Origin: Patescibacteria group bacterium
Lineage (GTDB): Bacteria > Patescibacteriota > Patescibacteriia > SG8-24
Reading direction: 5' to 3'
Assembly: GCA_028714475.1 (NCBI GenBank)
Contig: JAQTNC010000009.1
Location: forward strand, 1 to 48,581
Length of the DNA: 48,581 nucleotides
Position numbers and translations under genes: made by a program. Positions within the stretch are counted from its first letter, which is position 1, and the number at the start of each line of letters is the position of its first letter. The notes under the pieces are model-generated. The model was not told the origin of the DNA. It saw only the letters and a program-made list of their open reading frames with translations, and did not search any database. This document shows, piece after piece, positions 1 to 48,581 of this stretch.

Positions 1-130
1 CGGTCGACGGACAGGTACCATCGGCCGCGGATGTCCTTGGGGTAGGTGGTGGGGTTCATATTCCCTCAGTTAACACCTGTCAGCCATGTCCCCGGCAACT
101 GTCAGCGCATGGTGTTAACTCTACGGAATA

Positions 131-159
131 TTGACAAAAGGCTGTTATTGTGCTATATC
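131..159 (+). promoter_or_regulatory. sigma70-like promoter (TTGACA-17-TATATC)
   Basis: ttgaca at 131-136, tatatc at 154-159, upstream of the ORF at 206. Confidence 0.6.
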
Positions 160-205
160 TAACCTCTGTCCTAGGCGGTCTAGGCAGGCAACAGGAGGTT
201 TCTCG

Positions 206-655
206 ATGAGGACCTTAAAAGCATTGCAGCGTTTGATAAGAAAAACCGTAAACGGCGACCGTCACTACGAGGCGACTGGCAAAATCGCGTTCTGGTACGG
301 AACGTGCCCGGTCGAACCCAATCTCGAAACCCTGGCGCAGGCAATCAGAGAAGCCGATGCGGAACACCCTTGGATTGACGAGCCCCTGCCCGACGAGCAA
401 TGGGAAAGCATCTGGCACATGTCCAAGGGCGAATTGGTCAAACACCGCATCACCAGCAACGACGAGGACAAGACGGAACGAGTCGTCTGGTTCAGAATCG
501 TGACCAAGAATGCCTACATGCGCCGGGCGCAGGTCTATGCCTACGAAAGGTACCTGAACGCGCTGGCGCAAACGCTTGCCAAACGCCATCTTCCGCTGGT
601 CAAGGAAGTCAGCGCCGTGGTCGAGGTGATCGCCTCCACGCGCTTCGAAGTCTGA
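206..655 (+). CDS. hypothetical protein (about 149 aa)
   Basis: ORF in the 131..655 frame; AGGAGG immediately upstream of ATG at 206; promoter upstream. Confidence 0.7.
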   Translation: MRTLKALQRLIRKTVNGDRHYEATGKIAFWYGTCPVEPNLETLAQAIREADAEHPWIDEPLPDEQWESIWHMSKGELVKHRITSNDEDKTERVVWFRIVTKNAYMRRAQVYAYERYLNALAQTLAKRHLPLVKEVSAVVEVIASTRFEV

Positions 656-748
656 CCGACTTCTGCCTCGCACAGAGAAGCCTCGCGCTTCACGTGTGCG
701 AGGCTTTTCTGTTTCTTAAATCATTCCTTGCGGACAATTGGCTGTATT

Positions 749-800
749 CTTTCTGGATTCCGGCCCCGTAGAACGGGGCATGCTTTCGCCGGAATGACGG
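749..800. repeat. dispersed palindrome (tggattccgg...ccggaatgac) interrupted by a CCCCG/CGGGG hairpin
   Basis: outer arms TGGATTCCGG/CCGGAATGAC with GCCCCGtagaaCGGGGC inside. Confidence 0.6.
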
Positions 801-921
801 TTTTTTTGCTAACGAAAACTTCCGTTCGCGACCGCGGCGGGCGACACGTCGCCCGCATCTAACTCCGCGAGCGCACTCCCCTCTCTAATCGGCGGGACGA
901 TTCCAAAAAAGCGACCGGCGG

Positions 922-997
922 GCGGGGCCGGTTCCGGAGTCATTCGCTCGCGCAATTCCGCATCCAGCGCGAGCGCTGACGACGGAACCGGCCCCGC
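922..997. repeat. large imperfect inverted repeat (about 31-nt arms)
   Basis: gcggggccggttccg...cgctcgcgc pairs with gcgcgagcg...cggaaccggccccgc. Confidence 0.75.
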
Positions 998-1073
998 GCG
1001 GCGGGAGCGGCCCCGGACGGCGGACGCCTCCCAACAACTCCTCGATATTTTGAACCGGGCAATGGCTGCGCCA

Positions 1074-1259
1074 CCCCGTAAAGTCCGCCGAAGGCGGACC
1101 ACGGGGCAGGCGTGAACACCAGCGTTCGTCCAAGGAAAGGCCCCGTAAAATGAATTGCTTCGCGGTTCGTCACGGGGCACATGGCCGCGCCGCGTGAAAC
1201 CCAGCGTGCGTTCATCGAATGGCCCCGTAAAGAGGCTCGCTCCGCTCGCCTCCTCGGGG
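1074..1259. repeat. array of three hairpins with a conserved CCCCGTaaa.../CGGGG basal stem and variable inner stems
   Basis: copies at 1074-1106, 1141-1177 and 1223-1259, with similar linkers (gtgaaMMccagcgtKcgt...). Confidence 0.75.
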
Positions 1260-1298
1260 CCACGTAAAAAACCCAGACGAGCTGGGTTTTTTACGTGG
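1260..1298 (-). terminator. bidirectional intrinsic terminator downstream of tRNA-Pro
   Basis: perfect 17-bp arms ccacgtaaaaaacccag / ctgggttttttacgtgg; one arm includes the tRNA CCA. Confidence 0.85.
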
Positions 1299-1369
1299 TC
1301 GGGCCAAGAGGAATCGGACCTCCGACTCACCCACCCCAAGGGTGTGTATTACCACTATACTATGGCCCG
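1296..1369 (-). tRNA. tRNA-Pro (anticodon GGG), CCA encoded
   Basis: minus strand CGGGCCA...CACCC-TTGGGGT-GGGTG...TGGCCCG-A-CCA: 7-bp acceptor stem, anticodon loop TTGGGGT, T arm GGAGGTCCGATTCCTC-like. Confidence 0.92.
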
Positions 1370-1421
1370 ATGAGTCCCTGTTCAATTGTACTTTATCACG
1401 GTTTACTTGGAGCAACTGTTA

Positions 1422-1835
1422 TTAATCGAGCCGATTCGCCAAGATTTCTCCCAAATCGGTATTCAACACCCTTATCCTGTCGAAACAATGGTTAATCCGC
1501 GATTCCATTTCTTCACGGCCCAAGGAAATGGCGGGCAATTGACTGGACGGATCCTCGCTTTCTTTGAACAGTTCTGTGTTCTGCTCGGCTGCCTGTAATT
1601 CATCCTCGATCTCATCCAACACCAGGTGCATTTCCATCAGCTGATCATCCGACAGGGGGCATTCCTCGCCGACCCGATGCGGATCATCATCGTCGTCATT
1701 CTTGAGTTCACTCATGATCCTCCGGCGCAAGGCACCAAGGGCGGCCAATGCCTCTTCGGCATTGCCGCGCAAATCTTCAACCCAAGCAGACTCTCGTTCG
1801 GCTTCTGGCATTACTTCTCGTCCGAAAGTTTCCAC
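1422..1835 (-). CDS. hypothetical acidic, helix-rich protein (GTG start; possible upstream start at 1865 blocked by a TAA)
   Basis: 137-aa ORF; convincing RBS-ATG lies 30 nt upstream in frame but is followed by TAA at codon 5. Confidence 0.55.
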   Translation of the reverse strand: METFGREVMPEAERESAWVEDLRGNAEEALAALGALRRRIMSELKNDDDDDPHRVGEECPLSDDQLMEMHLVLDEIEDELQAAEQNTELFKESEDPSSQLPAISLGREEMESRINHCFDRIRVLNTDLGEILANRLD

Positions 1836-1909
1836 AACGGAGCCGGTTAATTATTCCAGCGCCATCCTACTCCTTTGCCGTCAAAACGGCAACCGTTCGC
1901 GTCGGGGCG

Positions 1910-2656
1910 TTACCGCCCAACGATGGCCACGTCCACCCAACGGCCGACGAGCATCGCGGCCTCCGGCGTGTCCTTGAGCGACCCGATCAGGTGGTCAGTC
2001 GAATCAACGTCGGCAACGTATGCCTGCTTGTAATACATGAGGCGCATGGCCAAATCCTCGCGGCCCAACTCCGGATGAAATTGGACGCCGTAAATCCCGG
2101 TGCCGGGAAAGGTGAACGCCTGGGTTGGGCAGCGTTCGGAGGCGGCGAGCCGGACGGCGCCGCTCGGCAATTCGCTGACCCGGTCCTTGTGGCCGGCTTG
2201 GGCCAGGAACCGCTCGGGCATCTGGCTGAAGAGAGGGTCATAGGTCGCGTCCGCCGTACACCACGCCTCAATCGTCCCGACTTCGCGGTGCTCGAGGTCG
2301 TGCACGACCTGGCCGCCGAAAATCTTCGCGAGCATCTGGTGCCCCCAACTGCAACCGAGAATCGGCAGACCGCGCTGCCTTGCTTCCCGCACTACCGCCT
2401 CCAAGCTGGCGATGTTCGGCACGTCATCGAGCACAGAATAATCGCCGCTGCCGCCGATGATGATGCCGTGAACGCCTTCGAGTTTGCTCATGAGAACCGG
2501 CTCTTCCACCAAATCATGCGCCTTGACTTGGCTGTCCGAAAGACCACCGCTCGTCTCGAAACAGGTTATCTCGTGAATCTTCATGGCCTGGTCGTGACGC
2601 GCTTGGACGAGGAGAAGTTTGACTTCGCGGCGGTTGGTTGGAGCGCTCATATTCAT
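1910..2656 (-). CDS. class I glutamine amidotransferase-like protein
   Basis: GCSWGHQ nucleophile elbow and GVQFHPE motif; ORF extension beyond 2656 runs toward a dispersed repeat. Confidence 0.85.
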   Translation of the reverse strand: MNMSAPTNRREVKLLLVQARHDQAMKIHEITCFETSGGLSDSQVKAHDLVEEPVLMSKLEGVHGIIIGGSGDYSVLDDVPNIASLEAVVREARQRGLPILGCSWGHQMLAKIFGGQVVHDLEHREVGTIEAWCTADATYDPLFSQMPERFLAQAGHKDRVSELPSGAVRLAASERCPTQAFTFPGTGIYGVQFHPELGREDLAMRLMYYKQAYVADVDSTDHLIGSLKDTPEAAMLVGRWVDVAIVGR

Positions 2657-2687
2657 GTTTAGATTTTTCACGACTTTGTTGGGCACC

Positions 2688-2868
2688 GAATGAAGACTCC
2701 CCGGGCTCACGCCCGGGGTATCTAACGCCCCATCCTGTTTCATTCACCGTAGCCCACTGCCCCCTACGCCCTCCGGGCTTCGGGGGATTCACGCGTCAGG
2801 AACCCGGGCTGACCCCACTACGCAATGCTTCGTGGGGCACCGCGCCCGGGGTATTCGGCGGAGGTGAA
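2688..2868. repeat. dispersed hairpin-rich element, copy 1
   Basis: shares gaatgaagactccccgg...cccatcctgtttcattcaccgtagcccactgcccc...ctccgggcttcgggggattcacgcgtcagg...cccggggtattcggcggaggtgaa with 13072-13305. Confidence 0.9.
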
Positions 2869-2897
2869 CAAAAAGCGGCCGCGCGCGGCTGCCGCTC
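2869..2897 (-). terminator. intrinsic terminator of the thioredoxin-like gene
   Basis: minus strand GCGGCAGCCGCGCGCGGCCGCTTTTTGTT. Confidence 0.6.
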
Positions 2898-2912
2898 GTG
2901 GTGGCGGGGGTG

Positions 2913-3428
2913 TCAGAAACCGACCGTATTCGGCTCGTTAGGTACGGGTGATGGCGAGACCGGGGCGGCGTTCGTCGGTGCCGTGACGGCGGGCTGGTTC
3001 GGGGCGGTTGTGACAGCGTCCTGAAAGGGGCAACCGGCCTTGGCCGCGAGTTCGGCCATCGTGATTTCGCCGCTTTGCCGCTGGCCGTCCGCAAAAACCC
3101 AGGTCGGGTAACCCGTGATGCCGGCGTCGGCGCATTCCTTGGCCTGCCCGTTCGGTGCGCTCTCGTCGCTGCACTCGACATAAGGCAGCTTGTCAGCGGC
3201 GGCGCCGAAGGCCTCTTTCTGTTTCTGGCAATGCGGGCACCACTTGGCGCCGTACATTTTCGCCCCCTTGTCGGACAGACATTGGGCCAATTCCGTCGCG
3301 GTCGCCTCGTCCATTTTCTGTCCATCTCCCGTGCGGCTCATGGCCACGCCGGTCACGATCGCGGCCACGACGACGAACACGCCGACAACACCGAATATCG
3401 CCAGCCTTTTGTCTTGTGATTGTTTCAC
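2913..3428 (-). CDS. membrane-anchored thioredoxin-fold protein (CPHC)
   Basis: N-terminal TM (LAIFGVVGVFVVVAAIVTGVAM), YGAKWCPHCQKQKEAFG, GYPTWVF cis-Pro motif; likely GTG start at 3428. Confidence 0.8.
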   Translation of the reverse strand: MKQSQDKRLAIFGVVGVFVVVAAIVTGVAMSRTGDGQKMDEATATELAQCLSDKGAKMYGAKWCPHCQKQKEAFGAAADKLPYVECSDESAPNGQAKECADAGITGYPTWVFADGQRQSGEITMAELAAKAGCPFQDAVTTAPNQPAVTAPTNAAPVSPSPVPNEPNTVGF

Positions 3429-3766
3429 ATGGGTTGGGTTATTTGTCTTGTCGTGCAAAAAGTGCCCAGCCCAAGCAAGTACGGGTGACCGGGCACCGTT
3501 CGTAGACTGCGGACATGCCGCAGGCCGCTGTTTATGAAGAGCCGGACGACAGAAGCGGAAACCGCCCCAGTAGCCGGCGCTCACGACAAGACATGATTAT
3601 TATAGCTACCTTTGATTAATGCGCAATACGGGGGATGTGGATAGTTTTTCGGCATTAAATGGCGCTTTTTCCCGCACAAACACAATCCCCCGAACCAAGG
3701 CTGGTTCGGGGGCGGGAGCGCCTTGAGATCAAGGCGTCTCATTGCGAGAAAGGACGGGTCGGCGGC

Positions 3767-4249
3767 CTAACGGCCGGGGTGCGGCATGGACGGCAGGACG
3801 CCTTTGGGTAGGGTTCGCTGTTCGCCGCTCGGCAGAGTTAGACACTCGGCCAGAACCGTCACCGCGCGGCAATGCGCGCAGGCAATCAGGATCATCCGAT
3901 ACGGATAGCCCTGACCGGCGACGCTGGTGTCGAAGGTGCAGGTCACGATCTTGTTCGCGCAACCGCACTCGGGACAATCGGTGTGAACCGCGCCGTCGGC
4001 AACGGATTCGACGCAAGCCGTGAGCAGGCGGTGGCCCGAATCGACCTTTTCGCCCGCTCCCCGACCGATGCCCAACGGATTGGGGACGTCGGTCGAGAAG
4101 CTGCTGACGTTCGCCCAGTGTACCGGCGAATCCGTACCCGCGGACAGGCCGGTTTGTACCATCTCGTACGGGTCGAGGACGGGACGGACGCGACCGCCAA
4201 AAAACCATTGTCTCTTTTCGCTGCCTTTGCTGACGTCTGACTGTTGCAT
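3767..4249 (-). CDS. hypothetical protein with CPEC...CAHC zinc-ribbon-like pairs
   Basis: start MQQSD at 4249 preceded by GAGGG; CxxC pairs. Confidence 0.7.
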   Translation of the reverse strand: MQQSDVSKGSEKRQWFFGGRVRPVLDPYEMVQTGLSAGTDSPVHWANVSSFSTDVPNPLGIGRGAGEKVDSGHRLLTACVESVADGAVHTDCPECGCANKIVTCTFDTSVAGQGYPYRMILIACAHCRAVTVLAECLTLPSGEQRTLPKGVLPSMPHPGR

Positions 4250-4566
4250 GATGCCCTCTTGTCTGGACGGTTGGGGTGGAGACGGACGAACCGTAGCCAC
4301 GATGGAAAAAACAAAGCCCCGCTTGGTGAGCGGGGCGGTCTCTCGTTTCAGGTGAATCGCTTGATTCAGTGATACTAGAAGCCGCCTCGCCGATAAAACG
4401 GGGTAAACCAAAACGCAAACGCGCTCACGTTCCGGACGGACAGATTGGCGGTTGCGGTGGTCATACAGGGGCAGTATGCCTCACGGTCGGGATGGTGTCA
4501 AGCGGATGGCGGCAATAAAAACAGAGAAGTGAGAACCGTTCTGGCCCGACCTTGTGGAGGGCCATG

Positions 4567-4585
4567 CCCCTCGACAAGCTCGGGG
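4567..4585. repeat. uninterrupted dispersed palindrome CCCCTCGACAAGCTCGGGG
   Basis: exact reverse complement CCCCGAGCTTGTCGAGGGG is the reconstructed host palindrome at 23176-23221. Confidence 0.8.
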
Positions 4586-4646
4586 CAGAAAAATGACAAT
4601 TGATGGATTAAAGACATGGTTTCTCATAATCTTGCTCCGCAACTTC

Positions 4647-4674
4647 AAAAGTGCCAGCTTGCGCTGGCACTTTT
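4647..4674 (-). terminator. intrinsic terminator of ndk
   Basis: aaaagtgccagc-ttgc-gctggcactttt. Confidence 0.85.
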
Positions 4675-4677
4675 GTA

Positions 4678-5175
4678 CTATTTCTTGATGGTGAACTTCG
4701 TGTACGACGGGTTGCGCTCGACGAGCTCCTCCGGCTTGAACCAGACGCCGATTTCGGTCTCGGCCTCTTCCGGGCTAGCCGAGGCGTGGATGAGGTTGAA
4801 AATGCCGATGCCTTTCTCGTCCGCGTGACTGAAGGAAACATGGGCGTAATCGCCGCGGATGGAGCCAGGCACGGCGACCTTCGGTTCTGTGGCGCCGACC
4901 ATCTTGCGCACGATCTCGACGATATCTACGCCCTCGAGACACATGGCGATGATCGGGCCGGACATGAGCATCTCGATCATCATCTCGCGCACCTTTTCGC
5001 CACGACGACGGGCGAGGTCATCGGTGTAATGCTTCATCGCTGTGTCCTTCTCGGAAACGAGCAGCTTGAGGCCGACAAACTGGGCGCCGACGCGTTCGAA
5101 ACGGGTGATGATTTCACCGGTGATGCCGCGATCGAGGGCGTCGGGCTTAAGCAGGACGAGCGTGCGTTGGATCAT
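4678..5175 (-). CDS. ndk: nucleoside diphosphate kinase
   Basis: RTLVLLKPDALDRG, NLIHASASPEEAETEI active-site region. Confidence 0.95.
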   Translation of the reverse strand: MIQRTLVLLKPDALDRGITGEIITRFERVGAQFVGLKLLVSEKDTAMKHYTDDLARRRGEKVREMMIEMLMSGPIIAMCLEGVDIVEIVRKMVGATEPKVAVPGSIRGDYAHVSFSHADEKGIGIFNLIHASASPEEAETEIGVWFKPEELVERNPSYTKFTIKK

Positions 5176-5229
5176 ATTTCAGGCGATTAGTTTTCCGTGA
5201 GGAAATCATAAGGCGTTTCCGCAAAATTT

Positions 5230-6213
5230 TCAAGGGTTGGATAAGGCCGGGCGGTGACCGCACCAATGCCAACGGTAAGCCAACGAGGGGCAGGCGGGGG
5301 TGCCTAAATCCGGCTTTCCGTTCGGGCTGAAAACGACGCGCAGGCGGCCGTCCTGGTCAGTACGAAAAACGTTAACGCTGGCGTAGGCGAGACGGCGCAG
5401 AGTGAGCGGCGACGGATGGCCGAAGTTGTTCTTGCCGACGGAGATGGCGGCCACGGCGGGTTTCACGGCGGCGAGAAATGCGCCGGAAGTGGCGTAGGTG
5501 CTGCCGTGATGGCCGATCTTCAGGAGTTGGGCCGTAATGTCCATTTCACCGCGCTCGGCGCTCGCAATCAATTCATTTTCAACCGCGAAACCGGCATCGC
5601 CCATAAATAGCACGGCGCCACAATCGTCGCCGTTCTGGTCCAACCACGAACACGGTACCGCCAGCCGCCAGACGAGCGACTGGTCATTGGCCGATTGGTT
5701 CTCGACCGAACCGTCGTCCTGACCGGCCTCGCTTTTCGCTGTCGAGTCGTCGGTTGGCCAGAGCACCGTGAACCGCGCTCCCCCGCCGAGGTCAATCTGG
5801 TCGCCGACGAGCGACGAGACGATTTGTGTTCCGGTTTGGCGGGCGGTTTCGATAATCTCGTCGTAACGCGCCGGTCGCGACACGCCCGGACCGAATACGA
5901 GCCGCTTCACGCGGTAACGCTCTATGACGGCGGTCAGCCCTTCGAAATGGTCGGCGTGCGGATGCGTGATGATGATGGTCTCGATGGTGCGATCAAAAAA
6001 CGGCATGGCCTGACCGAGGCCGACCAGAACGGAGTGATCAGGCCCGGCGTCAATCAGTATTTCCGTCGCGCCGTGGCGGACGAGCACTGCATCGCCTTGG
6101 CCGACGTTGAGGAAATCAATGTTGACGTTTCGAACATCGGCCGCCAGCCACCACGCCGCAATTAGTGGAACGACGACGATGGCAAGTGTTGCGCTAACTC
6201 TTTTCCACTTCAT
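5230..6213 (-). CDS. ComEC-type metallo-beta-lactamase domain protein (separate polypeptide)
   Basis: FLNVGQGDAVLV, THPHADHFEG, LLKIGHHGS; overlaps the upstream ComEC core gene by 20 nt. Confidence 0.88.
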   Translation of the reverse strand: MKWKRVSATLAIVVVPLIAAWWLAADVRNVNIDFLNVGQGDAVLVRHGATEILIDAGPDHSVLVGLGQAMPFFDRTIETIIITHPHADHFEGLTAVIERYRVKRLVFGPGVSRPARYDEIIETARQTGTQIVSSLVGDQIDLGGGARFTVLWPTDDSTAKSEAGQDDGSVENQSANDQSLVWRLAVPCSWLDQNGDDCGAVLFMGDAGFAVENELIASAERGEMDITAQLLKIGHHGSTYATSGAFLAAVKPAVAAISVGKNNFGHPSPLTLRRLAYASVNVFRTDQDGRLRVVFSPNGKPDLGTPACPSLAYRWHWCGHRPALSNP

Positions 6214-7723
6214 AATCCGCTTCGGTTATTGTCATGATTTGACGACGTGGCGTTGGTGGCGGGCGCGACCAGTGGCGCCACAGGAGAAAAATCGGGATAT
6301 ATAATGCCGCCGCCATGATGGACGACAAGGAAATGTTCCACGGCGGGGCGACGCGCGCCGCCGTCGCGACCACCGTTTCCGAAAAACGCAGCAGCCCGGT
6401 GGTGAGCCAAGCCGCGGGCCAACCCAAAGGAACCATGATTGCCCCCGTGACTAGAGCGGCTGTTCCAAGCGCCATGGAAGCCGGGATGGTCGGCAGGACG
6501 AGGACATTCACGAGCGGGCCAATCCAAGACAGCCGACCGAAATCGGCCAAGATGATGGGCGTGGTGGCGATGGTCGCGCCGAGCGTTTCGGCGAGAATCT
6601 GGCGCAAGCCGAATCGCTCCGGCACGAACCGCAGACGCTCGGCGATAGGTTTGCCGAGTGCGCCCATGCCGAGGACGGCGGCAAACGACAAGCGGAAACC
6701 GATGTCATGTCTTAATGCCAACGGATCAGCCAAGAGCAGGACGGCGGCCGCGAGAATCAGCGCGGCCGTGCCGCGTGACCGTCTTCCGCACGCAACGGCA
6801 AAACAGCCAAGACAACCCATGATGGCCGCGCGCACGGCTGGTGCTTCCCCGCCCGCGATGGCGGCGAACGTGACGATTGCCGCCGAAGCCACCATCGCCG
6901 CTCGACGCCTCCGCATGGCAGTGATGGCCAAGAGCACCAGGGCCGCATCTGCCACCTTGGTTACGTTGTAGCCGGAAACCGCGAGCACGTGCGAAGCGCC
7001 GGCGTCGCGAAACGACGTAGCCAAATCCTTTGGCAAGCCGCTCGTGCCGCCGATGAGCAGGCCGAGCAGGAACGACGCTTCGGGCTCAGGCAACAGACGA
7101 CCGGCCAAGAGACGCAATTTCTTCTTAAAGGATGTCTGCCAGCAAGCCAGCCGGAATCCTATACTTTCTTCCTTTCCTATAATCGTCGGTGGCGCACGAA
7201 TGAAACACGAATAGTTGTTGCCCGACGACAAAGGCGGTTCCAGTTTGCAACGCACGGATATCTGGTCGCCCGGCGAGGCGACGGAACCGGTTGGGGCAAA
7301 CATACTGATGTCCGCTGGCCAGGTCATCTTTTCGCCTGCCCTCGTCAGCAACTGAACCTCGGACAAGACGTAGCTTGTTCCTTTTAATCCGGGGTTCGGT
7401 TCGGAGACAATCATCGCGTTGAGACTAATCGTGCCGGACGGCGGCGAAAGATTGGTCGGTGACAATGCCGCTACGACGGCGTCGAAACGGCTCAGGGCAA
7501 GAAAACCACATGTCAACATCAACGCGGCGAACCGCCAGCGCGGCCATCGCCAAACGATAACCGCCGCGACCATCGCGACCCCAGCCAAACCGAACCACGC
7601 CGCCGCACCCCACCACACCCGCTCGTTCCACGCATGAACGCCAATCGCCGCAACGACCGCCACCGCGCAGCCAGCCAGCGTCTTCGACGGCGATTCGACC
7701 CATTTTTTGACCCCTTCGCCCAT
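6194..7723 (-). CDS. ComEC/Rec2-family competence membrane protein
   Basis: multi-TM ORF with SHVLAVSGYNVTKVADA and a ComEC core; directly followed by the MBL gene. Confidence 0.88.
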   Translation of the reverse strand: MGEGVKKWVESPSKTLAGCAVAVVAAIGVHAWNERVWWGAAAWFGLAGVAMVAAVIVWRWPRWRFAALMLTCGFLALSRFDAVVAALSPTNLSPPSGTISLNAMIVSEPNPGLKGTSYVLSEVQLLTRAGEKMTWPADISMFAPTGSVASPGDQISVRCKLEPPLSSGNNYSCFIRAPPTIIGKEESIGFRLACWQTSFKKKLRLLAGRLLPEPEASFLLGLLIGGTSGLPKDLATSFRDAGASHVLAVSGYNVTKVADAALVLLAITAMRRRRAAMVASAAIVTFAAIAGGEAPAVRAAIMGCLGCFAVACGRRSRGTAALILAAAVLLLADPLALRHDIGFRLSFAAVLGMGALGKPIAERLRFVPERFGLRQILAETLGATIATTPIILADFGRLSWIGPLVNVLVLPTIPASMALGTAALVTGAIMVPLGWPAAWLTTGLLRFSETVVATAARVAPPWNISLSSIMAAALYIPIFLLWRHWSRPPPTPRRQIMTITEADYEVEKS

Positions 7724-7864
7724 AGCGCGAGGGTTTTAGCAGGGCGGCTAAAAAGACGCAAGGGCAAAAATGACTCCGATGCTGTTTTGGGTAAATCGAG
7801 GCTTTTTCGCATTTTGCAAGGAACCACAATCCCCAGCCGCTCGCTCAGGGTCGCTCGGGGAAGA

Positions 7865-7957
7865 AATTGGAATGGATTCTCGGGTCGAGCCCGAGGATGA
7901 CGGAAAATTTTTTTTCAAAAGGTGCCAGTCCCCATTCGGGGACAGGCACCTTTTTCA
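7865..7957. repeat. dispersed palindromes (tggattctcgggtcgagcccgaggatgacgg; aggtgccagtcccc-attc-ggggacaggcacct)
   Basis: inverted repeats; the second also acts as a plausible leuS terminator. Confidence 0.7.
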
Positions 7958-7963
7958 TTCCGA

Positions 7964-10432
7964 CTATTTCACCACCACATTCACCAGTCGACCCTTCACC
8001 ACGATGACCTGGGCGATTTCTTTGCCCACAAGCGCCTGTTGAACCTTCTCGAGCGCGAGGGCCTGGGCCTTCACGTCCTCTTCGCCGATTTCCGTGGGCA
8101 CAGTCAAGCGGTCGCGCACCTTGCCCCCGACCTGCACGACGATTTCCACGTTCTTCACGGCCGCGAGGGCTTCATCATAAGCCGGCCACTCGGTCAGAAA
8201 AATGCTGCGCGAATTGCCGACCGTCTGCCATAGGTCCTCCGCGAGATGCGGCGCGAATGGCGCGAGCAGGCGCAGGAACGCCTCAACGAAAACGCGATCC
8301 CCTCCCCCGAGCCTCTGCCACTCGTTCAACAGAATCATCATCGCGGCGATGGCGGTATTGAACTTGAATTCCTCGATGTCGGACGAAACCTTACGGATGG
8401 TGCGGTGCAGGTGCGACGTGAGTTCCTCGGGCGTTTCCCCGTCAAAATTGGCGTGGACGCGATCATGCACCTGCGCCCAGAGCCGGTCGAGGAACCGCCG
8501 CACGCCGATAATGCCCTTCGTGTCCCACGGCTTGGCGTCGGAAAATTCCCCCATGAACATCTCATAGAGCCGCATCGTGTCCGCGCCATGTCTTTCTACC
8601 ACGTCATCAGGATTGACGACGTTACCGAGCGACTTGGACATCTTCACGCCGTTTTCGCCCAAGATGAGCCCTTGATTGCGGAGTTTGAGGAACGGCTCGT
8701 CAAACGGTAGCATCCCGGCATCGAAAAGCGCCTTCGTGAAGAACCGCGCGTACAACAGATGAAGAACCGCGTGTTCCGCGCCGCCGACGTACAGGTCCAC
8801 CGGGCACCAGTAATTGACCGCGTGCGAATCGAACGCGCGGTCGCCCTGATGCGGCGAGGCATAACGCAGGAAGTACCAGCTCGAGTCCACGAAGGTATCC
8901 ATGGTGTCCGACTCGCGGCGCGCCGGTTCGTGACAGCGCGGGCATTCAACCTTATGGAACGACTCCGAACGCACGAGCGGCGACTCCCCGGTCGGACGGA
9001 AATCCACGTCGTCGGGCAGAAGCACCGGCAGGTCCTCTTCGGGCACCGGCACCTCGCCGCAATGCTCGCAATATATAATTGGAATAGGCGCGCCCCAGTA
9101 GCGCTGACGCGAGATGAGCCAGTCGCGCAGGTGATACTGCACCTGACGCCGACCGCGGTTTTTCGCTTCAAGCGCATCAGTGATTTTCACCATCGCGTCC
9201 TCATTCATGAGGCCGTTGAATTCGCCGGAATTCATGAGGATGCCCGATTCGGTGTAAGCCGCATCGACCGGCGCGGCCAGGGCTCCGACAGGCGGGACAA
9301 TGGCGGTCTTAATCGGGAAGCCATATTTCTTGGCAAATGCGTAGTCGCGTTCGTCGTGCGCCGGAACGCCCATGACCGCGCCTGTGCCGTAATTAGCGAG
9401 TACATAGTCCGCGATCCAAATGGGGACGTCCTCGCCCGTGAGTGGGTTCTTCACGCAGACGCCGAGCGACACGCCGGTTTTTTCCAGCTCGGTGCCGGTG
9501 CGCTCGAGCTCAGACTTGTGTCGCGCCGCCTCGACGTACGCCACAACCTCCTTACGACGGTCCGGCGTGACCAGTTCCATGACGAGCGGATGCTCCGGCG
9601 CCAGCACCACCCACTGCACGCCGAAGAGCGTGTCCGGCCGCGTGGTAAAGACGGCGATTTCAAATTCACGCGAAGACACCTCGGTCGCGAGCCCATCATC
9701 CGCCGGCGTTTCCGTATCCGTGAGCTGTTGGCCGCGAAAAGCAATCTCCGCCCCCTCGCTTCGGCCGATCCAATGCCGCTGCATCGTCTTGATTTTCTCT
9801 GGCCAATCGAGGCCGTCGAGATCCGCGAGCAGCCGATCGGCAAACTGCGTCACGCCGAAGAACCACTGTTTCAGCTCCTTCTGACGCACCATGTTCTTGC
9901 ACCGCTCGCATTTGCCGTCCTCGACCTGCTCGTTAGCGAGCACCGTCTGGCAGGAATCGCACCAGTTCACCGGCGCGGTCCGCCGGAACGCCAGGCCGCG
10001 CTTATAAAGGAATAGGAACAGCCACTGCGTCCAGCGGTAATAGGCCGGGTCGCAGGTGATGACCTCGCGGCTCCAGTCGTAGCAGAAGCCGAACGAGCGC
10101 ATCTGCCGCCGGAAATTCTCGATGTTGTGATAGGTCGTCTCGCGCGGATGAATCCCCTTCTTGATGGCATAGTTCTCCGCCGGCAGGCCGAAGGCGTCGA
10201 AGCCGACCGGGCGCATGACATTGAATCCCTCCATCCGCCGCTTGTGCGCCAGGATGTCGGTCGCGGTGTACGACTCCGGATGCCCGACGTGCAGGCCGTC
10301 GCCCGACGGGTACGGGAACATGTCGAGCGCGTAAAACTTCTTGCGCGTCGGATCCATCTCGGCGCGAAAAAGCCCAGCCTCTTCCCAGGCCTTCTGCCAT
10401 TTCTGTTCGATGTTCTTGTGGTCGTAGGGCAT
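7964..10432 (-). CDS. leuS: leucyl-tRNA synthetase
   Basis: MFPYPSGDGLHVGHPESYTATDI (HIGH region), KMSKSLGNVVNPDDV (KMSKS), CP1 editing domain. Confidence 0.97.
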   Translation of the reverse strand: MPYDHKNIEQKWQKAWEEAGLFRAEMDPTRKKFYALDMFPYPSGDGLHVGHPESYTATDILAHKRRMEGFNVMRPVGFDAFGLPAENYAIKKGIHPRETTYHNIENFRRQMRSFGFCYDWSREVITCDPAYYRWTQWLFLFLYKRGLAFRRTAPVNWCDSCQTVLANEQVEDGKCERCKNMVRQKELKQWFFGVTQFADRLLADLDGLDWPEKIKTMQRHWIGRSEGAEIAFRGQQLTDTETPADDGLATEVSSREFEIAVFTTRPDTLFGVQWVVLAPEHPLVMELVTPDRRKEVVAYVEAARHKSELERTGTELEKTGVSLGVCVKNPLTGEDVPIWIADYVLANYGTGAVMGVPAHDERDYAFAKKYGFPIKTAIVPPVGALAAPVDAAYTESGILMNSGEFNGLMNEDAMVKITDALEAKNRGRRQVQYHLRDWLISRQRYWGAPIPIIYCEHCGEVPVPEEDLPVLLPDDVDFRPTGESPLVRSESFHKVECPRCHEPARRESDTMDTFVDSSWYFLRYASPHQGDRAFDSHAVNYWCPVDLYVGGAEHAVLHLLYARFFTKALFDAGMLPFDEPFLKLRNQGLILGENGVKMSKSLGNVVNPDDVVERHGADTMRLYEMFMGEFSDAKPWDTKGIIGVRRFLDRLWAQVHDRVHANFDGETPEELTSHLHRTIRKVSSDIEEFKFNTAIAAMMILLNEWQRLGGGDRVFVEAFLRLLAPFAPHLAEDLWQTVGNSRSIFLTEWPAYDEALAAVKNVEIVVQVGGKVRDRLTVPTEIGEEDVKAQALALEKVQQALVGKEIAQVIVVKGRLVNVVVK

Positions 10433-10440
10433 AGCCGTGG

Positions 10441-10881
10441 TTAGTGGTTCGTGATTGGTGGTTCGTGACCGTTGTCTGGGTAACGATTGATCGGCTGGCC
10501 GTGCACCAAATAGTGGATGAGGGAAATGAATTCGGCAATCGCGCCGAAAATCAGGCCAAGCGCGGGATAAAACGCCAAGGTCACGACGGCGACGAAAAAT
10601 TGGCGCTCAAACGGCTCATACCACAGGAGCTGCCAGGCAGAGATGGCGCCGATGACGGCGCCGCCAACCAAACCGGCTAGCAGCAACCGGAAACGGCGGG
10701 CCATAAATGTCCAGGCCAAGCTGCCCACGACAACGGAGCCGATCACGCCGGACGTAAGCAGCCAGACGTTGCCGCCGCGCAGGAAATACCCGACGATGAC
10801 GGTAATCAGGCCGGTTGCCTCAACGAACGCCCCGACCTGCCACGGCCTGATGCGGAAGGTTTTTGCCGGTTGTTCAGTCAT
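10441..10881 (-). CDS. small multi-TM membrane protein
   Basis: 146-aa ORF with several TM segments, immediately upstream of leuS; C-terminus encoded by a short direct repeat. Confidence 0.7.
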   Translation of the reverse strand: MTEQPAKTFRIRPWQVGAFVEATGLITVIVGYFLRGGNVWLLTSGVIGSVVVGSLAWTFMARRFRLLLAGLVGGAVIGAISAWQLLWYEPFERQFFVAVVTLAFYPALGLIFGAIAEFISLIHYLVHGQPINRYPDNGHEPPITNH

Positions 10882-10957
10882 GCGGAAATTATAGCTGGAT
10901 AAGCGCCGGAAGCCAACGGCGGACCGACAGAAACGAACCCGCCCAAGCCAAACTCAC

Positions 10958-11081
10958 GGCAGCCGTTAGACGGGATGCGATGTGCTCGGCTGGAGCGAGC
11001 GGAGCCGTGAGGCGCACTAATTGGTGCGCCGGAACGGTCCGCGAGTGAAGCCGAGTGCAGCGCGCCCGTCCAACGGCTGCC
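10958..11081. repeat. about 124-nt long imperfect palindrome (giant hairpin)
   Basis: GGCAGCCGTTaGACGGG / CCCGTCcAACGGCTGCC outer arms, further paired inner segments, apical GGCGCAC-taattg-GTGCGCC. Confidence 0.8.
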
Positions 11082-11155
11082 CGCAAACATAAGCCCGCGC
11101 TGACGAGAACCGTCAAGGCGCGGGCGGTGCCAGAGAGCCTGGCGCGGGTAAAACC

Positions 11156-12415
11156 CTACTTCTTCATCTGGCCGTAGGCGCTGATCATCTCGACGACGAC
11201 CGGCACCATAGCGGTGATTTCGTCGGCCACCACGAACTCGGTGAGCTGGTGGCAGTTGCGTTCGCCGATGCCGAGGTTCGGCGCGGACAGGTCGGGATAC
11301 CGAACATTCATCATGGCCCCGTCCGTGCCGCCGCGACAGCGCTGCTTCTTCACGGTGAGACCGTGCTGTTGCAGAGCGGCTTCGGCCAGCGCGACGTGTT
11401 CGGGGTGTCGCGCTATCGCCTCCTCGGTGGAGACGTATCGGATATCCATCTCGCTGACTTCGGCCTTGACGCCCAATCGCGTGGCTTGTTCGGCTGCCAA
11501 CTCTGTGATGGTTTGGTACAGCAGCCCCATCAGCTCATCGCGGTCGAACGAGCGCGGCAGGAGCTCGACAACGCAGCGGCTGGCACTTCCGTCCCTGATT
11601 CTCGCCGCATAGACAAACGAGTCGTTGCCGCTGCTATCCCAAGGTTGCAAGACCGAACGTGACAAACTGTCGACGAAGCCACACGCGGCGTAAAGCGCCG
11701 ACTTAATCTTGGTGCCGCACTCGCCCGGATGCGCGTCGTTACCCGTGAAAGTCACGGAACACTTGACGCCGTAGAAGCAGCCGATGTCAATCTCGCCGGC
11801 CGGTCCACCGTCGAGCGTCCAGAAGACGTCCCAGGTCGCGACCTTTTCCGGCGGCAGATGATCGAGGCCCAACTCCCCTATCTCCTCATCCGTACAGAGG
11901 ATAAGAGTGATCGGGCCATGCGGCACGCGGCCTCTCACCACCCACTCAATGGCCGACATGAGCACGGCGATGCCGGCTTTGTCATCCACGCCGAGTAGGG
12001 TGTCGCCGCTCGAGGTGATGATGGTCTTGCCTTCGAGACCCTTGAGCTCCTCGGCCGGGATGATCGTGCCGCCTTTCGGCAGGACGATATTGCCGCCGAC
12101 ATACTGATGTATGAGCGGCTCGGCCAAGCCCGGTTGGTCAGGGCTCGTGTCCACGTGAACGGCAAAGACCACGTGTGGTGCACCCACGCATCCGTTCGTC
12201 GCCGCTAATTCCACCATGAGCGAGCCGTTGCCGAGCGTGGTGAGCCGTGCGGTATCGCCGAGTGTATCCTCCAACTCCGACCGCAACAGATCTACTAGGA
12301 CGGTTTGCCCCGGACTGCTGGGGTGCTTCATGCTGACGGGGTCGGCGTCTGGCGCTGGCTCCACGGCGCGGGTGTCAATCCGAACGAATTGAAGGAACAT
12401 GTCGATTGCGTCCAT
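11156..12415 (-). CDS. pepT: peptidase T-like M20 metallopeptidase
   Basis: HVDTSPD, LLGVDDKAG, LCTDEEIG, GNDAHPG motifs; ATG at 12415 with AAAGGAGAG upstream. Confidence 0.92.
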   Translation of the reverse strand: MDAIDMFLQFVRIDTRAVEPAPDADPVSMKHPSSPGQTVLVDLLRSELEDTLGDTARLTTLGNGSLMVELAATNGCVGAPHVVFAVHVDTSPDQPGLAEPLIHQYVGGNIVLPKGGTIIPAEELKGLEGKTIITSSGDTLLGVDDKAGIAVLMSAIEWVVRGRVPHGPITLILCTDEEIGELGLDHLPPEKVATWDVFWTLDGGPAGEIDIGCFYGVKCSVTFTGNDAHPGECGTKIKSALYAACGFVDSLSRSVLQPWDSSGNDSFVYAARIRDGSASRCVVELLPRSFDRDELMGLLYQTITELAAEQATRLGVKAEVSEMDIRYVSTEEAIARHPEHVALAEAALQQHGLTVKKQRCRGGTDGAMMNVRYPDLSAPNLGIGERNCHQLTEFVVADEITAMVPVVVEMISAYGQMKK

Positions 12416-12623
12416 GATCTCTCCTTTTCGGCGCGATGCGCCTCTTTGGACTGCCCCAAGAAAACCACGCCTGGATTCTATTGTCAACCATCCTGATAGC
12501 CAAAAACTTGGTGCCGCAATCTAAGGTGAGGCCCGTATGGACCGACCGCGCGCCCAGAACCTAGCCGCAAATCCGGCAATCGGATATCATGGTCTTCAGT
12601 GCCCTCAACCCAGGAGGCCGACC

Positions 12624-13013
12624 GTGTTCAATTGTTGCCGTGATGGAGCTGTATGTGACTGCGATTGTCACGAGCATCCGGATACAGTGAAGCACTGCTT
12701 CCCGTGTTGTGCGACGTGTCCACTATGTAGTCAGCACATCCACTACTACGCGTACGACGGGCACCTGGCCAGTTGCGCCGAATCGGCCCGCCAGACTCTG
12801 CAAAGGGTCATCACTGAAAAAGACAAGCCCGACGTGGTGGAACAGTTGCTCGAAGAGCCGGCCAAGCGCGAGAACCTCGCCATCATGCTCGGACGCCATG
12901 CCGGTGCCATCAGGAAGCTCATCGAATACCTGTCGGAAGACCCGGCCGTGCGCCAAAAGCTCATGGAACCGCTGGCACCGTACCTTATCAAGGAAGAAGA
13001 GCCGCTCGAGTGA
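12624..13013 (+). CDS. Cys-rich small protein of unknown family
   Basis: AGGAGG then GTG at 12624; VFNCCRDGAVCDCDCHEHPDTVKHCFPCCATCPLCSQHIHYY; terminator downstream. Confidence 0.7.
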   Translation: MFNCCRDGAVCDCDCHEHPDTVKHCFPCCATCPLCSQHIHYYAYDGHLASCAESARQTLQRVITEKDKPDVVEQLLEEPAKRENLAIMLGRHAGAIRKLIEYLSEDPAVRQKLMEPLAPYLIKEEEPLE

Positions 13014-13023
13014 GCCCCCTCCC

Positions 13024-13052
13024 CCGTCGCGTCTTGCGGCGGGTTTGTTGTT
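13024..13052 (+). terminator. intrinsic terminator
   Basis: cccgtcgc-gtct-tgcggcgggtttgttgttt. Confidence 0.75.
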
Positions 13053-13071
13053 TCGAGAGAAAAACACCGCG

Positions 13072-13305
13072 GAATGAAGACTCCCCGGCCTCACGGCCGG
13101 GGTATCTAACACCCCATCCTGTTTCATTCACCGTAGCCCACTGCCCCCTGTTTCGCTCGCGAAGAGTTTGAAACGCTCGCGAAACCCCGGGCGGCCCATG
13201 CCGCCCGTGCGAAGCTGCGCCCGCTCGCTTCGCACCCCTCCGGGCTTCGGGGGATTCACGCGTCAGGAACCCCGGGCTGACGCCCGGGGTATTCGGCGGA
13301 GGTGA
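13072..13305. repeat. dispersed hairpin-rich element, copy 2, inside the loop of a terminator
   Basis: shared ends with 2688-2868; flanked by acaccgcgg ... ccgcggtgt inverted repeats. Confidence 0.9.
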
Positions 13306-13330
13306 ATAATCCGCGGTGTCATTTTTTTCT

Positions 13331-16300
13331 TCAAGGCGTTGTCGTCTCCTGAGGGGCGGGGGTCTCTTCCGGGGCCGGCGCTTCGGGGGCGGGCGGCAGT
13401 TCCGACGGCGGGGGCGTTGAGCCGAGGTCGGCCGGAGCATCGCCTGGTGGCGGAACGATTTCTGTCGGCGTCTCGGCCGCTGGCGCCGCCTCAACCTCCG
13501 GCGGCGTCGTCTCGTCAACCACCTGAATCACCCAGTAGTCGAAGACCGTATCCTCCGGCACCGGCTGTTCCGTCTTGACGATGAACATCCCGTCGTCGAT
13601 GAGCTCGATCCACCACTCGCTCTTGGGGCTCCGACGGAAGGTGACGAAGACCTTGGAGTTCTTTTTCACCGAGGTATTTTGTACCGTCACGTCGGAATTG
13701 CCGGCCGGGATGAACGCCGACCCGATGGTTTTGCTCGTGTCGGTAACCTTGACGCCCGCCTGCTCGGTCACCATCTCCTTGACGGTCAGCTTGCCGTTGC
13801 CGTCAATGGACCAGAGGCCGTCGATACCTTCAAGCGCGCCGATGCCGATGATGGGCTGACCGTTCATGTTGGGCAGGCTGGTCGCGCCGGCGAGCGAACC
13901 GGTCGAGGCGCTGTTCGCGGCCTGTTCTACGGCCCGGCCGTCATACCAGCCGATCTTCAGGAAGACGGTTATCGTGCCGACGCCGATTGCATCCGCTTCG
14001 CCGTGGCCGGTGGCGGGATCGAAGGGCTCGAGCGCGATGCCGACGACATAGGAGTTCGGGTCGGCCTTCTTGCCGACGCCAGGAACGTTGGCGATGGCGA
14101 CGGCGTCGCCGATGGCGATGGGCCCGTTCTCGAGATTTACCTTCACGGTAACGCGGCCGGCAACCGTCACGGGATAGGTGTCGATCTCGTCGGGTCCGGC
14201 AAGATAACCAGGACGTTCGGCAACGACGCCAGCGACCAAGTATCCGTTCGTAACCTTCGTGCTGTCCGAACGCTTGACGTTGCCCGGGTTGGCCACATCA
14301 ACCATCACGATGTCGCCTGCGGTCAGGTAGTCGCCGGACGGCATGGCTTCCGCGAACCCGGTCGAAGGTGCGCTGAAGCCGGAAGCGCTCGTCGTGAGGC
14401 GCTCGGAGACGGCATCGTAGCCGAGCGAGGCGCCCGCCGAACCGCCTAATTTCAGATGACCCTTGATGGCCGCGTCGCCGTTGCTGCCGAAGAAGGCGAT
14501 TTCCTGGCCCTCGTCGTTGGTTATCGACAAGCGTTGGTCCGTCGCGTCAGTCACAATGTTGGAAAGCGAGATGCGGCGCGTGGTTAGCTGATTGGTGACG
14601 GAATCCCAAGAGGCTCCAGCGAATGCCAAGGTCTTGGAGTTGGCAGTCTGGGCATCCACCGTCGGCGTTCCATTCGTCTTAATTTCGTAGGCCGAACTGC
14701 CGTTGCCATCAAGCTGGAGTGCGCGGTCGTGCACATCCTTGATGGCGCCGAAGAGAATGGCCGTCAGATTGCCGTACTCGATGCCTTGGATGGAGCCGTC
14801 GACATTGTGAGTCACGACCTGCGGGTACAGCTCGGCCACATCTTCGGCGATGAAGCCGATGGTCGGGCCGGCGGAGCCGGGCGCTTTCCAGGTGTAGCTG
14901 ACCGGCTGGAGCCGATAAAATTTGCTTTCATCGAAGGGCAACGCCGCGATATTGTCCTTGTATCGCCGCGAGGATGAACAGGTCTGGATCGTGCCGACGT
15001 CATTGCCGGATCCGCTCGTGCACAGCGACACGCCCGCACCGACGGAGGGGACGTAAATTGCGGTGTTGCCGGCGGCGACGTACAGGCCGTAGTTGGTGTC
15101 AGCGCCGCTCGCGTCAGCATAGATGCCGTAGTTGGTCGTGGCATTGACGTCGCCGTCGTAAACACCGGTCGACTGCACCCGCAGGCCGTACTTGTTGGCT
15201 GCGGTCGTGGAATTGGTCGTGGCGTTCGAGATGTCCAGACCGTAGTTGTCGGCGAAGGCATCGTTCGTCAGCTCGACGTAGCCGCCGTACCGGTTGCCGG
15301 GGTTCGACGAGGTGTTGGGCGAGGTGTTGGTGACGTAGAGGCCGTAGTCCTTGCCGCTGTACCAGTTGCCGGTCGCCGACACGTACGCGCCGTACTTCGT
15401 CGGGGAATCGACGGTGCCGGTGAACGTGGCGGTGTTGTCGAGCTTGGCGCCATACAGGTTGGCGTTGTTGCCGGTCGACCAGGCGCCGCTCAAAAGCCCG
15501 CTCACGCCGTACTGGTTCGAGGCCGGGCTCCCGGTCGCCACGTTGATCTGGCCGTAGATGGCGTAGTTCGAGCTGCCGCCGGCCGCCGAGCCGTAGAGGC
15601 CCATGGCCATCGCGCCACTGCCGGTGGTGTTGTCGGACGCGGTGAAGTAGCCGCCGTAGACCGTGGTCGTCGAGCCGACGCTGTTGGTGCCGGTGTCCGA
15701 CGCGGCGACATTCAGGCCGTAAATGGTGTCGCTGCCGGCACCGACACCCATGTTCCCGGAATGGGTGACGCTGATCTTCTGGCCGTAACGCGTCAGGGCG
15801 GACGTGCCGCTGTCGGTCATGTCGAGGTTGACGCCGACCGCGTTTCCGGCCATCGCGCCGCTGTAGGTCGCGTTAATCAGGCTGCCGGTGGTGATGGCGG
15901 AAGTGGAAGAGATGCTCAAGGCCGAGCCGGTGGTGAGAGAGTTGGCGGTCAGGGCGTAGCCGGCGGAGCCGGCCGCGCCAGTCACCTGGGCGACAGCACC
16001 CGTCGAGCCATTCACCGTGAAGTTTTCGTTACCGGCGCCGTCGCCAACCGCGAGGGAAGCGGACGGGCCCGTGTCGCCAATGCCGACGTAGCCGCGGTCG
16101 CTGATCACGAACTTCGTGGCGCCCGAGGCGTCGTCGGCGCGGAAGAGGCTGCTCTTGAGGTTGATGGTCTGCGAGGTGCCGTTGCCGAGCGGCGCGTCGA
16201 CGGTGAGGTTGTTGTCGTCGGCGATGGCCGTGACCGTGGCGTAGGTCGAGGCCGCGGAGGAGAGCGAGATGCGGTCGCCGATGCCGACGTTGTGGGTGAA

Positions 16301-19300
16301 CCACGCGCCGTTGCCGTTGTTGGCGGTGATGGTGGTCGTGTTGTTGGCGACCGTCGTGTCCGCGAAGGACTGGAGGGAGTCGGTGAGGGGCGAGACGTCC
16401 GCGAGGCCCTTGACGGTCAGGCGGGAGAGCCTCGACGCGCCGGTGCCGACGCCGACGTTGCCGAGGTTGGTGACGCGCAGGCGCTCGGTGGCCGTGGTGA
16501 AGGGGTCGCCGCTGTACCTCGTGCCGAAGACGAGGTCGCCGCTGTTGCTGCTCCGGTGGAAGGTCTCCTGGTAGCCGATGTAGGCCTGCGAAGTGGTCGC
16601 GGACGAGAGGTAGCTATGGCTCCCGAAGCCGATGAGGGTGTACATGTTGATGACGCTCTCGGCGCCGCCGAGGTGGATGTACTCGTCGGTCAGCTGGATG
16701 GTCGTCGATGCCGACGCGCGCGCTATCTGCAGCCTGGCGACCGGGGTCTTGGGGGTCTGGGCCGTGTAGTACCCGGTGCCGATGCCGACGTTGCCGGCGG
16801 TGCTGTCGGTGACGATGGCGAAGTTGTTGCCGTTCATGGTGCCCGGTCCGGTGATCTTGAGGCCAATGAGCGTGCCCGAGTTGACGTTGCCTTCCGTGAC
16901 GTTCAGGCCGACGGCGGTCAGCGTGCCGGCCGTCTGGGTGAGCGCCGGCGTGTTGACATTCAGGCCGGTCCAGTTGAGGGTGCCGCTCGTGGTCGCGACG
17001 TTCCCGGCCGCCGACAGGTTGAATGCGTTCATGTAGAAGGTGTTGCCCGCGCCCTGCGAGTACGCGCCGGTCGCCGTCTGGAAGCCGTTCCAGGTGCAGT
17101 ACGGGTTGCCCGTGCAGCCGGTGAGCGTCGGGGCGGCCACGCTCACGCCGGTGACGGTCTTGTTGGCGAGGCCGGTCGTGTTCATGGACGAACTAACGAG
17201 GAGGCCGTTGGTGGTCGCGGCGCCGCCGGTGGCGGTCGAGTTGTCGACGAGGCCGATTGAGACGAGACTGCCGGTCTCCGCGAGGCCCGTATGAACGTAG
17301 GTGGCGCTGTCGATGGCGAGGAGGCTCCCCGTAGTCATGGCCGAGCCGCCGCCCAAGGTGAGGCCGGTCTGGCTCGTGAGCGTGCCCCAGTTCCAGGTCT
17401 GAGCGAAGTTGGCGTTGGCGATGGTGTTCGTCGCGGTCGCGGCCAGGAGCTGATCGAGGCGGGTGGAGGACGCGGGCGCGGCCCAAGAAAGGGTGCCGTT
17501 GCCGGCCGCGTCAGTAAGCACCGTGCCAGCCGCACCGAAGGCTGCCGGGAACGTGTACACAAGGCTCGTAGCCTGCGCCTGCGCCTTGAACGCAGTGTAG
17601 TCGGAGCCGGAGCCGGAGGGCTCGAGGAAACGCAGTTCGGTTGCGGCCGCGTTGCCGCCGAGGGCAACTGTCGCGTTCCTGACAGTCGCGGTGCCGCTCG
17701 TCGCGCCTATCACGAGCGAAGTAGCCGCGCCAGCTAAGTTGACCGTGGTAGCGTTGGCGTTCACCAGGTTGAATGTCCCGGCCGTGGTAGCGATGGTCCC
17801 GCCGTTCGCGTTGATGGTGCCGCTGTTCGTGATGTCGGTTACACCGACAAGGTTGTTGGCTTGGAGATCAAGGCTGGTCGTGGAAAGGATCGCCTCAAGC
17901 GTCTCCGAGCCAGCATCGCCAATGTAGATGCGGAAGTCGCTCGCGGCCGCGCCGGTGACCGGCTGTTTGAAGATGACGTTTCGATCAACGCTCTGGGCGC
18001 CGTCCCAATACGCACCGCGCATGATGAACTGTGGCGAATCCTTGAGCGTTGAGCCAGCGGTCGCTGCGGCCGAGGCAATGTGTGTCTCGCCGGAGTTGAA
18101 GACCGCGAAGCGATTCCGTGAGTAGTCGTTCTCGACGAGGCGAATCTGCTCCCAGCCGTCGGGCGCGGTGGTGAACTTCTGGATGGTCAGCGCGCGGGCC
18201 GGCGCCTGCTGGGCGAGGTACATGCCGTAGTTCGGGATGGTGACCTGCTCCCAAAGCGCCGTGAAAAGGGTGCTGTTGCCGAGGCCGGCCGCCTGCACCG
18301 TGGAAATGATGCCCTTAGTGCCATCCGTGAACGTCGCCGCTTCCATGGCCACGGAGGAGGTACCGTAGAGAGCGGCATAGATCGCGTCGCCGTGGCCCTG
18401 ATGGATGACCTTGAACACGCCGTTCTCGGTGTCTTCCTGGTTGCTGGTAATCTCGCCGTAGATGCCGCCAAGCATGTTCGCGGCACCGGTCGGGTCGACA
18501 CGCATGTACATGGCAGCGCTTTCATTGGAGCCCCCGACGGCTATCGGATAGATGCGCGAGTTGTAGCGCACCGTGAGCGGACTCGGTTCCAGGTTGCTGA
18601 TGGTGTAGTTGCCGACCTCGAGGAGATCCACGCCGCTGTCTTTGATGTGCAGACGACCGGAAGGCGTCGTTGCGCCGATGCCGAGCCTGTTGTTCGTGTC
18701 GTCCCAGAAAAAGTTGGCGTTGTCCTCACTGTAGGTGCCGGAAGCGCCAGCGAAGACGACCGAGCCCTGGGTGAAGGCGGTCGCGGTGCCCGTGCCGCCG
18801 CTGCCGACAGGCAGGGTGCCGGTGAACGTAACGTTGCCGGCGGAGGAGAGCGCAATGTTGCCCGAAGCGGAGACGGCGAAGGTGCCGCCCGCGTCGGGGA
18901 GGGTCCAAGTGTGGGGAGCGGTCAGGTCGGCGTTGGTGATGGTGCCGGTGAAGCGACCCACGCCGCCAGCCGTGACCGAGACGGAGATGAGGTCGTCGGT
19001 CACGGTCGAAGTGTCAACCGTGAGGCCGCGCACAATGGCGCCGCCGGTCAGCGTCACGGCGGTCGCGGTCGTGGATCCACGGCCGGTGACGAGGGCGAGG
19101 GTGTCGGATTCGGTGATGGTGCCGGTGAACGTGCCCGAGCAGGTGAGGTTACCCGTCGCGCCGTCCACGGTACAACCGTTGCCGCCGGAACCGCCAGCGA
19201 GGTTCAGCGTCGAGACGGAAGTGCCGACGTTGAATATCGCCGCCGAACTGTCGAGGTCGCCGCCATTCACGTTGAGGTCACCCAAGGTCGAAATATTCCC

Positions 19301-21355
19301 GGTTGCCCCCGCCACGGTGAACGTTTCCGTCCCCGCGCCGTCGCCGACGGTGAGAGTTGCCGAGGGCGTCGAATCGCCGATGCCGACGTTGCCGGAAACG
19401 ATGAGGCCGTTCAGCGGCGGCGTCGTGGTCGAGACATTGTAGCCGACGGATGCTCCGCCATTATTGAACCCGACCGCAAAGTTGCCGTTAATCGCCAGGT
19501 AGTGGTTGGTGGGATCAACGATGTCCCAGGCGATGTTGGTATTGTCGCCGCCGCTTGTCCGGATGCTGTGCGCGTAGGTCTTGCCGGTGGCCGCTCCGGC
19601 CCAGCCAAAAACGAGTTTCGAGGCGCCGGCCACGGATGGAGCGCCAATATCGAGCACGACCGAGGGGCTCCCGGTTGACGCTAGGCCGTATGACGTCTCC
19701 GTAACGGCTTGGCCACCCGTGTCCGTATAGACGCCGGGCGTCGCCTGCTGCTCGAGCTGTGCGCCCCAGAGAATAACGCCGGTATTAGTGCCGGTCTCAA
19801 TGCGGAAAGTAGACGTTCCGGTCGAGCCGGCGGTAAAGGCCTGCGTTACCGAGAAGCGCTGCCAGGAGGTCGTGACGATAGCCGCCGTCGCCGTACCGGT
19901 CTCGTTGCCGGAACTCACGCGCAAGTTGACCGTCGCCGTACCGGCAGTCCGTTTCATCCAGACGCTACCCGTCCAAGTCGTTGATGCCGTGACTGGCGCG
20001 CCGGATGCCGATTGCGTGACGCCATTGGCCGCTCCGGCGCCTCCCGTGGTGACCGTATCCGCGGACACAACCCCGTTCGGCGCAGCTTGGCCGTTGGCAG
20101 TTATCGCAATCGTGCTCTCCTTGGTCCAGTTGACGTTGTCGAACACTTCGGAATAGGTAACGAAATTCTCGAACCGTCCGAAGCCGCCATATGCTGACGC
20201 CAGTTGACCACTGTTGAGAAGAACGTTGCCGCCATCTCCTACGGTCAGCTTCTGCGAAGGGGTCGCCGTACCAAGGCCGACTTTGCCGGTGCCGTCCATG
20301 GTGAATCCAATAAACCCATTCGTGAAGAGGCCCAACTTATTCGTCACGTCGTCGTACTGGATGCCGCCCAACGTCGTGCCGAAGGAGAGGTACGAGGTGG
20401 CCAACTGGTCGACATACAGCACATCCAAAAAGTTCACGTTGTCGTACAGCCAGAAATTCTGCGTTCCGTCGCCGTTGTAGTCGTTACCCATGGTCCAGAG
20501 CGACGCGTCCGCATTGTCTGTCCAGCGGACACCCACGTAGTCCGACGTCAGGTGGGTCGCCTTGAGCGTTAGGCCGACCGTGTCCGACACGGCGATGCGG
20601 GCGCCGGTCGCGCCGGACACATCGAGCGTGCCGGCGATGGCTGTGTCCCCTTCCGCATCCACGCTGAAACGGGCCGCGCCGTTGTTCCGAAGATTGATGA
20701 GCAAACCGTTCGCGGGTGGCGCCGCCGGGTTCGCCGTGATGACGCCGTTCGCAATCGTCGGCGTTCCCGTGAGTGTCAGCAGGCCAGAAGCGTCGGTCAC
20801 CGGCACGAAGGCCGCCGTGCCGCCGATCGCCGAAGTGTCGAGATCATCCAAGAGATCGGCGTTCATCGAGTAAGGAGCAGCCACGATGCGCTTGCGGGGC
20901 GCAAGCGTCTCGTACACCGTCGGCACTGCGGTCTCCACCCGGATTTCGAGCCACCTAGTCTCGTTGCCGGAGAAAAGACTCGTCGGCATGACGTTATCCC
21001 CGGCCTCGCCGAGGAGCGTCGAGAACGTGCCGGAGGACACCGTCACGCTCTTTGCCGTCTCCGCGCCACAAGCCCCACGTGCCGTCCATTTGCAGTTGCC
21101 GGCGACGGCGGCGTCGTAGATGACGAACTTGACGTTATGGGCACCGTCGACCACGGCCACTCCGCTCGTATCCGTGAGGCGCGCCTGATAATTGAGGACC
21201 GTATTCGTGGACGGACCGGAAGCCGAGGCCATGGCGAAGGACAGGGCAATGACCCCGCCCGCCGCCAAAAGTGTAAAAAAAGCAGCACCAAACCCATTCG
21301 GATCAGTGCCGGTGGCGATTATCTGTCCCCAAATTGCCCCGATTTTTCGGCGCAT
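13331..21355 (-). CDS. giant secreted surface/fibre-like protein with internal S74-type domain
   Basis: 2674 aa; N-terminal hydrophobic segment; repeated G.VGIG...PS..LTV modules; phage-fibre-like WGAQLEQ segment; SSRRYKDNIAALPFDESKFYRLQPVSYTWK...GFIAEDVAELYPQVV; Pro/Glu-rich C-terminus. Confidence 0.93.
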   Translation of the reverse strand: MRRKIGAIWGQIIATGTDPNGFGAAFFTLLAAGGVIALSFAMASASGPSTNTVLNYQARLTDTSGVAVVDGAHNVKFVIYDAAVAGNCKWTARGACGAETAKSVTVSSGTFSTLLGEAGDNVMPTSLFSGNETRWLEIRVETAVPTVYETLAPRKRIVAAPYSMNADLLDDLDTSAIGGTAAFVPVTDASGLLTLTGTPTIANGVITANPAAPPANGLLINLRNNGAARFSVDAEGDTAIAGTLDVSGATGARIAVSDTVGLTLKATHLTSDYVGVRWTDNADASLWTMGNDYNGDGTQNFWLYDNVNFLDVLYVDQLATSYLSFGTTLGGIQYDDVTNKLGLFTNGFIGFTMDGTGKVGLGTATPSQKLTVGDGGNVLLNSGQLASAYGGFGRFENFVTYSEVFDNVNWTKESTIAITANGQAAPNGVVSADTVTTGGAGAANGVTQSASGAPVTASTTWTGSVWMKRTAGTATVNLRVSSGNETGTATAAIVTTSWQRFSVTQAFTAGSTGTSTFRIETGTNTGVILWGAQLEQQATPGVYTDTGGQAVTETSYGLASTGSPSVVLDIGAPSVAGASKLVFGWAGAATGKTYAHSIRTSGGDNTNIAWDIVDPTNHYLAINGNFAVGFNNGGASVGYNVSTTTPPLNGLIVSGNVGIGDSTPSATLTVGDGAGTETFTVAGATGNISTLGDLNVNGGDLDSSAAIFNVGTSVSTLNLAGGSGGNGCTVDGATGNLTCSGTFTGTITESDTLALVTGRGSTTATAVTLTGGAIVRGLTVDTSTVTDDLISVSVTAGGVGRFTGTITNADLTAPHTWTLPDAGGTFAVSASGNIALSSAGNVTFTGTLPVGSGGTGTATAFTQGSVVFAGASGTYSEDNANFFWDDTNNRLGIGATTPSGRLHIKDSGVDLLEVGNYTISNLEPSPLTVRYNSRIYPIAVGGSNESAAMYMRVDPTGAANMLGGIYGEITSNQEDTENGVFKVIHQGHGDAIYAALYGTSSVAMEAATFTDGTKGIISTVQAAGLGNSTLFTALWEQVTIPNYGMYLAQQAPARALTIQKFTTAPDGWEQIRLVENDYSRNRFAVFNSGETHIASAAATAGSTLKDSPQFIMRGAYWDGAQSVDRNVIFKQPVTGAAASDFRIYIGDAGSETLEAILSTTSLDLQANNLVGVTDITNSGTINANGGTIATTAGTFNLVNANATTVNLAGAATSLVIGATSGTATVRNATVALGGNAAATELRFLEPSGSGSDYTAFKAQAQATSLVYTFPAAFGAAGTVLTDAAGNGTLSWAAPASSTRLDQLLAATATNTIANANFAQTWNWGTLTSQTGLTLGGGSAMTTGSLLAIDSATYVHTGLAETGSLVSIGLVDNSTATGGAATTNGLLVSSSMNTTGLANKTVTGVSVAAPTLTGCTGNPYCTWNGFQTATGAYSQGAGNTFYMNAFNLSAAGNVATTSGTLNWTGLNVNTPALTQTAGTLTAVGLNVTEGNVNSGTLIGLKITGPGTMNGNNFAIVTDSTAGNVGIGTGYYTAQTPKTPVARLQIARASASTTIQLTDEYIHLGGAESVINMYTLIGFGSHSYLSSATTSQAYIGYQETFHRSSNSGDLVFGTRYSGDPFTTATERLRVTNLGNVGVGTGASRLSRLTVKGLADVSPLTDSLQSFADTTVANNTTTITANNGNGAWFTHNVGIGDRISLSSAASTYATVTAIADDNNLTVDAPLGNGTSQTINLKSSLFRADDASGATKFVISDRGYVGIGDTGPSASLAVGDGAGNENFTVNGSTGAVAQVTGAAGSAGYALTANSLTTGSALSISSTSAITTGSLINATYSGAMAGNAVGVNLDMTDSGTSALTRYGQKISVTHSGNMGVGAGSDTIYGLNVAASDTGTNSVGSTTTVYGGYFTASDNTTGSGAMAMGLYGSAAGGSSNYAIYGQINVATGSPASNQYGVSGLLSGAWSTGNNANLYGAKLDNTATFTGTVDSPTKYGAYVSATGNWYSGKDYGLYVTNTSPNTSSNPGNRYGGYVELTNDAFADNYGLDISNATTNSTTAANKYGLRVQSTGVYDGDVNATTNYGIYADASGADTNYGLYVAAGNTAIYVPSVGAGVSLCTSGSGNDVGTIQTCSSSRRYKDNIAALPFDESKFYRLQPVSYTWKAPGSAGPTIGFIAEDVAELYPQVVTHNVDGSIQGIEYGNLTAILFGAIKDVHDRALQLDGNGSSAYEIKTNGTPTVDAQTANSKTLAFAGASWDSVTNQLTTRRISLSNIVTDATDQRLSITNDEGQEIAFFGSNGDAAIKGHLKLGGSAGASLGYDAVSERLTTSASGFSAPSTGFAEAMPSGDYLTAGDIVMVDVANPGNVKRSDSTKVTNGYLVAGVVAERPGYLAGPDEIDTYPVTVAGRVTVKVNLENGPIAIGDAVAIANVPGVGKKADPNSYVVGIALEPFDPATGHGEADAIGVGTITVFLKIGWYDGRAVEQAANSASTGSLAGATSLPNMNGQPIIGIGALEGIDGLWSIDGNGKLTVKEMVTEQAGVKVTDTSKTIGSAFIPAGNSDVTVQNTSVKKNSKVFVTFRRSPKSEWWIELIDDGMFIVKTEQPVPEDTVFDYWVIQVVDETTPPEVEAAPAAETPTEIVPPPGDAPADLGSTPPPSELPPAPEAPAPEETPAPQETTTP
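14690..14980 (-). other. S74/intramolecular chaperone-like domain within the giant protein
   Basis: SSRRYKDNI...IGFIAEDVAELYP...IEYGNLTAILFGAIKDV. Confidence 0.85.
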
Positions 21356-21487
21356 GAAGGTTTAGTTTTTCTTTTTGTTTACACAATAATGATACCTTTT
21401 TTTGCCGCTGGTCGCAAGCCCCAATATAGATGTGTAAGCGGCCAATTTATACCCTCTGCCCGCGTGACATCAATTTTTTATCTAAAA

Positions 21488-21525
21488 TAAGCGGTTTGTC
21501 GATGAATATCTCAACAAACCGCCAG
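21488..21525 (-). terminator. intrinsic terminator of gdhA
   Basis: gcggtttgt ... acaaaccgc with A/T flank. Confidence 0.6.
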
Positions 21526-21550
21526 TTGGACCAAATTACCTAGCTTGAAC

Positions 21551-22786
21551 CTACCGCCACCCGCGTGCCTGCTGGGCTTCGGCGATGCGCCGGACGGCGA
21601 GGGCAAAAGCCGCCGTTCGGAGCGTCAATGACTTGTCCGTAGCCAAACCAGCCACATCATAAAATGCCTCAACCATGAGCTTTTTCAGCTTATCATTCAC
21701 CTCCGCTTCGGTCATATAGTAACCCGTCCGATTCTGCACCCATTCGAAATACGACACGGCCACGCCACCAGAGTTAGCGAGCACGTCCGGAATGACGGTA
21801 ATGCCTTTTTTGGCTAATTTAAAATCCGCTTCCGGTGTCGTCGGGCCGTTGGCAAGCTCCAAAACGACTCTAGCCTTAACCCGCCCGGCGTTCTTATCGG
21901 TCAGGACATTCTCCGTCGCGGCCGGCACAATCACATCCACCGGCAGTTCAAGGAGCCGCTCGTTGGAGATTTCCTTGTCGGCCGGAAAGCCTTTCAGGTT
22001 GCCGTGTTCTTTCTTGTAAGCCAGCGCCTTGTCCAAATTGATGCCCGCCGTCGCGTACACCCCGCCTTTGGAATCGGAAATGGCGACGACCTTGTACCCG
22101 GCCTCGCGGGCCAACTTGGCGAACCAGAAACCGACGTTGCCAATGCCCTGCACGGCGATGGTCAAATCCTTGGCTTTCAGGTTGGCGCGACGACGCCACT
22201 CCTCGAGCGCAAACAACCCGCCTCGTCCGGTCGCCGCCGTGCGCCCGAGCGAACCGCCAATAGCGATCGGTTTTCCGGTAATGACCGCCGGCTGGAATTT
22301 CCCTGTCACGCGCGCATACTCGTCCACCATCCACGCCATGATTTCCGGCGTCGTGTTCATGTCCGGCGCCGGCACGTCCACGTCCGGCCCGATGACCGGC
22401 GCGATGGCGCGGATGAACGCGCGCGACAGGCGTTCCAACTCCCCTGACGAAAGTTTTTTCGGATCCACTGCCACGCCGCCCTTGCCGCCGCCGAACGGCA
22501 CGTTCACGACCGCACACTTGATGGCCATCCAGAAAGCGAGCGCCTTCACCTCGTCGAGGTCGGTCTTCGGATGGAAACGCAAGCCGCCCTTGAATGGTCC
22601 GCGCGCGTCGTTGTGCTGGACACGGTAGCCTTCGAAAACTTTCACCGCGCCGTCATCCATGACGACCGGTACCGACACCTGCAAAATCCGTTTCGGGTGT
22701 TTCAAAACCTCGACCACAACCGGATCGAGCCCCGCCGCTTCGGCGGCATTTTTTAGCTGAACAAGGGCATTTTTGAAGATAGTCAT
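21551..22786 (-). CDS. gdhA: Glu/Leu/Phe/Val dehydrogenase (glutamate dehydrogenase-like)
   Basis: PFKGGLRFHP, PFGGGKGG, VPAPDMNT, GIGNVGFWFAKLA. Confidence 0.93.
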   Translation of the reverse strand: MTIFKNALVQLKNAAEAAGLDPVVVEVLKHPKRILQVSVPVVMDDGAVKVFEGYRVQHNDARGPFKGGLRFHPKTDLDEVKALAFWMAIKCAVVNVPFGGGKGGVAVDPKKLSSGELERLSRAFIRAIAPVIGPDVDVPAPDMNTTPEIMAWMVDEYARVTGKFQPAVITGKPIAIGGSLGRTAATGRGGLFALEEWRRRANLKAKDLTIAVQGIGNVGFWFAKLAREAGYKVVAISDSKGGVYATAGINLDKALAYKKEHGNLKGFPADKEISNERLLELPVDVIVPAATENVLTDKNAGRVKARVVLELANGPTTPEADFKLAKKGITVIPDVLANSGGVAVSYFEWVQNRTGYYMTEAEVNDKLKKLMVEAFYDVAGLATDKSLTLRTAAFALAVRRIAEAQQARGWR

Positions 22787-22810
22787 AATATGGCATCAAA
22801 AAAGATTCTA

Positions 22811-22851
22811 GCCCGAGCGAACCCCGGCGAAAGCCGGGGGAAGTCGAGGGC
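22811..22851. repeat. nested palindrome GCCCGAGCGAA[CCCCGGcgaaagCCGGGGG]AAGTCGAGGGC
   Basis: host arms as in the CCCTGAGCGAAGTCGAAGG-type palindrome at 46474. Confidence 0.75.
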
Positions 22852-23045
22852 CAGTACCGACAAACCCGCCCATTTATTAGGCGGCTTTTTCCCATCGGCG
22901 TCAACAAACGCGGAGAGGCGAGTGTGATTCCCGAAAATTTTTTCGTCTCCCCTTCCTTGGGTCGAGACGGCGACGCTTTTCGTAATACAACATACAACGT
23001 GCGGAGCACTCCTTGCGGAATTGATGACTTCATCTCGCGAGGCCA

Positions 23046-23068
23046 CCCTGTACCGTAATGGTACAGGG
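23046..23068. repeat. hairpin CCCTGTACCgtaatGGTACAGGG
   Basis: near-identical palindrome inserted at 23187-23209. Confidence 0.75.
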
Positions 23069-23175
23069 CTCCGCAGGCCGAGCGCATACGATTATTAGTG
23101 GGTGGAGGCTTGGTTTCTAGATGAGGCCGGGCGGGGTCGCCCTTTAAGGCCACTCGACGCCCGCGTCGGCTCAGT

Positions 23176-23221
23176 CCCCGAGCTTGCCCTGAACCATTAC
23201 GGTTCAGGGCTTGTCGAGGGG
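23176..23221. repeat. nested palindrome CCCCGAG-CTTG[CCCTGAACCattacGGTTCAGGG]CTTG-TCGAGGGG
   Basis: CTTG direct duplication flanks the inner palindrome; empty form is present at 4567-4585. Confidence 0.85.
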
Positions 23222-23316
23222 CGACGCGGGACGGCGATGTGAGCGAAGGCCGCCGCTGGAGCGGCCGAGCGTGCCGTAAGGGCGACCCCGCACGGCCGGG
23301 CGTGTTTTTTGGAATG

Positions 23317-23357
23317 CCCTTCGACTCCCCCGGGTCGCGGCCCGGGGTCGCTCAGGG
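23317..23357. repeat. nested palindrome CCCTTCGACTC[CCCCGGGtcgcggCCCGGGG]TCGCTCAGGG
   Basis: inner palindrome interrupts a cccttcgact...cgctcaggg palindrome. Confidence 0.75.
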
Positions 23358-23378
23358 AATAATTTGATTTGAATAAAC

Positions 23379-23404
23379 AAAAACGAGGCCGCTCGGCCTC
23401 GCCT
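23379..23404 (-). terminator. intrinsic terminator of trxB
   Basis: minus strand GCGAGGCCGAGCGGCCTCGTTTTTGTTT. Confidence 0.8.
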
Positions 23405-23421
23405 CCATCAATCACATTTTG

Positions 23422-24345
23422 CTACGGATTCTCCTCAAGATAATGCAACGCGTCGAGCCCGGCCTGGCAACCCGCACCGGCGGCCGTGATGGCCTGGCGG
23501 TAACGGTGGTCAGCGATATCGCCGGCGACGAACACGCCCGGCACGCTCGTCGCGGTCGTTTCGCCCACGCGGCGGACGTAACCCGCCTCGTCGAGCTCCA
23601 ACTGCCCGCGGAAAATCTCCGAGTTCGGATCATGGCCGACGATGGGAAAGAACCCGTCCACGGCGATTTCCGAAAGCTCGCCGGTCTTGGCATCCTTCAA
23701 TCGCGCGCCCGTCACCCGACCCACGTCAGCGCCGAGCACATCATCCACGAGTGTGTTCCACCGAATCTCGATTTTCTCGTTATTCAAAACCCGCTCCTGC
23801 ATTGCCTTCGAGGCGCGGAAAACGTCGCGGCGCACGAGCATGATGACCTTGTCCGCGAAGCGCGACAGGAGATCCGCCTCCTCAAGCGCCGCGTCGCCGC
23901 CACCCACGACCGCCACGCGCTTGCCGCGGTAGAAGAACGCATCACAGATTGCGCAGGACGAAACGCCGTGTCCGTATAACGCCTCCTCGGAAGGCACGCC
24001 GAGCCGACGCGGGGTGCTGCCGGTCGCGACGATGACCGCCCGCGCCTCCTCGGTCTCGCCGCCGAACGTCACCTTGAAAGGACGCGCCGAAAAATCCACG
24101 GCCGTCGCCTTCTCAGCCACCATTTTCGCCCCAAACCGCTCGGCCTGCTTGCGCATCCCGACCATCAATTCCGGCCCGTCCACGCCGTCGGGAAAACCGG
24201 GGAAATTCTCCACCGTCGTCGTCTGCATGAGCAGGCCACCGGCCAAATCCCCTTCTAAAACAAGCGGAAAAAGCCGCGCCCGAGCGCAGTAGATACCCGC
24301 CGTATAGCCGGCCGGTCCGCCGCCGATGATGATGACGTCACGCAT
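23422..24345 (-). CDS. trxB: thioredoxin reductase
   Basis: IIGGGPAGYTAGIYCARARL, SSCAICDAFFYRGKRVAVVGGGDAALEEA (CxxC). Confidence 0.95.
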   Translation of the reverse strand: MRDVIIIGGGPAGYTAGIYCARARLFPLVLEGDLAGGLLMQTTTVENFPGFPDGVDGPELMVGMRKQAERFGAKMVAEKATAVDFSARPFKVTFGGETEEARAVIVATGSTPRRLGVPSEEALYGHGVSSCAICDAFFYRGKRVAVVGGGDAALEEADLLSRFADKVIMLVRRDVFRASKAMQERVLNNEKIEIRWNTLVDDVLGADVGRVTGARLKDAKTGELSEIAVDGFFPIVGHDPNSEIFRGQLELDEAGYVRRVGETTATSVPGVFVAGDIADHRYRQAITAAGAGCQAGLDALHYLEENP

Positions 24346-24396
24346 ATTTAGGCACTAGGCACTAGGCACTTAGCACTAGATTCTAGGCTCCAAAAT

Positions 24397-24720
24397 CTAC
24401 TCCAGAGCTTCCTTAATCCGCTCCCGCATGTCCGCCTTGTTGTGCAGGCCGACCAGCTGCATGACCGGCACGCCGCCCTTGAAAAGCAGAATCGTCGGGA
24501 TGCTCATGATGTTGTACATGCCGGCGATGCCCGGATTCTCATCCACGTTCATCTTTCCGACTTTCAGTTTCTTGGCATCGTGCTCCTCGGCCAACTCGTC
24601 GATGATCGGCCCCATCTTGCGGCATGGGCCGCACCAAGGTGCCCAAAAATCCACTAAAACCGGGGTCTCCGATTTCAAAACTTGGTTGTCGAAACTGGCG
24701 TCCGTAAAGTTAAGAGCCAT
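24397..24720 (-). CDS. trxA: thioredoxin
   Basis: VDFWAPWCGPCRKMGPIIDELA. Confidence 0.97.
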   Translation of the reverse strand: MALNFTDASFDNQVLKSETPVLVDFWAPWCGPCRKMGPIIDELAEEHDAKKLKVGKMNVDENPGIAGMYNIMSIPTILLFKGGVPVMQLVGLHNKADMRERIKEALE

Positions 24721-25036
24721 AAGAAAAACAGTTTATGCGCCAGCCGGGTCTGTGCTTGTCCGGGTCAGCTGATAGCTGACTCTCCGGCAAACCCCGCTCT
24801 CGCGATTATCCACAAGCGGGGGTCGCCCCCGCCCCACAAATATAACACCAATCGCCGTCTGTCCCAAGCCACGTTTTTTCGGTCGTTTTTGGCGTTATCA
24901 ACATCACGAGGCGCTGGGTGCTCCTGTGTCGGCCGCCGGAATATCATGCGGCCATCGACGGAGACATAAAGAATGGAATAAAATAGCCGCCTTGTTCAGG
25001 CGGCAGCAGAGCTTCTTCGGCGTGTCTTCGGATGTC

Positions 25037-25405
25037 TCACACCAAGTGCAAGGCGGCGTGGTACAACGGCAAGCAGATATCGGTGACGCAGCACATGTCT
25101 CCCACGTGACGCAAGCGCATCCAAGGCGTTTCCCCGGCAGGCACGTCATGAACCACGTCTATCTGTCCGGCGGTGAAATCTTCCGTCAGTTCTTCAGCGC
25201 CGCACCGAAAAGCGACTGTCCAGCCGGCCGTCCCGCCGCACAAGCAGGGGGTAGCCTTCACGACTTCGAGCCGGGAGCTTACCATCCGGGCGTGGCGGCG
25301 CTGTTCCCTGCGCTCCGCGGGCCAGTGTATTCCCCAAATGACGATGAACGAAAAGAGGAAAACGGCAATGACGACAAGAATGCATTGGGCAGCTGATGGC
25401 TCCAT
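25037..25405 (-). CDS. hypothetical single-TM protein
   Basis: AAGGAGG then ATG at 25405; N-terminal TM CILVVIAVFLFSFIVIWGIHW. Confidence 0.7.
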   Translation of the reverse strand: MEPSAAQCILVVIAVFLFSFIVIWGIHWPAERREQRRHARMVSSRLEVVKATPCLCGGTAGWTVAFRCGAEELTEDFTAGQIDVVHDVPAGETPWMRLRHVGDMCCVTDICLPLYHAALHLV

Positions 25406-25508
25406 GGAATCCTCCTTGAAAACAACCAACGCCACCTTACTACCCTATGCGGTGATGTCAAGTGGAGCCTCTCAGGGCCGAGTCTAATCGCTGGATTTGA
25501 ACACGTCA

Positions 25509-25540
25509 AAAACGGCCCGCCTTCGCGGGCCGCGTTTTCA
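25509..25540 (-). terminator. intrinsic terminator of infB
   Basis: minus strand AAAACGCGGCCCGCGAAGGCGGGCCGTTTTT. Confidence 0.85.
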
Positions 25541-25545
25541 AATCT

Positions 25546-27546
25546 TCACATCTTCAGGTTCAGCTTTTTCTCCTTCCGCTCTTCGGTGAAGACGTGGACG
25601 ATGTCGCCCACCATCACCGGGCGGCGGCAGGAAAGCTTGAGGCCGCACTCCTGACCCTGACGCATCTCCTTCACTTCCTGTTTGCCGGCCTGAAGCTGGA
25701 TGATTTTGCCGTCGTCCACCGGATCCTCACCGCGATAGACGACGACGTTCGCGCCGACCGCGATGTGCCCGTCCGTGACGCGGCCGCCGATGACCTGGCC
25801 GGTCTTGTCGCTGCGGAAATTCGCGAGCACCTGGAGCTTGCCGAGGTCGGTCCTGATGACTTCCGCTGGCAGGAGCTCCTGCAGGCGCTTCTTGATCTCG
25901 TCGAACATTTCGTAAATGACGCGGTAGGTCTTGATCGGCACCTTCTTGTCGCGCGCGAGAATCTCCGCGTCGCGGGTCGCGAGCACGTTGAAGCCCATGA
26001 CCACGCCTTGCGCCGCCTCGGCCGCGAGCACGTCGGAGTCGGTGACGTTACCGAGCCCCTTGGCCACGACGGACACGCCCACTTCCGGCGTGTTCATCTT
26101 CTCGAGCGTGCCGGTGATGGCCTCCAGCGAACCCAAAACGTCCGTTTTAAGCACGATATTGAAGAATTTCTTGTCCGCCGCGGCCTCTTCGCCCGTCGCG
26201 GCCCCGGCGGTCATGGCCGTGGTCTGCTGGTCGGCCGTGTAGGCCTTCCGGACCATCTTCAATTCCTTCCCCTCTTCCGGCACCTCGGCGATATCGCCGA
26301 CCTGCGGCGCGTTCTTGAAACCGAGGACGCGCACCGGCGTGCCCGGCAGGGCCTTTTCCGTGAACTTGCCATTCCACTCCTTCATGGCGCGCACGCGGCC
26401 GTAAGCCGTGTCGCCGACAGACAAAACGTCGTTGCGCCGCAGCGTCCCGGCCTGCACCAGCACCGTCGCCACCGGGCCTTCGCCCTTGTCGATATGCGAC
26501 TCGATGATGGTGCCGACGGCGTTGCGATCCGGATTGGCGCGAATGCGGTCCTTTTCCAAGTCAGCGACCAACAGAATCGTCTCCAATAATTCATCCAAAC
26601 CCTTGCCGGTCTTGGCCGACACCGGCACGATGACCGCCTTGCCGCCCCACTCCTCGGTGAGCACGCCGTGCTCCGCGAGCTGGGTCTTCACGCGCTGGAC
26701 GTCAACGTCCGGCTTGTCCATCTTGTTGAGCGCCACGACGTACGGCAGCTTGGCCGCTTCGATGATCTTGATGACCTCGATGGTCTGCGGCTGAACGCCA
26801 TCGTCGGCCGCCACCACGAGAATCGCGATGTCGGCCACGCGCGCGCCGCGCGAACGCATGACGGTGAAGGCCTCGTGACCCGGGGTGTCGATGAAAGTAA
26901 TCTGCCGACCCTTCTTCTCCACCTGATAGGCGCCGATGTGCTGGGTGATGCCGCCGGCCTCGGACTTGACGACGTTCGTCTTGCGGATGGCGTCGAGCAG
27001 CATCGTCTTGCCGTGATCAACGTGGCCCATGACAACCACGACCGGCGGCCGCGGCTTGAGTTTCGTCTCGTCCTCCGCGCCGAGCTTGGCCTTGAGCTCG
27101 TCGGCCGAAAGGCTGGCCGTCGCGTCAACCGTCTGTTCCTCTTCCGGCTTGACCTGAAAACCCAGATCCTCGGCGACAATGCTCGCGGTCGTGTAGTCAA
27201 TGCGCTCGTTGACCGTCGCCAGGATGCCATTCTTCATGAGCTCGGCGATGACCATGTTGAGCGGCAGGCTCAACTTGGCCGCGAAATCGCGCACCGAGAT
27301 GACTTTCGGGAGCGATACCTCCTTCACCCGCGCCACGGCCTGCTCCATGATCTGCTTTTCCTGCTGATACTTGACCTTGAGCCGCTCGAGCTTGGACATC
27401 TCCGTCCATTTCGCCATGATGCGGTCAACCAGATGGTCGTCCACCTTGATGGCGCGCCGGCCCACGTCAAAACCGAGCATCGGGAGCTTTTCCCGCAGCT
27501 CTTCAGGATTGGTGCGCAGTCGCCGGGCCAGTTCGGAGATATTCAT
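25546..27546 (-). CDS. infB: translation initiation factor IF-2
   Basis: VVVMGHVDHGKTMLLDAIR, ITQHIGAY, FIDTPGHEAF, NKMD. Confidence 0.97.
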   Translation of the reverse strand: MNISELARRLRTNPEELREKLPMLGFDVGRRAIKVDDHLVDRIMAKWTEMSKLERLKVKYQQEKQIMEQAVARVKEVSLPKVISVRDFAAKLSLPLNMVIAELMKNGILATVNERIDYTTASIVAEDLGFQVKPEEEQTVDATASLSADELKAKLGAEDETKLKPRPPVVVVMGHVDHGKTMLLDAIRKTNVVKSEAGGITQHIGAYQVEKKGRQITFIDTPGHEAFTVMRSRGARVADIAILVVAADDGVQPQTIEVIKIIEAAKLPYVVALNKMDKPDVDVQRVKTQLAEHGVLTEEWGGKAVIVPVSAKTGKGLDELLETILLVADLEKDRIRANPDRNAVGTIIESHIDKGEGPVATVLVQAGTLRRNDVLSVGDTAYGRVRAMKEWNGKFTEKALPGTPVRVLGFKNAPQVGDIAEVPEEGKELKMVRKAYTADQQTTAMTAGAATGEEAAADKKFFNIVLKTDVLGSLEAITGTLEKMNTPEVGVSVVAKGLGNVTDSDVLAAEAAQGVVMGFNVLATRDAEILARDKKVPIKTYRVIYEMFDEIKKRLQELLPAEVIRTDLGKLQVLANFRSDKTGQVIGGRVTDGHIAVGANVVVYRGEDPVDDGKIIQLQAGKQEVKEMRQGQECGLKLSCRRPVMVGDIVHVFTEERKEKKLNLKM

Positions 27547-27724
27547 ATAACATGGCCATATTATAGGTAAAGCCGATTGCGGTCAAGGTTTCGCCGCCCG
27601 GGCGTAATTCGCCAACAGCCGCGCGTGAACGCCACAGTTGACGCCATCTCGCCAATGCGGTGGGATGTAAGCATCGGACGCAGCGCCGCCCGGGCCCGTC
27701 CTTTACAACCCAAGGAGACTAGTC

Positions 27725-29020
27725 GTGGCCTACCAAATCACTCAAACGTCCCTCCGCAACGGCACGCGCGTCATCCTCGCCCAGAACCCAAACCTCAATG
27801 CCGTCACCTTCATGGTCGGCTTTGGTGCCGGTTCCCGGAATGAGACTGGCGTTCCCAAAGGCACGGCCCACTGCCTCGAACACCTCACTTTCCGCGGCAC
27901 GAAACGGCTTCCCAATCAGCTAGCCATCGAGACGGTTTTCGACCACATGGGCGCTGACAGCAACGCCAGCACCTGGTTCGAATGCACGAATTTCTATGCC
28001 ACGGTGCCTGCCAAATGTCTGCCGACCGTCATCGACGCCGAATATGAAGCAATCTACGGGTCGCTCCTCCGTCATCGCGACATCCGCAAGGAAACCCTCG
28101 GACCGATTTCGGAAGAAGCGCTCATGTACCTGGATGATCCGGAGTCGTACAGCAGCGAACTCTTCCACCGAGTGCTCTTCGGCAGGCAGACCCAGCTCGG
28201 CGTCCCCATCGTCGGCACGCCGAAAACCGTCGCCACCATCCGGCAACGCCATCTGCTGTCCTTCCGGAGACAACACTACGTGCCGGCCAACACCGTCATC
28301 ATCCTGGCTGGCCAGTTTGACCCGGACGAAGTCATCCCCCGCCTCGAAGCGACGTTTGGGCAAAGGCCCCCGGTGGACTACAGTGCCACCGTCGAGCCGC
28401 CGAACCTGCCGCGACAACCGAGACAAACCGCCGTCTATCGTCGCGACCTCAAGCAGGTGAACCTCAACATCGGCTTTCCCGGTCTAGAGCACAACCATCC
28501 CGACGAAGCGGCCATGGAGGTATTGGTCAACGTCCTTGGTGGCCGCCCCAGCTCGCGCCTCTTCCGCATCGTGCGCATCCAGTCAGCCTTGGTCTACCGC
28601 ATCATGGCCTTTGCCATGCCTTTCATCGGCGCCGGCGAATTCCGGGTCGAGACCAAAATCAGCCCGAAAGGCCTGATGCGCGTGGCCAACCTGATCTTGA
28701 CGCAACTGGCCAAACTCCGAAAGGAGCCTGTGTCGGAGAAAGAGCTGGCGCTGGCAAAGGACAACCTGGACCACGGCCAAACCGTCGTCCTGATCGATCC
28801 GGAAGAGATGGCTGACGACCTGCTGGACCAAATCCTGATGACCGGCCGCGTGGTTACTCCGGAACAGTATACGGCCAAGATTCGGGCCGTTCGGCCAGAC
28901 GACGTCCTTCGGGTGGCGCAGACCGTCATCCAACCGGAACGTTGCGTCGTGGTCGGCGTCGGCCCGGTGCGCGACCTGTCTCCCATCATCGAACTCGCCC
29001 AGAAGAAACTGGGTGAGTGA
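27725..29020 (+). CDS. M16 family zinc metallopeptidase (copy 1)
   Basis: GTAHCLEHLTFRGT (HxxEH); AAGGAG then GTG start. Confidence 0.93.
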   Translation: MAYQITQTSLRNGTRVILAQNPNLNAVTFMVGFGAGSRNETGVPKGTAHCLEHLTFRGTKRLPNQLAIETVFDHMGADSNASTWFECTNFYATVPAKCLPTVIDAEYEAIYGSLLRHRDIRKETLGPISEEALMYLDDPESYSSELFHRVLFGRQTQLGVPIVGTPKTVATIRQRHLLSFRRQHYVPANTVIILAGQFDPDEVIPRLEATFGQRPPVDYSATVEPPNLPRQPRQTAVYRRDLKQVNLNIGFPGLEHNHPDEAAMEVLVNVLGGRPSSRLFRIVRIQSALVYRIMAFAMPFIGAGEFRVETKISPKGLMRVANLILTQLAKLRKEPVSEKELALAKDNLDHGQTVVLIDPEEMADDLLDQILMTGRVVTPEQYTAKIRAVRPDDVLRVAQTVIQPERCVVVGVGPVRDLSPIIELAQKKLGE

Positions 29021-29049
29021 GAGCCCTTGCTCACGCGTTCTTCACGCGG

Positions 29050-29095
29050 AGCGCCAGCGTCTGACACCACTCGTGGCAGGCGCTTTTGTTTTCGC
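29050..29095 (+). terminator. intrinsic terminator
   Basis: agcgcc...ggcgcttttgtttt. Confidence 0.6.
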
Positions 29096-29117
29096 TGGGG
29101 GCAGCCCCGCGTATTAC

Positions 29118-29145
29118 TTGACTAACGGCTGGATTGTGCTAATTT
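29118..29145 (+). promoter_or_regulatory. sigma70-like promoter (TTGACT-16-TAATTT)
   Basis: between the M16 copy 1 terminator and M16 copy 2. Confidence 0.55.
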
Positions 29146-29210
29146 TCAATCGCCCTGCGACAGTCGTCGTTCGGCATCTTGTTCCCTCCCAACCGAGAAA
29201 GACAAACGCC

Positions 29211-30509
29211 GTGGAACAGCTCATCAGAATGCACCGCCTCAGTAACGGCACTCGCGTCATCATCGCCCCGAACCCCCACACCCCTCTCGCCTCCATCATG
29301 ATCGCCTTTGGCACTGGTGCGCGGGACGAAATCAAGGCCGGCGGCTACGAGCACGGCATCTCCCACTTCGCCGAGCACATGATGTTTCGTGGGACAAGGC
29401 ATCGGCCGAACAAGCGCGCCATCGTCGGCTGGTTCGACGCGAATGGGGCGAAATACAACGCCAGCACGAGCCACGAGAATACGATCTACTACGCGACCTG
29501 CGTGGCGTCCGGGCTGGACATGGCGGCGGGAATCCTGACCGACATGGTTCAAAACTCGCTTTTCCGCCCCGAAGACGTCGAAGCGGAAAGCGGCGTCATC
29601 GTGCAGGAAGCGCGGATGTACTTCGATTCCCCCGAGGACCACGTCCCGGACGTGGCCCAACGGGCCATGTATGGCGATTCGCCGCTTGGCGATGACATCG
29701 TCGGCACCGAGGCATCCATCCGCGGCATCACGAGCGAGAAGCTTGCCACCTACCGAGCCGCCCATTACGTGCCGAGGAACACGGTCATCGCCGTGACCGG
29801 CAACGTCAACGAGGCAGCCATGCTCGCGTTCTTGGAACAATGCTACGGCGGAATTTCCGATACCGGCATCGGCTCCGAGAGCTACCTGCCGGCCAAGCCG
29901 CCGGGCGAACCGACCATCATCATGGAGGCACGGCCGGACCTGACCCAAGCCCATGTCATGATGGGTTTCCTGGGATACAAGCACGGCCATCCGCGCTGGC
30001 CCGCCCTGAAGGTGCTTTCGACGATTCTCGGCGGCAACATGAGCTCACGGCTTTTCGACGCCGTTCGTGAAAGGGGCAACCTAGCCTATCACGTCGCGTC
30101 AGTGCCCGAATCATACCGTGACACCGGCGAGCTGTGCGTCGTCGCCGGCCTGGATGCCGACAAGCTCGAACGCGCCATCGAGGTCATCGTAAGGGAGCTC
30201 GTCGAGGTGAAGACGAACGGCGTCACGGCCGCCGAACTCGAGGCCGCCAAGGGTTGCCTCAACAACCGTCTGCTCATGGCCGTCCAGGACCCCGGCACTC
30301 TGGCCGTCCGCCTGGCGCTCAGTACCCTCAACCTCGGCTCCCCCAAGCCCGTGGAAGCGCAGATTGCCGAAGTCGACGCGGTCGAGGGCGGAGACGTTCT
30401 CGAAGTTGCCCGTGAACTCCTGACGACCCCGCGCTTCCGCCTGGCGGTCGTGAGCGAGTTCGACGATCCTTCACCCTACCACGCCCTCGCCGAGCGCCTC
30501 GGCGAGTGA
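29211..30509 (+). CDS. M16 family zinc metallopeptidase (copy 2)
   Basis: GISHFAEHMMFRGT (HxxEH); GTG start at 29211 downstream of the promoter. Confidence 0.92.
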   Translation: MEQLIRMHRLSNGTRVIIAPNPHTPLASIMIAFGTGARDEIKAGGYEHGISHFAEHMMFRGTRHRPNKRAIVGWFDANGAKYNASTSHENTIYYATCVASGLDMAAGILTDMVQNSLFRPEDVEAESGVIVQEARMYFDSPEDHVPDVAQRAMYGDSPLGDDIVGTEASIRGITSEKLATYRAAHYVPRNTVIAVTGNVNEAAMLAFLEQCYGGISDTGIGSESYLPAKPPGEPTIIMEARPDLTQAHVMMGFLGYKHGHPRWPALKVLSTILGGNMSSRLFDAVRERGNLAYHVASVPESYRDTGELCVVAGLDADKLERAIEVIVRELVEVKTNGVTAAELEAAKGCLNNRLLMAVQDPGTLAVRLALSTLNLGSPKPVEAQIAEVDAVEGGDVLEVARELLTTPRFRLAVVSEFDDPSPYHALAERLGE

Positions 30510-30530
30510 CCAACGCCCCGCATCGGCGCT

Positions 30531-30572
30531 TGATGCGACCGGACCTGCCCCCTCGACAGGTCCTTTGTTTAT
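30531..30572 (+). terminator. intrinsic terminator sharing sequence with the one at 31980
   Basis: gatgcgaccggacctgccccctcgacaggtcctttgttt. Confidence 0.85.
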
Positions 30573-30584
30573 TGACTGAATATC

Positions 30585-30612
30585 TTGACAAACAACGCCG
30601 ATGTGCTAAGGT
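30585..30612 (+). promoter_or_regulatory. sigma70-like promoter (TTGACA-16-TAAGGT)
   Basis: between M16 copies 2 and 3. Confidence 0.55.
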
Positions 30613-30671
30613 CGCCTCGCCGACGGCCTAGCCGCTCGGAGACCGATCTGTCACAACGAAAGGCAAAGATC

Positions 30672-31958
30672 ATGGACGAGCGTCTAGCGCTTCACACCCT
30701 CTCCAACGGAACCCGCGTCATCCTCGCCCCGAACCCGCGCTGTAACACCGCCGCCGCCGTCATTGGCTTCGGCGTCGGCTCGCGATACGAGACCTTGGAT
30801 GTCCACGGCGTTTCCCACGGCCTGGAACACAGCTGTTTCCTCGGCTCGAGCCAGTTCCCGAACAAGAAGGCCATCACCGACTGGTTCAACCGTCGCGGCG
30901 CCGTCATCAACGCCTCAACCGGCCACGAAATAACCATGTACTACGCGTGGATCGTGGCCGAGGAGCTGGCTGGCGCCATCAGTACCCTGGCCGACATGAC
31001 CCTGAACCCCTTCCTGCGCAACGAAGACGTGGCCACCGAGATGGGCGCGGTCAAGGAAGAGGAAGTATGGATTCGGGACACGGCGCCCAAGTACGCGCCC
31101 TACCTGTTTCAGGAAGCCATGTACGGCACGGGAACGCCCATGGGCCGCAACATCACCGGCACGGTGGATGCCATTGGGCGGCTGACCGGCGACATGATGA
31201 GGGCCTATCACGACAGGCACTACGTCCCGAGCAACACGGCCATTTCCGTGGCCGGCCGGTTCGACGAGAGTGCCGTGCTCGACCAGCTGACCGAGCTGTT
31301 CGGTTCACGCCCCGCACTGGAAAGGGACGCGTCGTTCGAGCCGCCGGCCATCGCCCAGGAGCCCGTCGTCATCGTCTGTCAGCGGCAACAGCTCAACCAG
31401 GAGCAGGTGGTCATGGGCTTCCCGGGCTGCTGTCACACTGACCCACGGCTGCCGACCATGAAGGTGCTGTCCTACATCCTCGGCGGCGGCATGGGCTCTC
31501 GCCTCTGGAACGCCATCCGTGAGGAACGCGGCTGGGCCTACTCCATCCGCTCCATGCCGGACAGCTATCGCGATGTCGGCGAATTGGCCATCGCCGCCGG
31601 ACTTCGGGCCGACAAGCTCGGCGAGGCCATCGAAATCATCGTCCGTGAGACGCTGAAGCTCAAGCAGGAAGGCGTGACGGAAGACGAGCTCACCATGGCC
31701 CAGGGTTGCCTGGCCAATCGGACGCTGATGAGCCTGGAAACCCCGGACAACGTGGCGCAGCGGAATCTCTTCAGCCTGATCTTCGAAGGCGAAGTGAGCC
31801 CGGCGAACGAGCGCATCGCCAGAATCAGGGCCGTGCGGGCCGAGGATGTCCGCGAGCTAGCCAACGCGGTCTTCACGCGTGACGGCTACCGCTTCACCTC
31901 CGTCGGACCAAATGGCTGGACCGAGCCTTTGCGACAACTGGCCGACCTTCTCGGCTAG
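30672..31958 (+). CDS. M16 family zinc metallopeptidase (copy 3)
   Basis: GVSHGLEHSCFLGS (HxxEH); ATG at 30672. Confidence 0.92.
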   Translation: MDERLALHTLSNGTRVILAPNPRCNTAAAVIGFGVGSRYETLDVHGVSHGLEHSCFLGSSQFPNKKAITDWFNRRGAVINASTGHEITMYYAWIVAEELAGAISTLADMTLNPFLRNEDVATEMGAVKEEEVWIRDTAPKYAPYLFQEAMYGTGTPMGRNITGTVDAIGRLTGDMMRAYHDRHYVPSNTAISVAGRFDESAVLDQLTELFGSRPALERDASFEPPAIAQEPVVIVCQRQQLNQEQVVMGFPGCCHTDPRLPTMKVLSYILGGGMGSRLWNAIREERGWAYSIRSMPDSYRDVGELAIAAGLRADKLGEAIEIIVRETLKLKQEGVTEDELTMAQGCLANRTLMSLETPDNVAQRNLFSLIFEGEVSPANERIARIRAVRAEDVRELANAVFTRDGYRFTSVGPNGWTEPLRQLADLLG

Positions 31959-31979
31959 CGAACGACCACATCCGGACTG

Positions 31980-32020
31980 GATGCGACCGGACCTGCCCCC
32001 TCGGCAGGTCCTTTGTATTT
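31980..32020 (+). terminator. intrinsic terminator nearly identical to 30531-30572
   Basis: gatgcgaccggacctgccccctcggcaggtcctttgtattt. Confidence 0.85.
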
Positions 32021-32093
32021 ATGGACAAAACTGGACAACCGCGCCGGAAGAAGGTTTGATTAGCGCCGTGGGACTGTCCCCGGCCCATGCTTT

Positions 32094-32807
32094 ATGGAAG
32101 GCTTCCTGTTAATCGACAAGCCCGCCGGCATCACTTCGCACGACGTCGTCTATCGCGTGCGGCGGGCGACCGGCGTGAAACGCGTCGGTCATGCCGGCAC
32201 GCTCGACCCGTTCGCCACGGGACTTTTGATAGTGGGCGTCGGCCGCAGCGCAACGAAGCGGCTGGGCGAATTCCTCGGGGCTGACAAGGAATACGAAGCC
32301 ACCCTGCGACTCGGCGCCACGAGCGATACGCAGGATTTGACGGGCGTGATAACGCCTGTCATGAACCCCGCACCAGTCGGTGCGGGGCAAAGCCGGAGCA
32401 AAGCGACTGGTTCGTGGCCTTCTCGGGAAGAAATATTAGCTGCCTTGAAAAAATTCTCCGGAGAAATCGAACAAATCCCGCCGATGTATTCGGCCAAAAA
32501 AATCGCCGGCAAGAAACTTTACGAATTGGCCCGCGCCGGGCAGGTGGTCGAACGTCAACCCGCCAAAATAACCATCCACGAAATCGAATTGAAATCCTTC
32601 ACCCCGCCGGAAGCCGTCATCCGCGTCCGCTGTTCCTCCGGCACCTACGTCCGCACCCTCGCCCACGACCTCGGCCAAACGCTCGGCTGCGGCGCCTATC
32701 TCACCGCGCTCCGCCGCACCGCCATCGGCGGCCAAACCGTGAGCCACGCCCTCCCCCTCGCCGAACTCTCGCCGAAAAACTGGCAAACCCGCCTCCTCCC
32801 CGCCTAA
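32094..32807 (+). CDS. truB: tRNA pseudouridine(55) synthase
   Basis: LLIDKPAGITSHDVV, GHAGTLDPFATGLLIVGVG, CSSGTYVRTLAHDLG. Confidence 0.96.
   Translation: MEGFLLIDKPAGITSHDVVYRVRRATGVKRVGHAGTLDPFATGLLIVGVGRSATKRLGEFLGADKEYEATLRLGATSDTQDLTGVITPVMNPAPVGAGQSRSKATGSWPSREEILAALKKFSGEIEQIPPMYSAKKIAGKKLYELARAGQVVERQPAKITIHEIELKSFTPPEAVIRVRCSSGTYVRTLAHDLGQTLGCGAYLTALRRTAIGGQTVSHALPLAELSPKNWQTRLLPA
32366..32387. repeat. perfect hairpin CCCCGCACC-agtc-GGTGCGGGG inside truB
   Basis: 9-bp perfect arms within a variable loop of the coding sequence. Confidence 0.8.
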
Positions 32808-32835
32808 CCGACCCTTGCGTCGCATAATTCCATAG

Positions 32836-32870
32836 GTGCCGGACACCTGAAGTGTCCGACACTTTTTTGT
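32836..32870 (+). terminator. intrinsic terminator of truB
   Basis: gtgccggacacctgaagtgtccgacacttttttg. Confidence 0.8.
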
Positions 32871-32887
32871 TCCAGCCCGGACCGCTC

Positions 32888-32916
32888 TTGACAAAGAGCA
32901 TCATTTGCGTTATATT
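32888..32916 (+). promoter_or_regulatory. sigma70-like promoter (TTGACA-17-TATATT)
   Basis: upstream of the 75-aa Cys-rich ORF. Confidence 0.75.
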
Positions 32917-32986
32917 AAACCTTCGTTCTCGGTCATTTTTTCCCGAAACCAAGCTGCGCCAGCCGAACCATCCCAAGGAGTCGCAC

Positions 32987-33214
32987 ATGTCCAGTAACGC
33001 CTACGAAATCGGAACGATGGAAAACCCCTGCACGTCAGAGAACTCCTCCCCCGCCGACCACGGCTACAAATACTGCCTCTGCGACGAGTGCCTTCAGACC
33101 GCGCTCTGTACGCCTAACTACGATTTCTGCGTCTGCGCTGACGGGAAACTGCGGTGCCCGAGCTGTTTCTTCGGCTTCTGCCAGCAGGCGGTGACAAACG
33201 CCCGAAACAATTGA
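32987..33214 (+). CDS. 75-aa Cys-rich protein of unknown family
   Basis: AAGGAG then ATG at 32987; ten Cys residues (YKYCLCDECLQTALC..DFCVCADGKLRCPSCFFGFC). Confidence 0.72.
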   Translation: MSSNAYEIGTMENPCTSENSSPADHGYKYCLCDECLQTALCTPNYDFCVCADGKLRCPSCFFGFCQQAVTNARNN

Positions 33215-33233
33215 CCGCGCGTCGACAGTGACC

Positions 33234-33275
33234 AGTGTGTTCACGAGACCTTCGTGAACGCACTTGCTATTTAGA
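33234..33275 (+). terminator. probable intrinsic terminator
   Basis: gtgttcacgagaccttcgtgaacgcacttgctattt. Confidence 0.55.
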
Positions 33276-33298
33276 AGATGTTTTCCGCAACTAAAAGA

Positions 33299-33324
33299 GC
33301 CGACTCGCTGACGCGAATCGGCTA
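33299..33324 (-). terminator. intrinsic terminator
   Basis: minus strand AGCCGATTCGCGTCAGCGAGTCGGCTCTTTT. Confidence 0.7.
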
Positions 33325-33361
33325 ACGCTTGACGATTGGGTTCGACGCACCCTTTCGTTCG

Positions 33362-33994
33362 TTACATCATCGGGAGTGGAGCGTCGGGATCGTCGGGAGG
33401 AGAAAGGCCGTTCTGCTCGTCGGTCGCGGCCGGGCACTTCACCTCTGGAAAAGAACGCGGCAAGTCGAGATCGTTCAGCACGCCGTCACTGAAACCCTTC
33501 GCGTTGAAGTTGTACGCGTTGACGTGAACGCTCAACATCTTGCAGCATTCGTGGGCCAAGACGGCCGAGCTTTTCTCGGTCAGGCGCATGATGGCGGCCA
33601 TGTCCGACCTGCCCCTCTTTTCCATCATTTCGGCGCCTTGCCGGAAAGCCAACTCACGGATGCGAAGCTGACCCAGCTGGTCCACCTGTTTCACGACCGC
33701 ATTAGACAAAGGATTCAGCTCCCGGACAGCGGTGCGGTACTCCCTGGCGTTCCGATAGTCTCGACAAACGGCATTAACCACCAGGGTTCCTCCGCCCAAA
33801 ACGACCAGAAAACCCGCCGTCATCACCAGAGCCGAAGTGGCCACCATAGACCAAACGGCCACCTTGAGGATCCGCCGCAAGCTGAACCAGCGCCCCACGG
33901 CTACCAATAGATACACCAGATACACCCACGCATCCCTGAAGCTGAACCGCCGTTTTACGGCTGCCACGATTCGTGTCCACGGTTTATTGAGCAT
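33362..33994 (-). CDS. hypothetical membrane protein
   Basis: 210 aa with hydrophobic segments and a long hydrophilic C-terminal part. Confidence 0.7.
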   Translation of the reverse strand: MLNKPWTRIVAAVKRRFSFRDAWVYLVYLLVAVGRWFSLRRILKVAVWSMVATSALVMTAGFLVVLGGGTLVVNAVCRDYRNAREYRTAVRELNPLSNAVVKQVDQLGQLRIRELAFRQGAEMMEKRGRSDMAAIMRLTEKSSAVLAHECCKMLSVHVNAYNFNAKGFSDGVLNDLDLPRSFPEVKCPAATDEQNGLSPPDDPDAPLPMM

Positions 33995-34246
33995 GTCCGC
34001 CTTCCTTCCGAAAGGACGATGGTCCGCGATTGGACGAGGATATTTTGGCCTAGCTGCGGCGTAGCGTCAAGAGCGACGACGCATCCTCGCCCGCGGGCAG
34101 CCCCCCTGCCTGTCCCCTTGCCATATTACCGCCGTCTTGATAATCTCATAATGTCCTTATTCAAGAATAATCCCGCAGGACAACCGCGTATTGGGAAAGG
34201 CGTCACCTCCTAATTCAGACCCCACGACGCCCAACCGCCGAAAGTT

Positions 34247-34375
34247 ATGCCAAATTCGCCGCAAACGGACCGCGAATGGATTGAGGAAACGCTCCGGAAT
34301 TTCTTCCCGGGAGCCACCCCGACCGAAGGGTCGGATCGCGCTGACACGACATCAAACGCCACGCCGCAAGGCTAG
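34247..34375 (+). CDS. possible 42-aa small ORF upstream of rny
   Basis: MPNSPQTDREWIEETLRNFFPGATPTEGSDRADTTSNATPQG; promoter-like ttgcca-17-taatct upstream. Confidence 0.3.
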   Translation: MPNSPQTDREWIEETLRNFFPGATPTEGSDRADTTSNATPQG

Positions 34376-34442
34376 GCGCCGTTTTGCTGCAGACAACTGG
34401 CCTGACCTCGGAACGCGATGACCTCGGGTTGACGAGTTTTTT

Positions 34443-35975
34443 ATGAATACCTTTCTAATCATCCTGGGCGTCCTCGCGGCGGCTGGCGCCGGCATCGGCA
34501 TCGGCTACTGGATCCGCCACAGCCAAGCCAAGACCAAGGTCAACACGGCCGAGGCGCAGGCCGAACGGACCCTGCAAGACGCCGAAAACCGCAAGCAAAA
34601 AACCCTGCTTGAGGCCAAGGAGAAAGCCCTCAAGATTCTCGACGACGCCAAACAAGAGGAGGAAAGCCGGCGCCGCGAACTGCGCGTCATCCAGCAGAAG
34701 CTGGAAAAGCACGACCTCGACTACCAGCAGCGGCTGAAGGATTTCCAGCAGAAACAGGAAAAGCTCATCGAAAAGACGGCGCAGATCGATCAAATCAAAC
34801 AAGAGACCGAGAAGCTCCGCGCCGAACAGATCACGAAACTCGAGTCCATCGCCCAACTGACCCGCGACGAGGCCAAGGACATCCTCATGAAGACCGTCGA
34901 GGAGATGGTGCAGGAGGAGTTCACGAGCCGCTTGCGCAAATTGGAGCGCGTCCAGTCGGACGAGCTCGAGAAGCGCGCCAACAACGTCCTCTCGATGGCC
35001 ATCCAGCGGAACGCCGCGTCGCACGCCGTCGAGACGACCACCTCAAGCGTCCACCTGCCGAGCGACGAGATGAAGGGCCGCATCATCGGCAAGGAGGGCC
35101 GCAACATCAAGGCCATCGAACAGCTGACCGGCACGGAAATCATCGTGGACGACACGCCCGAAGCCATCACCGTTTCCGGCTTCTCCCCCATCCGCCGCCA
35201 AGTCGCCAAGATCGCGCTCGAGAAGCTCATCGAGGACGGCCGCATCCAGCCGGCGAAGATCGAGGAAGCGGTCGAGAACGCCAAGAAGGAACTCGCGCTC
35301 GACATCAAGAAGGCCGGCGAGGACGCGCTCTACGAGCTCGGCATCCCGCTCACCGCGCTTGACCCCAAGCTCATCCAGATTCTCGGCCGTCTCAAGTACC
35401 GCACGTCATACGGCCAGAACGTGCTCCGTCATTCCATCGAGGTCGCTCTCTTGGCTGGCATGATCGGTCAGGAACTCAAGGCCGACGTCACCGTGTGCAA
35501 GCGCGGCGGCCTTTTGCACGACATCGGCAAGGCGGTGGATCACGACGTGCAGGGCGCGCATCCGGAAATCGGCTACAACATCCTCAAGAAATTCGGGATG
35601 CCGGAGGAAATCTGTTACCAGTCGCTCGGCCACCACGAGGACAAGCCGGCGACGCTCGAAGGCATCATCGTCAAGGCCGCGGACGCCATCTCCGGCGCTC
35701 GCCCCGGCGCGCGCAAGGAGTCGTATGAGATGTACGTCCAGCGTTTGGAGGAACTCGAGAAGACCGCCACCAGCTTCCCCGGCGTCGAGAAGGCCTACGC
35801 CATCCAAGCCGGCCGCGAGGTGCGCGTCTTCGTCGAACCGAAACAGATTGACGATTTCGCCGCCTTCCGTCTCGCCAAGGACATCGCCATGAAGGTCGAG
35901 GCCGAACTCAAGTATCCCGGCGAGGTGAAAATCACCGTCATCCGCGAAACGCGGGTGGTGGAGTACGCGAGATAA
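34443..35975 (+). CDS. rny: ribonuclease Y
   Basis: N-terminal TM, coiled coil, KH motif (GRIIGKEGRNIKAIEQLTG), HD domain (LLHDIGKAVDHDVQGAHPEIG). Confidence 0.97.
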   Translation: MNTFLIILGVLAAAGAGIGIGYWIRHSQAKTKVNTAEAQAERTLQDAENRKQKTLLEAKEKALKILDDAKQEEESRRRELRVIQQKLEKHDLDYQQRLKDFQQKQEKLIEKTAQIDQIKQETEKLRAEQITKLESIAQLTRDEAKDILMKTVEEMVQEEFTSRLRKLERVQSDELEKRANNVLSMAIQRNAASHAVETTTSSVHLPSDEMKGRIIGKEGRNIKAIEQLTGTEIIVDDTPEAITVSGFSPIRRQVAKIALEKLIEDGRIQPAKIEEAVENAKKELALDIKKAGEDALYELGIPLTALDPKLIQILGRLKYRTSYGQNVLRHSIEVALLAGMIGQELKADVTVCKRGGLLHDIGKAVDHDVQGAHPEIGYNILKKFGMPEEICYQSLGHHEDKPATLEGIIVKAADAISGARPGARKESYEMYVQRLEELEKTATSFPGVEKAYAIQAGREVRVFVEPKQIDDFAAFRLAKDIAMKVEAELKYPGEVKITVIRETRVVEYAR

Positions 35976-36061
35976 AACGTAGCGGTCGGGCTTGCCCCGA
36001 CCCCACCCAATCAGCACAAAGCCGTCTGCCGCAAGGCAGGCGACTTTTGATATTGGCCACC

Positions 36062-36090
36062 TTGACAGGAACCTCCAAATTTGATAGGTT
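36062..36090 (+). promoter_or_regulatory. sigma70-like promoter (TTGACA-17-TAGGTT)
   Basis: upstream of the ORF at 36118. Confidence 0.5.
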
Positions 36091-36117
36091 GCCGATAATC
36101 CCGAACCGGAGGAAAAC

Positions 36118-36453
36118 ATGCTCTGTTTCAAAGATGCTGTCAGCCTGATGGGCGCCAGAGTAGTGCTAGTATCGACCTCGAGGCCGAACGAAAGAGTCGC
36201 GCGAACGGTGACGTCCGTGGATTACGACGATTGCCCCGGACAGACCGGCTGTGTCGTGCTGAACCTGAACGATAATGTGGGCGTCGAGTCCCTCATGTCT
36301 GATGGCAAGGCGCGCACGCGAAGCGTGTACCTGACGCTCGAGGAAGCTGGGTGCCTGCACGCCAAGCAGATTGCCACAGGCAGGCTCTATGGCCCCTTGA
36401 CTGACCTCACCTTCGCCTGCGCCATGGGCAGGGTGACCATCGCGCTCGCCTAA
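36118..36453 (+). CDS. hypothetical small protein (111 aa)
   Basis: CGGAGG RBS, ATG; flanked by promoter and terminator. Confidence 0.72.
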   Translation: MLCFKDAVSLMGARVVLVSTSRPNERVARTVTSVDYDDCPGQTGCVVLNLNDNVGVESLMSDGKARTRSVYLTLEEAGCLHAKQIATGRLYGPLTDLTFACAMGRVTIALA

Positions 36454-36514
36454 TGAAACCGTTCGCCGCCCTTTGACCTGAAACCGTAGAGGGCACCTCC
36501 TCTGCCCGCCCAAC

Positions 36515-36555
36515 CGCCCGCCTCCACCCTCGGAGCGCGGGCCTTGTGTTTTTAA
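36515..36555 (+). terminator. repeated intrinsic terminator A (gcccgcctccaccctcggagcgcgggc-ttgtgttttt)
   Basis: shared with 37134 and 37599. Confidence 0.8.
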
Positions 36556-36648
36556 GGACTTATCCCCGGTACCGGACGCCATTGGTCTGTGGGGTCTGCG
36601 TTTTATTGCTCCTGGCCCCGTTACGGAACTCACCCCGAGCCGCCAGTA

Positions 36649-36677
36649 TTGACTTTTCCATTCCTATCTGCCAGATT
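36649..36677 (+). promoter_or_regulatory. weak sigma70-like promoter (TTGACT-17-CAGATT)
   Basis: upstream of the ORF at 36719. Confidence 0.4.
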
Positions 36678-36718
36678 TCAGATACCCGTGCCGACAACGC
36701 CACAAGGAAGGAACGGCC

Positions 36719-37120
36719 ATGACGAGAATGAAGACCTTTATCAGCTACGCCACGCTCGGCCAGCCCGATTCGGCCTTGGCTGCCGCGCTCCAATCCCTGA
36801 TCGACAGCATCCGCCAATGGGCGAGCAACGAGAGCGTCCGCATCGAGCAGATTGATGTGGCCGCCAATCCCGAAAGCCAAAGTGGCTACGTGATGGTCAG
36901 TTGCGCCGTCTGGTTCTCCCAGCTCTTGAGCCCCCTGACGGAAGCCGAGCGACAGCTCGTAATCCTGCACTCATTCCATCCCGTGCGGGAAAATGAGGAC
37001 AGGGATTGCGAAAAGGGCATCAACGTCGTTCTGGCCGAGCACCCGAGCCACGCCGTCACTTCAACCGCGCTTTGCCAAGCCGGAGAAAGAGTCGTCTTGG
37101 CCGCCGTGTTGACGCCCTGA
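36719..37120 (+). CDS. hypothetical small protein (133 aa)
   Basis: AAGGAAGG RBS, ATG at 36719. Confidence 0.72.
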   Translation: MTRMKTFISYATLGQPDSALAAALQSLIDSIRQWASNESVRIEQIDVAANPESQSGYVMVSCAVWFSQLLSPLTEAERQLVILHSFHPVRENEDRDCEKGINVVLAEHPSHAVTSTALCQAGERVVLAAVLTP

Positions 37121-37133
37121 CCGCGTCCCCATC

Positions 37134-37173
37134 CCGCCCGCCTCCACCCTCGGAGCGCGGGCTTTGTGTTTCT
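37134..37173 (+). terminator. repeated intrinsic terminator B
   Basis: cgcccgcctccaccctcggagcgcgggctttgtgttt. Confidence 0.8.
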
Positions 37174-37186
37174 ATCCACAGCCGAT

Positions 37187-37214
37187 TTGACGCCGCCCTA
37201 CGGCCTGATACCAT
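37187..37214 (+). promoter_or_regulatory. sigma70-like promoter (TTGACG-16-TACCAT)
   Basis: upstream of the ORF at 37246. Confidence 0.5.
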
Positions 37215-37245
37215 CAAAAGAAGCGTCTTTTCCGAGGAGGATGTC

Positions 37246-37569
37246 ATGAATGTCACGAAAAGACTGTCAGAACTGCGCGGCCGAGGCGTGGCCGTCAGCT
37301 ACGCTGGCGGAACTACGGTCATTGACTGCCGCATCGCATGGGTCGAAACCGATTTTCACAGTGGCCAAACCACGACTACCCTGGTTCTCGACGCGACCAT
37401 CGGGATTCGTTCGGCTGATGACGAGAACGTCACGACCAGAATCACCGTGACGGAAAGGGCAGAGAACGGGCTGACTCTGTTCGGCATGACCGCCCCACCT
37501 CATCGCTCGATTCCACTGCAGATAGACCAAGCCAGTGCCGCCAGCGTCAAGCTCACTCTGGATGGATAG
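37246..37569 (+). CDS. hypothetical small protein (107 aa)
   Basis: GAGGAGG RBS, ATG at 37246. Confidence 0.72.
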   Translation: MNVTKRLSELRGRGVAVSYAGGTTVIDCRIAWVETDFHSGQTTTTLVLDATIGIRSADDENVTTRITVTERAENGLTLFGMTAPPHRSIPLQIDQASAASVKLTLDG

Positions 37570-37598
37570 GCGCAACGCTTTGCGCCGCCACCCTGCCC

Positions 37599-37636
37599 GC
37601 CCGCCTCCGACCTTGGAGCGCGGGCGTTGTGTTTTG
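37599..37636 (+). terminator. repeated intrinsic terminator C
   Basis: gcccgcctccgaccttggagcgcgggcgttgtgtttt. Confidence 0.8.
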
Positions 37637-37736
37637 CAGCCAATAACAGAAAGACACCGGTGCAGACCGATGTCCCGCAGCCCGAACAAGCGCGTCCAGG
37701 CGTCGCTACGAATTGTCTGGGGTTGCTGACGGATAG

Positions 37737-37967
37737 CTAACGGTCCGTTGTGTCCGATGACGCCGGCTCGTTGCCCGAATCGTCGTCGTTCGAATCGTCC
37801 GCCGAGTCGTCGTCTTGCGGCGCGACCGGCGTTTTGGCTGACGGAACTGTCGGTACCGTCCGGCAACCGTGAGGCTCAGCGTTGCACTCGTCCAGACGGC
37901 CGTCAGAACAACTCGCGCCGATGGCAGTGAGCGCAACCAGAAGGGGCAAACAATATTTGGCTCTCAT
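37737..37967 (-). CDS. small secreted Asp/Ser-rich protein
   Basis: MRAKYCLPLLVALTAIGASCSDG signal-like N-terminus, low-complexity DDDSADDSNDDDSG tail; AAGGAG RBS. Confidence 0.6.
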   Translation of the reverse strand: MRAKYCLPLLVALTAIGASCSDGRLDECNAEPHGCRTVPTVPSAKTPVAPQDDDSADDSNDDDSGNEPASSDTTDR

Positions 37968-38037
37968 CGCTGACTCCTTGGCTGAAAGCAACAAACAATT
38001 ACCACGAAAAACGCCGACCGTCAACCCTGTCAACGTG

Positions 38038-38063
38038 GGACGTGGCACCTAGGTGCCACGTCC
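38038..38063. repeat. perfect 26-bp palindrome GGACGTGGCACCTAGGTGCCACGTCC
   Basis: read directly. Confidence 0.95.
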
Positions 38064-38090
38064 AGAGGCGGATTCGTCCAGAGGCGGATT
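38059..38090. repeat. two tandem copies of CGTCCAGAGGCGGATT
   Basis: exact 16-bp repeat abutting the palindrome. Confidence 0.95.
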
Positions 38091-38216
38091 TTTGGCTAAA
38101 TTACATCTTTAATCTCATCGGCAGGGGTGCAAAAGCCAAATTTTGCCCAATTGGTGCCGCACCTCACCCTGACAAGCTTGACAAATTTCCCATCTTGCGC
38201 CATAATAAGCTGAAAT

Positions 38217-39017
38217 ATGAAGATACTGGTTTTCGGTGACCTGATGGGGCGCCCGGGACGCGCGGCGGTCAAGGCCGCCCTGCCCCGTCTCAAGGAAAAA
38301 TACGCCCCCGACCTCGTCATCGCGAATGGCGAGAATTTGGCTCACGGCCGCGGCGTCACGCCAGACACCGTCAAGGAAATGGTCGCGGCGGGCATTGACC
38401 TCTTCACTTCCGGAAACCACGTCTGGGATCGTTCCGAATCATGGGACGTCTTCTCTGACCCCAACCTCCGCGAACGAGTTCTTCGGCCAGCCAACTACCC
38501 ACCCGGCCTGCCTGGCGACGGGGCCAAATTGCTTACCATTGGCGCAAAAAACGTCCTTGTGGTAAACTTGCTGGGTCGGGCGCTCCTGCGCGTCACTCCC
38601 GACGACCCGTTCCGTGCCTTCGACCGATTGATAAACGAATTCGCCTCCAAGCGACCTGACGTCGTGCTGGTGGATTTCCACGCCGAAACAACCTCGGAAA
38701 AGGTCGCTTTCGGCTGGCATGCCGCCGGTCGCGCCAGCGCCGTCTGGGGCACCCACACGCATGTCGCCACGGCCGATGCCCGCATCCTGCCTGGCGGCAC
38801 GGCCTACGCCACGGATATCGGTTTCTGCGGCCTGCGCGACGGCGTCATCGGCGTGAACCGCGAACCGATTCTCCAGCACTTCCTGACCGGCCTGCCGATT
38901 CGCGAAGAATTCGCTGAAACTGGCCAAGTTGAGGCTTGGGGCGTCATAATCGAGCTGGGGGTTGACGGCCGCGCCGTTTCCATCCAAACCCTTCACGAAA
39001 CTGCCGAAATAGGCTAA
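38217..39017 (+). CDS. YmdB-family metallophosphoesterase
   Basis: MKILVFGDLMGRPGR, VIANGENLAHGRG, DLFTSGNHVWD, VWGTHTHVATADARILPGGTAYATDIGFCG. Confidence 0.93.
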   Translation: MKILVFGDLMGRPGRAAVKAALPRLKEKYAPDLVIANGENLAHGRGVTPDTVKEMVAAGIDLFTSGNHVWDRSESWDVFSDPNLRERVLRPANYPPGLPGDGAKLLTIGAKNVLVVNLLGRALLRVTPDDPFRAFDRLINEFASKRPDVVLVDFHAETTSEKVAFGWHAAGRASAVWGTHTHVATADARILPGGTAYATDIGFCGLRDGVIGVNREPILQHFLTGLPIREEFAETGQVEAWGVIIELGVDGRAVSIQTLHETAEIG

Positions 39018-39057
39018 GCTATAATTAATAATAGTAATCATTAATCACGCAGCTCAT

Positions 39058-39342
39058 ATGAATAAAGCCGAGCTCGTCGCCAAGATTTCCGAGAAAGTCG
39101 GAATCTCCAAGAAGCAAGCCGAGGAGACCGTTGAGTACTTCGAAGATGTCGTCACCGAGACCCTTAAGGCCGGTGGTGAAGTCGTCCTCGCCGGTTTCGG
39201 CGCCTTTTCCGCCAAGCAGCGCGCTGGCCGCACGGGCGTGAACCCGCAGAATCCTTCGGAGAAGATCCAGATTCCACCGGTCATCGTGCCTAAGTTCAAG
39301 GCCGGCAAGGCGCTGAAGGATGCGCTGAAGGGTAGGAAATAA
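39058..39342 (+). CDS. HU-family DNA-binding protein
   Basis: MNKAELVAKISEKVGISKKQAEE...GFGAFSAKQRAGRTGVNPQ. Confidence 0.96.
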   Translation: MNKAELVAKISEKVGISKKQAEETVEYFEDVVTETLKAGGEVVLAGFGAFSAKQRAGRTGVNPQNPSEKIQIPPVIVPKFKAGKALKDALKGRK

Positions 39343-39352
39343 TGCCTGACAC

Positions 39353-39390
39353 TAGACCGGGCGTCCGCAAGGACGTCCGGTTTTGTTATA
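39353..39390 (+). terminator. intrinsic terminator
   Basis: accgggcgtccgcaaggacgtccggttttgtt. Confidence 0.75.
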
Positions 39391-39400
39391 TTCGAAACGA

Positions 39401-39429
39401 TTGACGCAGTCGCCCCGGCATGGCAAAAT
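39401..39429 (+). promoter_or_regulatory. sigma70-like promoter (TTGACG-17-CAAAAT)
   Basis: upstream of purC. Confidence 0.5.
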
Positions 39430-39491
39430 GGGGCCACCAAACGGCTGACGGACAAAAACGGTTCGCTTAGCCAAACAAAAAGGAGGGCCCG

Positions 39492-40439
39492 ATGGCCGCA
39501 AAAAAAGACAGCATCGTCGCAGAAGGCAAAACCAAAACCGTGTGGTCGGTCGTCGGCGACCCACACCTGTCAATCTTGGCCGCCAAGAAAGACATCACCA
39601 AGAATGACGACCCGACCGCCACCCAACAGATGGCGGGGAAAGACGTGCTGGCGACGACGACCACTTGTGGCGTCTTCGCGGCTCTGAAGCAAGCCGGCTT
39701 GCCCGTCGCCTACGAGTGTCAGCTCTCGCCGACGGAATTCCTGGCGCCGACATGCGAGATGATCAAGCTCGAAGTCGTCGCACGGCGCTATGCCGTAGGC
39801 AGCTATCTCAAGCGACATCCGGAATTTGAGCAGCCGGACGGCGATTCGCCGCACCGCTTCAACCACTTGGTGTTCGAGCTCTTTCTCAAGACCACGGGCG
39901 GCCAAATCCGCGGCCATGACGGCACGCTCTACGAGACGATTGGCGACGATCCCGAGACTGGCCGACCGGTAGATGACCCGTTCATTCTCAACCCGGAGGA
40001 TACCATCTGGGTGCTCAAGCACCCCAAAATTCCCAGCTGGGACGAGATGTCCGAACTGGGGCTGGCGATAGCTGACTGGTTCATCCTCCCGCCTGGCGTC
40101 ACGCTGGATGCCATCGAAGAGATAACTCGCAAGGCGTTCCTCTTCCTCGAGGCGGTCTGGACACAGCTCGGCTTCCGCCTCATCGACTTCAAGCTGGAGT
40201 TCGGCATCGACGCGAACGGGAACCTGCTGGTCGCCGACGTCGTGGACAATGACTCTTGGCGGCTCCGCACCGCGGATTGGCAGGAGCTGTCCAAGCAACT
40301 CTTCCGAGACAGCGCCGCCATGGATCAGATCACGTCAGCGTACGCCTTGGTGGCTGGCTTGGTCGAGTCCGGATTCCCCGGCGTTACCGATGTGGCCCGC
40401 GAGACCATGCTGGTGCGGTACGAACAGGAACAACAGTAG
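39492..40439 (+). CDS. purC: phosphoribosylaminoimidazole-succinocarboxamide (SAICAR) synthase
   Basis: EGKTKTVW, EVVARRYAVGSYLKR, GFRLIDFKLEFG, VADVVDNDSWRL. Confidence 0.92.
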   Translation: MAAKKDSIVAEGKTKTVWSVVGDPHLSILAAKKDITKNDDPTATQQMAGKDVLATTTTCGVFAALKQAGLPVAYECQLSPTEFLAPTCEMIKLEVVARRYAVGSYLKRHPEFEQPDGDSPHRFNHLVFELFLKTTGGQIRGHDGTLYETIGDDPETGRPVDDPFILNPEDTIWVLKHPKIPSWDEMSELGLAIADWFILPPGVTLDAIEEITRKAFLFLEAVWTQLGFRLIDFKLEFGIDANGNLLVADVVDNDSWRLRTADWQELSKQLFRDSAAMDQITSAYALVAGLVESGFPGVTDVARETMLVRYEQEQQ

Positions 40440-40524
40440 CCCGCTTGGGCGGGCTGGCCGAAAAACGAGTAACTGCGAACACGAGAACGCTGACCCGTCT
40501 GGGCGGCGTTCTTTCTATTGTGTC

Positions 40525-40552
40525 TTGACAAGCGGTGAGTTTTGGGTAAGAT
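40525..40552 (+). promoter_or_regulatory. sigma70-like promoter (TTGACA-16-TAAGAT)
   Basis: upstream of the ORF at 40587, directly after a hairpin/T-tract. Confidence 0.65.
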
Positions 40553-40586
40553 ATCATCGGCAACCAACCGAATCAAGGAGGCAAAG

Positions 40587-41048
40587 ATGATCAAGTGGTT
40601 GATCCTTACCCCGAACAGCCTTCTGCTGGCCCTGCGGGGCGAATATCATCCGTTTCCGGAGAGGGACGGGGAGGCGCCCGTCCGAATGACCGCAACTGAC
40701 CTGGGCGAGGCGCTCTTCTACCTCGATGGTGGTGCCAACTGCCTTCTCGGCGATTCCGTCGCCGACGGCCCGAGTTCCCTGTTTCGCCTACGATGGCGGG
40801 AACGAGAACTGACTGCGGTCAGGGTCGCCCTGCAAAAGGCCGTCGAAGAGGGCCGGGTCGTCTGGTCCAAATACGAAAGCCGTCAGCAGGACAGTGAGAT
40901 CAACGGCCTGCTGACTCGCTTCGGCCTCGTCACGGTCAGCCGCGGTGGTGGCAGCCACTGCAAGAGCGAAGACCGTCGCCCGCGCACCATCACGGCCGCC
41001 ATGCGTCTGGCCAACCCGACCGTTACCGTTCTTTCCGAATCCGCCTAG
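40587..41048 (+). CDS. hypothetical protein (153 aa)
   Basis: AAGGAGG RBS, ATG at 40587. Confidence 0.7.
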   Translation: MIKWLILTPNSLLLALRGEYHPFPERDGEAPVRMTATDLGEALFYLDGGANCLLGDSVADGPSSLFRLRWRERELTAVRVALQKAVEEGRVVWSKYESRQQDSEINGLLTRFGLVTVSRGGGSHCKSEDRRPRTITAAMRLANPTVTVLSESA

Positions 41049-41110
41049 CCGCTCCGACAACGCGCCTCGCCGTGAACCTATTCCGGCCGGCGCGTTTGTA
41101 TTTTCCTGAT

Positions 41111-41139
41111 TTGACACCGGCGGGTCCTGAACCTAAAAT
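41111..41139 (+). promoter_or_regulatory. sigma70-like promoter (TTGACA-17-TAAAAT)
   Basis: upstream of the ORF at 41177. Confidence 0.7.
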
Positions 41140-41176
41140 GCCCATGGCGTTCTTTCGACGCTTGATTGGAGACCCG

Positions 41177-41722
41177 ATGGCAAAGACGTGCCAAGAGAAG
41201 TGTGTTCATCGTCGGCGCAGTTACTGGCTCACGCGCGAGCTGAATGATCCGCTCGGCCTGATTGGCCAAACCATCCCCTCGACGCACTGCCGCGGCGGGA
41301 ACGAGACGATCGTCGAATTCGATCCGAGCGGACACTTTGGCAGATTCACGGTGCGCTGTTCGTGCGGCATGATGGTCACGCGTGAGCGGGCCACGGGCTG
41401 TTTCTTTCACGCCCTGCGGCCGCTTTCGCCGCGTGAACTGCCACCCGGTTTCGCCAGGAATGCCCTCAAGGCGCTGACGAAGTCGCCGGAGATTCGGCGG
41501 TTGCTGTGCGATCCGGCTTTGGATAGTATTGCGACCCGGCATCGCCGCATCCGGAAGGTGGGGGAATTCTTCACCCAAGGCGTCCGTTTTGACCGCGAGG
41601 TTCTGCGGGAGATCGATCCGCAGATGCGACGCGAACTCACGGAGCGCCTCCGTCTGACCATGGGCGACTACCGCCGTGGGCGCCGAGAAGCGATGATCGA
41701 GCCGTGGGCGGAGAGAGGTTAA
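41177..41722 (+). CDS. hypothetical protein (about 181 aa)
   Basis: GGAGA RBS then ATG at 41177; scattered Cys/His (CQEKCVH, CSCGMM). Confidence 0.65.
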   Translation: MAKTCQEKCVHRRRSYWLTRELNDPLGLIGQTIPSTHCRGGNETIVEFDPSGHFGRFTVRCSCGMMVTRERATGCFFHALRPLSPRELPPGFARNALKALTKSPEIRRLLCDPALDSIATRHRRIRKVGEFFTQGVRFDREVLREIDPQMRRELTERLRLTMGDYRRGRREAMIEPWAERG

Positions 41723-41814
41723 TCCGGTTCCTCAACCGCGATTCAGGGCGTTGCCGTCTAGGCGACGCTTTTTTTGTTGACTCAAAAAGGCCGCCGATTT
41801 GCACGAAATCTAAA

Positions 41815-41842
41815 ACGCCGGGGGTGACCCGGCGTTTCCTAT
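41815..41842 (-). terminator. intrinsic terminator of proS
   Basis: minus strand AAACGCCGGGTCACCCCCGGCGTTTT. Confidence 0.85.
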
Positions 41843-41851
41843 GCAACCAAA

Positions 41852-43126
41852 CTATTTCTTGGCGAATTCGCCGACTTCCCCGACCGCTTGCACCATCGGC
41901 ACCATCTTCGCTTCGGCACTCACGCGCTCCTTCCATTCCACCGAATCGGCGGCGAGCGTCTTCTCGGAAACCACCAAACGCAACGGACAGCCAATCAAAT
42001 CGGCGTCGGCGAACTTCTCGCCCGCCCGCGCGTCCTCGCGGTCATCATACAGCACCGAAACGCCAGCCGCCTCCAGCTCGTCCACCAGCTTGTCCGCCAC
42101 CGCGCGCACCCGCACCGTGACTGCCTCGTCCTTAGCCGTAAGCGACACGAGATGCACCAAGTACGGCGCGATCGCCTTCGGCCAAATGATGCCCTTGTCA
42201 TCGTGATGAACCTCTATCACCGTTCCCATGACCCGCGACGGCCCGAGGCCATAACAACCCATGAGCACCGGCTTCGAAACGCCGTCGGCGTCGGTGTAGT
42301 TCAACTCGAACGGATCGCTGAACCGCGTCATCAGCTTGAAGATGTTGCCGACCTCGATGGCCTTGCCTTCCCTCATGATGCCGCCGCATTTCGGGCAGCG
42401 GTCGCCTTCCTTGTATTCGCTGATCTCGCGATTCTGCGCGTATTCGCACTTCTCGCAGTAATAAATAATGTCCTCGCCGGACTCGGTCAGCACCTGGAAC
42501 TCGTGCGAATACTTGGTGAAGGCGCCGCCGGATGCCTCGGCTATGAGCGCGTGCAGTCCGCACCGGTCATAAACGCGGCGATACGCTTCCTTGGCCAGCT
42601 CGTAGAACCGATCGAGATCGGCTTCGTCGAGATGGAACGAATACAGATCCTTCATCGAGAACTCTCGGCCGCGCAACAAGCCGGACTTGGCGCGCGGCTC
42701 GTTGCGAAACTTATCCTGAATCTGATAGACGCTGAACGGCAGGTCCTTGTAGGAACGCACAAAACGCTTGACCGTCGGCGTGACGATTTCCTCATGCGTC
42801 CAGCCGAGCGTCAGGTCCTTGTCGCCGCGGCCCTTAAACTGGAACATCACCTCCGGCCCCGGGTCAGTCCAGCGGCCGGTCGTCTCCCACGGCTCGCGCG
42901 GCTGAAGCGCCGGCATGAGGATCTCCTGCGCGCCGAGCCGGTTCATCTCCTCGCGGACGATTTCCTTGACGCGGTCGATCACGCGCAAGCCGAGCGGCAG
43001 GTAGGTGTAAACGCCAGCCATGAGCTGGTCCACGAAACCGCCCTGCACGAGCAGACGTGCGTTCACGGATTCGGCATCATGGGGCGCGGTTTTGGAGGTC
43101 TTGCCGAGGAGTTTAGAGTAACGCAT
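41852..43126 (-). CDS. proS: prolyl-tRNA synthetase, short form
   Basis: GVYTYLPLGLRVIDRVKEIVREEM, FRNEPRAKSGLLRGREFSMKD, GCYGLGPSRVMGTVIEVHHDDKGIIWP; ATG at 43126. Confidence 0.95.
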   Translation of the reverse strand: MRYSKLLGKTSKTAPHDAESVNARLLVQGGFVDQLMAGVYTYLPLGLRVIDRVKEIVREEMNRLGAQEILMPALQPREPWETTGRWTDPGPEVMFQFKGRGDKDLTLGWTHEEIVTPTVKRFVRSYKDLPFSVYQIQDKFRNEPRAKSGLLRGREFSMKDLYSFHLDEADLDRFYELAKEAYRRVYDRCGLHALIAEASGGAFTKYSHEFQVLTESGEDIIYYCEKCEYAQNREISEYKEGDRCPKCGGIMREGKAIEVGNIFKLMTRFSDPFELNYTDADGVSKPVLMGCYGLGPSRVMGTVIEVHHDDKGIIWPKAIAPYLVHLVSLTAKDEAVTVRVRAVADKLVDELEAAGVSVLYDDREDARAGEKFADADLIGCPLRLVVSEKTLAADSVEWKERVSAEAKMVPMVQAVGEVGEFAKK

Positions 43127-43294
43127 AAGTGGGATGGGGCAGGAAGAAAATATTCCTATTCTCAAGCCAAAGATTATCTTTTTATGGCTGTTTAGGCAAG
43201 GCCAAGCCCCATCGGACGGCTCGCCAGTGCGCATTCAGGCTCATGCGGTCGTCACTGACGTTGAGCGACCGCCTCAAGCTCCAGGGACACTCTT

Positions 43295-43345
43295 GGGGAC
43301 TGTCCCCGGGAAAACTGTGGATAAGGGGGACAGGCACCGGACGGC
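43295..43345. repeat. dispersed repeat ttggggactgtccccgggaaaactgtggataagggggacaggcaccgg (copy 1)
   Basis: almost identical to 45254-45302. Confidence 0.9.
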
Positions 43346-43357
43346 CCGAACCCGTCT

Positions 43358-45211
43358 CTACTTTCTGCTTTCCACGAACCGCCTCCACGCCTCCTGTTCG
43401 GCCTTCGTGAGCGAATGATCATAGGAATCGGCGGTGGCGGCGGCGGCAATCGCCTCCTCACGCTGGCCGAAATCATAGAGCCAAGCCGCGTATGCGTACC
43501 AGTCGTGCGTCAGAATCTGATCAAGCGCGAAACTGTAGCCGCCGTTTCGATCATCGGGTGGCACCGGAAAATACGGCAGCGGCGTCCGGGTCGTCGGCGG
43601 GCGCACTTCGTAGAAACGGCCGTCCGACAACGACCTGTAACATGACCCGTCCGACTTCTTGACGCACTGCTCGTCGACTTCCGCCGGAAACGTGGAATAT
43701 ACTGGTCGGCCGGCAAGCAGCGGCCAATCCACCGTCGCCTGCAACAACTGGCGCCGAGACTCGTTCAACGTCGCCGTGAGATACTCCGGCGTAAGTTGCG
43801 GATGGTAAAACACGTTGATGCGCGTGTCATGCACCACGATGACATCCAACCGACGCCGTTCGACCAACTGCAGATGCGCGAGCGTGAAGAGCTCGGTGTC
43901 ATTGACCTGGTTGTCGTCGCGCACGACCAAGACGGCGTTCGGCGGCAGGTTCAATAGACCGGAGCGCAGGCGCGCGGCGGCGGTGGTGTCGGTGAAGGCC
44001 CGGGCGTAAGGAAAATTGACGAAACCGCTCGCGACCGCCGCGAAACCGAAAGCGGCCACCACCAAGAACGCGCTCGTGTCACCGAAGCGGCGATTGAGCC
44101 AGCCGGCCAACGCGATGGCCGCCACGGCCGCCACGACGGCAATCGACGCCTGAAAGGTCAGGAACCAGACGCGACTCAAATAGATGACGCTCTCGTCGTA
44201 CGCCGAGGCCCGCAGGAGCACCACGGTCGGCAAGACCGCCATGCCGCCAGCGAGAATCAATGACATCGGCACGACGTCGGCGCGACGCTGGCGCCAGGCC
44301 CACCAAACTCCCCCGATGGCCGCGGCCGCCAAAAGACCGACCGACGTGACCGCCCCGATCGACAGCGTGGCGAGCAGCGCCAACTTCAAGAGTCCGTTGC
44401 CGCCGCCACCCATGTCGCCATAATGACTCCGACTCACGAAAGCCGAAAAATCCGCGACCGACGTGATGAGGCCCGACGTGCTGTAGACGGCCGGCACCTG
44501 CGACCGCAGGAATAGGTAGACATACGGCAACAGGCCAACCAGACCCGCCAGTACGACACCCAGCCACCGCCGGTCGGGCCGCCGCCAGTCCCGATGGGCC
44601 CAGAACCAGGCGACAACAATCCACGGCGCCGTCGCCGCCGTCAGATACAGGTGATTCGCCGCGGCGAGCCCCGAGAGCAAGCCGATGAGATAGCCCCAAC
44701 GATTGCGGCGTTCATCCAATGACCGCACGAAACAATAGGCGATGCCGACGAACAGCAAGGCGTGCAAGGCGTAATTCTTGGCGTAGATTGCCTGGCTCCA
44801 CCAAATGTCCGAGAACGCCAGCACGAGCAAGGCACCGACGGCCGTGAGCCGCATCGGCCAATCAACCGTGAGTTTCAGTTGCCGCGCCCACCGCAAAGCG
44901 ACACTCACGCCCAAACCGATGGCCGCGGCCGCACAGACCGCGGAAAAAAGCGCCACCCGCCACGGCACGGTCGCGAAAGGCAGCCAGGTGAACGGCTTGG
45001 CGAGAAGTATATATAATGGATAGCCGGACGGATGCAGGATGCCGAGCGTCGCCGTCGCGGTCACGAACTCGGCGCTGTCCTCGAACGTCACCGCCGTCGG
45101 CAGCATCGGCACGTAAACGGCCAAGGACACTGCAAATGCGGCGACCGCCGCCCAGGCATCCGCCGCGTTTTTCTGGTGTTTTTTGGCGAACCAACCGAAC
45201 ATGACGCTCAT
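43358..45211 (-). CDS. DUF2723-like multi-TM protein (putative membrane glycosyltransferase-like)
   Basis: TFEDSAEFVTATATLGILHPSGYPLYILLAK motif, many TM segments; ATG at 45211. Confidence 0.85.
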   Translation of the reverse strand: MSVMFGWFAKKHQKNAADAWAAVAAFAVSLAVYVPMLPTAVTFEDSAEFVTATATLGILHPSGYPLYILLAKPFTWLPFATVPWRVALFSAVCAAAAIGLGVSVALRWARQLKLTVDWPMRLTAVGALLVLAFSDIWWSQAIYAKNYALHALLFVGIAYCFVRSLDERRNRWGYLIGLLSGLAAANHLYLTAATAPWIVVAWFWAHRDWRRPDRRWLGVVLAGLVGLLPYVYLFLRSQVPAVYSTSGLITSVADFSAFVSRSHYGDMGGGGNGLLKLALLATLSIGAVTSVGLLAAAAIGGVWWAWRQRRADVVPMSLILAGGMAVLPTVVLLRASAYDESVIYLSRVWFLTFQASIAVVAAVAAIALAGWLNRRFGDTSAFLVVAAFGFAAVASGFVNFPYARAFTDTTAAARLRSGLLNLPPNAVLVVRDDNQVNDTELFTLAHLQLVERRRLDVIVVHDTRINVFYHPQLTPEYLTATLNESRRQLLQATVDWPLLAGRPVYSTFPAEVDEQCVKKSDGSCYRSLSDGRFYEVRPPTTRTPLPYFPVPPDDRNGGYSFALDQILTHDWYAYAAWLYDFGQREEAIAAAATADSYDHSLTKAEQEAWRRFVESRK

Positions 45212-45253
45212 TATAACAAAAAACCGCCATTGCCGCCGCTTATCCACAGTTTT

Positions 45254-45302
45254 CTTGGGGACAGTCCCCGGGAAAACTGTGGATAAGGGGGACAGGCACC
45301 GG
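45254..45302. repeat. dispersed repeat (copy 2)
   Basis: ttggggacagtccccgggaaaactgtggataagggggacaggcaccgg. Confidence 0.9.
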
Positions 45303-45398
45303 GTTGCCCTAGCCGAAGTGGGCGGCGGTGGATATAATGGAAACGCTAATCTAAATATATCTAGGCGGTGCCCGCCCAAGGCGGGCCGCTACGGTTAT

Positions 45399-45689
45399 AT
45401 GAAATTCCCCCTTCTCGACAAGTACCGCGCCTGGCGGAATAGCCACGACAAGATTGACTCCGCCACGGCCGCCGCCTTGTTCCTGGCCGCCGCCGCGCTG
45501 GCCATCGCCGCCGGCACCTTCCGCTGGTCCTGGCTCATCATGGACGAACAAATTCAATTGCGCAAAGATTACCTGGAACTCAAAAATCAGCAGGACCAGC
45601 TGGAAATGAACTACGACGCCTGGAACGGCTTTGTGGACAAGAAGATAAATGAAATCCTTCAGCTGGAGGAAGATCTGAAGAAGAAATAA
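45399..45689 (+). CDS. small single-TM coiled-coil protein
   Basis: MKFPLLDKYRAWRNSHDKIDSATAAALFLAAAALAIAAG...QDQLEMNYDAWNGFVDKKINEILQLEEDLKKK. Confidence 0.7.
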   Translation: MKFPLLDKYRAWRNSHDKIDSATAAALFLAAAALAIAAGTFRWSWLIMDEQIQLRKDYLELKNQQDQLEMNYDAWNGFVDKKINEILQLEEDLKKK

Positions 45690-45801
45690 CGGGACGGCAA
45701 AGATTCAAAGATTCGGAGATACAAAGATGCGGAGTGGCTATGGCCGCTCCGCTTTTTTCTGCTTCGCATCTCCGAATCTTCGTATCGTCGCAACTCCGCA
45801 A

Positions 45802-46368
45802 CTACCTCTTCACCACAATGACCATCCCCCGCTCCGGCCAGCAAGAGCCGATTTCCACGCGCCCATACCGGTCGCGATGGATGTAATAGCCGCTGTTCTT
45901 GATGCCAAAGGGCATGCCGCCAGCCGCGGGCGTGTAGCCTTCGCCGCGAGGGTCACTCGGCAAGGCATTCAGGTATTTCGGCACCAGTTCGGCAAGGTTG
46001 GCAACGCATCCAGTGCCAGGCGCGGTGGAAAGATTAACCGGCGGGCAGGCGGGCGATTTCATCCGGTCACCGCAATCAATGCCGTCGTCGGCCGAGACCA
46101 CAACCTGGGCGAGGTCCTCCTCCGTCTGGAGCGGCGCGGAAAGGGCGCCACTCACGAGCGCCTTGAGGTCGGTTTGCTTGAGCAGGACCGCCTGCAGGAG
46201 TGCGCTCGCGTCCTCCCAACGCCGCGCGTTGCGGGCATCGGCGAACTGCTCTTCCGGGGCGTTCAAGACGCGGATGATGGCCACGAGTATGAAAAACAGC
46301 GCCGAAACCGCGAGGGTGGTCTCGAGATTGGTGATGCCGTGGCGGGGATGAAGGCTCTTGTTCCTCAT
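45802..46368 (-). CDS. divergent prepilin-like protein
   Basis: G^ITNLE processing-like site plus DARNARRWEDASALLQAVLLKQ homologous to neighbouring pilins; GYYIHRDRYGRVEIGSCWPE. Confidence 0.82.
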   Translation of the reverse strand: MRNKSLHPRHGITNLETTLAVSALFFILVAIIRVLNAPEEQFADARNARRWEDASALLQAVLLKQTDLKALVSGALSAPLQTEEDLAQVVVSADDGIDCGDRMKSPACPPVNLSTAPGTGCVANLAELVPKYLNALPSDPRGEGYTPAAGGMPFGIKNSGYYIHRDRYGRVEIGSCWPERGMVIVVKR

Positions 46369-46429
46369 ACATACACTTTATCAGAACAAGCGGGGTTTTT
46401 CGAGGCTTTATGATAATAAACTTAGGAAA

Positions 46430-46493
46430 CCCTTCGACTCCACTCCGCTACGCTCAGGGAATATAATTAATATGCCCTGAGCGAAGTCGAAGG
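46430..46493. repeat. paired dispersed palindromes CCCTTCGACTC..GCTCAGGG - AT-rich core - GCCCTGAGCGAAGTCGAAGG
   Basis: inverted repeats flanking aatataattaatat. Confidence 0.85.
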
Positions 46494-46509
46494 ACATTCC
46501 GCAATAATC

Positions 46510-46547
46510 AAAACCCGCTCCCGGCAGTACTGCGGGGAGCGGGCATA
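46510..46547 (-). terminator. intrinsic terminator of a pilin gene
   Basis: minus strand GCCCGCTCCCCGCAGTACTGCCGGGAGCGGGTTTT. Confidence 0.8.
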
Positions 46548-46562
46548 TTCCTTTCGGACGAA

Positions 46563-47138
46563 CTAACGAGTAACGCTGATGGGCGACGTCAACTCCGCTC
46601 CACACGCACCAACGGTGATGCGGCCAGCCGTGGATCTTCGGAAGTAATAACCGGTATTCACGGCCGTGTAGGTCGCCCCGCCGGTCGGGTCAATCGGCAC
46701 GGAAGCGATGTAGGTGGGGACGAGGCCATGCAGGTTTACATAGCAATTGGTCGCGACAAGATTATTCATATTGACGGTCGCGCCACCAGCAGGGCAGGCA
46801 GGTTGCGCGGTCGTACAATCAGGAATTGCGACAGCTGGATCAGTTACCGCATCTGGCCCGTCAACAATCATCTGCGAGAGGGTATCACTCGCAACTACCG
46901 GGAAGACGGATGCGGTAAAAGCCTTTTGATACAGCGCCCTGGCGTCAACTTGATAAGTCAGGACGGCGTTCAGGACGGCGTTGACTTCCGCCCAACGACG
47001 GGCGTTTCTGGCTTCGGAAATGCGCCTCACCGGATCCACGGCGACGAGAATGGCTGCCGCCAGGAAGCCGATGATGCCGATGACGATGAGCAGCTCGATG
47101 AGGGTGAAGCCCTTAGCCGCCCGCTTCGCTTGGGACAT
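46563..47138 (-). CDS. type IV prepilin-like protein
   Basis: AKGFTLIELLIVIGIIGFLAAAILVAVDPVRR; start MSQAKR at 47138. Confidence 0.93.
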   Translation of the reverse strand: MSQAKRAAKGFTLIELLIVIGIIGFLAAAILVAVDPVRRISEARNARRWAEVNAVLNAVLTYQVDARALYQKAFTASVFPVVASDTLSQMIVDGPDAVTDPAVAIPDCTTAQPACPAGGATVNMNNLVATNCYVNLHGLVPTYIASVPIDPTGGATYTAVNTGYYFRRSTAGRITVGACGAELTSPISVTR

Positions 47139-47193
47139 AGATTTAGTAAACGAGTTAATTGCGGGCACGGCCGCGCTGTTTATAATTGTTTAT

Positions 47194-47222
47194 ATCATAG
47201 CAGGACGCCAGCCTTTCCGTAA
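47194..47222 (-). promoter_or_regulatory. candidate promoter for the pilin gene (TTACGG-17-TATGAT)
   Basis: minus strand upstream of the pilin start at 47138. Confidence 0.45.
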
Positions 47223-47250
47223 GGGGTGCAAATCCCCCATCGGCTGCCAA

Positions 47251-47274
47251 AAAACCCGCCGGGAGGCGGGTTTT
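47251..47274. terminator. bidirectional intrinsic terminator
   Basis: aaaacccgcc-ggga-ggcgggtttt. Confidence 0.85.
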
Positions 47275-47292
47275 GTGGTGTGTTGATTACTA

Positions 47293-47886
47293 CTAGCGCG
47301 TGACCGAGATGCCTCTAGGAGCCGTGGCGGTCTGTTCGGCCCAGCAGGAGCCGATGGTGATGCGGCCGATATTAGAGCCGCTGTCCACGCCGTAGATGAT
47401 GTAGTAACCGGAGTTCTTCACGCCAATCGCGTAACCAGTGGCCGGCGACGCGCCACCTGGATCCTGCGGGATTTGCGCAATGTAGGTCGGGGCCAAATCA
47501 CCGAGATCAGCAACACACGCTGTGTTTGCGCCTGTTTTGTTCAAGGTGTAGCCGGCTGGCAGGCCAGCGTCCAAAGCGCCGCACATCACGGAAGTAGCCG
47601 GCGTGCTGCAGGAGTGGGTGCTGTGATCGGTAACGATTACTTGAGCGTAGGACGCTGACTGGACGATAAGTGCGCCGGCGACGCCGGTATATTTCGCCCT
47701 GCCATCCACCTGCTTGTTGAGGATGGCATTCAAGAGGGCGTTAGTCTCCGACCAGCGTCGCGCGTCGCGCGCTTCCTGGATGCGCTTCACCGGATCGACG
47801 GCGACGAGGATGGCCGCCGCCAGGAAGCCGATGATGCCGATGACGATGAGCAGTTCGATGAGCGTGAAGCCCTTGTTGTTTTTCAT
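47293..47886 (-). CDS. type IV prepilin-like protein
   Basis: MKNNKGFTLIELLIVIGIIGFLAAAILVAVDPVKR. Confidence 0.94.
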   Translation of the reverse strand: MKNNKGFTLIELLIVIGIIGFLAAAILVAVDPVKRIQEARDARRWSETNALLNAILNKQVDGRAKYTGVAGALIVQSASYAQVIVTDHSTHSCSTPATSVMCGALDAGLPAGYTLNKTGANTACVADLGDLAPTYIAQIPQDPGGASPATGYAIGVKNSGYYIIYGVDSGSNIGRITIGSCWAEQTATAPRGISVTR

Positions 47887-47907
47887 ATCAATTTATCAGT
47901 CGGACGG

Positions 47908-48528
47908 TTAGCGCTTGACTTTGATGACCTGGGTCAAATCCGGGAAGCAGGCGCCGATCTCGATGCGGTTGCCGGTGGTGCGCGAGATATAATAACCGGT
48001 ACTGGGATCAGAAGCTGTCGTACCAAGAGCCATGTCGCCATCCAGTGTACATCCTGCGGGATCCGCGCAGGGATTGGCGCCTGCGCCGAGCGGATCCATC
48101 GGAACTTCGGCGATGTAATCCGGGGCGATGTCATTAATGTTAGCAACACAGGTTTTGGCACCCGTAACAGGGAACACCAGGCCAGCGGCATCACAACCCG
48201 GTCGGCTGGCGCCGAGAGCAACGGTGCAATCTACAAGAGAGTCGTCAACAACGATGACTTGGGCGTCGGTCAGCGGAGCGACCGTATCGGTGACGATTGG
48301 CGCAGTGGTTTCTCCATCATAGACCGCCCGATCGTCCACCTGTTTGGTGAGCATGGCATTAAGGATGGCGTTGACCTCGGACCACCGCTTGGCGTTACGG
48401 GCTTCCTGAACGCGCCTCACCGGATCCACGGCGACGAGAATGGCGGCCGCCAGGAAGCCGATGATGCCGATGACGATGAGCAGCTCGATGAGCGTGAAGC
48501 CCTTGGCCGCCCTAGTCGCTTTGGACAT
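47908..48528 (-). CDS. type IV prepilin-like protein
   Basis: MSKATRAAKGFTLIELLIVIGIIGFLAAAILVAVDPVRR. Confidence 0.94.
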   Translation of the reverse strand: MSKATRAAKGFTLIELLIVIGIIGFLAAAILVAVDPVRRVQEARNAKRWSEVNAILNAMLTKQVDDRAVYDGETTAPIVTDTVAPLTDAQVIVVDDSLVDCTVALGASRPGCDAAGLVFPVTGAKTCVANINDIAPDYIAEVPMDPLGAGANPCADPAGCTLDGDMALGTTASDPSTGYYISRTTGNRIEIGACFPDLTQVIKVKR

Positions 48529-48581
48529 AGATTTACAAATATTTGCGGCTATCCCCGCATTATTATTATGTGTATATTATA

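Follow-up and report, generated by a model that had tools for sequence, protein, structure and literature searches.

The locus downstream of a giant surface-protein gene (stop at 13331) in the window, that is, the whole stretch of 48,581 nucleotides that was analysed, raises the question of what kind of hairpin-rich repeat lies there, how it could have come to interrupt an intrinsic terminator, and whether this position is peculiar to one copy or the habit of a family. The repeat copy occupies 13074-13305 on the minus strand (232 nt from cleavage site to cleavage site, nested repeat included), and it is very probably a gene-less PATE, or MITE, of an IS200-type insertion sequence (IS), served in trans by a Y1 TnpA and inserted 3' of TT[G/A]T, mostly at terminators. 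The anatomy of the ends, the agreement of guides with cleavage sites, the autonomous relatives, the lack of a host Y1 gene and the association with terminators, all read from sequence, are the grounds for this assignment. The original prediction had placed the element at 13072-13305; the limit at 13305 is exact, while that at 13072 lay 2 nt too far out.

On the minus strand the locus reads GACACCGCGGA-TTAT|TCACCTCCGCC ... GAGTCTTCAT|TCCGCGGTGTTTTTC or, with longer flanks, GACACCGCGGATTAT|TCACCTCCGCC...GTCTTCAT|TCCGCGGTGTTTTTC. As had been predicted, joining the flanks without the element restores a terminator, with a perfect 10-bp stem, a TTAT loop and a T-tract. Its left arm ACACCGCGGA lies at 13310-13319 and its right arm TCCGCGGTGT at 13064-13073, the arm and T-tract together spanning 13060-13073 (all minus strand). 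The left cleavage or target tetranucleotide TTAT (13306-13309, minus strand), which agrees with the guide AATA of the element, coincides exactly with this terminator's loop. An A-run precedes the left arm and, read on the plus strand, provides the convergent gene with a T-run, so that the terminator can serve both convergent genes. That the arms are chance inverted repeats or a part of the element is very improbable: the genome is rich in GC palindromes, but a perfect 10-bp stem directly at both edges of the element, followed by a T-tract and set between convergent genes, is hard to attribute to chance, and the arms ACACCGCGGA/TCCGCGGTGT are missing from the flanks of every other copy, which makes them a property of the site and not of the element. 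The objection foreseen with the original prediction, namely that the flanks belong to the repeat consensus, is thereby answered. The empty allele is predicted to read ...GCGGATTAT-TCCGCGG..., with the junction ...GACACCGCGGATTAT|TCCGCGGTGTTTTTC..., and the search for it among 10 same-family genomes, the nearest of which belong to other genera, yielded no allele without the insertion. The adjoining giant protein (13331-21355, minus strand, 2674 aa) has as its only Pfam match an S74 endosialidase-chaperone domain near residues 2128-2181, which is unusual for a bacterial surface-type protein.

A search of the genome to which the window belongs (G000; 1.41 Mb, 43 contigs, 60% GC) resolved the supposed 234-nt repeat into two families. 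Blocks 1-70 and 157-234 of the query are found together at 13 places, defining a compact element of approximately 150 bp that has a conserved middle hairpin of its own, whereas block 71-156 is found alone at about a dozen other places. The latter, hereafter the C module, is a separate dispersed three-hairpin repeat of approximately 86 nt and is not part of the PATE consensus; in the window it lies in the apex of the middle hairpin of the element (about 13150-13235, minus strand), and the copy at 13074-13305 is longer than the family norm because of it. The dispersed element of the original prediction is thus real, although it is not a single unit. The outer flanks of the 13 two-ended copies are unrelated. 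Measured against the compact reference copy, the others show 77-98% identity, a spread indicating that the family holds both older and younger members. Relics are also present, with C2_61707 being a 45-bp fusion of both ends and C13_20169 a solo right end. No full-length copy was found among the 10 same-family genomes, and with full-length copies confined in this set to the genome of origin no empty allele could be found. Phage records gave no match to the element, and no Rfam family scored above the cut-off for the element or the nested repeat, only the intact adjoining tRNAs passing it. The element itself lacks a T-tract and is not terminator-like.

The second copy in the window, initially placed at 2688-2868, is also real, with limits now set at 2690-2867 (minus strand). 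An intrinsic terminator hairpin followed by TTTTTGT| stands directly 5' of it (2873-2897, minus strand). This copy carries an extra hairpin of approximately 30 nt in the loop of its left-end hairpin (about 2813-2842), a feature common to three PATE copies (the others being L230 and L252), and the apex of the middle hairpin of PATE occurs in four versions; the hairpin tips seem to swap or acquire hairpins repeatedly.

Palindromic repeats of other kinds are dispersed in the same genome. The C module also occupies the variable-arm region of degenerate tRNA-Ser/tRNA-Leu copies that adjoin intact tRNA genes (L021:144-209, L025:1501-1586 and L035:645-704), and in L025 it forms a hairpin chain with the tRNA-Leu anticodon arm. 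A further palindromic element, bounded by GGCAGCCGCTGGACGGGATGC...CCGGACCAGCGGCTGCC, is dispersed over L031, L034, L040 and the window (about 10958-10978), and some of its copies contain the same three-hairpin core. Variants with GTAGCGGCG...CGCCGCTAC type ends around this core (L027, L030, L032 and L037) resemble double-foot REPs, in a genome with no detected Y1 gene. The palindrome CCCCGCAGTACTGCGGGG has 17 sites in 815 kb of the genome (e.g. L228:5986, L250:12170 and about 46522 in the window), and it often sits at the apex of longer palindromes that are unrelated and of which some look like terminators.

The consensus of the element on the minus strand is TCACCTCCGCCG-AATA-[CCCCGGGCgtcaGCCCGGGG]...GATA-[CCCCGGGCgtgaGCCCGGGG]-AGTCTTCAT, with a subterminal hairpin at either end, the two sharing one orientation, that is, direct and not inverted. 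In the copy at 13074-13305 the left guide AATA (13290-13293) stands at the foot of the left-end hairpin CCCCGGGC-gtca-GCCCGGGG (13270-13289), which matches the left ends of autonomous IS (L098/L104/L132); the right guide GATA (13103-13106) precedes the right-end hairpin CCCCGGCC-gtga-GGCCGGGG (13083-13102), and the right cleavage tetranucleotide TCAT closes the element at 13074-13077 (all minus strand). There are no terminal inverted repeats, the ends being TCACCTCC / ...CTTCAT, and comparison of the flanks over the copies reveals no evident duplication. The left boundary can be fixed only to within 1-2 nt, since almost all copies continue with TCAC(C). The analysis as a whole had 14 informative copies.

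The hairpins of IS200/IS605 ends carry at their 5' foot a guide of four nucleotides, by which the tetranucleotide to be cleaved is recognised (PMC6006769, PMC5934647). The right end of the element, guide GATA with TCAT, obeys this code. At the left end, the guide AATA is accompanied by TTGT in 10 copies and by TTAT in 2, and two copies break the rule (left tetranucleotides TAGT and TAAT). The same covariation was observed in related IS, where right-end guides starting with G (GAAA, GATA, GATG) go with TCA* in 19/19 cases and those starting with A (AAAA, AATA) with TTTA/TTAT in 6/6 (Fisher p = 6e-6, uncorrected for shared descent). The register was set by eye (L118, L128, L136 and L105, for instance, were shifted or read directly), and the counts leave out ten right ends unparsed by the script and a few out of register.

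No Y1 transposase is encoded in the window, as the original prediction had it, nor was any PF01797 or A1 match found in the 43 contigs of the genome, from which the element is taken to be a non-autonomous IS200 derivative; an unbinned Y1 copy is possible with an assembly in 43 contigs. The proposed search for Y1 genes with matching ends was successful in two same-family genomes, G006 (JAHJAU01, a marine Patescibacteria MAG) and G007 (MGFG01, Ca. Uhrbacteria RIFOXYC2_FULL_47_19). Their TnpA is of the short IS200 type, with the HUH motif and the catalytic Tyr, and is encoded between hairpins CCCCGGGCGTAAGCCCGGGG. The autonomous Y1 loci on G006 C13, G007 C2 and G007 C20 have ends in common with the element, and the left end of the Ca. 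Uhrbacteria locus L132 is nearly identical (CCTCCGCCGAA..CCCCGGGCGTCAGCCC / CCTCCGCCGAAATTCCCCGGGCGTCAGCCC). G006 also contains two PATEs of another sequence, and G007 a tnpA-deleted copy. The IS200/IS605-type ends suspected at the outset are thus borne out by same-sense hairpins, guides and Y1 relatives.

In the proposed mechanism, a Y1 HUH transposase acting in trans would bind the two same-sense subterminal hairpins as single-stranded DNA and would cut 3' of TT[G/A]T in the left flank (guide AATA) and 3' of TCAT (guide GATA). The strand would be excised as a single-stranded circle and then pasted 3' of a new TT[G/A]T, which in this genome is almost always the end of a terminator T-tract (hairpin-TTTTGT|). 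For the copy at 13074-13305 the target was the TTAT loop in the terminator that the giant surface-protein gene has in common with the gene converging on it. Mobilisation is presumed to depend on a lost or unbinned transposase and to follow a single-strand pathway. The scheme corresponds to the IS608 model (PMC6006769, PMC5934647) in the same-sense hairpins, the guide at the 5' foot, cleavage in the left flank and at the right end, and the absence of target duplication. It differs from that model in the guides (AAAG/GAAT in IS608, AATA/GATA here), in the sites (TTAC/TCAA in IS608, TT[G/A]T / TCAT here) and in the terminator hairpin found here upstream of the target. The PATEs of IS200/IS605, for example the PATE-like element of Halanaerobium hydrogeniformans, are likewise ends-only elements, with both subterminal hairpins of their Y1 IS but no transposase gene, and they are mobilised in trans (PMC7290912). 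In contrast to them, the present element is approximately 150 bp long with a conserved middle hairpin and 13 two-ended copies, no transposase is left in the genome and the link with terminators is strong. On the features tested the element is, judged by its sequence, a member of the IS200/IS605 family as a PATE.

Two other identities were considered and rejected. A repeat of REP/BIME type, propagated by a domesticated RAYT (TnpA-REP), would also be hairpin-rich, intergenic and multicopy, could leave solo single-hairpin relics such as C2_61707 and C13_20169, and shares with the element a related HUH chemistry and hairpins with a foot guide (PMC8266576). This is nevertheless very unlikely, because foot, orientation and gene all fail: the feet are AATA and GATA and not GT[AG]G, the hairpins are direct within a defined two-ended unit and do not form the inverted pairs of REP/BIME systems, what the relatives encode between the same ends is a short IS200-type TnpA, and neither a RAYT gene nor any PF01797 match is present in the genome. 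The comparison with insertion into REP palindrome loops made in the original prediction is therefore abandoned. An ordinary MITE with terminal inverted repeats, mobilised by a DDE transposase, would be equally short, gene-less and dispersed, but the lack of terminal inverted repeats and of evident flank duplication, together with ends matched by IS200-type TnpA loci, leaves that origin with hardly any credibility.

With the element regarded as an IS200-type PATE, the question is whether the terminators are its targets. A T-tract borders 12 copies on the left, and 11 of these stand directly after a strict terminator hairpin, the usual site being hairpin-T(3-7)GT with insertion immediately 3' of the T-tract. 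The copy at 13074-13305 is the only one of the 13 two-ended copies within a terminator loop. Terminators are thus the habitual target, in line with the non-autonomous, terminator-using element that the original prediction had envisaged, and insertion in the loop is particular to one copy and is not the rule.

The association could be passive, the transposase accepting any TT[G/A]T, of which T-tracts are the commonest source, with survival only of insertions downstream of genes. This rival, which concerns the targeting step only and not the identity of the element, has a substantial chance of being right, if short of probable: the target TT[G/A]T is itself rich in T, intergenic 3' ends are neutral ground, 27/33 clade relatives have no strict hairpin and are often at T-rich sites, and insertions at other places may have been selected against, which could account for part of the terminator sites. 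Against it, in control sites drawn from 815 kb of the genome, a strict hairpin is present at 138/515 (27%) intergenic T-tract-G sites versus 11/12 copies (p = 6e-6) and at 237/1890 such sites overall (p = 2e-9), values that are somewhat optimistic since the strict threshold was set after inspecting the flanks of the copies. A first, permissive hairpin score had been set aside as it poorly separated copies from controls in this GC-rich genome. Moreover, GT follows the T-run in 12/12 T-tract copies versus 18.7% of 477 strict terminators sampled, although GT is partly the target itself. In the same-family genomes, 7/10 IS/PATE copies, among them the two G006 PATEs and the tnpA-deleted G007 copy, stand after terminators versus 34/287 T-run control windows (p = 5e-5), and in the wider IS200 clade, across many phyla, 6/33 IS copies do so versus 9/595 random positions, the latter not conditioned on a T-run. 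From these sequence comparisons, terminators are an enriched, not obligatory, target of the IS200 clade and the nearly exclusive target of this PATE family.

As to how and why terminators are chosen, two of their properties could be responsible: the T-tract, as the sequence shows, supplies the tetranucleotide in a genome of 60% GC, and the adjacent terminator hairpin may expose or present a single strand. A further step, tentatively advanced and not one that we would call probable, is that target choice in IS200-type elements includes the terminator hairpin itself, T-tracts and sometimes loops being safe landing sites; a hairpin on the non-template or lagging strand would then help TnpA dock. 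Terminators are also the sites of group IIC introns, which insert after intrinsic terminators (PMC4424553, citing Robart et al. 2007), directly 3' of the hairpin and T-tract, as the element does. These introns are retroelement ribozymes with a reverse transcriptase, whereas the present element is an IS200-type DNA hairpin element; the machinery is unrelated, so that the likeness is one of convergence in the target only. No group II match emerged when the element loci L001 and L003 were scanned against Rfam, and approximately 150 bp leave no space for a gene, and hence for a reverse transcriptase. The literature that was searched contained no report of IS200 elements targeting terminators, which is not proof of absence; as far as could be found, the novelty is the choice of terminators by an IS200-type element, known before for one class of mobile introns.

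At the locus itself, read-through between the two convergent genes, one of which encodes the giant surface protein, may be changed by the insertion in the loop. For the family, the IS200 guide/cleavage code proves readable from sequence alone across an uncultured bacterial group, and the targeting of PATE provides a concrete, testable rule, hairpin plus TT[G/A]T. In a streamlined genome, terminators are harmless places to land. If targeting of the hairpin is true, it would be convergent with that of group IIC introns, terminators would be a reservoir for gene-less passengers, and a terminator-homing single-stranded DNA transposon would represent a second, independent route to the strategy of these introns.

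Follow-up and report, generated by a model that had tools for sequence, protein, structure and literature searches.

The window, that is, the whole stretch of 48,581 nucleotides analyzed here, is contig C9 of a draft assembly with gaps (1,406,340 bases, 43 contigs, about 60% GC). Other loci are labeled by contig and position in the same assembly, as in C7:25920. Between 22811 and 23357, three palindromes are each interrupted near the center by another palindrome, all of them where the original prediction had placed them. We refer to the outer hairpin as the host and to the inner one as the guest. The features of the window that are relevant to this study are the following.

2814–2842, plus strand: a CCCGGGCTGA-C..GCCCGGGG hairpin whose loop has received CCCACTACGCAATGCTTCGTGGGGCACCG, one more insertion of the hairpin-in-loop kind; paralogues elsewhere in the genome are empty
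4544–4562, plus strand: empty REP of the GCCCGACC..GGAGGGC type, tag GTTCTG, loop TTGT
4567–4585, minus strand: empty REP host CCCCGAGCTTGTCGAGGGG, tag TTTCTG, from the genome host survey
22811–22851, plus strand: host of case 1, arms GCCCGAGC (22811–22818) and GTCGAGGGC (22843–22851)
22991–23303, plus strand: dispersed composite repeat of about 300 bp that holds the case 2 nest and the nest at 23046
23036–23084, plus strand: host2 hairpin CGCGAGGCC..GGCCGAGCG with a tandem G.A motif; inner palindrome CCCTGTACCGTAATGGTACAGGG at 23046–23068
23131–23291, plus strand: level 1 (outermost) palindrome of the case 2 nest, GCGGGGTCGCCCTT (23131–23144) and AAGGGCGACCCCGC (23278–23291), conserved in paralogues
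23160–23230, plus strand: level 2, CCCGCGTCG (23160–23168) and CGACGCGGG (23222–23230), conserved in paralogues
23176–23221, plus strand: level 3, REP host, CCCCGAG (23176–23182) and TCGAGGGG (23214–23221)
23187–23209, plus strand: level 4, innermost mobile hairpin CCCTGAACC-ATTAC-GGTTCAGGG, 23 nt, with a 4-bp direct repeat
23317–23357, minus strand: case 3, ATAT-tagged REP host, CCCTTCGAC (23317–23325) and GCTCAGGG (23350–23357)
46430–46459, minus strand: REP with a tripled tip, (CTNCG)3, a mini-hairpin GC-GNA-GC bracketed by GNA

The whole genome was surveyed by script for host hairpins, guests, and empty or occupied forms, with the host arm pairs CCCTGAG/TCGAAGGG, CCCCGAG/TCGAGGGG, and GCCCGAG/TCGAGGGC. 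This survey returned about 190 REP-like imperfect hairpins in 1.41 Mb (187 matches with the three arm pairs). Outside predicted ORFs of at least 120 aa, a crude ORF call that also defines "intergenic" in this study, lie 140 of the 190. Copies within one family are not independent events, which applies to all counts reported here. As read from the arms, the host stem contains a tandem G.A/A.G mismatch (CGAG against CGAG), and the opposite strand reads CCCCGAGC..TCGAGGGG and equivalents. The tag is one-sided and sits at the 5′ foot of the hairpin, the 3′ side being much less conserved: GTTCT precedes CCCCGAG, GCCCGAG, and GCCCGACC hosts, and ATAT precedes CCCTGAG hosts. On the strand reading CCCYTCGA, empty loops are CAAG or CAGG (A-type) or CTTCG, CTACG, or CTCCG (B-type), while about 50 host loops are filled with another, longer hairpin. 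The host predicted to be empty at 4567–4585 is present, and the loop TTGT of its neighbor's type (GCCCGACC..GGAGGGC) is elsewhere filled by CCTG-tagged hairpins. Neighboring hosts are inverted in 39 of 46 pairs, a number in which a tandem array on contig 35 is counted several times; within the CCCT family, A-type and B-type partners are usually 11–19 bp apart. At C35:15-258, an 88-bp unit forms a tandem array, each unit with a GCCC/CCCC REP pair.

High copy number, a location mostly outside genes, the 5′ tag, the stem mismatch, and the inverted doublets give these hosts the layout of REPs and REPINs (PMC3116915, PMC8266576, PMC6006769). The canonical REP tag GT[AG]G is absent from the REP-like hairpins of this genome, its place being taken by GTTC, ATAT, or CCTG. 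Since tests for the canonical tag and for the transposase (see below) both came out negative, we do not claim full membership in the RAYT-REP class. The arm pattern CCCTTCGAC..GCTCAGGG matches twice in the window and 58 times in the genome, compared to 0 matches in 100 shuffles of the window and 0 genome matches for the reversed control, so that chance is excluded for the host arms. The nesting of hairpins is also far above chance genome-wide: of 616 perfect hairpins (8 bp or longer), 38 are enclosed by a perfect outer stem of 7 bp or more, whereas re-pairing of the flanks gives 6.1 on average and 13 at most.

Case 2 (23176–23221) has the structure CCCCGAG-CTTG-[CCCTGAACCATTACGGTTCAGGG]-CTTG-TCGAGGGG and constitutes levels three and four of a four-level nest. 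The loop CTTG of level 3 is duplicated, at 23183–23186 and 23210–23213, and encloses the level 4 arms (23187–23195 and 23201–23209). An Rfam scan of 22700–23450 gave no real match. The surrounding repeat of about 300 bp is itself built of several palindromes (GTGCGGAGCAC, host2, REP), with copies on C2, C3, C7, C14, C36, C41, and other contigs. These copies supply both forms of the case 2 site, occupied at C9:23176 and C3:45183 and empty at C7:25920 (loop CTTG), C14:28720, C2:131770, and C2:135750. The occupied form exceeds the empty one by 27 bp, which corresponds to the 23-bp palindrome plus CTTG. For the closest copies, the 60-bp flanks are 85–97% identical; between C9:23176 and the empty C7:25920, identity is 90% on one side and 97% on the other. 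The comparison is one between paralogues of a single genome, as even the best glutamate dehydrogenase matches among the genomes searched are about 60% identical. Because the paralogous copies are either empty or hold 23 bp together with a duplicated CTTG, case 2 is a true insertion. The nested palindrome with a 4-bp CTTG duplication is confirmed, and its reading as the insertion of a hairpin into a hairpin is supported by the shared flanks and by the dispersal of the guest in other phyla. The inner palindrome at 23046, which had been described as standing alone, is actually nested in host2 (23036–23084). All 30 genome copies of host2 are filled, and none is empty in this genome. Its tip is hypervariable, with about ten inner hairpins with matched arms (GGCCGCC.., GGCGGCA.., GGCGACA..); apart from the copy in the window, examples are C6:15116 and C7:20471.

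A search for CCCTGAACC-N5-GGTTCAGGG across 84,980 species genomes returned matches that, outside terminator-like contexts, have identical 4-mers on both sides. In Streptomyces, matches of the inner palindrome run on into stems that resemble terminators, and two guest variants are rare in viral contigs. Counting all variants of the more general form CCCTGNACC-N5-GGTNCAGGG in the fetched DNA of other genomes, with trimmed stems since the G-C pair of CAGG/CAGG lengthens the stem, we observed that 32 of 85 sites are flanked by exact direct repeats of 4 bp. The expected number is 5.4, and none of 5000 re-pairings reached 32. None of the 85 sites carries a 5-bp repeat, and a target duplication of fixed length is a feature of DDE-type MITEs. 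The repeats comprise 13 cases of CAGG/CAGG and 9 of CCTG/CCTG, never mixed; without these, 10 of 63 still match (0.95 expected). In a Planctomycetota genome, the CCCTGNACC guest has 4-bp repeats at ordinary, non-palindromic sites, and in another Planctomycetota record (L224) it lies, flanked by a CCAA repeat, within the loop of the hairpin CCCTGTACC-AATAA-GGTACAGGG. In the genome analyzed here, the copies with 4-bp repeats lie in the REP loops CAAG or CAGG, yet 3,964 CARG tetramers are available between genes. Because the 4-bp repeats recur at sites in other genomes, the CCCTGNACC guest is a dispersed element that carries a 4-bp duplication.

This guest is not the only one. Exact 4-bp repeats together with empty paralogues characterize three guest families, CCCTGNACC-N5-GGTNCAGGG, CCCCTCCG..CGGAGGGG, and GCACGTCG..CGACGTGC. 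Self-comparison of the genome for indels identified CAGG-[GCACGTCGCTCGCGAGCGACGTGC]-CAGG at C3:80433, a 24-bp palindrome that is present in one copy and missing from 10 empty paralogues, for which insertion rather than loss is therefore the simpler history. DNA-energy folding revealed no convincing host hairpin at this target, and for this reason we take the locus as a sign of mobility and not as a nest. Further examples are TGGA-[CCCCTCCGTTCGCGAACGGAGGGG]-TGGA at C34:669, with two empty copies (C1:17593 and C6:14991), and a CCCCGGGCTGA-CGCCCGGGG loop that is filled by a hairpin at some sites (C6, C9:2814, and C2) and empty in several other copies. The indel comparison also returned REP-in-REP insertions at C29:9300, C31:1040, and C1:109784. 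One and the same guest can occupy hosts of different types: CCCTCACCATTTC..GAAATGGTGAGGG is found in three of them, and CCCTGAACC in both CCCT- and CCCC-hosts. REPs of the type TGGTGAG..TCGAACCA, preceded by CCTG, CCTA, or CCGG, reside in the loops of other REPs without any duplication, at the insertion points CTTG^T, TTG^T, and CGCG^T. Loop insertion without duplication is what single-strand (HUH) transposition would be expected to leave behind. At C13:32351-32393, CCTG-TGGTGAG..TCGAACCA units of 23 bp each form a tandem array. A different set of palindromes, CTTATCCACAGTTTTC..GAAAACTGTGGATAAG, has arms with a DnaA-box-like TTATCCACA and a center that nests GGGGACAGTCCCC; it occurs in the window at 45235–45291 and near 43295, and also at C1:61154, C5:43735, C18:16266, C20:12302, C31:3413, and C31:3498.

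The explanation that we consider probable is that REP-like mobile hairpins land in the tips of other hairpins through the action of an enzyme. In this reading, the hosts are REP-like elements, that is, short imperfect hairpins with a 5′ tag and a G.A/A.G mismatch, many of them in inverted pairs. The guests would be other short hairpin elements inserted at the apical loops of these hosts, which would create nests of up to four levels. A host folded on the lagging strand or in a cruciform may present its loop as single-stranded DNA, and this loop could then serve as the target to which a recombinase acting in trans would join the guest. With the CCCTGNACC kind, the filling in of a 4-nt stagger would duplicate the loop letters. 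More tentatively, CCCTGNACC-N5-GGTNCAGGG and look-alikes in several bacterial phyla may make up a class of mobile hairpins, each about 23 nt long, whose insertion duplicates exactly 4 bp of the target and is carried out by an enzyme other than a RAYT or a known IS transposase. In the present genome, their landing sites would be the loops of other hairpins, and recursive nests would follow.

A narrower form of the preferred explanation has a RAYT/IS200-type HUH single-strand transposase act in trans on all guests, guided by the 5′ tag. The combination of tag and hairpin, the stem mismatch, the inverted pairs, and the CCTG-tagged guests without target duplication are all consistent with this idea, as are the Y1 genes that occur in several further genomes with these hosts or guests. 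In the present assembly, no Y1 transposase was found: the best PF01797 hit has an E value of 0.9, in a 43-contig draft that could miss a gene, and neither the NF047646 profile nor a custom profile built from the Y1 proteins of other genomes gave a match. A strict scan of the genome for the HUH+Tyr motif returned nothing, and a looser one 40 unspecific candidates. The original prediction spoke of an unidentified mechanism, and as regards the enzyme this stands. Insertion without duplication, as in RAYT systems, applies to the CCTG-tagged TGGTGAG guests, whereas the exact 4-bp repeats of the CCCTGNACC guests differ from site to site, and larger target duplications are not known from IS200/IS605-type insertion (PMC2817692). 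As an account of all guests, one such transposase is doubtful. A gene-bearing parent with CCCTGNACC ends and matching 4-mers was also sought, in 0.64 Mb of G335/G336 and in fetched loci; this search yielded 0 candidates and only short-range hairpin pairs.

Cases 1 and 3 must be judged differently. Case 1 reads GCCCGAGC-GAA-[CCCCGGCGAAAGCCGGGG]-GAA-GTCGAGGGC, with the inner palindrome at 22822–22839 between GAA at 22819–22821 and GAA at 22840–22842. Case 3 reads CCCTTCGAC-TC-[CCCCGGGTCGCGGCCCGGGG]-TC-GCTCAGGG, with the inner part at 23328–23347. The occupant CCCCGGGTCGCGGCCCGGGG is also present at C4:47340, and the empty TCG form (CCCTTCGACTCGCTCAGGG) does not occur in the genome. The flanks of B-type hosts read T-N-C on both sides, which is GNA on the opposite strand. 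Such flanks suggest an alternative in which the apex of one REP type changes in place, in length as well as in sequence, by slippage, template switching, or compensatory change. The repeated letters on either side of the inner hairpin would then not be a duplicated target but a symmetric mismatch motif, GNA/GNA or GA/GA. Indeed, the left and right flanks of GNA-bracketed nested tips agree in 12 of 25 cases (9.8 expected, permutation p = 0.22) and those of tripled tips in 24 of 38 (22.9 expected, p = 0.34), as composition alone would give. This permutation rejects the idea that GNA-bracketed tips generally carry a target duplication. Tips with 1, 2, 3, and 4 CTNCG units number 27, 0, 38, and 0, as if only a foldable GC-GNA-GC apex were kept. 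In the (CTNCG)3 tips, the central unit equals the right one in 1 of 38 (6.8 expected), as if loop and bracket favored different GNA motifs. The constant filling of host2 with different perfect hairpins also agrees with change in place, and published REP loops vary alike, with di- or trinucleotide mismatches between outer and inner stem in the examples given in PMC3733652. The pair CCCTTCGAC..GCTCAGGG surrounds a long loop in 30 of 287 genomes of the phylum; in many of these, TC/TC or TTC/TCC brackets likewise enclose inner hairpins of other sequence, REP-in-REP among them, and some contain merely adjoining or decayed repeats.

Thus, of the short flanking duplications that had been described for this cluster, CTTG of case 2 holds up, and those of cases 1 and 3 do not. 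The flanks of the latter two (GAA/GAA and TC/TC) fit a symmetric mismatch motif and are not above chance. Hairpin insertion as originally proposed gains no such support in these two cases: the inner sequences show no dispersal of their own, and the flank identity does not exceed composition. Cases 1 and 3 are as likely to be tip variants of one REP type as they are to be insertions, and the variation at GNA- or GA-bracketed tips (cases 1 and 3, tripled tips) is probably in part variation of REP format, not new insertion. As an explanation of the whole phenomenon, change in place is unlikely. It leaves unaccounted for that one guest can occupy several kinds of host (CCCTCACCATTTC..GAAATGGTGAGGG, CCCTGAACC), that CCCTGNACC has exact 4-bp repeats at non-palindromic sites in other phyla, and that occupied and empty copies stand at one to ten at C3:80433.

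The history may also be read in reverse, with the nested form as the ancestor and empty forms arising by precise deletion between the flanking repeats through replication slippage. Palindromes flanked by short repeats are known to be lost by deletion between those repeats, and the existence of empty and occupied forms gives no direction by itself. This possibility is nevertheless very improbable, since C3:80433 is the sole occupied copy among 11, CCCTGNACC has its 4-bp repeats in unrelated, non-palindromic contexts, and guest families recur in different hosts. Finally, hairpins are common in a genome of 60% GC, the Streptomyces matches run into terminator-like stems, and hosts are somewhat more frequent in convergent than in divergent gaps (37 vs 21, at about equal gap length), but the view that the structures are ordinary intrinsic terminators or chance palindromes in GC-rich intergenic DNA is hardly credible in the face of family-specific arms, one-sided tags, and empty and occupied paralogues, and for the host arms it is refuted by the shuffles and the reversed pattern.

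Insertion of mobile hairpins into hairpin tips, the reading we prefer, has precedents. According to the accounts in PMC3733652, GTAG-23 of Thermomicrobium roseum, GTAG-15 of Anabaena variabilis, and CGTC-1 of Halothiobacillus neapolitanus are REPs inserted within small palindromes, as observed here, and the target palindrome of T. roseum occurs in hundreds of copies. Because REPs within many-copy palindromes have been noted for T. roseum, the kind of arrangement is already known. In those systems, as described there, each genome has one REP family and one type of target, whereas the present genome has several guest families. Unlike in those systems, the hosts here are themselves REPs, the recursion extends to four levels, and one kind of guest has a 4-bp duplication; the same accounts mention neither duplication nor recursion for REPs of the T. 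roseum type. The novelty of the present genome lies in the recursion, in the presence of several guest families, and in the 4-bp footprint. The REP sequence strings of this genome gave no match in the open-licence papers searched, and earlier reports in other journals may exist.

Other elements share single traits. E. coli GTAG-3 and Bradyrhizobium GTAG-14, as presented in PMC3733652 and PMC2817692, also combine an outer stem, a short mismatch, and a variable, self-complementary inner region, and E. coli-type REPs have the 5′ tag and the bulged stem in common with our hosts. In contrast to those REPs, the tag here is GTTC, ATAT, or CCTG instead of GTAG, the inner regions include dispersed hairpins of other families, and a RAYT gene was not found. 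Inverted REP pairs with a short spacer are typical of REPINs (PMC3116915); here, the partners usually have one CARG and one CTNCG loop (CCCT family), no cognate RAYT was found, and nesting in loops is not described in that paper. The GC clusters of yeast mitochondria, whose transposition enzyme is unknown, likewise have short direct repeats and merge with one another, but they are organelle elements with other sequences and repeats of 2–3 bp (PMC4478555). IS elements that target REPs also use REP hairpins as insertion sites, but they carry genes, whereas the inserts described here are gene-free hairpins of about 20–35 nt (PMC1525189).

REP elements are among the most common repeats in bacteria, and their spread is rarely seen in action. 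The matched empty sites, together with the fixed 4-bp duplication of one kind of guest, are a direct record of insertion position and footprint. Since this footprint differs from the expectation for RAYT, it points to a second mobilizing activity. Hairpins that land in the tips of other hairpins provide one route to long, multi-level hairpins in intergenic DNA.
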